A stretch of DNA of 64,000 nt from Ascidia mentula. Its lineage: Eukaryota > Chordata > Ascidiacea > Phlebobranchia > Ascidiidae. The position numbers were made by a program, and so were the translations under genes. The notes under the pieces are model-generated. The model saw only the letters and a program-made list of their open reading frames with translations, did no database searches and was not told the DNA's origin. Each line of letters opens with the position of its first letter. The first letter of the stretch is position 1. Location of the stretch: positions 15,823,001-15,887,000 of the forward strand of contig OX387202.1 of the NCBI GenBank assembly GCA_947561715.1, in the 5' to 3' direction. Of this stretch, positions 1 to 64,000 are shown piece by piece.

Positions 1-3000
1 CCTTGATATCCAGTTACCGAAGCTATGTGAAAAATATCTTGACCAGCGACTAAAATTTGTGCAGGTATTTGTTCCTATGTATGTGTAAAATAATATTTTA
101 AAACTATTGAAAAAAACTTTGTTGTCAATTAATTTGATGCAGTTTAAAAATCATAACATGGTGGTGTTATAAAGAAATTGTGTGTGCAACAAATTGAATA
201 AAATGAAAATAATGATTATTTACCTATATTTAACCTACAATTTCAGCATACTCTAATACTAATAACGTAATTTTATAAAATGTTTGTTTTTGTAGGGTGA
301 CATTAGGAATTATTCTGATATTGTTAAAGCCTGTTGCAACATCGATTGTGTCTACCATGTCGCTTCATTTGGCCTAAGTGGAAAAGATCAGGTAGATACA
401 TTAAAATAAAAATTAAATAAAAATATATTTAAATTGAAAGAAGTCACTTTTTAAGCCTGTTATAAATAATTAAACATTCTTTTTTTTTAGTTGGAAAAAG
501 ACATGAATGAAGCCGTGAACTTCGGCGGAACCAAAAACGTCATTAAGGGTGAGTAGAAAGAGACCTTAAATTTTTTTACTCAACATGAATTTAATCTTGC
601 GAGTATCAGACATTCAATGAATCATCTATCTTTAATGCACGTCCGTTGTTAAGAGTACCCAACCATGGCTGACTCACAATTTTGAACTGATATGTTGGGT
701 ACTTATGAAGCACTCTGTTATGAGACATCATGAATTTTTTATGGGCACAGCATGCCAAGAATGTGGCATCAGCCGTCTGATCTATACAAGCACCTACAAT
801 GTGGTCCTTGAGGGAAAAGCTCTTTGCAACGCCACTGAGGACGCTCCCTATGGCAATCCAGACAAAGTAAAAGAAATGTTGTTATTCTGAAAATGGTTAT
901 TTTTTGTTGTGGTATGGAAGCATAAGGAGCATAAGTGCCAGGACTTACTGAAAACAAGCCACAAAATATTAAAAAGTTATCATGCAAATCGCAATTTGCT
1001 TCCCTAATACAATGTGATTGTTTCCCATTTGCCCTCCAGTTGTCTTAGGTTGAAAATCGTTAAAATAAAAACAAACATTTCAGATGGTGGACTATTACTC
1101 TTCGTCAAAACTCAAAGCTGATAAACTGGTATTGGAAGCGAATGGCTCAGACATAGCCGGTAAGTAATCGAGTGCATATTGCGACCGACCAGTAGTCAAG
1201 TACTAGTACGCTACTTAAGTGCCCACACGCTGTTATGTGCTTATTAACACAAAACGGTTGGGAATTGTATGTGGCTAATCGACCGTGGCATATCGCCTAG
1301 CAACAGACCCAATTTATTTACGACATAATGTAGTCGATGGAGTTAATCGCAACCCTGTTCAACGGTGCTTAATGGAATTGGGGCTTGTTAAACTAATTGC
1401 TGCACAATCTTGTTTCACCAGTAAGGCTTGGTGATTGCATTTGTGATTTGCTGTTTTTAACCTCTTGTTTCAAACGAATTAGCGTAATTATTTGAAGCGG
1501 CCTTCGAGAGACACCAATCACGCGGTGCCGTTGGCAAACACCCCTACCATCACTAGTAAATATAAATGATAATAATTTTCGCCCCGTTTCAACCGCCAAA
1601 CCAACTTCTTGAATGATTTTCAGTTTCGTTTATCAAGGCGAGGGACACTTGCATAGTAATTAGATTTTTGTGCATTTTTTGAAATCAGCAGTTGCAGGTC
1701 GAGAAAACGAAAATAAAACCGTCACCGAGGGGTAACACATTTAAACAAAGGGGTAGACGCGAGTAGCCCAATCTCCCAAAGCATGAATAGGCCAATTCAA
1801 GCAACGTGATACGGTTACTTCAACATCTGATACAGTACTCTGTTCAAACGCTCAAAATCCGCCCCAAATTACCTCTGAACAGCCTTCGAATCGCGTCGAA
1901 CGCCGCAACGTCACTGGGTCAAAGGTTACTGCGTCGTATTGATTATTTTCTTTCATGTCGTTGTAGTTACATTCGTTCGTGCCTTCCCAACGGGATAATC
2001 GTTTGCGGTTATCGTGTTGTGAATGTCAAGCGTGCTTAACATAAACAAACACGTGATACAAGGACAGTAAACGCAGAATTAATGCGTATTTATGCTATTT
2101 TTAGTCGTCGCCCTATGCATCCTTTTCTTGGATATTTACGCCATCGATCGCACGTTGCAGTGGGATTAAACCATAGCTGGCTCGAAGCAAATGTTACCTA
2201 ACAAGTCATGTAGCGAGATGAAAAAATCCTATAAGGCTTAAACTCAAACCTTGATATTGTTTAGGGAAATCGCCTTTGAATTAGTTGTATTTGCGATACC
2301 ACTTCGACAGGCAACTGTATTGTTTTCCCAATTGTTAATTATACGTTCAGCATTCAGAAGTGCCGAAGCTATTGTGGTATGTCCAAACTAACATCCAATA
2401 ATTGCCGTTCGTATCTGGATCACACGCAAGTCTCAATTCAAATTCTGGATATTGACCTTTTTCCGAGAAGGCATGTAGTCAAGCGGCCATTACCACGAGC
2501 GAACCAGTCTGACTAGCTTTAGGTGGTGCATAAAGTTAGCTTTCACATCGCATAACACAAAGCCGCCCGCGACGCCGCAAGCTCCTTATCGGCGATTCCA
2601 TCTGTCAGACGAAATACGTATTTGCGGCTGCGGTAACGTGCAGCCGTATGCGCCTTGGTATTAAGCGATGTAGGTTATTAGTTGGAAGTTTTGCAAAACC
2701 TACGAATGGAATGCCGACTTTTGTTACCAAAAACGTTGCAATACGCATTTCTTTGGATGGCAGACATACACCATGTTGTTATTGTTTTGACAAAGTCTAT
2801 TTAAACCCCAAAAGATAAGTTTGAAAGACGATAAACATATGCAACAAAATGCCCGCTTTGTTTTTGTGTTCTCAGTGCTAACCCCTATGTCTAAATTGGG
2901 TAAGTGTCCATTTTGCCTGTAAATGCTTACGTGGTGCTCGAAGGTATTGCATAATATTGCGAAGTCTTGATTTACAAAATGCACTTAAACCCCCAAACTG

Positions 3001-6000
3001 GCGTTTTACCTGTAATATAGATGTTATATTTTCGCCTATTTTCCTTTTCACAACAAGATTTATAAGAAGTCAGAGTCTATTGAATCTGTAAAGTTTTTCT
3101 GCGACGACCCAACAAATTTAGAGCCCAAATCAGGGGATTTCAGGGCATATGTTTAATTTTGTCCACGTTTTGGTCTAGGATGGATACGAAACACGTTTCT
3201 AGCCCTTATATTTGTCCTATCACCATGGCAGAACGAATAGGTTTTAGCTGGTATGAAATAGGCACTTTGCCATCATCGTCAAACCCTTTTCCGCTATTGC
3301 CAGAATGACTCAACATACTGTACATTATTTACATTCCAGGGGGTTCCCGTCTATCGACCTGCTGCTTGCGACCTGCAGGGATATTTGGGCCTGGAGAAAG
3401 GAGACACATTGACCGGGCAGCGGTGAGATTATGATCTGCAATTTCGTCACTAAAATTTTTGTTTATCTTGCCCGTTCGGCGTGCTACAGTCTTAACCACG
3501 GAATATTTTATTGATCTTACGTCACACTGGGTTAAAAAATGTAAACGGCGGAAAAAAAAACTTTTTATTACATTTCAAATTGACTGGGAAGATAATACTA
3601 TTGTGTTGTTGCTGTCAGGCATATTGTATTTCAATTAATTGTACCAGAAACACAGATTAATTGAAACACAAAATACTGTACGATGTAAGTAGTAAGGATT
3701 TGATTCTTAACGTGCCCCGGCATATTTAATGGGACCTGCAGGTCAAAAGTGGATGGGTTGGGCCAAAATGCCTGAGAACGGCCCAATTACGACTTATCTG
3801 CTTAGCTTTTGAAAATGGACTAGGGCGAATGGTTGCTCCATTACTCAATGGGATAGTTCCACCAAAGTATTGAGGAAGTCCTGACTGTTGATTAGACGTG
3901 TCACCAAACAGAGGTCAATCACCAGGCTTGGCACACAGCATTAGCCAACACAGTCACTTACAAACTTTATACAATTCACTGTTAACCCCAAAACAGCGTG
4001 GTCTTTACTTTGGCTTGTGCGCCATCTCTAATAGGCCAAAGTCTTTCCAACGCATGCGTAGTTGATATATATGGTTTGGTCCCATTACGAACGTGCTTAG
4101 AGTCGACCAACACTATTTAAAAGAAATTAAAAAAAAACACATGCGCAGTTCGCCGGCACGGAAAACAATACCAGAGCAGTGACAGGTAGAACAGTGAAAA
4201 TGTTATGGCCTAAACCTCAGTAACCAACCACAATTCTACCCACCTACTTCTGGAATCACTGATAGGCAAGATAACTGCGGCTGGTGAATTCAGTTATGTG
4301 TGAGTAATGTACGTCTTGAGTGACCTAGTTTAACAACAGACTTGTTTTGGTCTGAAGACTGCTGGGAAATTCTCCCTCTGTGATTAATTGAGCGTCCATC
4401 GTTGGTCGAAACCGGCGGAAATAGGAGGCCTGCATCGATCTAGTGGATCGAGTCCAGACATGATGGGTCAAAAGCCGGGCACTGATATACCAACCAACCG
4501 TATTTCCCGAGAATTGCGCGGCTCCAGATAATTCCTTAAATGATTGCTTCGAAAACGCCAGTTACCGGATACGAAAACGTGATATTATCGTTTTGGTCTC
4601 CGGTGTAGGACTCATGAGTGATGTTTTTTTGTCATTGATTTCGAGCTGGTCAACGTCTCTGTCTGTTTGTCTGTGTCAGTTACCAAAGGATTTTGCCTGT
4701 TCGTCCATGTTATGAAGGTCTGAAGGAAGTGGAACTGACTTCTTTTCCATTTCCTGGTGCTGTGGAGTCTTGCAGCAAAACTTGATTTCTTTTTCAAGTT
4801 CCTGAGCTTCGGCCACAACATAATACTGCAGTGTTTTGTGGCATATTTATCAATACTCGAATTAGTTTTTGTTGCATTAAAAAGATAAAAAAAATGCCAA
4901 GCCCTCAGCATACACGAACTTTGTCCTATTGGTACAAATAATAAATATGGCGCATGTACATTAAAGCAGAATCCAATTAATTTTATGTTCGTTCTGAAAG
5001 CTAGTTGGTCAAAACCCAGCTGGATGTCGCCGCAATTTCAATCACGAATCCCCAAACAATGGCACCAGCTGTTTGTGGGAAAACCACGTTGTAAAAGTCG
5101 AAATTACGATGTTTTTTTCAATGTCTGCAAGCACACAGCATCGTTAAATTGCTGTGGGTGTGTACTTTCTGTTTTAAAGTTTGTCAATTATTACTCTTTG
5201 TACAAATGACCGTAAAGCACAGATCGAATTCTTAAAATAAAGCGCAGTTTCCAAAAGTTTGTCGTTATATATTTTTGTGGATGTGTCAATCTTTATTTTG
5301 TCCATTCTTAATATAAATTCGAACACCGTGTCAAAAATGTCTAATTCAGCAAAAAGTAGGAATGCTGTTTTTTCCAAACTTCAGTAAATTGATTTGTTCC
5401 CAAACGTGTTTTTTCGCGTTAATTGCGCGACAATTTCAAGCCAGAACAAGTGTACTGATACAGGGGTCGTATCTTGTAAGTGGTAACCGTATACTGTCAT
5501 TTGGACAGTCGGTGTCTGATTACAAATGTAATGGAGACTGTACGTTAATTTGGGCGCCACACAAATGTTTAAACGTTTTTCAAACTGTTTTCCATTAAAC
5601 CTATTCATTAAAATCCAATATAGGCGTTTTAAAAACATCAAATGGTTTTCCCAGTTATGAACCCGCCCTCTCATCCAGCTTATTGCATTTTTATTGGATG
5701 AGCGACATTAACCCATGTTGACTCGCTACAATGCGAAGGTCGTGATAGCCGCGAGTTTTTTAAATTCACGATGTTGGTTGGCCGACCAGAGTCAGACAGT
5801 TAACCAGCAAGGCCGTCATGCCAGTCGTCGGCTCGTCAAAATGATTTTATTTCCTGTCTGACGTCAACTTTTTAGTTCATTGTATAGAAGCGCAGAGTCG
5901 CCTGACGAACCAATTACGTAGTCATCCATTGCGTATTAGTAATTTAATTATTTTTAACATAGTAACCTCGAAAATGGTGGTCGATCTTCTAAAAGGATCA

Positions 6001-9000
6001 TGTTTCAATTGGCACTGTACGGAGCTTTCTGTAGTTATCGTTTCTCCTTTCGTCGTTCGCGTATTAATACAGGATATAATGCTTGTGTAACGTCGTGTCA
6101 TGCACGCTGACGGTGCTGTTAAAGTACAGTATTCAAAAAGTCTGGAAAAATTTCGGCAGGAGTTTGGCCATGGCTAAAGATTCGATTTATTTTGGCATTG
6201 ACAGTTGGTCGATGTGAAACTTGGCTTTCCTCTGGGATATCAGCCGCTGAAATGGAAAATTGCATTTTGTCACATGGGAACTCTCTTTCCAAATGAATCG
6301 CTTACGCCAAAATGTTCCACTTCTGAATCTTCCCTTATATAGCGAACATTGCCTTCCTGGGAGAACGGCATGACATACGCACCGTCACAACCACAACAGG
6401 GTCGTTTAGCGAGCTGGCAGCAGCCAACCTTAGTTTTCGGAAGTTCCTAACCGCGGCGCAGCTGTAATGTACGATGCACCATATGCCCCTACTTGCAGCG
6501 TTGTTGTGTACCGACGTTCTGATGGGTTTCCAGCTTGCAGTGTACCGTTTCTCGGTTGCCCGCTTCTACAGCATTCTTATTGTCTTTACCTTGACCATAT
6601 ATAAGGACGTGATGTTTGTCATCGTGCAGATTTCTTGCTTATGATGTAACAAAAACTGTTCCTTTAGTTTGCATCATGTTGAAATGCGTGTTTTATTTTG
6701 CGGGCTCTGTGAGTTGCGAGTAAGTCCTTAGTACCATAAAACGACTCGGCAAATTGTGGTTGCAAAGTGCTTATGTGCGCATCGTACCGTCTCATAAACC
6801 CGAAAATTGGCGCCGAACGCCCATGCAATATTAATGATTCCCATATTTTCGCAGGCGCTCGTGGAAATGAACGTGGTCATTTTGAAGATCGGAGATGCAA
6901 CGGTCGACTGGGTGCATGTTAATAACTTGGTACAAATTCACCTTCTAGCTTTGGCCGCCCTATCTCCTGCTGGCAAGGGCATAGCGGTACGTGGTTTGAT
7001 CATATTTTTTTGTATCAGCTTTATTTTGTTGTACGTATTTGTCATGCTTTTTTAGCGAAAATGGCCATCGTGTCATCGGCAGTACTGCGTTTGAGTCACT
7101 TGAAAACTGTCAAACAAGCAACCCGATCTTGTAGGCTTAAGGCCTAATTAGCATGTGATATTCTTCTAAATAACAGCTGCCTTTTGTAGTTGTCGTGTAA
7201 CATACTTACAGTAGTTAGCGACTTGTACAGTAGTTTTAAATGTGTGATCTGTGATCAGTATGGCCACCGTTACCTGCGTAACTTCCTTTAATTATGAGTA
7301 TTGCCAAAGAGTCATTCAATAAAGACCGACGTAAAAACGATTTTGTTCAACTTAGGTTGTATTACGCTTCCCAAAACCATACTGTGATCTTCACAATCGC
7401 TTGCTCTCTCCTAGAGCTAGACGATGAATTATTCAAACTCGCGTCTTGTGTGACGAAATAACTGGCGGCGTGGCGTGAGCGCTTACGCCGATTGTCACGT
7501 AACAATCCCCGCGAATGAAGATAAAGGTCTCCCGCCGAGTTTGCTAATCAACTGGGAATGCTAGAATGAGAGCGTGCGGCATAATACTAACGCTCCCAAA
7601 AGCCCACGCCCTCATACTGTCGCTTTGAAAACGCCCACTCTTTAGATGACGTAATGCAGCGCTTTTGTTTAACCGACGTAGCGTTAGCCCTCAATCTTCA
7701 TTTCAATGGGTATAACGTTTGAGGAGAAATGTTATATTTAGCTTTGCAAGGTGAATTCTAGGAATGGCACGTTTTTTTGGTTAGAAATGGAACGCCCTTC
7801 ATACTGATAACGAAATTTATAAACCGGCCAATGTGTATACATCTGGGCTTATTCGAAACAAAATTAAAATGGGATTAATTTTGAAAACTTTCACAAGAAG
7901 TTATGCCACTATTAGTTTTGTGGCCTTGTGCTCTTAAACTTTGCATTCGCGGTAATTGCCACGTGTAGCTTTAAATGCCAAGTAAATCACGTCCACACAG
8001 TATAAGCCGCTCAAAGATAGAATGAAATGCAGACAATGAAGGTCGAATGCTGTTACAAATGACTCTATTACGTCACAAGCTCAATTATTATTCATGCGTC
8101 AACAACGCATGCAAGTATGTGCTAATATATCAAAGTGTCCCGCAAGCTTTTGTCAAACCAACGCATCTCCCACAGATACATATGAATAGGCAAGCAAGTA
8201 CGTTAGAAGTGCTGTAAGCCACATGAGGTACCCGGATCTCAATCATTACCTCTCGAAAGATACAGCGGCCCCATTAAACTTAGCAAACAGTTGATGTACT
8301 ACTTTTGCTGTTGTTGAAATGCAGTGTTTTGTTTTTTGTGTAGGCTGGCAAGGCTTACTTCGTATCAGACAACAAACCCATGCCATTCTTCGAATTCCTG
8401 TCACCTCTGGTAGGTCCAGTCTCATTTATCGTTACTTATATTAATGTTATTTCAAAACTGGGAGGTAATATTCACGTATATTAAAATTTTGTGAAATGCA
8501 GACAGGGCTACTGTATGAGGTCTTATCAGTGCAGCTGGTATGACGGTGTCTGTGGGGTGGCCCAGCTGGTTAACTATTGCCACGTGACATGCTTTTTCTC
8601 TTCTGTAGCTTACTAATCATTGTGACTCGTTTGCTTTTTTATTGTATTCGCATTTCAGAAAATGTAGAAACAAGTTTGTGAAAATTAAAGTAATATTTAG
8701 GTGCGGAAAACGAGTTAATTACACGGAGTTGGAAAGCCAAAGCTAGTACGCCGATCAGCCATCATTATTAAGCAAACGTTGTGAACACTGCTGTGCTCAT
8801 CATCAGTGCTGCCAGTTCACAGACGTAATATTGTATGTGGAGTCCACTAAACATACTAAGACTTCACGCACAAGTTTTGAACGTTTATCTTGATTTTCGC
8901 CCGCTTATGTTCTAAGGTTAAGAGCAGTGATTCACAACCATGATCCTTATCAGCCCTTTAAAATCACCCAACCCTTTTAATAATCTTGCCCCCTTCTCAT

Positions 9001-12000
9001 GATAGTAGTGGTGTATTTATTTAACCAACTTCATTACCGCACCCAGGCATTCCTAGGGACACACACTGTTTAAGGAGCCCTGGTTTAGAGGAGAGCCAAG
9101 TGGAAACAATCACTCCGCAGTCGCGTTAGAAATGGAGCTCTTTTTGTCTCCCGACATCTTCTCACAGACTTGTTCCATCTAACTTACTATAGGGGGGATT
9201 TTTATTGGGCGTTTCAGAACCTTATCGGAATTCTTTTGATTATTATGTTTATTGTTAACTTTTTGAAGAAACACGTTTTTTTAAATCGTTGAATAGCTTT
9301 TAATGTGGGCATTCATTGGCTTTGCGTTGGCGAAACTGTTAAACAATCAAATACCCGTTGGTCGCAGTATCAAGTAACAAGTAGCCGGTGCCGAACATGA
9401 GGCGCTGGTGTAACTTTCGAAACCTCCCGTGTAACCGCACCCCTCCAAATACTTACCCAAGCCGAGAAGTTCAAAGAATTAGGGACCCGTTCTTCTAACA
9501 TTCAATACAAAACCTGTTCTTTTGTTTTTGCAGTGGACCGGCCTCCATCGTACCCTGCCACGCTACAAGTGCCCTTACATATTCGTCTACTACGCCGGTA
9601 AGTGCGCTCGGCATCGCGACGCCCGCCCGATTGTGGAATAACCGCCGTTCCGTAGGCCGGGGGTGTGTTTTGTTCCCACAGACAAAACCTACACACGTGT
9701 TGATCCTTAGTCAATTTCGCGCACAAAGTAGAAAGAAATGGTGGTTTATGACGTAATAATCTTCAGATTTTTCTAATTTCGTGATAGGACTCTCCGCTTA
9801 TCGTTCACACCCATTTTGTTGTTGATGCTTTAAAAAGTGTGAAGCTATGTTAAACGGCATATAGCGAAATTACAATATTATCTACTATAGTAGAATTCTG
9901 CAACAACAAAAATTCTCAACCGATTCGTTGCGCGACCGAGTTAAACTTGTCCGGACTAAAGTACACGAAACCAACTGAGGGATCCTTTGTAGTATCGGCG
10001 CCACATTGAGTCCTCTACTCCCTCCTATTTAAACTGCCGCTTTTTACTGTTTAATTTCCAAGAGGGTACTTCGTCGTTGTGTATATACTTAAGCAAACGT
10101 ATCTTTCAACGAAGTTTAAGGCAGCATTTGTGGAGCATAACTGACGAAATACACTTGGGTGTAATTTGACCTCTTTAACACGAACGAACCCCATCATACA
10201 GTTGTATTAAGCGGATTGTGGACAATTGCGACATACTGGTGTGTGTACTTTTACGGTACACCGTACATACAACGCGAACGAAGATGTCTGGAACGATTGT
10301 ATGACAAAAATGTTCTGCGTCGCGCTACTTTCATTCAATCATTTCAAAATCCCAAGCATTCCACTCAGACACAGACGCCTAAACCCCTAAACCGACTATA
10401 CAGGTGCCGATTTTAAACCAATCAAGTTAATCACACAATACTTTCTTTGCAGCATTCTTGATGGAGCTGGTTTATCATTTGCTGAAGCCCTGGCGCGTCG
10501 TAGCTCCGCTGGCAACGAGGACAGAGGTAATTACCGGGGATATATGGTTTCTTTGCCGTACTTTTCTGAAGGCGTTTTGTATCCGTTATGCTGTTGTCTC
10601 ATCGGTATGTGAAAGTAGGTAAATGTTGCCTTCACTCGATAGAACGGTATCCGACTGCTGAACACGTGTAATTTACCACTTGACTATGGCCGGTTTGACG
10701 TTCTTGCTAACGATTTAACGAGCGGATTAAATATTTCGCTATACCACTTGATTGCTTAGGCCCTCAGCAAGACGAACTTTTATGACGTGATAAAGTGAAA
10801 GGTCCCACACAAATTTCCCATTGAAGTAGTTTAGAAATGCAAATTCTGCACTTGCAGGATGTGGTTACTGTTGCGTGTTGATGTACCTGATTTTCAACAG
10901 CTCCTCGCGCCCCAAGGCGCAGCGCGAAGCCACGATAAACAATAACAACGTAGACAGCGGAAGTCCAAATCTAACCCATTCACTTCCTTGTTGACAAACT
11001 TAGATCCTCTGAATTTGGTTAACCAGCAGGCATTGGGCTGTTTATAAAAGTGCGGGCTTTATAAAAAATTGTTAAAAAAAGCAACATAGCGCCTAAAATT
11101 TCAAATTTGGTGTGTTGGTTGGTATTTTGTGTGGCGTCGCTTAGCAACGTGTGGTCGGCAGCATCGTATACTCAATTCCAAAATTTTGACAGCTTAACCT
11201 ACAACCACCCATCATTATATGACTGCTTTGCATAATTATGGCCAAGCCGTTTTCGATATCGTGTTTTTCCAGTATTACCGGTGCCAGTCAAAAATAACTT
11301 TCCGCATGTTAGCTTGCCGACCAATATTTTTCAGCATTAACAGTGCGCCGTTTTAAGGAAAAATGTTGCGTGATTTTGACTGGCGTCTATTGTAGGGTAT
11401 TATTAACTTAACCATTGAACCAGCACCTTTTTAAACAAATATTATGTGAGGTGTCAAGTGAACGTTTGTTGTTAAAACAGTGGAAAGTTAATGCCATACA
11501 CAGTACAGCTTACTTTCATGCAAAACTTGAAGTAGGTTCATGAAATCGTGATGATCTTCACCCTTGCAATGTCGTCAGATAAATCAATTTGTATTGTCGT
11601 ATCAAAAGTATGGCAGTAGATTGTCGTACTAGGTATGATGGCACAACAGGCCATAAGTCAGCGATTTGAACGCCGCCACACGCTTTCGACTACTTCCTGA
11701 AACGCGTACCGACTTGTTTGGCTTGACATGCATCTACACTATGGTCCAGCAGTACTGGTATATACAGTGTCATGTTTCTGGTGCTGGATTTACGTGTAAA
11801 CTTTTCTCATGAAATGCACACTCAGCTAGTTGTTGGTGTCATTTAGCTGGGTTTAATAGTGGGGTTCTACGCATACGGTAATCTACCAGTGCCTATATCA
11901 TTGCTTGGTACTTCCACCCCAGAGTTTCTTTTGCTCATTGAGCCTCGTTTATCTTGTGACTTGATTTCATTTTTGTTACTTTAATGTCCTACTGAGTTTT

Positions 12001-13864
12001 TAAAGGTTGTCGTTTTTTGTAGCTGCATAATGTGCGAATTATAAATTGAACAGTTTTCGTTCTATATGCCCCTGTAATATTGCTAATTAACCCGTGTGAA
12101 CCAACTTGACATTGAAATTGACAACCGATTACACTCAAGTCGTGTCCAATTAACCCGCACAGACATATATAAAACTCTTTTTAATAGTGCAAACCTTGTA
12201 TCACATGCATTTCTGTAGAGTCAAAAACACTCCAGGTTAACTGGATATGTGGTGAGTACGGCAGTGGTTAAAACTGCCCTTTACCATTGTACCATTACAA
12301 TATAGCGCGTAGTTAACCTAGTGTTTGTTAAACCCGTGCAATGCTTGTCAGAGATACAATTTAGTGAAAATTGTGTCACCCGCTTGGCTGTACGCTTTCG
12401 TGTTCCAATATACCGAGCTCAGGTCGCCTATTTATAGACTGCGCAAAATGTCCTATCAGTTTTTATGTAAGAATAAAATCCTTGTCCAGAACAAAGGATT
12501 GTTTTCCTTTTGTCCAAATATCCTGCTTGCCCGATACGTATATATCCTGAAACTTTGATCCCTGGATATGAAAATTGTTGATTCCACGTGTGCCTATTCC
12601 TCGCTGCAAGTGGAAAAATCAGCTTGAAACTTCAAACTTAACTGCATAATTTATTTCATTGCTAAAGCAAAACTGTTTGAGGTAACGCACGTGGAGGTAC
12701 AATGACGTCATGTTGAGACTCGCTTACTCTTGACATTGCGTGCCAACAACTCGTCTCGGGTTCGATAACCGGAAAGAGCGACCGCTTAATAGAGTGACTC
12801 GACAAAATCCGCGGTAAAGTTTTCGAATTTTGGGCTGTCCGAGGTTTTGTGATGCTCCATTGATAGTTAAGTTGTCCACAGTGACCGTGGAATTAAGCAC
12901 GTAGTCAATAGCGGTGGAATTTGTTACTATGAACTTATTTACTTGATTTTGTTCAACTTGTGATGTTATACCAAAATGTTTACAATCAAGTCAATTGACT
13001 GTCATTTCCAAACTATTGTTGTTTGCAGACGAAATCCCAATTTATTCCGACATGTATTTATGCCTGGGGCACCAATAGCACTTAAAACACAATTATTAAA
13101 TCCGAAGCAAGTTTTTTTTGCTCTCACTGTCTCGCATCTCACAAGCAAAAAGCGCAAGGCACGGCGTCGCGCTTATGGTGTTTATAAATTCCTTGTGCTG
13201 CTGTCCACGTCATAAAAGCGCCTTTGTGACGCAAGTCCCGATTAGAACGGATAACTGCTTGCTTAAGGCTACACGCAGAATGCGACTTAACGGTGCGTGT
13301 CGTTGATTAAAAGACATAAACGTTTCGTGTTATACTGTATGGGTGAGATTTTTATGAATGAAACTTTCTTGTTTGCAGATCATGAAGATGGGACTTTCCC
13401 ATTACCACCGCATGGACAAGGCAATGAAAGAGCTCGGTTACAAACCCAAAGAATACGATTTCGCTGACGTGGTAAAGTTGTACCTGAAAGAACGCCCCAA
13501 ACCAGGTAAAAACGACGGCAATAAGTTTTTTTTTCGATTAGGAAACAGCAACAAAACCTTGCTGTACAAGCAATAAGCCAATAATAAAATTTTGCTGTAT
13601 TGAACACTCAGTAATAGCAACCTGTTAAGAATAGCCCGAAAACTGTCGCACTTTCTCTATTACAAAGACGTACCCGTGTTTTTAATTGGGCTCTGTGCGT
13701 GTCATTTGGACTCAAACGCTAAACAATATATTTTATGCAACCTATATTGACCCAATTACCATGTTTTTTGCTGTTCAGCCTCCAGCGGTGATAGCTCGTT
13801 CTGGGCCAAAGTCGTCCTCTTTGGAATCGTGATCCTCTGCTGTTTCTTGCAGCTTATGCTCTAG
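1..13864 (+). CDS. SDR42E1/E2-like short-chain dehydrogenase (3-beta-HSD family), 5'-truncated by window edge
   Basis: Twelve exons: 1-64 (partial), 296-391, 491-548, 751-866, 1084-1159, 3340-3422, 6855-6986, 8344-8409, 9534-9597, 10453-10526, 13379-13505, 13779-13864. All junctions are GT-AG and phases match, giving 346 residues ending in TAG at 13862-13864. The order follows the SDR42E family: [19 protein letters not shown] (catalytic Ser), YYSSSK (the YxxxK Tyr/Lys pair), [21 protein letters not shown], and KELGY near the end. The last exon encodes a hydrophobic C-terminal segment (about [15 protein letters not shown]), consistent with membrane anchoring. The N-terminal nucleotide-binding glycine motif must lie upstream of the window. 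The family is NAD(P)-dependent and related to 3-beta-hydroxysteroid dehydrogenases; the substrate is unknown. The largest introns are 1160-3339, 3423-6854, 6987-8343, 8410-9533 and 10527-13378. I see no second gene in them. E1 and E2 cannot be told apart here. Confidence 0.9.
8925..9082. mobile_element. hAT-like non-autonomous element (MITE) in SDR intron
   Basis: A 158-bp segment begins CAGTGATTCACAACC and ends GTTTAAGGAGCCCTG. Its ends form a weak imperfect inverted repeat of the CAGNG type typical of hAT elements. It is flanked by near-identical 8-bp sequences, GTTAAGAG at 8917-8924 and GTTTAGAG at 9083-9090 (7 of 8 match), as expected of an aged hAT target duplication. It has no coding capacity. 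The start resembles the CAGTG-TTC-CAACC ends common in Charlie-type elements. The terminal-repeat match is only about 9 of 15, so this is a tentative call. Confidence 0.4.
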
Positions 13865-16394
13865 ACATCAGACCCTCAGAAATCAACACTGACCCGCAAA
13901 TCATTTGCCGCGCTGTTGTTAATTTAAATTCGCCGAAACCTCATAGCAATTGTTGATACAAGGTAGTTGTGACTTACCCGACCTCTTTATCTTTCCTATT
14001 GAAAACGTATTTTATTCGTTCTCTACACTAATTTGGGGTCGTGCATTTGGCTAAAATTTTCGACATTCACCCCCTTTCTGTAATCTATCAGACCTCTGGC
14101 GCCACCGCATGACGTTTTTAAACCGACAGGTGGCCGTAAGATGTCGCAAAAAGAGCGTTATTGTATTGTCTATGCGGCGAAAACGTTTTTTTAAGATATC
14201 GCTTTTCGAATGGTTGCGCTTGATGCGAAAACTCTATTTTCTATACCTATTACCAATACCGTTACATTGACGTACTACACAGACGCACGCTAATGATTGT
14301 CGTTGCACAAAACCCACATTGAACATATATTTGATCATTGCCTTACCTCTAACACGCGTTGACGCGTTTCTAAAAAAAAACGAATTTTTTTTCACAGCGG
14401 TGAGAGAAGGTCATGACCCCATTTCTTGGGGAATACCCTCTTGAGCTGAGTGGGGTTTATGTTATTGTTGTTCTGTTGTGTACACATATACATACGAGTT
14501 GTTTGTGTTCGTTCTTGCTCGTTCAGGCATCGCCGCACGCCGAATGTCTCGGTTGCAAACGCTCGGTGTACCACACGTTTGGCGTGGCACAAATAGAAAC
14601 AGTGTTTTTTGTGATCAAATCCATTTTCCAGGTCCACGAGGACTTGCGCTTTTCTCGTTTCTTCGCACTCTCGGCAACTCTCAATGCAAGCTTGCAAACC
14701 ACTTACCTGAATCATTCCGCAAAGTTCCGATCTACCCGCAGTCGGTGTACAAAGCGCACCTGATAATACCTTGACGATTTATTTACTGAACTCGTTATTA
14801 ATATTGATTAACGATTGATCGATTCGCAGAGAAATTCAGTATTATATCATTGTTGCACGGCAAGTTGCGTAAGTGCGGATATAGATTTAAATGTGTTTTT
14901 TTTTCGTCCACCGTTTTTCCGGCAAAGTGTTCATATTCATTGCAAGAAAATGTTGACAAAAAATTTACACAAATTTTTTTTGTAAACAAATTTACACAAA
15001 AAACGTTTTTTACGCTCATACACACCCCCTAGTGGATTTTATATTTATTACTATTTGATGATGTATCATTGTTTCTGTGATGACGTAACAATCGCGCCAT
15101 TATGACGTCACCCGATGTGGGCGAACGCGCGTCATCGGACCATTTTTCTTGCGTTTTTGTCATTCGCAATTTGAGTGTAATCGTGTTTATGATCACGTGG
15201 CCGTGTTATGACGCTGACGTCACTGCGCATCTCTGTAAAAACCATGACGTCACCACTTGGCGACTGAGTTTTGTTGCATTTTTTTTCGCCGCCTGAGTAG
15301 ATCTCGTGCTACGGTGTTTGGTAGCTTGTTGGTAGAAATAGAGAAAAGTATGATGTTTGTGTTGTGAATTGATCACATTGAGAGCTGGATCTCAGAGCAT
15401 ATACGATGGTATAGGCTTTTGAAACCAGATTGGGACAGTTGTCAAGATTTTACTACTGCTGGAAATCAATACATTATGTCAGTGGTTATCAATTTTCATT
15501 AAAGCGTTGCAACATAATATGACGACACACAATTGTTCGCGTTGTTTTTAAAAAAAATTCGCTTGCGTTAGTTGTTTCCTTTCACCTTGAACTTATGGTA
15601 AAGGAAATACTCCTGGAAGCCTCAACAATAACAAAACGACGCACTAGAGCGTTGCGAAGCCTCACTGGAGGACATCTGCTTTGTATCAAAGTATCAGAAG
15701 TATCAGAAAAATTTCTATTGACAAATGTTGCATGCAAATATATTATCCGTAATGTCCATTATTGTCCAAGAGGTCCAGGTCCTTCTTGCGAGGACAATAT
15801 CGTGCTGATATGCACGCGGTCAAAATAAAATGCCATAAGTGCCAATACGTGTAGGTAAGGGTAAATGCAAATGCCACAGACAGACCAGCTGATATTTGCT
15901 CGCAGAAAAAGTACAGCTAATGCATTAACCGATATCAGCTAAAAATAGCAACAGACGGTGAAATATTTTCGGTGAGGCGATTAAACTGCTCACGACCGTC
16001 TGCGTATGAATCACGCCTCGTGGCTGAACTATAATTCTTTTGTCGCGAAGCAACGCCCATTCGCAATGTTTGCAAAGGCGGCTGCACAAAAAAATGTTAA
16101 AAAAAACGAAAACCTAACATCCTACCACACGAGGGCGATCGCACGTCGCACCTACTAGTCAACTGTGACGTCATCGGCGTGTCTCGCGTAAACAAGCGCG
16201 TTTCTCGCTGAAGCGTTATTCTAGAAACGATTGTTCGAGGGCAGCGCGGTGCTCAAGTAGTAGCAGGTGACTCATTTATTCAAATTCACAAGGGACTTGC
16301 TGACGTGATTGGACCCTGTTCGGGATTTTTCAAAGCAGCTTGGATTTTAACTTGGATTATTCTGTGATTGGGATTATTTTAATTTGTTTTGAAG
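13865..16394. other. Intergenic: SDR42E 3' flank and GAS7 upstream region
   Basis: About 2.5 kb between the SDR stop codon and the GAS7 start codon. No exon of a recognisable family was seen on either strand. It holds a cluster of three TGACGTCA octamers (15103-15252) and a fourth at 16166-16173, about 230 bp before the GAS7 ATG. It also has an A/T-rich run with repeated AAATTTACACAAA around 14950-15000. The GAS7 promoter and 5' UTR presumably lie in the last few hundred bases; no clear TATA box was identified. Confidence 0.7.
15103..15252. promoter_or_regulatory. Cluster of three palindromic TGACGTCA (CRE-like) octamers
   Basis: Exact TGACGTCA sits at 15103-15110, 15215-15222 and 15245-15252. 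The octamer is the consensus cAMP-response element bound by CREB/ATF bZIP dimers in animals. It lies 1.1-1.3 kb upstream of the GAS7 start codon, so a distal regulatory role is possible. The same octamer is scattered across introns in the first 28 kb, so it may instead be a genome-wide feature. Function is inference. Confidence 0.35.
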
Positions 16395-19300
16395 ATGGCC
16401 GAAGGAACTTGCAGAACGATTTATTCGTACAATGGTGCTGGTGGCGGAGAAGTGAGTATTTGACTGTTTTATACTGATATATACTTGCTGCGAATTGTTG
16501 CAAATGACTTAGCCATGTCAGTATCCACTACCTTTTCCTTGCACGATAATGAAAATGGCTTTCATTTGTACGATATAGCCTACTGTCAGTTGCGATAAAA
16601 TGCAATCGGTGACTCTGTGCTTTGCAGATCACGACTTTGACTTTCGAAGCAGGCGAAGTTATCCAGGTATTGTTTTCTGGCGACGAAGGATGGTGGGAAG
16701 GTGAACTAAATGGCAAACGTGGATGGTTTCCTGCGTCCTATGTCACCAAATTTCAGGTGTCTGACATAGTTTATTTTTACAAGTTGCTGCTAAGAAAGTT
16801 AATGTTGAGTTCATTTTTGTAAAACTGAACAATGTCTGAGACTTTCAAATACTTTTCTTCATTTCTGCCAGCCTAAGTGATCATTTGTCAGTGTCAAACC
16901 ACTGCAATTTCCTGTTACTTTGGAGCTTTATTCAAATTAGGACAAACTGTATGTGTCAGCTAAAAATACACACTATTCTCAGTAATTGTGATGGTAAGCA
17001 AGCAGGAAATGATAGGTCAAACACAGGGTTTTGATGGTCGGCATTTAAAAATGGGCCTTTATTTGTTTCCAGGATTATGAGGTCTCGTCCACTACATCTG
17101 ATGAATGGAACGAGGTGAAGACCCCCAATGGGGAGATTTACTATGTAAACACAAAGACAAACGGTATGTGCCTGTAGTGCAAAATTTTTATGTTCCTATT
17201 ACCAAGTGAAAAGTTACTTGTATGTACTTCTTTGTCCTTTTAAAAGTGATGCTAGTATTGCACAGATTACAATCCTTTCAAAATATGGCTCCAAACCATG
17301 CATTAAGTTCTATGCAGGAAGTTTTTTGTATATTGTCGGATAATTAGCTGTCTGTGATGCAATAAGAAACCGCCCTTGTAAGCATTTCCTTGTGCGATCA
17401 TTAATAAAGTGTGTTAGAAACTGTGGCTATTTTTGCATGTGCCGGCTTTTTGGTATGACTTGACTCATGCTTTCTGGGTTTTGGACCATGTGACAATTGC
17501 CCATTACTTTCAATAGAAACAACTTGGGAACTTCCAGATGGCGTGAAGAACCTTGAGGAAGCACCAAAGGAAGATAAAATAGGTAATTGTTTAGACCGAA
17601 GGACGTCATTGTGCATGCGGGTTGTGTAACACAGGAAGTTATCAAGGATATTGAATTGTGGCAATATTGTGATCGTAATTGAATGAGAAAATTTTAGAAC
17701 GTTCTGCTTTACCACAAGTGTACGATTATCTATATAATATCCTTTGGTTTATAGGTTCTGGTCTTACCTTAGACTTGTCCCCAGAATACAAAGAAAAGAC
17801 GAATAACCATATTGAGGTATTACAGCCCATGCGAAGAGTAAAAGTTTATTTATATTTTAGATTCAATCTTTGTGAGGATTTTTGATTTTAATTATACAAC
17901 TTTTATTTCATTTTGGTGCAATTTCTGAGTTATGTATATGACTTTTCAGTAATGCTTGTAACAGTTTGAAGGCAAACTATGTGTCTACAGCATTTACTGA
18001 ATACTCAACTTGTGCTTTTTATACAGTCTCTTGCCAAGCCGATTTCAGTGTCCCTGCCAACCACACCACAACAGAACAAGCCCACAATAGAACTGACACC
18101 ACAGTCAAATTCACAACCTGCGACTCCCATGCCGAAGTCAAACTCCACAAACAATATCTCACCCAGACCAACGACTCCACAGTCGAACGGGCACAGCCCA
18201 AAACCACAGATTAGAATAGTATGTACTTGCACTATAGTGATTTGGTAAAGGTGTCTAGCTGTTAAGTTTCATTGTACTGTAGGTTGTTATGTTATTAAAG
18301 CATTTTCTTAGTGTTTGGTTACTGATAAATAACGTTTACCTGGGAATCTTAACAGTAAATATGGGTTAAACTTTTTTGTTATGCTATCTGTATATAAATA
18401 TATATATGTCAAACTAAAGTAAGCAGAAAACAATAGAAATCAACTCAAATCTGTTTAATGTGTAATTTTTATAGTAGCAACAAAATATATTTGTCAATTT
18501 TATTCAACAAACTTTACAATGGGTTGTAGAGATGGCAGTTTGGTATCTGACAAGCCCATATTACCCCAGGCAACTGTGCTGCAGTATAATTGCGTGTTAT
18601 TCATGCCATTATTTCCTTGCAGCACAATGGAATCTCCTATCCCACTGAAAAAGAGGCAAAGGAGCAAAGTCTATTGCAGCCTGGAAAATTCAGCTACTGT
18701 GATTATTTTTGGGTGAGGACTGACATATGATACATTCATGACGTCTTGTACTGTGTTAAATTGCTCAAGGGGGTTTTGACAAGTACAGTATTTCTCAAGC
18801 TGTGGCATTTACCTTGTGTGGTGATATTTCCAAATTAACATTATCATATGAAAAGTTTTGTACAACAGAAAGCACAAAGTACATAGAAAGTTATGATAGT
18901 TACCATGGCGAAGGGGTCACATTGAAAACAGTGTCAATTGGTTGTAGGGTTATGGACTTATAAATGCAATAATTCTCATTGATTATTATAGCTCTTTTGC
19001 ACATGCAATAATTCTTGTTTTTCGTTTCCTAATGATTTAATTTGTAGCTGTTTCATTTTAAGCTAAAGTTCATCCAACATCCAACAAAAAAAGCAAATTT
19101 TCCAAACATTTAAAAACTGACAACTTTTCCAGTCGGATCGAGTTGAAAATCACAGCTTTCAACCTGGATTCTACGTTCTCTACCAAAAGATGCTCAAAGG
19201 CAAACAAATGTGCAGGGAAATGTCCGATCTCTTCAAAGCCAGGTCAGATAAATGCACATTTGTGCACCTTTGCTTGTCAGCAAACACTATTACCCATTCT

Positions 19301-22300
19301 ATGCACACAATAGCTCAAAAAACACAAAAGCCCATGTGCCAGTGGTGTTGTTTAGTGTGAAGTAATGGTATATACCTCGTTCGAACCATGTGTACATGAC
19401 AAACAAAAATGAAACTTTACTGCTTTTGATGTTTTTCCTATACCCCGTTTCGTTGACATCTGATATGCAACCATTTTGGAACAATTGTTTCTTTTTACAC
19501 ACTAAGGAAATAACAATTCTATGTATACAATGGAAATTATGTTCGATTGGTTAATTTAAATTCAGAAATTATTAAAAAGGCAAAATAATATACATACTAA
19601 AACCATAATACAATGTGTACTGTGACCACACCATTGATGAGTTTATGACTTATTACACTAATTACAGTCTGCCGTGTTCATTCAAATAGAAGTTCTTCGA
19701 ATAGTGGAATGATGATGTATTTTTATTGCAGGGAAGCATTAGAAGTACAGTATGTGAAAGGTCTCACCAACATTGCCAACAGTATGCATGCTTCACAGGA
19801 AGGAGGGTAAGTACTTTGTAAAGCAGTGAATTGAGAATTAATCTTAAAAACATGATTAATTATTCAATTAAGACCTTCAATTAAACGTGGAAAGTTCCTC
19901 AGGTGTTTAAAGCAGGTAAAAAGCACCATAGCAACCGATTATGAGTTATGAGCTAGATAGACACATGACTCAATCTGTTTCTCGCTGGCCGATAACAAAA
20001 CCACGTGACTTAAAAACACTGACGTCACAAACCATCGAATAAAATGTGATTCACGTTCTAAAAAAAGTACGCGCTTTTTGCCCAGGTCCAAATCGCCATA
20101 AAGAGCAAAGCAAAACGCCAATTAAGTCGCATAAATATTGAGTGCAATACCTGGCGCCGACCGAAAGGCTCGAAATTAGGTACTGCGCGCACGACCGCCT
20201 GTTCTAATTACATAACGACCGCTGTTTACGCGACCAAAGCCCGCCTGGGTTCGAGCTACGTCTCCAAAATCGGTTAACGACCCCTCCGAGAGTGCCCCAC
20301 CCATATAGGAATACCTTACTAGTGTTTGGCGACCCTGTTTGGTCTCCGTCACATGCGCGCAACTTTGTTCCGGCGAAATGTCGGTGAGATTGACTGTCGT
20401 GTCGGGTTTGTTTGCTCGCCTTTTTGCTTTCCACTCGACAAGCGCTGGTTGCGATTTCGCTGCGAAAGCGTTCGCGGGCGTGTGCGGTGAACCGTGGCGG
20501 ATTTGTTGTGGTCTCTTTTCGGTTTTATTCTTGGAAAACTTAATATCCGTGGTCTCTCCTAAGGGGAACTTACAAGTTTGTCACGTATCGACCCGTTCGG
20601 TATGATTATAACAGACGGACGCCTGCTAAAAATTGACCCAGCTACAACTTTGCTCGAAAGAGCTTACAGGTTTTTCGTAATTGATAGATTATCTGCAAAG
20701 TTTTTGTACACTATAGTTTGGCATGGCTAGTTAGAGTTGACGCAACAACCCAGGTTACCGATATAATATCACATTAATCCGGACAAGCAACTTACCATGG
20801 ACCAAGCGGTAACACAGTTCCATGGCCAGTAGAAAACAAGCCGATTTTCTTATCGAAATATAGGTCGTAATATTCCCATAACCACCATAGCCGCCTTGCT
20901 CTTGTCACGAGGAAATAAATCTCTTCGTTTTCTAAAAATGGATCAGCTCTCATATCAAATATCAACTTGTGGTCGAACAACACAATAACGGCCCGCGGTG
21001 AACGTTGTTGTCATCTTGACGAACTAACACCCCGTTTTATTTGCAGGACGCTGGGCGAAACTTGGAAACAAGTGAAAGAGGCTGCAATGCAGGAGGCCAA
21101 GATCCACCAGGAGTTTGCCAACAAGGTAACTGTTGTTTGCACTCACACACAGGTTGAAGGTCGAGTACATGACGGCCGAAACGTCGATTAAGTTTTTTTT
21201 GCCGGTAGAGCTTTAAAATTGACTAAATATTATAGTTGGATACAGCAACATAGTATCATTTGGCGCTAAACGCCATAACGCGTGTTGAAACCGCGGCTTT
21301 CTTTTTGACTTGTTCGATCGGCGCGGTTTGTCTGCGCTTTACAAACCGGGAATCAAAAGTTATTGCGCAGTGGGGCTTGATCTAAATAGAATCGTTCCAA
21401 TTTCCCCGTCCCATTAACCAGTTGTGCACAGTTTAGTGTTTACATTTTTGCTGTTGTAGGGCATTGATGGAAGTTCTGGGACTTATCAATATAGGCCCTG
21501 TATAACCCAGAACCTGTTTACTTGTATTAATATTTATTGGCTTTGCTAATTTATTTGATCTCATACGTAGGTCGGTATGTGGTATTGTAAAACATGGTCA
21601 CATGTAGCCCTTTATGATAAACAATCAACCTAAAACGACTAAAAATTGGAAAGCTTGTAAATTACAAAGGCAACTGCGAGTATTGTAAAAAGCGCCTGGG
21701 AAACTTAGCAGCACCAAAAACCAACTGTTTGCAAACACTTTCATCCGAACTTGAACGCAGACTTTAAACATGTTAAGTTTCAAATTCCGAGTTTTTGAAG
21801 TTGTTTTATGCAGAACCCTGTACACAAAGCCCGACAGCAATGCGATAAAGAAATATTAAACCGCATCCGGGCCGATAAGGGTTTAAACGTACGGAAGTGG
21901 TAAGGTTATCGAGCCCGGGATATCACGTACAGGCAAAGCAGAGACCAGTTCAGTTTTCTGGAATATATGTTGCATTGGCAGCTATGCGTGATATGCATGC
22001 GTCAATCACTATAGTAATGAGGTGATATATTGCTCTTCGTGATGGTCGTGCTCATCATATGCCTTATTTTTATGTTAGTTTGCGGCTGACGCATGCACAT
22101 CACGTATTGTCGTCAAAAACAGCCTTTACGCAAAATTTCAATGTTGTCAGATGCGTTAATAGTCGAGATACAAGGCTTGGTAATCCCGTGTTAGCTGTTA
22201 TGTATGGTGATAACGCGCAAATTTATGTGCAATTGGTGATTTTTCTGTGCGTTCGTCACGACATTGCATTCGACAGCGGTTTAAGCTATGAGAGACGAAG

Positions 22301-25300
22301 GTGTCATATTACATATGTTGGCCAGGACGGCCTCTCCCCTTTGCGGTAAAATGCGATATAATACGTCCTGCCGTGTAGTGACGCTTAAGGTATTTTTGTG
22401 CAATGAAGGACGAATGAAAAAATGGAAATACAGTTGCCACATGCTCTCGTTTAGCTAAATTTTATGTTTTTTTAATTTTGGCATAAACGCCTATTAAATT
22501 GACATCGTTTCTTGCGTTTTGGCATCTCTTTATTCTGTTACGCCGCCCTGTTATATACAAACTTAAATTTGACGGCTCGCGAGCGCAATCTTATGCCCCA
22601 TTTGCCCACTTTCCACAACCCCGGAAAAACGTGCTTGCGGGCCTCAGCGATTTGTCAACGTGGGTCTATTTGTCAAACAAACCCGTGCAGCTTTTTCTGC
22701 CTAATACGGCCTTTGGTCGACCCAACTCGTTTGTCCTTCACGCTCCGCTGCACATCGTTCACGTGACAATGTTTTTTGCATGCTCAGTTGCGCGGTGAAG
22801 TGGAACGGCCGCTGCTCGACCAGAAAGAGGACTCGAAAAAGGAACTGAAGAAGCTGGACGCGGGCATGAGCGAAATGAGGAAACAAGTCCAGTTAAAGTG
22901 AGTTCATGACCTGTTTGTGTTAAACACCCACAGCCCACGTGACCTTTCAGTATCACCCGCATGACTTTTATGATTTTCGTGGTTCACTGGACACTGCATC
23001 GTAGCAAAAAGTTTTCGTTTGCAAAACCTTGAAGTTATCCCGCATAAAATATGTACTCCATGAAACGGACACAATTCAATTGAAATAAAAACGTTATGTA
23101 AGAAAAAAAAACCGAAGTCATTTATCGACCCTCTTGACTTAAATATTCCGCCTACAATCAGACATCGCCAATATCGCTTTCAAATAGAATCATAAAACGA
23201 CGAAAATGAGCTCATAGTAATGTACAGAATAAATGGGTAAAACGTGGAAAAAATTAGGACTGGCGACTCCAACCGTGAAAAAACAAAACCGGTCTTATCC
23301 GTTGTGGTGGAAAGTGCGGTTGCCAGAAGCACTAATTTTACTGTGACGTCACGACATTTAGAGGAGAAAGTGATGCTGACGAAACCGTAGCTGATAACAC
23401 GAGTTAGTGATCATCACTATTTCCATCTTAACGGTTAAAGTAACGCCTTGACTGTTGGTGGTCAAAAATGGCCCCGAGGTTAAATATACGAAGTCAACAA
23501 TTATAAATGTACAACTTACTTTAATTAGTTCTGTTTGCTAGCGGTTAAAATGCACAAACATTGATTAAAGAATTGCCCATCGAAATGTATATATGTTGTG
23601 CTTAGCAATGCATGACTATAACCGAAACGCTGACACAACCGAAAGTTATGTCATAACTTAACGAAGTTGTTATGACGAGTTATGAATATACTCCAGTGTA
23701 TTCATACGTTATGACGGTATTTCGATGAGGTAACAAGCAGTTACTATATATTGTTGCTGTAACGTGCTACTTTTTTGGCTTTCCCAAATAGGTTAATGAT
23801 GTCCCAATATGGTTGTCTGCCTGGAAATACCAGAAGGTTAATATCTTTTTGTTGGCGTATTTCCGAGGTACTCTCCACCCTGATAAAGGTTGTTGTATAA
23901 TGGTTAAAACGTGGCCAGAAATAATTAGTACAGCAATAGCCATGTGGTCACCAACATTCTCTTGTTGAACTAAGTCATACCCTTTTTGATCCATTTCGTT
24001 TGCGCATGTTTTTGTAATTTTGGAACGCAGGGAGTAGAATCACATGTTGCAGTCGTGCATGTTGCAAGTTGGTCTAAAGTTCACAAGTATGTTTCCGTCG
24101 ACTCGTCGATTTAAAATTGTCACGTCCAGAAACCATTTGCAATGTTAGCCAAACGCCACCCATAAGTAACAATTCTTGTTTATGTGCCTTGTTTACGTCT
24201 GTTAGCCGACGTAGAAATATTTTGCTTGAACCACAGCGCTCCGTTGGTCTCTAAAATATGTTGCCTCACGTCAAAGCATGGGCAGCATCTCAACAAAGGC
24301 CCCGTTCTAATGCGCTGATGTACCACTATGACGTCATAATGTTACCTTGTGACAAGTCGCCTACACAACAGTTTAAGATTTGTATTTCCTGACCAAACGC
24401 AATGTCGTTATCTGTTAAAACTCCGACGACACAAGGGAAACGTCATACGTTATCGTTTACGTAGTCATCGGCAAGTCGGGCTAATGGCCCAGCCTTCGAA
24501 TTACACGACCAATCTGTCCGTGTTTAGAAGTGGTCGCAAGGGAAGGTATTGTAACGAGAGATCACGGGTCACGCCTAGGAATATAAGTCTGTGCGTCAAG
24601 CCTTGATCGTCTGCTTGCTCTTAATTTGGCCTTTGTAAAATTTAGTTGACTTTTCCTGGTCCACGACTTCCGCTTTTGATCAATGTGGTAATGGTCGTCT
24701 TGGTAAAATTTAAGTTATGCACGATGGTACTGTTCGTTGAGACTAGCCTGTGTTAACGCCGTGTGGTGTGTGACTAACGTTTTGTGTATTTGAAAGCCGT
24801 TAAACCACTAAACCGTTTAATCCGTGACGCAACATTCATTTTTAATCAGCCTACGTTCTTAGCCAGGGCGCTCAAATGTTTAATATTTATTTTCCCACAA
24901 TAATGAGTCAATGATAAATTTCAGCCAGCAGCAACAAATTTTTTGAACCGCTTATCATCGGTTAACATTTGCCAACAGATAAATATCCAGCATTTTACGA
25001 TTGTAGAATATTTCTTTTAATCAAGGTGACTTCACAGTCATGCCTCGCTAATGCATTCTTACTTTATTTGTGACGTCACAGTGGCCGGTTGTGTCATAAC
25101 AGTTCAGTTTTGTTTACGAGTGAAACTGCGTCAGACCTTGATTAAGGCGCGGAAAGCATGTGCGCTGCTTCAGCGAAAGTGAATTTCTCCCGTAATAGTT
25201 ACCAGGCGTACAAAACATGGCGGTTCAGCACTGTGACGCATTAAAACGCCCTGGGACTTATGTTTAATGAGGCGCTTTGCCTACCAGCCCTTTTCCAGTA

Positions 25301-27870
25301 GCTTTACTGTGAGAAATTGCCCTCGAATGCCTTCCTTTTCATAGGTGACGCGACAGTAGTTTTATGCTCACGACTGTGCTCTCGATAACGTTGGATTTTT
25401 TGTTTAAATCGCTTTGTAAGAGTAAATATTGTTTCTATTGGCGATTTGCCTATGGACACTGGGTTATATTCAAATAGACACTTAAAATATATCACCTTTT
25501 ACAACCCATATCGTTTTATTGCAGATACCAAGGGGCTGAGAGGGCAAAGCAACTTCTTTTGGAAAGAGGAAGAGATTTGGAAACAAAAATTAACTCACCT
25601 AAATATGTAAGCATGGGTCTGCTTAAGATTCTTGATATCTAACGTCCTGCAATATCTATTTTGGCAAGATAATGTGTGAATCTTTTGATGTCTCGTGACC
25701 TAAATAAGTGATTTTTGACTGTTCAAATATAGTCTGTACATGGCTACCAGCATTTGCCGCGCTATTACATTCAAAAATGGTGACCTGGCATTTTATTGTT
25801 TAAGCAGTAAACTAAAACTTCCTAACCAGGCGAAATTTAAAACGTTATCTTGCAAAAATCACGTGCCCGGTTAACCGCGATCTCGCCAGCAATCGACCGT
25901 CATTGCCTTGCACGCGTTAGAAAAGAAAACTTGACCTTATATTTTTGCTCGCAGACGAAAGAAGACGTGAACAAGGCCAAGAAGAAGTCGACAAAACAAG
26001 GTGGGGTTACTTGAGGTCATGCATTCGGGGTTAAGTCAGGCCACGTTGGACTTCGTAGGAAGACATGCCTGTCGCTTTTATGGCAGTGATTATGCGCCCA
26101 GGGTTACACTGTAAAGTTGCTTGTAGTAAAGATTCAGCATCTATCGCCCATTATAACGTAACTATAGGTAATGGTTTCCTTTTGAAATAACTGGTGTTGA
26201 AAGTAGTTTGTTTTCATTGCAGCTGAGGAACTTACACATTCAGTGGAGGCGTACAACCAAACGCGCCAGCACTGGTTCGAGGAGATGGTGACGTCAACGC
26301 TGGTGCTTGAGCGCCACGAGGTGGCCAGAATCGAAGCCATAAAATCAGTCCTTTCTCATTACGCAAAAATACTTCAGGACACGACCACCAAGTGCCACCA
26401 GGTGGGGCTAGCGACCGTTAACGTTAAAATACAGCGTTTGTGGAGCTGTTTTTTTGGTTTACTGAGCAAAAATGATGAGCACCATACAGAATGGACGACC
26501 ACCGGCGTAACCAATGTAAAATTTGTTGGGCGACTGTATGGGTAAAATTTTTTTGTTAAGCATGCGACCACAGCATAAATGAGCATCCTATGTTTGATTG
26601 AAGACCATAGGTTAATGGTCTCTTTGCAGTGCAGGAAAAAAATTGAAGCCTTTTGTAGTCATGTGAGTTAGTCTGTCTCTATCTTGTTATTTTTATCACC
26701 GCCATATTATGCAACGGTTGCACCCAGTTAACTGTTGCATGTCGGGCAATGACTCCTTGGGCCCGGGCCCAAGGGAGCCCCGAAGGGCAGACGTTGCGCA
26801 AAATCCCGAAGCTGCGTCAGCACGTCTTTGTGACGTCACAATCCGAACGCAGACAACGTGAAGCGGAAAGACTCGGTGCGGCGTGCAAAAATTGCTTTTG
26901 CGTGTCGACCGGGAGTTGAAAGCGTGCGCTTCGCTTCCACTTTTCGGCAGCGATTTGTGACGTCACAAAGATCGACGCACGCGCAGATTAAACTTGGGTT
27001 GACTTGGAAAATTTGTAACCGCGCGGCTCTGCGGACTGAAAAAAAAGCGACTTAAGCAGGCGTAATTAGACGTTTTGGCAAAGGCTCACAGTCCTGCCGG
27101 AACATTTCCGCCAAATAGTTGAGGAAATGGTCCCAAGACTGCCCGCACATTGTTGGCATGTACTGGAATGAATTTGCAGTTTGCCACGATGATGTCTCCC
27201 ATTTCAAACTAGCACAACAAATGTGTTGAAATAACTGGAACTGTTAGCTTTACTGTCATAATTCAAGCACCAATAGTTTTCGATGTTTTATGTGAAGCCA
27301 ACGTTTACCCAAAATGGACGATAACAGTATATGGTTTTATGCGAAAACTTTTATTGTGACGCTTTACGTACAGTTTTGGCGTGTTCTTGGTCAACCTAAC
27401 CTAACTAATGTTGGCAGTTTTCCTCGAACAACACATAATTTGATCGGACCTAATGATAAAAAACAGGAAAACCTTGCGCCTGTGTGTGGAGTAACGGTTC
27501 AACGGATATCTTAGGTTCCAATCAATATTTGTGTGGCAATCTGCTGACAAATGTACCTGAAAGACGACGAATCGCAAAAATGCGGACCTCTGGCGCCATC
27601 CAGTGCGTTTAGTTTAGTACTTAAATATACCACTAGGTTTTCAAAGAGCTTTTCTGCTTTGTGAGGTGGTTGGTTATTCAAGCTTTCATTTCGAACGTTC
27701 TGGAAAGTTAAAGCAAACTCTGAATTATTATCTTTAAAATTCAAACGTGTTTACAGACCTGTGACGTCATAATGCAACACCTGGCAATCACTGACGCGGA
27801 CAAGGACCGTGAACTGTGGGTACGCAAGAATGCAACGGGCAAAGTGAAGCCGGTCGACCTTGTCATTTGA
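16395..27870 (+). CDS. GAS7: GAS7 orthologue (SH3-WW-F-BAR protein), complete
   Basis: Fifteen phase-consistent exons: 16395-16451, 16628-16756, 17073-17163, 17517-17582, 17755-17816, 18027-18218, 18623-18712, 19133-19242, 19732-19806, 21047-21125, 22788-22897, 25525-25606, 25955-26000, 26223-26401, 27757-27870; 493 aa. The start has a good context (GAAGATGG). Residues about 5-60 form an SH3 domain (ALYDY-like TIYSY, then GWWEGEL, GWFPASYV). Residues about 72-100 form a WW domain with tryptophans W74 and W96 and the YYVNTKTNETTW core. Residues 136-199 are a Pro/Ser/Thr/Gln linker. An F-BAR domain begins near YCDYFW (224-229) and runs through GKQMCREMSDLF and WFEEMVTSTL to the end, RELWVRKNATGKVKPVDLVI. 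F-BAR proteins bind and curve membranes and link them to actin; GAS7 in vertebrates acts in neurite outgrowth and membrane protrusion. Introns over 1 kb: 19807-21046, 21126-22787, 22898-25524, 26402-27756. No nested gene was recognised in them. Confidence 0.95.
26755..26774. repeat. 20-bp perfect GC-rich palindrome in GAS7 intron 14
   Basis: CCTTGGGCCCGGGCCCAAGG equals its own reverse complement over 20 bp. It is an isolated G/C block in otherwise AT-rich intron sequence, and two TGACGTCA octamers follow within 200 bp. It could be a protein-binding site or a hairpin or cruciform former. Nothing in the sequence shows which. Confidence 0.6.
26831..26965. promoter_or_regulatory. Pair of TGTGACGTCACA-type octamers in GAS7 intron 14
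   Basis: TGACGTCA occurs at 26831-26838 and 26958-26965. Both sit in an extended palindromic context (TTGTGACGTCACAA in the second). They lie in a GC-rich stretch of intron 14 that may be an enhancer or internal promoter. Evidence is motif-level only. Confidence 0.3.
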
Positions 27871-28317
27871 CCCCGGACACGTGGTGGCGCAACGAACTAA
27901 GTTTTTGGCGCCTTTTTTATTTTGTTTCCCTCGTTTTATTTCACTATGTAAAAACCTTGCCCTATTCGATGCGATTCATGGCGTCCGGCTTTTCTATCTT
28001 TTTTCGTTTTTTTTGCGGCTAATAGCCGTGTTTATACAGTAGGCCTGCGAAGAGGCCTTTTTTTCGTTCGCTGCCCAAGTTTTTAAGTTGAATTTGCGCT
28101 TTTATCCTTACGCAAAATGACGTTTTTCTTTTTACAGCGCGTGCCTTACATGTATTATTCTGAACTATACACCCACCGTCGCTTATCGCTCGAAATGCAA
28201 ACAAAAACTTGTTCTATATCTTCACGCGCTTTCAGAGTTTCAATGTAACCTTGCTACGCCTATCCAGTATTCTCTGTCTCAAGCCCTTTCCGCCCCTCGG
28301 CCCATATTCCCGTAACA

Positions 28318-28371
28318 CAGTGGCTCCAAGCAACCTGTGGTATGCGATATAATTGAGGTTGGGAACCACTG
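28318..28371. mobile_element. 54-bp hAT-like mini-element with perfect 8-bp target duplication
   Basis: The segment starts CAGTGGCTCCAAGCAACCT and ends AGGTTGGGAACCACTG; the reverse complement of the end is CAGTGGTTCCCAACCT. The two termini form an imperfect inverted repeat of the hAT CAGTGG type. CCGTAACA flanks it exactly on both sides (28310-28317 and 28372-28379), an 8-bp duplication as hAT transposases make. It is far too short to code for anything and is presumably an internally deleted copy mobilised in trans. Confidence 0.6.
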
Positions 28372-28738
28372 CCGTAACATGCGACCACACTGTTGTCCTT
28401 GGAGGGCTTTTGCTTTGAGTGAATGCCAATGCCGCTATATACGCTTATTCTTAATGTCCTAGAGGTAGTATTTAACGTAAAGCAGATGTTAGAAACAGGC
28501 CATCTCTCTATGATAAGTTTCACCTGTAATTGTTGCAATATCCCCGCATTGTTTGTCGTCAATTCTACCACATGCTTTTCCGTCTCCACCTTTTCACAAT
28601 TCGTTGTTAAACATACCAACTAGGTTTTTGTCCCGTACAAGACGTAGTAACCCCTTTCCATATAAACCTTTGGCATAAACATTTTTGGCACCTTTTCAAA
28701 ACTCGGAACAATGAAATGTTTGGCAAACTTTTGTTTGA

Positions 28739-28955
28739 TTTGCAGTCTTGTCTATTCGCTACATTAGCCTGTGCCTTTAAATTCCACGGTATGTAAACAA
28801 TGTACGGTACTGTCGTAGTTTCGTTTGTATGAAGCACATATCCCTTATCACATTATCAGTTGCGTTACAACAGTTTCATTTTGGTTTTCATCCAAGTCCT
28901 CTTTGTTCGCGTATGCACCCTCGATACAGTCGTAATTTTCGTACGATGAAAAGCT
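28739..28955. repeat. Diverged direct repeat, copy 1
   Basis: This stretch is similar in order and content to 29737-29935, about 1 kb downstream. Both run from TTTGCAGTCTTGT through TAGCCTGTGCCTTTAA, CAGTTGCG and CCTCGA to AATTTTCGTA-GATG. Many substitutions and small gaps separate the copies. It looks like an old local duplication or two remnants of one dispersed repeat. No terminal motifs were identified. Confidence 0.5.
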
Positions 28956-29736
28956 CTTACGTGTTTCATGTGAAGCCCTATGGAGGGTTCGTAATCCGAA
29001 CCGCCCACGACCGGTGCCTTTTTCATTGTGTTGATACATTAGATTACAATGCATTCTGCTTCACTGCCGCACTCTACACCGAAAAGGCCGCCAGGTCTTC
29101 GGGGTATTCTCCAATAGAAAAAAATGTTGGAAAAATGTGAACGGTGTGACAGGATTTTTGTTTTAGCTCTAGTAACTGAATCGGTTTGAAATTACATAAT
29201 TTGTTGTCATTTAAATGTGTGGTAAAGCCACCTGAATTTTTTTGAAGTATATCTTTCACAGTTTCACACTGTGTTTGTGGCAATAATTTGTCTGAAAATT
29301 TGCACCGTAAACTATTGGACATTGTTTGGGCGTTAGTACCTTATTGAACAAAGTGCCTTCAATTGAACTAAATAATTATTTATCCAATAATCAAATAGGG
29401 CCCCGCGTTGAAAATTTCTTTAAATGCAGAACAATAAAAAGCAAAGTTTGTCACAAGAAAACCAGTTCGATGAAGAAAACTACATTGTGGTGATTACAAT
29501 CACCGTCATCCATGGCCAATGAACTTGGCGAACCATCCGGAGAAAAGAGTGGCAGTGACCGACCATCTGTAGGCAGCTCACAAAATTCATATTATCGACT
29601 CCATGCTTATTTCAATGCTCAATTGTTTGCTTGATTATTCATGCTGTTTGATTTCTTCAAACCAGGAATTATCCACCATCGCCATTGAAGACTGCAATCA
29701 TATTTCCATCCAAATCGTTTGCTCCCAATGTTTAAT

Positions 29737-29935
29737 TTGCAGTCTTGTTTATTTGCTAGTTTAGCCTGTGCCTTTAACTTCCACGTTGGTATGTGAACAA
29801 TACGGCATGGCTGTAATTTTGTTTATTTTAATACCTTTGTCACATCCTCAGTTGCGCTACAATAGGTTTGATTTCGTTTTCGAAGTCCTATATATTTGTT
29901 ATGTATCCTCGACAATCGCAATTTTCGTATGATGT
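29737..29935. repeat. Diverged direct repeat, copy 2
   Basis: Partner of 28739-28955 in the same orientation. It shares the TGCAGTCTTGT start, TAGCCTGTGCCTTTAA and the CCTCGACAATCGCAATTTTCG end in altered form. It is not an open reading frame. Confidence 0.5.
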
Positions 29936-32137
29936 AAACCTTTTTTGCGTGTACTTAAAAACAAGACAAGCTTGGCAAAAAACGTTGCCTGTGGGCCATG
30001 CACAGAAAATATCGCCACTGTGGGTTCTTGTATTTACAAAAGCATGAGCCAACAACACGTACAAATAAAAACTGCCCATAGGAGGGAACAACCGTGATTA
30101 TATGGGAAGAGAAGCTAATTACAATCCAGCAATGGAATGATTAACAGGGTGCGAAATGAAGTAATGCAGGGCACGAACAACGCTACGCTTCACCGATCAC
30201 AATCACTACTGTTTACTACATCGCTACTGTTTATTATCCACAGCGTTTATCACCTGAAAAATGTTACGATTGGCAAATCGCTAAAGAACTCTCATGTTTC
30301 AACATGCTAACAAAGCAAAGTCATAAAAATCTACAGTGACATGTCAAGAACAATTTCGTGTTATAAAGGACCTGCACACATAATTTCACGCTTCTGTCAC
30401 GGAATTATTTCCTGGTTTAAAAACGGCCCATCACCAAAACCAAAGTCTCTCACACTGAATTCACTAAATGGGCGTCTCTTTAATAAACGAACTAAAACGA
30501 TGATAAAACGTAGCACCTCTTCGCACCGGCTAATCAACCAATCAACGGTTTACACAGAAATCAATGGAGCGTTGGGACGTGGCAAACATAGAAAAACGAC
30601 TATAGTGTGAATATAAAGTGCGAGAAAAGATGGAAAACAATAGCATAGTGCGATGTGATGTGCGCATATAAGTAATAAAGAGTGATTTAAATAAACAACG
30701 CAGGTGAACAAAAAAAACATAAAGAAAAGAATTAGTGCCGTGTGTCGTTTTCGCCACACTTCCATGTAAACAAAGCATGTGACAAATAAATGAGTGACCT
30801 ACTTTTGTCGCTATTCACACTACCAGTATCGGGCCAATAATTTGCTAGTATCGGGCCAATAACACTACAAAAATACTATTAAAACGTATCATTGATTAAT
30901 GATATTTTTTTTTATTTATTCTTTTTGGTTGCCACGCTCACCGGCTGTGTAAGATGCGTTGTCACCTGAGGAACGTCTACACGACTTACAAGTGACATCT
31001 TCAAATTCACTTGTTGCATGATCTGCGACAAAATGTATGTGATGAATTAAATTCGTGTTTGAATTACTTTGAGATATCACACTAAGACAATCGACACAAG
31101 GAAGGACTATATTGATGGACCTCCTTTTAATATTGTAGGGATTAGAATCGCTACCCAATACTATAGAAATGATGGCGCCATCATCAGTGATTCAGTCCGA
31201 GTTTTCAATGAGCTGTCATTTTTTCATTTGGCCTTAGCTTTTGCAAAGTGGATGATGTCGTTTTCGTTGTGGTTATTAACAATTTTATAAAGCATGTAAA
31301 CCCTTAAATGAGTAATTTGTGCATGATAAAAATTGAAACGTCATCGATGACCGCGATGAGTCATACAATGCAGAGGAACGTGGGTTCGATACTGATTTCC
31401 GTCAAGCTATTACACCACCGCATTTGCTTAATCTCCTCAACTTGTTGCTTTAGCCAACGTGTACCACACAAGCAAATCCAATGTTAACAGCGTTGTCCGT
31501 AACTCATCATTCTGACCACTAACATTGCCCAAATGACAGCAAAGTAATTACATGACCATTTAGCTGACAAGATCGTTATTAGTCACACCCAAGTTTCACT
31601 CTAAATGTTTACAGAACCTAAGAATGACAGAATTCATCATACATATTCCCGAATAAGGCGCCGCGACGCACTGGTTCAACAATATTGCTGAAGCGTCACT
31701 GCCGTAACATAGCATTGCTCGTGCAAAAACATGCTTATTATTTAAAGGTGGACACCGAGGGAGTAAAACGTCCCGACATCGCTGCCTTTAGGATCACACC
31801 TCATTTTGATGGCTTGATTATAATAAAAACATTAATATTTTTAATATAGTCATATTGCATTTAAACAATATGCAACAAGCAATTTGTATGAAGAAAGATT
31901 GTATATTTCCCACACCGTCATGTGCATATATCGCAGCCACACACAACAAAATTGCGTCATTTCCGACTCGCACAGTTTTGACAAAGGTGATTTAAAGCAA
32001 TAACAGATTTGGTAATTCCATCGGTCTAATGGTGATTTCTCAGGCTTTGTGCAGCATTTCGTTTTTAATCGCTTTTTCCACTTCACAAGTAAGTGAACAC
32101 GAAATAGCATTCTTCACGTAGTCTCAATATAATAAAC

Positions 32138-32338
32138 ATGAAACTCCGCAGTTTGCTACGTGATGAACGCAAGAAAGAAGGAAGTTGGCAATACACCAGA
32201 CAAGGCTATATAATGTGCTTCCTTATGTTTGTTGGTATAGGAACAGCGTTGTTATCTGTTACAAATCTGCTTTATTTAGCTATAGCTTTGGCGTTAGTGT
32301 ACTTTACTTGCAATGCTTGCTGGCATAGCATTTGGTGA
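32138..32338 (+). CDS. Small 66-aa putative membrane ORF, unit A
   Basis: An ATG-to-TGA frame of 66 codons not recognised as any family. It has a basic N-terminus (MKLRSLLRDERKKEG) followed by roughly 40 hydrophobic residues that could form one long or two short membrane segments, ending WHSIW. It is intact in units A and D. In B the ATG has become ATA, and in C and E a 4-bp deletion ends the frame after 33 codons. The differences I compared between A and B (for example Ile/Val, Tyr/Phe, Cys/Trp) are all amino-acid-changing, so there is no sign of purifying selection. It may be a real small gene with decaying copies or a chance frame in conserved noncoding DNA. Confidence 0.25.
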   Translation: MKLRSLLRDERKKEGSWQYTRQGYIMCFLMFVGIGTALLSVTNLLYLAIALALVYFTCNACWHSIW

Positions 32339-33657
32339 TATAGCGGTGTTTTGTTTTTGTTAGCCTGCGCTATGTTCTGACTGTGGTTCCGAGCTTGCTT
32401 TATATCATTATGCAAGGGAATATTTCGCCACCGGTAGGAATACGACAAGCCATCTGGCGACCTTTATCTGCAAGCATAAAATACTGTTTTGCGAATTGAA
32501 CTTGAAATTGTTGTCCTCGGCGTTATTAGAAGTTTTTATATCACATTGTTTTATTTCAGATAGTAACGAACATGTAACAATATAAGGTATTTGTATCTAA
32601 GGTAATTACTAACCGGAATGGTTGCTACGTACCAGTGTGTTTTAGGTAGTAACGTAACAGTCAGGCGTCAGTGACGAACATCAGTGACGTAATGGTTTTA
32701 TACGCAATAAAACAAAAAGCTTACAGTAACGATATTATAGACTATGTCGATGGATGAGAAATGGACGCCATTCGGTTAGTCCATTAGAGCATATCAATCA
32801 AAACCATAATTGATTTGGAATTGACACAAAGATAGTTATAGCAGTGATAAATTACGTAAATTGCCAACGATTAAAATAAACTCGTTTAATTCACAGTTGG
32901 GTTTTTGATTTGAAATTGGTAGTAAACAATTATGCCAGGCCGAGCTAACAGCTCTACGCACAGAACAGTGATGTGGGGTCCAAAGACGCATTAGCTAGGA
33001 ATGGTACAATTTTGTGCTAATTTTCTTGCGATATCGTTTAATCTAAAAATTAACTAAATTACCCTTATCTACGTTAGATTTAATAAATAAAGAAGGTTTT
33101 AATTATGTGTTTGGCAACTGGCAAGGTCAATTATTGCTATTGAAAGGGGGGAAATGTACAATCAAGACGATTGTTAATGTCAAATGATAGAAAAACCATA
33201 GTTTGTGCACGAGTAAAATTGTTATTTATACTAATTTGAATCAGAGTTAATTATATTTGAGATTGAGATAATATTCATTATTTCGCTGTAGAGTATCGGA
33301 AATTTGATTTATTATTGATGATTTGCGTTATTGTCAGGCTCAGCTATGAATGATATGCGTATAAGATGTTGGCATTTGTAGCAGCAATTTGTTAGTGACT
33401 GGTGCGCGACAAATTCTAAAGAATTCACATGACAAACTGCACACGTATCTTGCAATCACATGCTGAGTGCATCACACAGAGATTTGCGGTATCCTGATTG
33501 CAGTCTGTCGCTTTTTTCAGTTTTCTGCTGATGCAAAGCCTACGTTTCCACTGCTTTAAAATTTTTCTTTTATGTTAAGTGGCCTACTACAACTACGACG
33601 TTAGCTTAAGCGTTATATTGCGCAAGATAGTGGATTCACAACGTAAACTATATCGTC

Positions 33658-36600
33658 ATGGATGCAGGATCGTCTATGACGTCAAAGGGTGGAAACGAAC
33701 ATGAAGAAATTATGTCAACAGACCAAATGATGACAAGTAAGTTGGTTTAACGTGGTATCAACGCTTGGTGTCGTCTTCTGTTTATTTCCCAAAGTTATAT
33801 AAAAATGTTGATGCGAACAGAGATTGTAAACGGGGTTATTCTGCACGATTAAAGAAAGTCCTAATTTATTTAGAAAAATATCAACAAAGGAAAACGTCAA
33901 TCATATTTATCATTACGCATGGTCACCTTGGTGGCACGGAGTATACTCTTTTAATGAAAAAAAAGCGTTTTTGAATTATATCATTTAAAATAAACGTGCT
34001 GCTTCCTTTGAAATACAACGAATATTACCTCCGTTGCTTAGACCACTCGTTTAACAAAGCTGGCCCACGTTGTTAATATTTTGCAACTTTACATCGCATG
34101 TAAGACTGGGGTTTCGTACCGATGGGTTTGTCACAAACTGCAACGGTGGCTCCAAACCATATGTTCTCTTTCAATAAACAGACGTTGTTACAAAATATTT
34201 AGTGACTTTTTTCTCTAAGGTGTTACAAGCGATTACAGTGAAAGTGGGGTTGATGAAACTTGGTTTCGATATGATGTTAATGACACGGGGAAACTTGGAA
34301 AATTCTTCATCTTTAATCAGGTAACTGGAGTAATGACGGAAAAGTTTGGATAACGACACATATTTTAAACATCAAGAAAATAAAACTAAACTTTACTAAA
34401 CATCTTTAAAATCTTGTTCTGCCAGACTTTTGCGAACATGTTCCATTCAAGAAGAGTTGGAACAGAACAGGACGAAGAAAAACTAGCCAGGATTGCCACA
34501 GCTTTAAATTTTGATGTTGTAACATTCAAAGATAAAACAACCGATGAAACATTCGAAATACTGAAAAGCTGTCAGTAACTTTTTGGGTATTTGTATTAAC
34601 TTCCTGTTTGTTTGACAAACGTTTGTATGTTTAGTTTCTGAAACATATCACAATGAGAGCTTCTCGTGTTTTGCGTGTGCGTTATTTTCTCACGGAAGGA
34701 TAAATAACGGATTTCAGGAGATTGCAGCATACCGCCTTGAGTCGGGAGGTCGAAGAGTCATCGACTATTTTAAACTTGAAGATGCGTTGATGTGTTTTAC
34801 GGATAATAACTGTAAATGTCTATCCGGAAAACCCAAACTTTTTTTTATACAGGTGACATTATCAAGTTTATAATTTTAATATGAGATACTAATTTACTGG
34901 TATATTCATGATTTTAATGAATGGGCACTTTTCACGTGCGTAATAGTTGCGTTAGCTTGTAACTTAATGGACCAGCAAAAAATGCTGTGTTAAAATTCCT
35001 TTGTTGCTTTAGGCGTGCAGGAACACAGAAGAAATTTTAACGCAAGAGGCATTCGAAACACCTGATTTAGATGACGTAAAGGTATTGTCCGTTGCACCAG
35101 AGGCCCATTTCTTCGTTGCACAATCAACACTTCCAGGTCACTGTTTTGTTTAACTGTATATCACACTGTGTATTCATACTGCCCATCCCACTTTTTTACA
35201 GAAAGCGTATCATTTCGCCACACAAGATCTGGATCTTTTTTCATACAATCTTTGTGCAAAACATTTGGAAAATTCTTGGAGAAGAATAAAAAATTTACTC
35301 CCGAAGAGGTGCAAAACAGAACGTTTGTGCAACCGAAAAACAAATATTAATCTAAACCAAATGATAATACAGATAAATTTGTTTGTCTAGCTAATTGGTA
35401 AAATCAAAACATGTTTGTATTTCAAACTTGCTTTTTGCCTCAGGTGTTATGTCACACGAACGCCATTATGGAAGTGAAGAAGGAACAAAAAATTGTAAAG
35501 TCAATTGAAGGGAAACAGTGTAAGCTTAGAATGAAACAACTGGCACCATTTACATCTCAGTTGACAAAAGACTTTTACTTTGGGTAATCATTTTTAATTG
35601 CGTACGGCTTTAAATAAACAAAACAAAATGGATTATATGATAGGACTATGTTAAATAATTTTTGCAGAAATGAGCATGAAAAAAAAGAAGAAGAACGGGG
35701 TTTCATTGGTACCAGCAGTATTGAAAAGCACGAGACGAATTTCAGCAGTCTTAAAAAGCACGAAACAAATTCCAATTCATTTGTAATTTTTTGCTCTGAG
35801 GCAAGAGTTTCTAAAATTGTATTGTCTTTTTAATCATATTTTTGATGTATGTACTGCATTTGCAAGCTGCAGATTAAATACAATTGCGTTTTTACAGGGA
35901 TACGCAGAGGCTTATGGTTATTTAGACCAAACTAATTTGTCCAACACAGCGAGAAAGATGGGATTTGTTGCCAGTGAATTTTGTTACAAAGATAAAAAAT
36001 GTCTGTTTCAACAAATAGAAACATGTAGGTGATAAATATGTTGCATAATTATTTATGTATGGAAAACAATTCAAAACAAAACTTTTAGATTTTAGCATAA
36101 CGAAGCACGAAAACAGCAGCATATTTCTCTTTGCTTTGCTCTCCACCCACGAAGGTAATGCCTTTGACAATGAATGGGAAGACGATCCTACAATTGGGGA
36201 ACTGCTGAGTGCATTTTCCACTAAGAATCGCCCTCAATTAAAAGATGTTCCAAAACTGTTTTTTTTGCAGGTTCGTTTTTGCGGGGTTAAAACAAGCAAA
36301 AACTAAAAATGTAATTTAAGGTTGCTAATCCAACTGCGATCGACGATGGAAACCCAGATGAGAATAAATTTCCTTCCCCTCCTTCTAGTAACCCATATGC
36401 TGATATGCTGATTGTTCATTCACGTTCCAGTGAGCAGAAGTGAGCTTTTTCGCGATAAACATTTTAATAAATGTTTTATTATTAATGCTAGAGAGTTATT
36501 ACAACTTGCAAGACAATGGTTGTATGTCCTTGTTTGTGAACAGCTTGTGCGATTGCCTTCTTCAATATCAAGACCAGTTGGACATCATGCACGTAAGATA

Positions 36601-37050
36601 TCAAATCAATGTATTGCACTTATAGAAGCTTTAAAAAAGATTTTCATACCTCCATAAATGGTTAAAGTTGTTTTTGATAGTGCGCCAAAGAACAATGTTG
36701 AATAGGCCTGAAGTTAAGAAAGTAATATGTCAAAACGCCAGTTTTCTCTGTCGTGTATGTATGTATTGTCCTTTTACATCATAAAATATAACTATATATG
36801 TGAAACTAGGCAAATTAATATTCAGGAGAAAAAGAGTAAGTAATAAAGTTCCAGACCATCGCACAGCAAGGTCACCAAACTTAGGTTGACAAAAACACGT
36901 TTATAGTAAAAAACTGGGCATATCACTGTTTTGCAGATAATGAGGCGGGTAAACTACAGAATGACAAAAGTGGATCTACATAACATGGCCTTGGTAACAT
37001 CGCATCTCAGTCAGTCGATAACCTTGGCTACAAAACCGAAGATTGAATGA
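33658..37050 (+). CDS. Tandem caspase-pseudocaspase protein, copy A
   Basis: Thirteen GT-AG exons: 33658-33736, 34220-34320, 34426-34570, 34635-34852, 35013-35136, 35202-35308, 35444-35583, 35668-35806, 35898-36024, 36089-36270, 36321-36429, 36492-36592, 36937-37050; 561 aa. Domain 1 (about 45-305) is a caspase with no visible CARD or DED: pocket Arg near R70 (RRVGT), catalytic His128 (FSHG), Cys183 (QACRN), R228 (SFRHTRSGSFFIQSL), end LTKDFYFG. Domain 2 (about 306-561) follows the same order but lacks the catalytic set: T413 at the His position (LLSTHEG), A456 at the Cys position (QVAN), Q497 at the pocket Arg. It is therefore a pseudocaspase. Caspases are dimeric cysteine proteases of apoptosis and immunity; here the partners would be covalently linked. 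ATTAAA at 37088-37093 may be the poly(A) signal. Exons 6 and 8 have weak donors (GTGCAA, GTTTCT). Confidence 0.82.
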
Positions 37051-38959
37051 TATTGTGATGTAAATTGGTAAACGTGTACCTGCTTACATTAAAGAAAATT
37101 GTACATAAGTTTGTTTTCTTCATTTGAATATCATTTCTGATGTGCTGTTGCTGACGCTGCGAAATATTTTTCACCGCCTTAAGTTGCTGTCACTTATATT
37201 GCAATTATTTGTATTTTATAATAAATATAAGCTACGATAAAGGAGTGTATAATTGGTTCTACACAATTCGTTTTACATTTGCTCTGAGCAAGTTAATTGC
37301 TATTTGGTTTGTTTCAGTTTAACCTGATGATGATGCATTGGTCGCAACTTGAACGCAAAATATTATGTGTATTTTGTTTGCTTGTAAACTTTGATTTATT
37401 ACTTTCGCTTGTTTTGCTCCACGTAATCTAGTAAGCTTATATACATTTAGAAATACTGCTGTTACATGTGTTAGTGCTAAGCGTTGCCTGTCTCGAGTCT
37501 GTACCAAAAGACCGAGGTCAGTAATAAATGTACATAAATTTAAAAACGACTAAAACCACTACATCTGAAGTAGTTTTGCGGAATGGAGGTAGGGCCTGCT
37601 GCTGCTGCTCTCACGAAAGTCAGAATTCTCACGTGCCGAGGGATCGTTCAGACAGCGTTGGTGGCAGACCTGAAAAAGGAGCATCACAATTTACTTGCAT
37701 TACAAGCTTAACCATGCTAAAACCTTCCTTCCACATCTCAAGTTGACGTAGGCAACTTGCTGCATTTGTTATGATGTATCACCTGGTACCAATTTATAAT
37801 GTTCGATGTAAATAAGAGTTCAGTACAGTGGTACAAAATCGTGTCGAATTAACTCATAATTAGGGATTCAACCTTGCTTGTCACTGTCACTACGTATGTG
37901 CCATACGATGTAGTGAAACGTGGGTTCGATACTGATTTCCGTCAAGCTATTCCACCACCGCATTTGCTTAATCTCCTCAACTTGTTGCTTTAGCCAACGT
38001 GGGCCACACAGGCCACATCCAATGAAAACAGCGTTGTTCGTAACTCATCATTCTGACCACTAACATTGCCCAAATGACAGCAAAGTGGTTACATGACCAT
38101 TTAGCTGACAAGATCGTTATTAGTCACACCAATGTTTCACTCTAAATGTTTACAGAACCTAAGAATGACAGAATTCATCATACATATTCCCGAATAAGGC
38201 GCCGCGACGCACTGGTTCAACAATATTGCTGAAGCGTCACTGTCGTAACATACCATTGCTCGTGCAAAAACATGCTTATTATTTAAAGGTGGACACCGAG
38301 GGAGTAAAACGTCCCGACATCGCTGCCTTCAGGATCACACCTCATTTTGATGGCTTGATTATAATAAAAACATTAATATTTTTGTGTTCGCTGTCATGAA
38401 ATTTTGTAACTGATGAGTGCATGTGTCATTCAACGCAAGTTGGAAATCAGTGACATGTGCCTTAGAAATACCGAGTGGTCGTCGAACTAGCAAGTGTTTG
38501 GATCAGGGTTTTGTCAGATTACTCGCCATGTCCGATTACTTTCATCATGGAATGCACGTAATATTACCAAGGGCGGTTAAAGAAAAGGAATCTCCTACCA
38601 AACATGACAAAAAAAGACAATCAAGTTGAGCTTTTAATGATTCCACTGCAGATTACTCTAACCATAGTATAGTCATATTGCATTTAAACAATATGCAACA
38701 AGCAATTTGTATGAAGAAAGATTGTATATTTCCCACACCGTCATGTGCATATATCACAGCCACACACAACAAAATTGCGTCATTTCCGACTCGCACAGTT
38801 TTGGTAAAGGTGATTTAAAGCAATAACAGACTTGGTAATTCCATCGGTCTAATGTTGATTTCTCAGGCTTGTGCAGCATTTCGTTTTTAATCGCTTTTTC
38901 CACTTCACAAGTAAGCGAACACGAAATAGCATTCTTCACGTAGTCTCAATATAATAAAC

Positions 38960-39160
38960 ATAAAACTCCGCAGTTTGCTACGTGATGAACGCAAGAAAGA
39001 AGGAAGTTGGCAATACACAAGACAAGGCTATATAATGTGCTTCCTTATGTTTGTTGGTATAGGAACAGCGTTGTTATCTGTTACAAATCTGCTTTATTTA
39101 GCTGTAGCTTTGGTGTTAGTGTTCTTTACTTGCACTGCTTGGTGGTATAGCATTTGGTGA
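38960..39160 (+). pseudogene. 66-codon membrane ORF, unit B, start codon lost
   Basis: The frame matches the 66-aa ORF of units A and D over its whole length and ends with TGG TGA, but the initiating ATG is ATA. No in-frame ATG replaces it until codon 26 (the Met of YIMCF). If the ORF is a gene, this copy is probably dead. Confidence 0.25.
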
Positions 39161-40425
39161 TGGCGGTGTTTTTGTTAGCCTGCGCTATGTTCTGACTGTG
39201 GTTCCGAGCTTTCTTTATATCATTACGCCAGCAAGGGAATATTTCGCCACCGGTAGGAATACGAGAAGCCATCTGGTGGCCTTTATCTGCAAGCATAAAT
39301 ACTCGGCGTTTTTAGAAGTTTTTATATCACATTGTTTTATTTCACATAGTAACGAACATGTAACAATATAAGGTATTTGTATCTAAGGTAATTACTAACC
39401 GGAATGGTTGCTACGTAACAGTGTGTTTTAGGTAGTAACGTAACAGTCAGGCGTCAGTGACGAACATCAGTGACGTAATGGTTTTATACGCAATAAAACA
39501 AAAAGCTTACAGTAACGATATTATAGACTATGTCGATGGATGAGAAATGGACGCCATTCGGTTAGTCGATTAGAGCATATTAATCAAAACCATAATTGAT
39601 TTGGAATTGACACAAAGATAGTTATAGCAGTGATGAATTACGTAAATTGCCAACGATTAAAATAAACTCGTTTAATTCACAGTTGGGTTTTTGATTTGAA
39701 ATTGGTAGTAAACAATTATGCCAGGCCGAGCTAACAGCTCTACGCACAGAACAGTGATGTGGGGTCCAAAGACGCATTAGCTAGGAATGGTACAATTTTG
39801 TGATAATTTTCTTGCGATACCGTTAAATCTAAAAATTAACTAAATTACCCTTATTTACGTTAGATTTAATAAATAAAGCATAATTATGTGTTTGGCAATT
39901 GAAAGGGGGGAAATGTACAATCAAGACGATTGTTAATGTCAAATGGGGAAAAACTATAGTTTGTGCACGAGTAAAACTGTTATTTATACTAATTTGAATC
40001 AGAGTTACTTATAACAATGGCGGATGGCGTTTATTTCAAACGATTGAGATAATATTAAATACTTCGCTGCAGAGTATCGGAAATTTGATTTATTATTGAT
40101 GATTTGCGTTATTGTCAGGCTCAGCTATATATGATATGCGTATAAGAGATGTTGGCATTGTAGCAGCAATTTGTGCGACAAATTCTAAAGAATTCACATG
40201 ACAAACTGCACACGTATCTTGCAATCACATGCTGAGTGCATCACACAGAGATTTGCGGTATCCTGATTGCCGTCTGTTGTTTTTTTCAGTTTTCTGCTGA
40301 TGCGAAGCCTACGTTTCAATTGCTTAAAATTTTTCTTTTATGTTAAGTGGCCTACTACAACTACGACATAAGCTTAAGCGTTATATTGCGCAAGATAGTG
40401 GATTCACAACGTAAACTATATCGTC

Positions 40426-43400
40426 ATGGATGCAGGATCGTCTATGACGTCAAAGGGTGGAAACGAACATGAAGCAATTATGTCAACAGACCAAATGATG
40501 ACAAGTAAGTTGGTTTAACGTGGTATCAACGCTTGGCGTCGTCTTCTGTTTATTTCCCAAAGTTATATAAAAATGTTGATGTGACCAGAGATTGTAAATG
40601 TGGTTATTCTGCACGATTAAAGAAAGTCCTAATTTATTTCGAAAAATACCGAAAATGAAAAACGGCAATCATATTTATCATTACGCATGGTCACCTTGGT
40701 GGCACCGAGTATACACTATTAATGAAGAAAAAACGTTTTTGAATTATATTTTTTTAAATAAACGGGTTGCTTTTTTGAAATACAACGAATATTACCTCCG
40801 TTGCTTAGACCACTCGTTTAAAAAAGCGGGCCCACGTTGTTAATATTTTGCAATTTTACGTCGTATGTAGGACTGTTTGTCAGAAACTGCAACGTTGGCT
40901 CCTAACCATATGTTCTCTTCCAATAAACAGACGCTGTTACAATGTGTTTAGTGACTTTTTTTCTCTAAGGTGTTACAAGCGATTACAGTGAAAGTGGGGT
41001 TGATGAAACTTGGTTTCGATATGATGTTAATGACACGGGGAAACTTGGAAAATTCTTCATCTTTAATCAGGTAATTGATAACTGAAGAAATGACGGAAAA
41101 GTTTTGATAATGACAGACATTTTAAACATCAAAAAAATTAAGTCTTGTTCTACCAGACTTTTGAGAACACATCCGTTGATGAAAGACGTGGAACAAACCG
41201 GGACGAAGAAAACATAGCCAGGATTGCCACAGCCTTAAATTTTGATGTCGAAACATTTAAAGATAAAACAACCGATGAAACACTCGAAATACTGAAAAAC
41301 TGTCAGTATCTTTTTTGAGATTTCCAAATCTCTATGGCGTTTGTGTTAACTTCCTCTTGTTTTTAACAAACGTTTGTATGTTTAGTTTCTGAAAACTATA
41401 AAGATGAGAGCTTCTCGTGTTTTGCGTGTGCGTTTTTTTCCCACGGAAGAACAAAAGAAGGATGTCAGGAGATTGCAGCATACCGCCTTGAGTCGGGAGG
41501 TCGAAGAGTCATCGACTATTTTAAACTTGAAGATGTGTTGAAGTGTTTTACGGAAAAAAAATGCAAATGTCTATCCGGAAAACCAAAACTTTTTTTTATA
41601 CAGGTGACATTATGAAGTTCATAATTTTAATATAAGATAATAATTTACTGGAATATTCATGATTTTAATGAACGGGCACTTTTCACGTGCGTAATAGTTG
41701 CGTTAGCTTGTAACTTAATGGACCAGCAAAAAATGCTGTGTTAAAATTCCTTTGTTGCTTTAGGCGTGCAGGAACACAGAAGAAATTTTAACGCAAGAGG
41801 CATTCGAAACACCTGATTTAGATGACGTAAAGGTATTGTCCGTTGCACCAGAGGCCCATTTCTTCGTTGCACAATCAACACTTCCAGGTTACTGTTTTGT
41901 TTAACTGTATATCACACTGTGTATTCATATTGGCCATCACACTTTTTACAGAAAGCGTAGCATTTCGCCACACAAGATCTGGATCTTTTTTCATACAATC
42001 TTTGTACGAATCATTTGGAAAATTCTTGGAGAAGAACCAAAAATTTACTCCCGAAGAGGTGCAAAACAAATGTTTGCGCAACCAAAAAACAAATATTGAT
42101 CTAAAGCAAATCATAATACCGTTCATCGTGTTTGTCTAGCGTATTGGTAAATCAAAGCATGTTTGTATTTCAAACTTGCCTTTGCCATAGGTCTTATGTG
42201 ACACGAACGCCATTATGTCCCTGACGGCACAAAAAGATGTGAAGACAATAGAAAATAAAAACTATCCGTTTACAATGACACAACTGGCACCATTTACATC
42301 TCAGTTGACAAAAGACTTTTACTTTGGGTAATCATTTTTATTTGCTTACGTACTAAGTAAACAAAACAAACGAAATTTGTAAAATAGATTATAAGCACTA
42401 TGTTAACTTTTGCAGAAATGAGCATGAAAAAAAGGAAGAAGAAGAACGGGGTTTCATTGGTACCAGCAGTATTGAAAAGCGCGAGACGAATTTCAGCAGT
42501 CTTAAAAAGCACGAAACAAACTCCAATTCATTTTTAATTTTTTGCTCTGAGGCAAGAGTTTCTAAAATTGTATTGTCTTTTTAATCATATTTTTGATGTA
42601 TATACTGCATTTGCAAGCTGCAGATTAAATACAATTGCCTTTTTACAGGAATACGCAGAGGCTTATGGTAAATTAGACCAAAATTATTTGTCCAACACAG
42701 CGAGAAAGATGGGATTTGTTCCCAGTGAATTTTGTTACAAAGATAAAAAATGTCTGTTTCAACAAATAGAAACATGTAAGTGATAAATATGTTGCATAAT
42801 TATTTATGCATGGAAAACAATTCAAAAGAAAACTTTTAGATTTTAGCACTACGAAGCACGAAAACAGCAGCATATTTCTCTTTGCTTTGCTCTCCACCCA
42901 CGAAGGTAATGCCTTGAACAATGAATGGGAATACGATCCTACAATTGGGGAACTGCTGGGTGCATTTTCTACTAAGAATCGCCCTCAATTAAAAGATGTT
43001 CCAAAACTCTTCTTTTTGCAGGTGCGTTTTTGCGGGGTTAAAACATAAAAAAACTAAAAATGTAATTTAAGGTTGCTAATCCAACTGCGATCGACAATGG
43101 AAACCCACATGAGAATAAATGCTCTGGCCTTCCTTCTAGTAACCCGTATGCTGATATGCTGGTTGTTCATTCACGTTCCAGTGAGCAGAAGTGAGCTTTT
43201 TCGCGATAAACATTTTAATAAATGTTTTATTATTAATGCTAGAGAGTTATTACAACTTGCAAGACAATGGTTGTATGTCCATTTTTGTGAACATCTTGTG
43301 CGAATGCCTTCTTGAATATCAAGACCAGTTGGACATCATGCACGTAAGATATCAAATCAATGTATTGAACTTATAGAAGCTTTAAAAAAGATTTTCATAC

Positions 43401-43802
43401 CTCCATAAATGGTTAAAAGTGTTTTTGATAGTGCGCCAAAGAACAATGTTGAATAGGCCTGGAGTTAAGAAAGTAATATATCAAAACGTCAATTTTGCCT
43501 GTCGTGTATGTATTCATTGTATTTACGCCATAGAATAAAACTATATATGCGAAACTAGGCAAATTATTGTTCATGAGTAAAAGAGTAAGTAATAAAGTTC
43601 CAGACCATCGTACAGCAAGGTCACCAAACTTGGGTTGATAAAAACACGTTTATAGTAAAAAAAATTTAGGCATATTACTGTTTTGTAGATAATGAGGCGG
43701 GTGAACTACACATTGACAAAACTGAATCCACATAACATGGCCTTGGTAACATCGCAACTCAGACAGTCGATAACCTTGGCTACAAAACCGAAGATTGAAT
43801 GA
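40426..43802 (+). CDS. Tandem caspase-pseudocaspase protein, copy B
   Basis: Thirteen exons: 40426-40504, 40970-41070, 41157-41301, 41386-41603, 41764-41887, 41952-42058, 42191-42327, 42416-42557, 42649-42775, 42840-43021, 43072-43180, 43243-43343, 43689-43802; 561 aa with every frame open. Domain 1 keeps pocket Arg (ERRGTN), His128 (FFSHG) and Cys183 (QACRN), with SVAFRHTRSG in the small subunit and a Cys-to-Tyr change in FIQSLYESF. Domain 2 is inactive in the same way as copy A (LLSTHEG, QVAN). The pocket-loop exon 3 (NTSVDERRGTNRDEEN) is of the type shared with copy C, not A or D. The exon 7 tail (VLCDTNAIMSL) is shared with C and D. The 3' half is nearly identical to copy D. ATTAAA lies at 43840-43845. 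Confidence 0.82.
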
Positions 43803-45400
43803 TATTGTGGTGTAAATTGGTAAACGTGTACCTGCTTACATTAAAGAAAATTTGTACATAAGTTTGTTTTCTTTATTTAAATATCATTTCTGATGTGCTG
43901 TTGCTGACGCTGCGAAATATTTTTCACTGCCTTGCAATAGAGGTCATTTTTATTGCAATTGTATGTGTATTTTACGATAAATATGAGCTAAAGTAAACAA
44001 GAGTATCATTGGTTCTACACATTTCCTGATGATGATGCGTTGGTCGCAACGTGAACGTAAAATATTATGTGTATTTTGTTTGCCTGTAAACTTCAATTTA
44101 TTATTTTCGCTTGTTTTGCTGCACGTAATCTAGTAAGCTTATATATATTTAGAAATACTGCTGTTACATGTGTTAGTACTAAGCGTTGCCTGTCTCGAGT
44201 CTGAACCAAAAGACCGAGGTCAGTAATAAATGTACATAAATTTAGAAACGACTAAAACCAGTACATTTGAAGTAGTTTTGTGGAATGGGTGGGTGGGCCT
44301 GCTGCTGCTGCTCTCACGAAAGTCAGAGTTCTCACGTGTCGAGGGATCGTTCAGACAGCGTTGGTGGCAGACCTGAAAAAAGGAGCATCACAATTTACTT
44401 GCATTACAAGCTTAACCATGCTAAAACCTTCCTTCCACATCTCAAGTTGACGTAGGCAACTTGCTGCATTTGTTATGATGTATCACCTGGTACCAATTTA
44501 TAATGTTCGATGATAAATAAGAGTTCAGTACAGTGGTGCAAAATCGTTTTGTGGCGTGTCGAATTAACTCATAATTAGGGATTCAACCTTGCTTGTCACT
44601 GTCACTACATTAGCCGCGATGTGTCACACGATGTAGTGAAACGTGGGTTCGATACTGATTTCCGTCAAGCTATTACACCACCGCATTTGCTTCATCTCCT
44701 CAACTTGTTGCTTTAGCCAACGTGGGCCACACAGGCCACATCCAATGAAAACAGCGTTGTTCGTAACTCATCATTCTGACCACTAACATTGCCCAAATGA
44801 CAGCAAAGTGGTTACATGACCATTTAGCTGACAAGATCGTTATTAGTCACACCAAAGTTTCACTCTAAATGTTTACAGAACCTAAGAATGACAGAATTCA
44901 TCATACATATTCCCGAATAAGGCGCCGCGACGCACTGGTTCAACAATATTGCTGAAGCGTCACTGTCGTAACATAGCATTGCTCGTGCAAAAACATGCTT
45001 ATTATTTAAAGGTGGACACAGAGGGAGTAAAACGTCCCGACATCGCTGCCTTTAAGATCACACCTCATTTTGATGGCTTGATTATAATAAAAACATTAAT
45101 ATTTTTAATATAGTCATATTGCATTCAAACAATATGCAACAAGCAATTTGTATGAAGAAAGATTGTATATTTCCCACACCGTCATGTGTATATATCACAG
45201 CCACACACAACAAAACTGCGTCATTTCCGACTCGCACAGTTTTGGTAAAGGTGATTTAAAGCAATAACAGATTTGGTAATTCCATCGGTCTAATGGTGAT
45301 TTCTCAGGCTTGTACAGCATTTCGTTTTTAATCGCTTTTTCCACTTCACAAGTAAGCGAACACGAAATAGCATTCTTCATGTAGTCTCAATATAATAAAC

Positions 45401-45597
45401 ATGAAACTCCGCGGTTTGCTACGTGATGAACGCAAGAAAGAAGGAAGTTGGCAATACACCAGACAAGGCTATATAATGTGCTTCCTTATGTTTGTATAGG
45501 AACAGCGTTGTTATCTGTTACAAATCTGCTTTATTTAGCTATAGCTTTGGTGTTAGTGTTCTTTACTTGCACTGCTTGGTGGTATAGCATTTGGTGA
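45401..45597 (+). pseudogene. 66-codon membrane ORF, unit C, frameshifted
   Basis: It starts with ATG and matches the unit A/D frame. A 4-bp deletion (ATGTTTGTATAG in place of ATGTTTGTTGGTATAG) creates a stop after 33 codons, at 45497-45499. The rest of the frame remains recognisable to 45597. The same deletion is present in unit E, so the two share ancestry. Confidence 0.3.
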
Positions 45598-46355
45598 TAT
45601 AGCGGTGTTTTGTTTTTGTTAGCCTGCGCTATGTTCTGACTGTGGTTCCGAGCTTGCTTTATATCATTATGCCAGCAAGGGAATGTTTCGCCACCGGTAG
45701 GAATACGACAAGCCATCTGGCGACCTTTATCTGCAAGCATAAAATACTGTTTTGCGAATTGAACTTGAAATTGTTGTCCTCGGCGTTATTAGAAGTTTTT
45801 ATATCACATTGTTTTATTTCAGGTGGTAACGAACATGTAACAATATAAGGTATTTGTATCTAAGGTAATTACTAACCGGAATGGTTGCTACGTACCAGTG
45901 TGTTTTAGGTAGTAACGTAACAGTCAGGCGTCAGTGACGAACATCAGTGACGTAATGGTTTTATATACAATAAAACAAAAAGCTTACAGTAACGATATTA
46001 TAGACTATGTCGATGGGATGAGAAATGGACGCCATTCGGTTAGTCGATTAGAGCATATTAATCAAAACCATAATTGATTTGGAATTGACACAAAGATAGT
46101 TATAGCAGTGATGAATTACGTAAATTTCCAACGATTAAAATAAACTCGTTTAATTCACAGTTGGGTTTTTGATTTGAAATTAATAGTCAATATTCATGCC
46201 ATGCTGAGCTAACAGCTCTATACGCACAGAACAGTGATGTGGGGTCCAAAGACGCATTAGCTAGGAATGGTACAATTTTGTGCTAAGTTTCTTGCGATAT
46301 CGTTAAATTTAAAAATTAACTAAATTACCCTTATCTACGTTAGATTTAATAAATA

Positions 46356-47690
46356 ACGCAGTTATATTTCATGCAATGGCATGATTGGCAGGATCGACCC
46401 ACTGCGCAGGTCCTTGCTTGGCGATCACAGCTATTGTATCGCTATCATTAGGTTTGCAGGCTTGGTAGCCCACGCCTAATGTGTAAATCGATCTTCCTTC
46501 AAACGCAAAGCCACTGTGATGCAACACTGCGCGGGTTTATTGACGATTTCCGTTAAATCATTGCCCACGTGTTATTTTACCCATCGTGGGCAGTGAATGC
46601 AACCTACCATGAAAGCTTCTCATCGTTAGAAAAACAAACTTTGTCTTGCAAACCTTGTGTGGAACCGTACTTATTTGTTAATGGATATAAAATTGAAAAT
46701 TCAGCATTCCGTGGGCTCGATACCGGTTTCCATAATACTTTTGCGCAACATTCAGTACATTGTGTCGTTTTATATATAATCTTGCTATGTTTGTTGGTAT
46801 AGGAACGGCGTTGTTATCTGTTACAAATCTGCTTTATTTAGCTGTAGCTTTGGTGTTAGTGTTCTTTACTTGCACTGCTTGCTGGTATAGCATTTGGTGA
46901 TGGCGTTGTTTTTGTTTTTGTTAGCCTGCGCTATGTTCTGACTGTCGTTCCGAGCTTGCTTTATATCATTACGCCAGCAAGGGAATGTTTCGCCACCGGT
47001 AGGAATACGACAAGCCATCTGGCGACCTTTATCTGCAAGCATAAAATACTGTTTTGCGAATTGAACTTGAAATTGTTGTCCTCGGCGTTATTAGAAGTTT
47101 TTATATCACTTTTTTTTATTTCACATAGTAACAAACATGTAACAATATAAGGTATTTGTATCTAAGGTAATTACTAACCGGAATGGTTGCTACGTACCAG
47201 TGTGTTTTAGGTAGTAACGTAACAGTCAGGCGTCAGTGACGAACATCAGTGACGTAATGGTTTTAAATACAATAAAACAAAAAGCTTACAGTAACGATAT
47301 TATAGACTATGTCGATGGATGAGAAATGGACGCCATTCGGTTAGTCCATTAGAGCATATCAATCAAAACCATAATTGATTTGGAATTGACACAAAGATAG
47401 TTATAGCAGTGATGAATTACGTAAATTGCCAACGATCAAAATAAACTCGTTTCATTCACAGTTGGGTTTTTGATTTGAAATTGGTAGTAAACAATTATGC
47501 CAGGCCGAGCTAACGGCTCTACGCACAGAACAGTGATGTGGGGTCCAAAGACGCATTAGCTAGGAATGGTACAATTTTGTGCTAATTTTCTTGCGATATC
47601 GTTTAATCTAAAAATTAACTAAATTACCCTTATCTACGTTAGATTTAATAAATAAAGAAGGTTTTAATTATGTGTTTGGCAAATGGCAAG
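46356..47690 (+). repeat. Internal duplication of the upstream block in unit C
   Basis: After the first upstream block, a linker of about 430 bp (46356-46785) is followed by a second copy of the block starting inside the 66-aa frame (ATGTTTGTTGGTATAGGAAC). That copy runs to the AATAAAGAAGG sequence near 47655. The linker has an 8-bp hairpin (TGCCCACG / CGTGGGCA, about 46563-46592). The same linker plus second block occurs in units D and E but not A or B. Confidence 0.75.
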
Positions 47691-48222
47691 GTCAATTATT
47701 GCTATTGAAAGGGGGGAAATGTACAATCAAGACGATTGTTAATGTCAAATGATAGAAAAACCATAGTTTGTGCACGAGTAAAATTGTTATTTATACTAAT
47801 TTGAATCAGAGTTAATTATATTTGAGATTGAGATAATATTCATTATTTCGCTGTAGAGTATCGGAAATTTGATTTATTATTGATGATTTGCGTTATTGTC
47901 AGGCTCAGCTATGAATGATATGCGTATAAGATGTTGGCATTTGTAGCAGCAATTTGTTAGTGACTGGTGCGCGACAAATTCTAAAGAATTCACATGACAA
48001 ACTGCACACGTATCTTGCAATCACATGCTGAGTGCATCACACAGAGATTTGCGGTATCCTGATTGCAGCCTGTCGTTTTTTTCAGTTTTCTGCTGATGCA
48101 AAGCCTACGTTTCCACTGCTTTAAAATTTTTCTTTTATGTTAATTGGCCTACTACAACTACGACGTTAGCTTAAGCGGTATATTGCGCAAGATAGTGGAT
48201 TCACAACGTAAACTATATCGTC

Positions 48223-51200
48223 ATGGATGCAGGATCGTCTATGACGTCAAAGGGTGGTAACGAACATGAAGAAATTATGTCAACAGACCAAATGATGACA
48301 AGTAAGTTGGTTTAACGTGGTATCAACGCTTGGCGTCGTCTTCTGTTTATTTTCCAAAGTTATATAAAAATGTTGATGCGAACAGAGATTGTAAACGGGG
48401 TTATTCTGCACGATTAAAGAAAGTCCTAATTTATTTAGAAAAATATCAACAAAGGAAAACGTCAATCATATTTATCATTACGCATGATCACCTTGGTGGC
48501 ACGGAGTATACTCTTTTAATGAAAAAAAAGCGTTTTTGAATTATATAATTTAAAATAAACGTGCTGCTTCCTTTGAAATACAACGAATATTACCTCCGTT
48601 GCTTAGACCACTCTTTTAACAAAGCGGGTCCACGTTGTCAATATTTTGCAATTTTACGTCGTATGTGTGACTTTTTTCTTTAAGGTGATACAAGCGATTA
48701 CAGTGAAAGCGCGGGCGTTGATGAACCTTGGTTTCGATATAATGTTAATGACTCGGGGAAACTTGGAAAATTCTTCATCTTTAATCAAGTAATTGATATG
48801 CTGAAAAAAAGGACGCGAAAAGTTTTGATAACGACAGAAATTTTAAACATCAAGAAAATAAAACTAAACTTTACTAAACATCTTTTAAGTCTTGTTCTAC
48901 CAGACTTTTGCGAACACATCCGTTGAAGAAAGACGTGGAACAAACAAGGACGAAGAAAACTTAGCCAGGATTGCCACAGCTTTAAATTTTGATGTTGAAA
49001 CATTTAAAGATAAAACAACCGATGAAACATTCGAAATACTGAAAAACTGTCAGTATCTTTTTAGAGATTTGCAAATATCTATGGTATTTTCATTACCTTC
49101 CTGTTTGTCTGACAAACGTTTGTATGTTTAGTTTCTGAAAACTATAAAGATGAGAGCTTCTCGTGTTTTGCGTGTGCGTTTTTTTCCTACGGAAGAACAA
49201 AAAAAGGATGTCAGGAGATTGCAGCATACCGCCTTGAGTCGGGAGGTCGAAGAGTCATGGACTATTTTAAACTCGAAGATGTGCTGATGTGTTTTACGGA
49301 AAATAACTGCAAATGTCTATCCGGAAAACCCAAACTTTTTTTTATACAGGTGACAATATCAAGTTCATAATTTTAATGTAAGAAAATAATTTACTAGAAT
49401 ATTTATGCAGACACTGACCAAAAGCGACATAAAACTTTTAATGAACGGGCACTTTTCACGCGCGTAATACTTGCGTTAGCTAGTAACTTAATGGACCAGC
49501 AAAAAATGCTGTGTCAAAATACCTTTATTGCTTTAGGCGGGCAGGAACACAAAAAAGATTAAAACGCAGGAGACAATGGAAACACCTGATTTAGATGACG
49601 TAAAGGTATTGTCTGTTGCACCAGAGGCCCATTTCTTCGTTGCACAATCAACACTTCCAGGTCACTGTTTTGTTTAACTGTATATCACACTGTGTATTCA
49701 TACTGCCCATCCCACTTTTTTACAGAAAGCGTATCATTTCGCTACACAAGATCTGGATCTTTTTTCATAAAAACTTTGTGCGAAACATTTGGAAAATTCT
49801 TGGAGAAGAACCAAAAATTTACACCCGAAGAGGTGCAAAACAGAACGTTTGTGCAACCCAAAAAGAAATATTGATCTAAACCAAATCATAATACCGATCA
49901 TCGTGTTTGTCTAGCGTATTGGTAAAATCAAAGCATGTTTGTATTTCAAACTTGCCTTTGCCTCAGGTCTTATGCGACACGAACGCCATTATGTCCCTGA
50001 CGGAACAACAATATGTGAAGACAATAGAAAATAAAAACTATCGGTTTACAATGACACAACTGGCACCATTTACATCTCAGTTGACAAAAGACTTTTACTT
50101 TGGGTAATAATTGTTTTTTTGCTTACGTACTAAGTAAACAAAACAAACGAATTAATCGGAATTGCTCTTCTGGCACTTAGTTTCTAAAGTGTTTATTTTG
50201 TTGTATGGGTCTCATGCCTTAAGAATGGCTCGAAGGTTTGTGCGACTCAATTTTGGCGTCGCAAGCAGCAATCCAATAAACACTTTAGAAACTAAGTGCC
50301 AGAAGAGCAATTCCGATTAATTAGTGTGTCTGGCAACAAAAATAGCAGTATATGGAAAACAAACGAAATTTGTAAAATAGGTTATAAGGACTATGTTAAT
50401 TTTTGCAGAAATGAGCATGAAAAAAAGGAAGAAGAAGAACGGGGTTTCATTGGTACCAGCAGTATTGAAAAGCACGAAACAAATTCCAATTCATTTTTAA
50501 TTTTTTGCTCTGAGGCAAGAGTTTCTAAAATTGTGTTGTCTTTTTAATCATATTTTTGATGTATGTACAGCATTTGCAAGCTGCAGATTAAATACAATTG
50601 CGTTTTTACAGCAATACGAAATGGCTTATGGTAAATTAGACCAAACTAATTTGTCCAACACAGCGAGAAAGATGGGATTTGTTCCCAGTGAATTTTGTTA
50701 CAAAGATAAAAAATGTCTATTTCAACAAATAGAAACATGTAAGTGATAAATATGTTACATAATTATTTATGTATGGAAAACAATATAAAAACAAAAATTT
50801 AGTTTTTAGCACAACAAACCACAAAAACAGCAGCATATTTCTCTTTGCTTTGCTCTCCACCCACGAAGGTAATGCTTTTAACAATGAATGGGAATACGAT
50901 CCTACAATTGGGGAACTGCTGGGTGCATTTTCTACTAAGAACCGCCCTCAATTAAAAGATGTTCCAAAACTGTTCTTTTTGCAGGTGCGTTTTTGCGGGG
51001 TTAAAACATTAAAAAACTAAAAATGTAATTTAAGGTTGCTAATCCAACTGCGATCGACGATGGAAACCCAGATGAGAATAAATTTCCTTCCCCTCCTTCT
51101 AGTAACCCATATGCTGATATGCTGGTTGTTCATTCACGTTCCAGTGAGCAGAAGTGAGCTTTTTCGCGATAAACATTTTAATAAATGTTTTATTATTAAT

Positions 51201-51764
51201 GCTAGAGAGTTATTACAACTTGCAAGACAATGGTTGTATGTCCTTGTTTGTGAGCAGCTTGTGCGATTGCCTTCTTGAATATCAAGACCAGTTGGACATC
51301 ATGCACGTAAGATATCAAATCAATGTATTGAACTTATAGAAGCTTTAAAAAAGATTTTCGTATCTCCATAAATGGTTAAAAGTGTTTTTGATAGTGCGCC
51401 AAAGAACAATGTTGAATGGGCCTGGAGTTAAGAAAGTAATTTTTCAAATCGCCAATTTTCCCTGTCGTGTATGTATTCATTGTATTTACGCCATAGAATA
51501 AAACTATATATGCGAAACTAGGCAAATTAATATTCATGAGAAAAAGAGTAAGTAATAAAGTTCCAAACCATCGTACAACAAGGTCACCAAACTTGGGTTG
51601 ATAAAAACACGTTTATAGCAAACAATTTTAGGCATATTACTGTTTTGTAGATAATGAGGCGGGTGAACTACACATTGACAAAACTGAATCCACATAACAT
51701 GGCCTTGGTAACATCGCAACTCAGACAGTGGATAACCCTGGCTACAAAACCGAAGATTGAATGA
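48223..51764 (+). CDS. Tandem caspase-homologous protein, copy C, both domains catalytically dead
   Basis: Thirteen exons: 48223-48301, 48685-48788, 48904-49048, 49132-49349, 49537-49660, 49726-49832, 49967-50103, 50409-50520, 50612-50738, 50803-50984, 51035-51143, 51206-51306, 51651-51764; 552 aa and no frameshift or stop. The catalytic His of domain 1 is Tyr129 (FFSYGRT, codon TAC) and the catalytic Cys is Gly184 (QAGRN, codon GGC); A, B and D have CAC and TGC/TGT. The pocket Arg residues remain (ERRGTN, SFRYTRSG). Domain 2 is inactive as in the others. Exon 8 is 30 nt shorter than in B and D, removing one of two KHETN-like linker repeats. Intron 7 carries a fold-back insertion. It could be a decoy or regulatory pseudoenzyme, or a young pseudogene not yet broken. 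ATTAAA is at 51802-51807. Confidence 0.78.
50150..50322. mobile_element. Fold-back (snap-back) insertion with perfect 48-bp inverted arms, unique to copy C
   Basis: Arms 50150-50197 and 50275-50322 are exact reverse complements over 48 bp (starting AATTAATCGGAATTGCTC), separated by a 77-bp loop. Units B and D have no such sequence at this site. AAAACAAACGAA occurs at 50140-50151 and again at 50356-50367, so the whole insertion (50152-50367) is bracketed by a 12-bp duplication, with 33-34 extra bases after the second arm. It lies in caspase intron 7 and enlarges it from about 88 to 305 nt. It behaves like a MITE or fold-back element; the superfamily was not recognised. Confidence 0.75.
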
Positions 51765-53670
51765 TATTGTGATGTAAATTGGTAAACGTGTGCCTGCTTA
51801 CATTAAAGAAAATTTGTACATCAGTTTGTTTTCTTTATTTGGATATAATTTCTCATGTGCTGTTGCTGACGCTGCGAAATATTTTTCACCGCCTTATAGA
51901 GGTCATTTATATTTCAATTGTATGTGTATTTTCCGATAAATATGAGTTAAAGAAAACAAGAGTATCATTGGTTCTACACATTTCCTGATGATGATGCGTT
52001 GATCGCAACGTGAACGCAAAAATATTATGTGTATTTTGTTTACCTGTAAACTTCAATTTATTATTTTCGCTTGTTTTGCTGCACGTAATCTAGTAAGCTT
52101 ATATATATTTAGAAATAATGTTGTTACATGTGTTAGTACTAAGCGTTGCCTGCCTCGTGTCTGAACCAAAAGACCGAGGTCAGTAATAAACGTACATAAA
52201 TTTAGAAACGACTAAAACCACTACATCTGAAGTAGTTTTACGGAATAGAGGTTGGGCCTGCTGCTGCTGCTCTCACGAAAGTCAGAGTTCTCACGTGTCG
52301 AGGGATCGTTCAGACAGCGTTGGTGGCAGACCTGAAAAGAGGAGCATCACAATTTACTTGCATTACAAGCTTAACCATACTAAAACCTTCCTTCCACATC
52401 TCAAGTTGACGTAGGCAACTTGCTGCATTTGTTATGATGTATCACCTGGTACCAATTTATAATGTTCGATGATAAATAAGAGTTCAGTACAGTGGTGCAA
52501 AATCGTTTTGTGGCGTGTCGAATTAACTCATAATTAGGGATTCGACCTTGCTTGTCAATGTCACTACATTAACCGCGATATGTCACACGATGTAGTGAAA
52601 CGTGGGTTCGATACTGATTTCCGTCAAGCTATTACACCACCGCATTTGCTTCATCTCCTCAACTTGTTGCTTTAGCCAACGTGGGCCACACAAGCAAATC
52701 CAATGTTAACAGCGTTGTCCGTAACTCATCATTCTGACCACTAACATTGCCCAAATGACAGCAAAGTAATTACATGACCATTTAGCTGACAAGATCGTTA
52801 TTAGTCACACCAAAGTTTCACTCTAAATGTTTACAGAACCTAAGAATGACAGAATTCATCATACATATTCCCGAATAAGGCGCCGCGACGCACTGGTTCA
52901 ACAATATTGCTGAAGCGTCACTGCCGTAACATAGCATTGCTCGTGCAAAAACATGCTTATTATTTAAAGGTGGACACCGAGGGAGTAAAACGTCCCGACA
53001 TCGCTGCCTTTAGGATCACATCTCATTTTGATGGCTTGATTATAATAAAAACATTAATATTTTTGTGTTCGCTGTCATGACATTTTATAACTGATGAGTG
53101 CATGTGTCATTCAACGCAAGTTGGAAATCAGTGACATATGCCTTAGAAATACGGAGTGGTCGTCGAACTAGCAAGTGTTTTGAATCAGGGTTTTGTCCAA
53201 ATGTTAAAACATTACATTTTTACATTATATACATCGCTATGTCCGATTACTTTCATCATGGAATGCACGTAATATTACCAAGCGCGGTTAAAGAAAAGTA
53301 ATCTCCTACCAAACATGACAAAAAAAGACAATTACGTTGAGCTTTTAATGATTCCACTGCAGATTACTCTAACCATAGTATGGTTATATTGCATTTAAAC
53401 AATATGCAACAAGCAATTTGTATGAAGAAAGATTGTATATTACCCACTCCGTCATGTGCACATATCACAGCCACACACAACAAAATTGCGTCATTTCCGA
53501 CTCGCACAGTTTTGGTAAAGGTGATTTAAAGCAATAACAGATTTGGTAATTCCATCGGTCTAATGGTGATTTCTCAGACTTGTACAGCATTTCGTTTTTA
53601 ATCGCTTTTTCCACTTCACAAGTAAGCGAACACGAAATAGCATTCTTCACGTAGTCTCAATATAATAAAC

Positions 53671-53871
53671 ATGAAACTCCGCAGTTTGCTACGTGATCAA
53701 CGCAAGAAAGAAGGAAGTTGGCAATACACCAGACAAGGCTATATAATGTGCTTCCTTATGTTTGTTGGTATAGGAACAGCGTTGTTATCTGTTACAAATC
53801 TGCTTTATTTAGCTATAGCTTTGGCGTTAGTGTACTTTACTTGCACTGCTTGGTGGTATAGCATTTGGTGA
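53671..53871 (+). CDS. Small 66-aa putative membrane ORF, unit D
   Basis: An intact ATG-to-TGA frame of 66 codons, differing from the unit A copy at a few residues (Gln for Glu in RDQRKK; TAWWYSIW end). Basic N-terminus, then a hydrophobic stretch of about 40 residues. It lies about 2.8 kb upstream of caspase copy D, on the same strand. No family was recognised, and coding status is unproven because two sister copies are frameshifted. Confidence 0.25.
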   Translation: MKLRSLLRDQRKKEGSWQYTRQGYIMCFLMFVGIGTALLSVTNLLYLAIALALVYFTCTAWWYSIW

Positions 53872-54623
53872 TATAGCGGTGTTTTTGTTAGCCTGCGCTA
53901 TGTTCTGACTGTGGTTCCGAGCTTGCTTTATATCATTACGCCAGCAAGGGAATATTTCGCCACCGATAGGAATGCGAGAAGCCATCTGGCGACCTTTATC
54001 TGCAAGCATAAAATACTGTTTTGCGAATTGAACTTGAAATTGTTGTCCTCGGCGTTATTAAAAGTTTTTATATCACATTGTTTTATTTCAGATAGTAACA
54101 AACATGTAACAATATAAGGTATTTGTATCTAAGGTAATTACTAACCGGAATGGTTGCTACGTACCAGTGTGTTTTAAGTAGTAACGTAACAGTCAGGCGT
54201 CAGTGACGAACATCAGTGACGTAATGGTTTTATATACAATAAAACAAAAAGCTTACAGTAACCATATTATAGACTATGTCGATGGGATGAGAAATGGACG
54301 CCATTCGGTTAGTTCATTAGAGCATATTAATCAAAACCATAATTGATTTGAAATTGACACAAAGATAGTTATAGCAGTGATGAATTACGTAAATTTCCAA
54401 CGATTAAAATAAACTCTTTAATTCACAGTTGGGTTTTTGATTTGAAATTGATAGTAAACAATTATGCCAGGCCGAGCTAACAGCTCTACGCACAGAACAG
54501 TGATGTGGGGTCCAAAGACGCATTAGCTAGGAATGGTGCAATTTTGTGCCAAGTTTCTTGCGATATCGTTAAATCTAAAAATTAACTAAATTACCCTTAT
54601 CTACGTTAGATTTAATAAATAAC

Positions 54624-55930
54624 GCAGTAATATTTCATGCAATGCCATGATTGGCAGGATCGACCCACTGCGCAGGTCCTTGCTTGGCGATCACAGCTAT
54701 CGTATCGCGATCATTAGGTTTGCAGGCTAGGCAGCCCACGCCTGATGTGTAAATCGATCTTCCTTCAAACGCAAAGCCACTGTGATGCAACACTGCGCGG
54801 GTTTATTGACGATTTCCGTTAAATCATTGCCCACGTGTTATTTTACCCATCGTGGGCAATGAATGCAACCTACCATAAAAGCTTCTCATCGTTAAAAATA
54901 CAAACTTTGTCGTGCAAACCTTGTGTGGAACCGTACTTACTTGTTAATGGATATAAAATTTAAAATTCAGCATTCCGTGGGCTCGATACCGGTTTCCATA
55001 ATACTTTTGCGCAACATTCAGTACATTGTGTCGTTTTATATATAATCTTGCTATGTTTGTTGGTATAGGAACGGCGTTGTTATCTGTTACAAATCTGCTT
55101 TATTTAGCTGTAGCTTTGGTGTTTGTGTTCTTTACTTGCACTGCTTGGTGGTATAGCATTTGGTGATGGCGTTGTTTTTGTTTTTGTTAGCCTGCGCTAT
55201 GTTCTGACTGTCGTTCCGAGCTTGCTTTATATCATTATGCCAGCAAAAGAATGTTTCGCCACCGGTAGGAATACGACAAGCCATCTGGCGACCTTTATCT
55301 GCAAGCATAAAATATTGTTTTGCGAATTGAACTTGAAATTGTTGTCCTCGGCGTTATTAGAAGCTTTTATATCACATTGTTTTATTTCAGATGGTAACGA
55401 ACATGTAACAATATAAGGTATTTGTATCTCAGGTAATTACTAACCGGAATGGTTGCTACGTACCAGTGTGTTTTAGGTAGTAACGTAACAGTCAGGCGTC
55501 AGTGACAAACATCAGTGACGTAATGGTTTTATATACAATAAAACAAAAAGCTTACAGTAACCATATTATAGACTATGTCGATGGATGAGAAATGGACGCC
55601 ATTCGGTTAGTCCATTAGAGCATATTAATCAAAACCATAATTGATTTGGAATTGACACAAAGATAGTTATAGCAGTGATGAATTACGTAAATTTCCAACG
55701 ATTAAAATAAACTCGTTTAATTCACAGTTGGGTTTTTGATTTGAAATTGGTAGTAAACAAAGATGCCAGGTCGAGCTAACAGCTCTACGCACAAAACAGT
55801 GATGTGGGGTCCAAAGACGCATTAGCTAGGAATGGTACAATTTTGTGCTAATTTTCTTGCGATATCGTTAAATCTAAAAATTAACTAATTACCTTTATCT
55901 ACGTTAGATTTAATAAATAAAGAAGGTTTT
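54624..55930 (+). repeat. Internal duplication of the upstream block in unit D
   Basis: Linker (54624-55048) plus a second upstream block, equivalent to 46356-47690 in unit C. The linker's open frame present in C and E is interrupted here by an in-frame TAA, so it is unlikely to be coding. Confidence 0.75.
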
Positions 55931-56496
55931 AATTATGTGTTTGGCAACTGGCAAGGTCAATTATTGCTGATTGACAATCAAGACGATTGTTAATGTCAAA
56001 TGATAGAAAAACCATAGTTTGTGCACGAGTAAAACTGTTATTTATACTAATTTGAATCAGAGTTAATTATAACAATGGTGGATGGCCTTAAATTCAAACG
56101 ATTGGGATAATATTCATTATTTCGCTGTAGAGTATCGGAAATTTGATTTATTATTGATGATTAGCGTTATTGTCAGGCTCAGCTATGAATGATATGCGTA
56201 TAAGAGATGTTGGCATTGTAGCAGCAATTCGTTAGTGACTGGTGCGCGACAAATTCTAAAGAATTCACATGACAAACTGCACACGTATCTTGCAATCACA
56301 TGCTGAGTGCATCACACAGAGATTTGCGGTATCCTGATTGCAGGCTGTTTTTTTTTTAGTTTTCTGCTGATGCAAAGCCTACGTTTCCACTGCTTTAAAA
56401 TTTTTCTTTTATGTTAAGTGGCCTACTACAACTACGACGTTAGCTTAAGCGTTATATTGCGCAAGAAAGTGGATTCACAACGTAAACAATATCATC

Positions 56497-59400
56497 ATGG
56501 ATGCAGGATCGTCTATGACGTCAAAGGGTGGAAACGAACATGAAGCAATTATGTCAACAGACCAAATGATGACAAGTAAGTTGGTTTAACGTGGTATCAA
56601 CGCTTGGCGTCGTCTTCTGTTTATTTCCCAAACTTATATAAAAATGTTGATGTGACCAGAGATTGTTAATGGGGTTATTCTGCACGATTAAAGAAAGTCC
56701 TAATTTATTTAGAAAAATACCGAAAATGAAAAACGGCAATCATATTTATCATTACGCATGATCACCTTGGTGGCACGGAGTATACTCTTTTTATGAAGTT
56801 GCTTAGACCACTGGTTTAAAAAAGCGGGCCCACGTTGTTAATGTTTTGTAATTTTACGTCGTATGTAGGACTGAGGTTTCGTACCGATGGGTTTGTCACA
56901 AACTGCAACGGTGGCTCCTAACCATATGTTCTCTTTCAATAAACAGACGCTGTTACAAAATACTTAGCGACTTTTTTTCTCTAAGGTATTACAAGCGATT
57001 ACAGTGAAAGCGCGGGCGTTGATGAAACTTGGTTTCGATACAAAGTTAATGACTCGGGGAAACTTGGAAAATTCTTCATCTTTAATCAGGTAATGGATAA
57101 CTGGTGTAATGACGCGAAAGTTTTGATAAAGAAAGACATTTTAAACAACAAGGAAATAAAACTAAACTTTACTAAACATCTTTTAAGTCTTGTTCTTCTA
57201 GACTTTTGCGAACATGCTCAGTTCAACAAGAGTTGGAACAGAACAGGACGAAGAAAACTTAGCCAGCATTGCCACAGCTTTAAATTTTGATGTTGAAACA
57301 TTCAAAGATAAAACAATCGATGAAACATTCAAAATACTGAAAAGCTGTCAGTAACTTTTTAGAGAATTTAGCAAATCTCCATGGTATTTGTATAAACTTC
57401 CTGTTTGTTTGACAAACGTTTGTATGTTTAGTTTCTGAAAACTATAAAGATGAGAACTTCTCGTGTTTTGCGTGTGCGTTTTTTTCCCACGGAAGAACAA
57501 AAGAAGGATGTCAGGAGATTGCAGCATACCGCCTTGAGTCGGGAGGTCGAAGAGTCATCGACTATTTTAAACTTGCAAATGTGTTGAAGTGTTTTACGGA
57601 TAATACCTGCAAATGTCTATCCGGAAAACCAAAACTTTTTTTTATACAGGTGACATTATGAAGTTCATAATTTTAATATAAGATAATAATTTACTGGAAT
57701 ATTCATGATTTTAATGAATGGGCACTTTTTACGTGCGTAATAGTTGCGTTAGCTGGTAGCTCAATGGGCCATTAACAAATGCTGTGTTAAATTTTCTTTA
57801 TTGCTTTAGGCGTGTAGAAACACAAAAGAAATTAAAACGCAAGAGGCATTTGAAACACCTGATTTAGATGACGTAAAGGTATTGTCCGTTGCACCAGAGG
57901 CCCATTTCTTCGTTGCACAATCAACACTTCCAGGTTACTGTTTTGTTTAACTGTATATCACACTGTGTATTCATATTGGCCATCACACTTTTTACAGAAA
58001 GCGTAGCATTTCGCCACACAAGATCTGGATCTTTTTTCATACAATCTTTGTGCGAATCATTTGGAAAATTCTTGAAGAAGAACCAAAAATTTACTCCCGA
58101 AGAGGTGCAAAACAAATGTTTGCGCAACCAAAAAACAAATATTGATCTAAACCAAATCATAATACAGTTCATCGTGTTTGTCTAGCGTATTGGTAAAATC
58201 AAAGCATGTTTGTATTTCAAACTTGCCTTTGCCTCAGGTCTTATGTGACACGAACGCCATTATGTCCCTGACGGAACAAAAAGATGTGAAGACAATAGAA
58301 AATGAAAACTGTCGGATTAAAAAGACACAATTGGCACCATATACATCTCAGTTGACAAAAGACTTTTACTTTGGGTAATCATTTTTATTTGCTTACGTAC
58401 TAAGTAAACAAAACAAACGAAATTTGTAAAATAGATTATAAGCACTATGTTAACTTTTGCAGAAATGAGCATGAAAAAAAGGAAGAAGAAGAACGGGGTT
58501 TCATTGGTACCAGCAGTATTGAAAAGCGCGAGACGAATTTCAGCAGTCTTAAAAAGCACGAAACAAACTCCAATTCATTTTTAATTTTTTGCTCTGAGGC
58601 AAGAGTTTCTAAAATTGTATTGTCTTTTTAATCATATTTTTGATGTATATACTGCATTTGCAAGCTGCAGATTAAATACAATTGCCTTTTTACAGGAATA
58701 CGCAAAGGCTTATGGTAAATTAGACCAAAATTATTTGTCCAACACAGCGAGAAAGATGGGATTTGTTCCCAGTGAATTTTGTTACAAAGATAAAAAATGT
58801 CTATTTCAACAAATAGAAACATGTAAGTGATAAATATGTTGCATAATTATTTATGCATGGAAAACAATTCAAAAGAAAACTTTTAGATTTTAGCACTACG
58901 AAGCACGAAAACAGCAGCATATTTCTCTTTGCTTTGCTCTCCACCCACGAAGGTAATGCCTTGAACAATGAATGGGAATACGATCCTACAATTGGGGAAC
59001 TGCTGGGTGCATTTTCTACTAAGAATCGCCCTCAATTAAAAGATGTTCCAAAACTCTTCTTTTTGCAGGTGCGTTTTTGCGGGGTTAAAACATAAAAAAA
59101 CTAAAAATGTAATTTAAGGTTGCTAATCCAACTGCGATCGACAATGGAAACCCACATGAGAATAAATGCTCTGGCCTTCCTTCTAGTAACCCGTATGCTG
59201 ATATGCTGGTTGTTCATTCACGTTCCAGTGAGCAGAAGTGAGCTTTTTCGTGATGAACATTTTAATAAATGTTTTATTATTAATGCTAGAGAGTTATTAC
59301 AACTTGCAAGACAATGGTTGTATGTCCATTTTTGTGAACATCTTGTGCGAATGCCTTCTTGAATATCAAGACCAGTTGGACATCATGCACGTAAGATATC

Positions 59401-59847
59401 ATATCAATGTATTGAACTTATAGAAGCTTAAAAAAAGATTTTCATACCTCCATAAATGGTAAAGTGTTTCCTGCCATTGCGCCAAAGAACAATGTTGAAT
59501 AGGCCTGGAGTTAAGAAAGTAATATATCAAAACGTCAATTTTGCCTGTCGTGTATGTATTCATTGTATTTACGCCATAGAATAAAACTATATATGCGAAA
59601 CTAGGCAAATTAATATTCATGAGAAAAAGAGTAAGTAATAAAGTTCCAAACCATCGTACAACAAGGTCACCAAACTTGGGTTGATAAAAACACGTTTATA
59701 GCAAACAATTTTAGGCATATTACTGTTTTGTAGATAATGAGGCGGGTGAACTACACATTGACAAAACTGAATCCACATAACATGGCCTTGGTAACATCGC
59801 AACTCATACAGTCGATAACCTTGGCTACAAAACCGAAGATTGAATGA
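56497..59847 (+). CDS. Tandem caspase-pseudocaspase protein, copy D
   Basis: Thirteen exons: 56497-56575, 56986-57089, 57202-57346, 57432-57649, 57810-57933, 57998-58104, 58238-58374, 58463-58604, 58696-58822, 58887-59068, 59119-59227, 59290-59390, 59734-59847; 562 aa, all frames open. Domain 1 has pocket Arg (STRVGTEQ), His129 (FFSHG), Cys184 (QACRN, codon TGT) and SVAFRHTRSG. Domain 2 is the shared pseudocaspase (LLSTHEG, QVAN). Exon 2 carries the extra codon seen only in C (SESAGVDE), exon 3 is of the copy A type, and exons 8-12 are nearly those of B. It is thus a mosaic. As in the other copies, the intron 7 donor overlaps an in-frame stop (GGGTAA). ATTAAA at 59885-59890 is the likely poly(A) signal. 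Confidence 0.82.
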
Positions 59848-61442
59848 TATTGTGATGTAAATTGGTAAACGTGTACCTGCTTACATTAAAGAAAATTTGT
59901 ACATAAGTTTGTTTTCTTTATTTAAATATCATTTCTGATGTGCTGTTGCTGACGCTGCGAAATATTTTTCACTGCCTTGCAATAGAGGTCATTTTTATTG
60001 CAATTGTATGTGTATTTTACCATAAATATGAGCTAAAGTAAACAAGAGTATCATTGGTTCTACACATTTCCTGATGATGATGCGTTGGTCGCAACGTGAA
60101 CGTAAAATATTATGTGTATTTTGTTTGCCTGTAAACTTCAATTTATTATTTTCGCTTGTTTTGCTGCACGTAATCTAGTAAGCTTATATATATTTAGAAA
60201 TACTGCTGTTACATGTGTTAGTACTAAGCGTTGCCTGTCTCGAGTCTGAACCAAAAGACCGAGGTCAGTAATAAATGTACATAAATTTAGAAACGACTAA
60301 AACCAGTACATTTGAAGTAGTTTTGTGGAATGGGTGGGTGGGCCTGCTGCTGCTGCTGCTCTCACGAAAGTCAGAGTTCTCACGTGTCGAGGGATCGTTC
60401 AGACAGCGTTGGTGGCAGACCTGAAAAAAGGAGCATCACAATTTACTTGCATTACAAGCTTAACCATGCTAAAACCTTCCTTCCACATCTCAAGTTGACG
60501 TAGGCAACTTGCTGCATTTGTTATGATGTATCACCTGGTACCAATTTATAATGTTCGATGATAAATAAGAGTTCAGTACAGTGGTGCAAAATCGTTTTGT
60601 GGCGTGTCGAATTAACTCATAATTAGGGATTCGACCTTGCTTGTCACTGTCACTACATTAGCCGCGATGTGTCACACGATGTAGTGAAACGTGGGTTCGA
60701 TACTGATTTCCGTCAAGCTATTACACCACCGCATTTGCTTCATCTCCTCAACTTGTTGCTTTAGCCAACGTGGGCCACACAGGCCACATCCAATGAAAAC
60801 AGCGTTGTTCGTAACTCATCATTCTGACCACTAACATTGCCCAAATGACAGCAAAGTGGTTACATGACCATTTAGCTGACAAGATCGTTATTAGTCACAC
60901 CAAAGTTTCACTCTAAATGTTTACAGAACCTAAGAATGACAGAATTCATCATACATATTCCCGAATAAGGCGCCGCGACGCACTGGTTCAACAATATTGC
61001 TGAAGCGTCACTGTCGTAACATAGCATTGCTCGTGCAAAAACATGCTTATTATTTAAAGGTGGACACAGAGGGAGTAAAACGTCCCGACATCGCTGCCTT
61101 TAAGATCACACCTCATTTTGATGGCTTGATTATAATAAAAACATTAATATTTTTAATATAGTCATATTGCATTCAAACAATATGCAACAAGCAATTTGTA
61201 TGAAGAAAGATTGTATATTTCCCACACCGTCATGTGTATATATCACAGCCACACACAACAAAACTGCGTCATTTCCGACTCGCACAGTTTTGGTAAAGGT
61301 GATTTAAAACAGATTTGGTAATTCCATCGGTCTAATGGTGATTTCTCAGGCTTGTACAGCATTTCGTTTTTAATCGCTTTTTCCACTTCACAAGTAAGCG
61401 AACACGAAATAGCATTCTTCATGTAGTCTCAATATAATAAAC

Positions 61443-61639
61443 ATGAAACTCCGCGGTTTGCTACGTGATGAACGCAAGAAAGAAGGAAGTTGGCAATACA
61501 CCAGACAAGGCTATATAATGTGCTTCCTTATGTTTGTATAGGAACAGCGTTGTTATCTGTTACAAATCTGCTTTATTTAGCTATAGCTTTGGTGTTGGTG
61601 TTCTTTACTTGCACTGCTTGGTGGTATAGCATTTGGTGA
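61443..61639 (+). pseudogene. 66-codon membrane ORF, unit E, frameshifted
   Basis: Same 4-bp deletion as in unit C. The frame from the ATG at 61443 stops at 61539-61541 after 33 codons, and the remainder is recognisable to TGG TGA at 61639. Confidence 0.3.
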
Positions 61640-62400
61640 TATAGCGGTGTTTTGTTTTTGTTAGCCTGCGCTATGTTCTGACTGTGGTTCCGAGCTTGCT
61701 TTATATCATTATGCCAGCAAGGGAATGTTTCGCCACCGGTAGGAATACGACAAGCCATCTGGCGACCTTTATCTGCAAGCATAAAATACTGTTTTGCGAA
61801 TTGAACTTGAAATTGTTGTCCTCGGCGTTATTAGAAGTTTTTATATCACATTGTTTTATTTCAGATAGTAACAAACATGTAACAATATAAGGTATTTGTA
61901 TCTAAGGTAATTACTAACCGGAATGGTTGCTACGTACCAGTGTGTTTTAGGTAGTAACGTAACAGTCAGGCGTCAGTGACGAACATCAGTGACGTAATGG
62001 TTTTATATACAATAAAACAAAAAGCTTACAGTAACGATATTATAGACTATGTCGATGGGATGAGAAATGGACGCCATTCGGTTAGTCGATTAGAGCATAT
62101 TAATCAAAACCATAATTGATTTGGAATTGACACAAAGATAGTTATAGCAGTGATGAATTACGTAAATTTCCAACGATTAAAATAAACTCGTTTAATTCAC
62201 AGTTGGGTTTTTGATTTGAAATTAATAGTCAATATTCATGCCATGCTGAGCTAACAGCTCTATACGCACAGAACAGTGATGTGGGGTCCAAAGACGCATT
62301 AGCTAGGAATGGTACAATTTTGTGCTAAGTTTCTTGCGATATCGTTAAATTTAAAAATTAACTAAATTACCCTTATCTACGTTAGATTTAATAAATAACG

Positions 62401-63715
62401 CAGTTATATTTCATGCAATGGCTTGATTGGCAGGATCGACCCACTGCGCAGGTCCTTGCTTGGCGATCACAGCTATCGTATCGCGATCCTTAGGTTTGCA
62501 GGCTTGGCAGCCCACGCCTGATGTGTAAATCGATCTTCCTTCAAACGCAAAGCCACTGTGATGCAACACTGCGCGGGTTTATTGACGATTTCCGTTAAAT
62601 CATTGCCCACGTGTTATTTTACCCATCGTGGGCAGTGAATGCAACCTACCATGAAAGCTTCTCATCGTTAAAAAAACAAACTTTGTCTTGCAAACTTTGT
62701 GTGGAACCGTACTTATTTGTTAATGGATATAAAATTATAAATTCAGCATTCCGTGGGCTCGATACCGGTTTCCATAATACTTTTGCGCAACATTCAGTAC
62801 ATTGTGTCGTTTTATATAAAATCTTCCTATGTTTGTTGGTATAGGAACAGCGTTGTTATCTGTTACAAATCTGCTTTATTTAGCTATAGCTTTGGTGTTA
62901 GTGTACTTTACTTGCACTGCTTGCTGGCATAGCATTTGGTGATATAGCGGTGTTTTGTTTTTGTTAGCCTGCGCTATGTTCTGACTGTCGTTCCGAGCTT
63001 GGTTTATATCATTATGCCAGCAAGGGAATATTTCGCCACCGGTAGGAATGCGAGAAGCCATCTGGCGACCTTTATCTGCAAGCATAAAATACTGTTTTGC
63101 GAATTGAACTTGAAATTGTTGTCCTCGGCGTTATTAGAAGTTTTTATATCACATTGTTTTATTTCATATGGTAACGAACATGTAACAATATAAGGTATTT
63201 GTATCTAAGGTAATTACTAACCGGAATGGTTGCTACGTAACAGTGTGTTTTTTTTAGGTAGTAACGTAACAGTCAAGCGTCAGTGACGAACATCAGTGAC
63301 GTAATGGTTTTATACACAATAAAACAAAAAGCTTACAGTGACGACATTATAGACTATGTCGATAGATGAGAAATGGACGCCATTCGGTTAGTCCATTAGA
63401 GCATATCAATCAAAACCATAATTGATTTGGAATTGACACAAAGATAGTTATAACAGTGATGAATTACGTAAATTGCCAACGATTAAAATAAACTCGTTTA
63501 ATTCACAGTTGGGTTTTTGATTTGAAATTGGTAGTAAACAATTATGACAGGCCGAGCTAACAGCTCTAAGCACAGAACAGTGATGTGGGGTCCAAAGACG
63601 CATTAGCTAGGAATGGTACAATTTTGTGCTAATTTTCTTGCGATATCGTTAAATCTAAATATTAACTAAATTACCCTTATCTACGTTAGATTTAATAAAT
63701 AAAGAAGGTTTTAAT
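62401..63715 (+). repeat. Internal duplication of the upstream block in unit E
   Basis: Linker (62401-62827) followed by a second upstream block, as in units C and D. The linker again carries the TGCCCACG / CGTGGGCA hairpin. Confidence 0.75.
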
Positions 63716-64000
63716 TATGTGTTTGGCAACTGGCAAGGTCAATTATTGCTATTGAAAGGGGGGAAATGTACAATCAAGACGATTGTTAATGTCAAATGAT
63801 AGAAAAACCATAGTTTGTGCACGAGTAAAATTGTTATTTACTAATTTGAATCAGAGTTAATTATATTTGAGATTGAGATAATATTTAATATTTTGCTGCA
63901 GAGTATCGGAAACTTGATTTATTATTGATGATTTGCGTTATTGTCAGGCTCAGCTATTAATGATATGCGTATAAGAGATGTTGGCATTGTAGCTGCAATT

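Follow-up and report, generated by a model that had tools for sequence, protein, structure and literature searches.

Caspases function as dimers (PMC12198278, partial text), and the stretch of Ascidia mentula DNA analyzed here (64,000 nucleotides, C70:15823001-15887000; the window) raises the question of whether one gene can supply both partners in a single chain. An earlier note had read positions 33658-37050 as one gene encoding an intact caspase fused to a pseudocaspase. We re-derived the exon model of this gene (gene 1) with our own spliced protein-to-DNA aligner. Gene 1 lies on the forward strand and possesses 13 exons, GT..AG introns and a single open frame of 561 amino acids that ends with TGA (Table 1). 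The coding join counts 562 codons including the stop, and no internal stop was detected. PF00656 was found in two stretches of the chain (4.1e-53 for the whole protein), and the second half (D2) by itself also matched this Pfam domain (2.4e-17). Thus, the HMM search that the earlier note had proposed for the 561-aa model detected a caspase domain in both halves, and its description of two domains in one gene was confirmed. The nearest PDB chains by sequence were caspase-7 and caspase-3 entries (best 4.8e-24), and this match covers the first half (D1). D1 and D2 of gene 1 share 23% identity, with a local score of z = 7.3 against 1000 shuffles. PF00656 was the sole Pfam domain above the cut-off in the gene 1 protein, and no DEDs were detected in it. 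c-FLIP is a separate gene with tandem DEDs before its dead caspase domain, an arrangement that gene 1 does not have. We rejected an additional D2 exon near 36680 (frame VRQRTMLNRPEV), because no acceptor suits the frame; exon 13 at 36937 fits the D1 end.

Table 1. Positions of the caspase features in the window
Feature	Position	Strand	Remark
Gene 1 exon 1	33658..33736	+	short N-terminal prodomain; present in 6/7 close copies, absent in L030
Gene 1 exon 2	34220..34320	+	D1 start
Gene 1 exon 3	34426..34570	+	D1 large subunit, S1 Arg70
Gene 1 exon 4	34635..34852	+	D1 large subunit, catalytic His128
Gene 1 exon 5	35013..35136	+	D1 catalytic Cys183 (QACRN) and inter-subunit linker
Gene 1 exon 6	35202..35308	+	D1 small subunit, S1 Arg228
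Gene 1 exon 7	35444..35583	+	D1 end (LTKDFYF), phase-2 donor
Gene 1 linker intron	35584..35667	+	donor gtaatc overlapping in-frame TAA
Gene 1 exon 8	35668..35806	+	linker and D2 first strand, in-frame Met absent
Gene 1 exon 9	35898..36024	+	D2 large subunit
Gene 1 exon 10	36089..36270	+	D2 His-loop equivalent, His lost
Gene 1 exon 11	36321..36429	+	D2 Cys-loop equivalent (QVANP), Cys lost
Gene 1 exon 12	36492..36592	+	D2 small subunit
Gene 1 exon 13	36937..37050	+	final D2 strand, by eye the beta6 equivalent; TGA stop
Gene 2	40426..43802	+	complete copy, 13 exons; D1 40970-42327, D2 42649-43802
Gene 3	48223..51764	+	complete copy, double-dead; D1 48685-50103, D2 50612-51764
Gene 4	56497..59847	+	complete copy; D1 56986-58374, D2 58696-59847
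Lone fragment	30918..31031	-	D2 last exon of g89/L031 type, 2.6 kb before gene 1

The earlier note took the locus for a single gene. This was incorrect: gene 1 belongs to a family, with three further complete tandem copies in the window (genes 2-4) and, in the assembly, 24 models on C70 and four on C71. In genes 2-4, all introns are GT..AG and each change of exon length against gene 1 is a multiple of 3. The four copies in the window are tandem units of 6.8-8.3 kb, and the non-coding parts of the units were duplicated together with the genes. When the entire 195.8 Mb assembly was searched with the Pfam caspase model, 87 matches were obtained, counted exon by exon. The region modelled, which is part of the cluster, covers 200 kb downstream of the window and 42 kb in six pieces beyond; exons were mapped with tblastn and then with the spliced aligner. 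On C70, models with D1 followed by D2 were obtained for 24 of the 28 caspase places tried, and the other four were fragments. Among the 24, g176, g238, L029a and L029b are incomplete (no D2 end was located for L029a, and L029b extends beyond its locus), and L005 lies 1.6 Mb from the main cluster (C70:14.18 Mb). On C71, all four modelled genes have D1 and then D2, with rougher models, and one D2 piece stands alone. All 11 shared introns are kept at the same place and phase in 16 of the 24 C70 models, and the C71 models match 5-8 of the 11, in both cases with an aligner guided by the gene 1 model and hence biased toward the same introns. PF00656 matched at least once in all ten representative chains, and five of five further D2s passed the Pfam cut-off alone. 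Both the double architecture and its repetition can thus be read from the DNA itself.

Further matches to D2 queries were found at C70:11.54 Mb, at three places on C2 and at the L001 caspase on C1, and one of the C2 matches lies about 1.3 kb past a genome-wide Pfam caspase match. C52, which has many caspase matches, gave one weak D2 match. Since the same queries did not recover the C71 D2s either, the near-silence on C52 is weak evidence. Several of these loci have features of their own. The C71 double caspases L036-L037 (C71:1.744-1.767 Mb), outside the main cluster, are very divergent. L001 (C1:20.29 Mb) has a 683-aa open frame with an intronless caspase part that groups with caspase-8/10/20 in the tree, and its long N-terminal part is presumably DED-like. 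g176 (C70:15.996-16.001 Mb) is broken: it lacks the first exons and the exon-5 acceptor, and its exon 7 has a stop. In L033, the frame breaks within an A-run of exon 5, which may be an assembly error. L035 (C79) is the mitochondrial contig of 19461 bases, which we take to be long for an ascidian mitochondrial genome; its COX1 is open under tables 13, 5 and 9 alike, and the conserved COX1 motifs are presumably restored only with AGA/AGG read as glycine, the ascidian code. Among the public matches listed for this COX1, Phallusia was the best at 87%, and the other named tunicates were at 73-77%, which places the animal near Phallusia within the ascidians.

The catalytic residues were then compared over the 28 models. 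D1 of gene 1 possesses the H128 and C183 dyad together with the S1 arginines R70 and R228, which bear on the Asp-specific cleavage typical of caspases. The dyad is widely retained in D1. His128 is present in 26 of the 28 models and replaced by Tyr in the other two, gene 3 and c71d. Cys183 is present in 25; gene 3 has Gly instead, and the models of g176 and L033 are broken at this place. The pentapeptide of gene 1 D1 is QACRN, which does not fit QACxG. Other members have QACRW (L032, L034 and g166) or QACRG (g73, for example), and the fifth residue is Asn or Trp instead of Gly in many of them. The D1 active site reads NTCRG or NVCRG in three of the four C71 models. In gene 3, D1 has lost both His (to Tyr) and Cys (to Gly), yet all 13 exons are open; this gene may be a decoy.

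In D2, His was not detected at the equivalent place in any of the 28 models, three of which have a gap there. Cys is kept in seven, as QAC in five models of C70 and as QVC in two of C71, and no D2 has the full dyad. With a caspase fold according to the Pfam match and the dyad lost, D2 is classified as a pseudocaspase. Since the loss of His is universal and that of Cys partial, these results suggest that His was lost first. The His of STHEGN in gene 1 D2 was considered as a catalytic residue and rejected, because the family alignment puts Thr at the canonical position and this His one residue later.

The exon phases of D1 and D2 agree at five of five places, as the earlier note had stated: phase 0 behind IFNQ/CSEAR, FFIQ/FFLQ and TPEE/DIMH, and phase 1 within the large subunit and ahead of the small one. 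When the intron places were aligned by eye, three of the five coincided and one was one codon apart; at IFNQ/CSEAR, the places are up to three residues apart. However, the phases are not specific to an internal duplication, as had been claimed, because L003 and L006 on C52, caspase loci with one detected domain, also have phases 0,1,0,1. L004, also on C52, differs from this pattern at two of four places. These phases were read with the aligner seeded from the double-caspase family. No second domain was found in L003, L004 or L006, for which only a short sequence beyond D1 was covered (about 0.6 kb in L003). Since the phases of L003 and L006 are identical to those of the family, a fusion of two neighboring caspase genes would leave an equal mark. 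The linker donor lies on the natural stop of D1, which favors a tandem gene duplication, after which a new splice would have bridged the boundary. The double domain probably arose through tandem duplication of a caspase gene, or of its caspase exons, and the joining of the two copies via a new phase-2 intron with its donor on the stop codon of the first domain. D2 would afterwards have lost the catalytic dyad, and the entire unit would have been amplified.

Alternatively, the two halves would be separate proteins, encoded by adjacent genes or by cistrons of an operon that is resolved by spliced-leader trans-splicing at acceptor 35667; such trans-splicing of operons is known in ascidians. The gap between the halves of gene 1 is just 84 bases. 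If the linker intron of gene 1 is retained, the protein stops right after D1, and among the 31 linker introns of the 28 models (two such introns in each of three models), 24 would give an immediate stop when retained. However, any phase-2 donor with GTAA or GTGA brings such a stop with it. The linker donor of gene 1 (gtaatc) and its exon-8 donor (gtttct) are of poor consensus, and several distant members have better linker donors (gtaagt, gtgagt). The first AUG past the exon-8 acceptor is in the frame of D2 in nine of the 28 models, where a separate D2 product is still conceivable. In the other 19, including gene 1, it is off the frame, which counts against a separate D2 protein. In gene 1, this AUG opens 38 codons off the frame of D2. 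No Met in the frame of D2 occurs before residue 372, which lies about 30 residues beyond the point where the first strand of D2 begins. Furthermore, 16 of the 28 models lack an in-frame Met in the linker. The joined frame itself is maintained. Although exons 7 and 8 vary in length, it runs on through the linker in 7/7 close copies, and the dN/dS of exon 8 in this frame is 0.40 (seven copies; the 21 pairs together have 37 synonymous and 67 nonsynonymous differences). In addition, the linker gap of g197 is 48 bases long, a multiple of 3, with no in-frame stop. We therefore regard separate proteins as improbable. An early-ending isoform produced by a polyadenylation signal in the linker was considered and dropped, because AATAAA occurs 8 times in 3000 bases of linker against 71 times in 41889 bases of other shared introns, which is too few.

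To what extent the copies are maintained was judged from their substitutions. Over 15 pairs, which are not independent, the dN/dS of D2 is 0.21-0.91, below that of D1 in 14 and equal to it in one. In the four deep pairs, D2 has 0.21-0.37 and D1 0.28-0.58 at dS 0.57-1.26, values near 1 at which the simple dN/dS method is rough. These estimates show that D2 has been under purifying selection between distant copies. In the seven young copies, dN/dS is 0.83 for the whole frame, 0.96 for D1 and 0.71 for D2; exons 1, 3, 6, 7, 9, 12 and 13 are above 1 and exon 10 is at 0.22. This pattern may reflect relaxed or diversifying selection, and purifying selection is not clear there. If the array were mostly decaying duplicates with no present function, the young-copy value of 0.83 would be expected, as would the broken g176, the homopolymer frame break of L033, the lost D1 dyad of gene 3 and the four further C70 places that are fragments. 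In contrast, 7/7 close copies are open across exons 2-13 at about 7% nonsynonymous difference, and the deep-pair values of D2 argue in the same direction. Thus, decay of most of the array is hardly to be expected. Among six copies, the unit diverges most in D1 including its introns (0.086; 0.063 in D2, 0.043 upstream and 0.058 downstream), as if the diversity of D1 were kept and the rest homogenized.

For the tree, 55 rows were used, including 16 of the 24 C70 models and the four C71 models. The D1s of C70 formed one group and the D2s of C70 another, each with 100/99. Both divide into matching subfamilies, as if D1 and D2 had been duplicated as a unit, and the finer branching differs. All D2s of C70 and C71 together were grouped at 87/80 and all D1s at 66/7, in a tree that carries a warning of long branches that meet.

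The earlier note knew of no described gene of this form. Such genes have been reported: caspase-X of Acropora (PMC4715348, partial text) and mammalian CASP16 (PMC12198278, partial text) are tandem active and inactive caspases, and the comparison with c-FLIP was already drawn there. Like gene 1, caspase-X has a dead and an active domain in one chain, with several paralogues and a model like c-FLIP:procaspase-8. However, its dead domain, which lost both His and Cys, comes first and the active one second, the reverse of the ascidian order, and A. millepora has four such genes. Caspase-X is also backed by cDNA and a cell assay, whereas the ascidian genes are predicted from genome sequence. In that assay, full-length caspase-X was lethal to HeLa cells, and its active domain by itself was more so. 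The available text of the same paper mentions unverified multi-caspase predictions in nr. In CASP16, described as one gene, the caspase domain was doubled by exon duplication, one half lacks the dyad and a cis dimer was proposed; its inactive prodomain is first and its active domain last, so the ascidian order is again reversed. c-FLIP(L) and caspase-8 likewise pair a dead caspase homologue with an active one, but they are two separate genes and chains with DED recruitment domains (PMC11121540, partial text).

Among the matches listed and the open PMC literature, double caspases were described in corals, mammals and a mussel, Mytilus coruscus, whose expanded caspase set includes four members with two CASc domains (PMC10967218, partial text). 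No ascidian double caspase and no described active-first one was found there. Two predicted insect proteins were among the likenesses. Anopheles darlingi LOC125958020 (P0008; 563 aa) has an intact first domain and a degenerate second one (HG to CG), in the same order as gene 1; it is an unverified mosquito gene model, and its second domain falls outside the ascidian D2 group on a long branch. Sarcophaga bullata DOY81_003040 (P0001) also has two caspase domains in a single predicted protein, but both look intact and lie near each other in the tree, and it may be a joined model. NCBIfam gave no match for either protein. Public protein searches, in which matches need shared 5-residue words, returned no named ascidian caspase. 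Urochordate caspases were reportedly treated by Weill et al. in 2005, a study cited in PMC2779465. The portions available of a Ciona paper (PMC10923776) do not mention a caspase domain, CASc or a tandem. Corals and mammals seem to have reached double caspases separately. What is new here is the active-first order, the lineage and the scale.

Caspases make their dimer contact through the last-strand region. The same contact is stated for the caspase-X model (PMC4715348, partial text). In D2, the mean pairwise identity is 0.50 in the small subunit, 0.57 in the stretch after it and 0.51 in the last strand, compared with 0.42 for the whole of D2, and the His-loop equivalent has fallen to 0.43 against 0.74 in D1. 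However, the Cys-loop equivalent of D2 (0.54) is kept like the last strand, so the pattern alone is no pointer to the dimer contact. Conservation offers mild backing for a D1:D2 contact. D2 might instead serve as an inhibitor or decoy, as a substrate-binding or localizing module, or as a D2-D2 contact that joins two D1s. Such roles would agree with the Cys-loop value, with the dampening of killing by the dead domain of caspase-X, and with the CASP16 authors, who leave intermolecular homodimers open (PMC4715348 and PMC12198278, partial texts). On the other hand, the last-strand region is above the D2 mean, and the linker appears long enough for pairing in cis. We consider a D2 that does not pair with D1 rather unlikely, although less so than separate proteins or decay.

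We favor, with a probability of roughly 0.6, an ascidian family of two-domain caspases in which D1 is a competent protease and D2 a pseudocaspase, paired in cis like caspase-8 and c-FLIP(L). The c-FLIP-like pair in one chain, which the earlier note proposed, is plausible with an active-looking D1 and a dead D2; the pairing itself we infer. If the genes are expressed and D1 is active, D2 would supply D1 with a built-in partner for dimerization, as c-FLIP(L) does for caspase-8. Each chain would then have one active site and need no second caspase molecule. D2 would set the activity or specificity of D1, in an activating or a dampening sense.

Strong amplification, together with a rapidly changing active half, hints at a role in defense. 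In the most far-reaching form, about thirty dispersed self-paired caspases, with the dead half last, would have been amplified as a unit, the active half changing fastest while the dead half is kept. With at least one double-dead decoy and a linker donor that switches between single-domain and self-paired products, they would constitute an innate-defense repertoire. This picture is speculative and probably does not hold in full. If expressed, the ascidian genes would add a further lineage, beside corals and mammals, with an active and a dead caspase in one chain, in reverse order. If the favored reading is true, a pseudocaspase partner in cis would be a recurrent answer to the dimer requirement of caspases. 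The effect of a pseudocaspase on its partner is still argued for c-FLIP and caspase-8, and a natural covalent heterodimer in about 28 divergent versions, among them the doubly dead one, would offer a direct way to test it.
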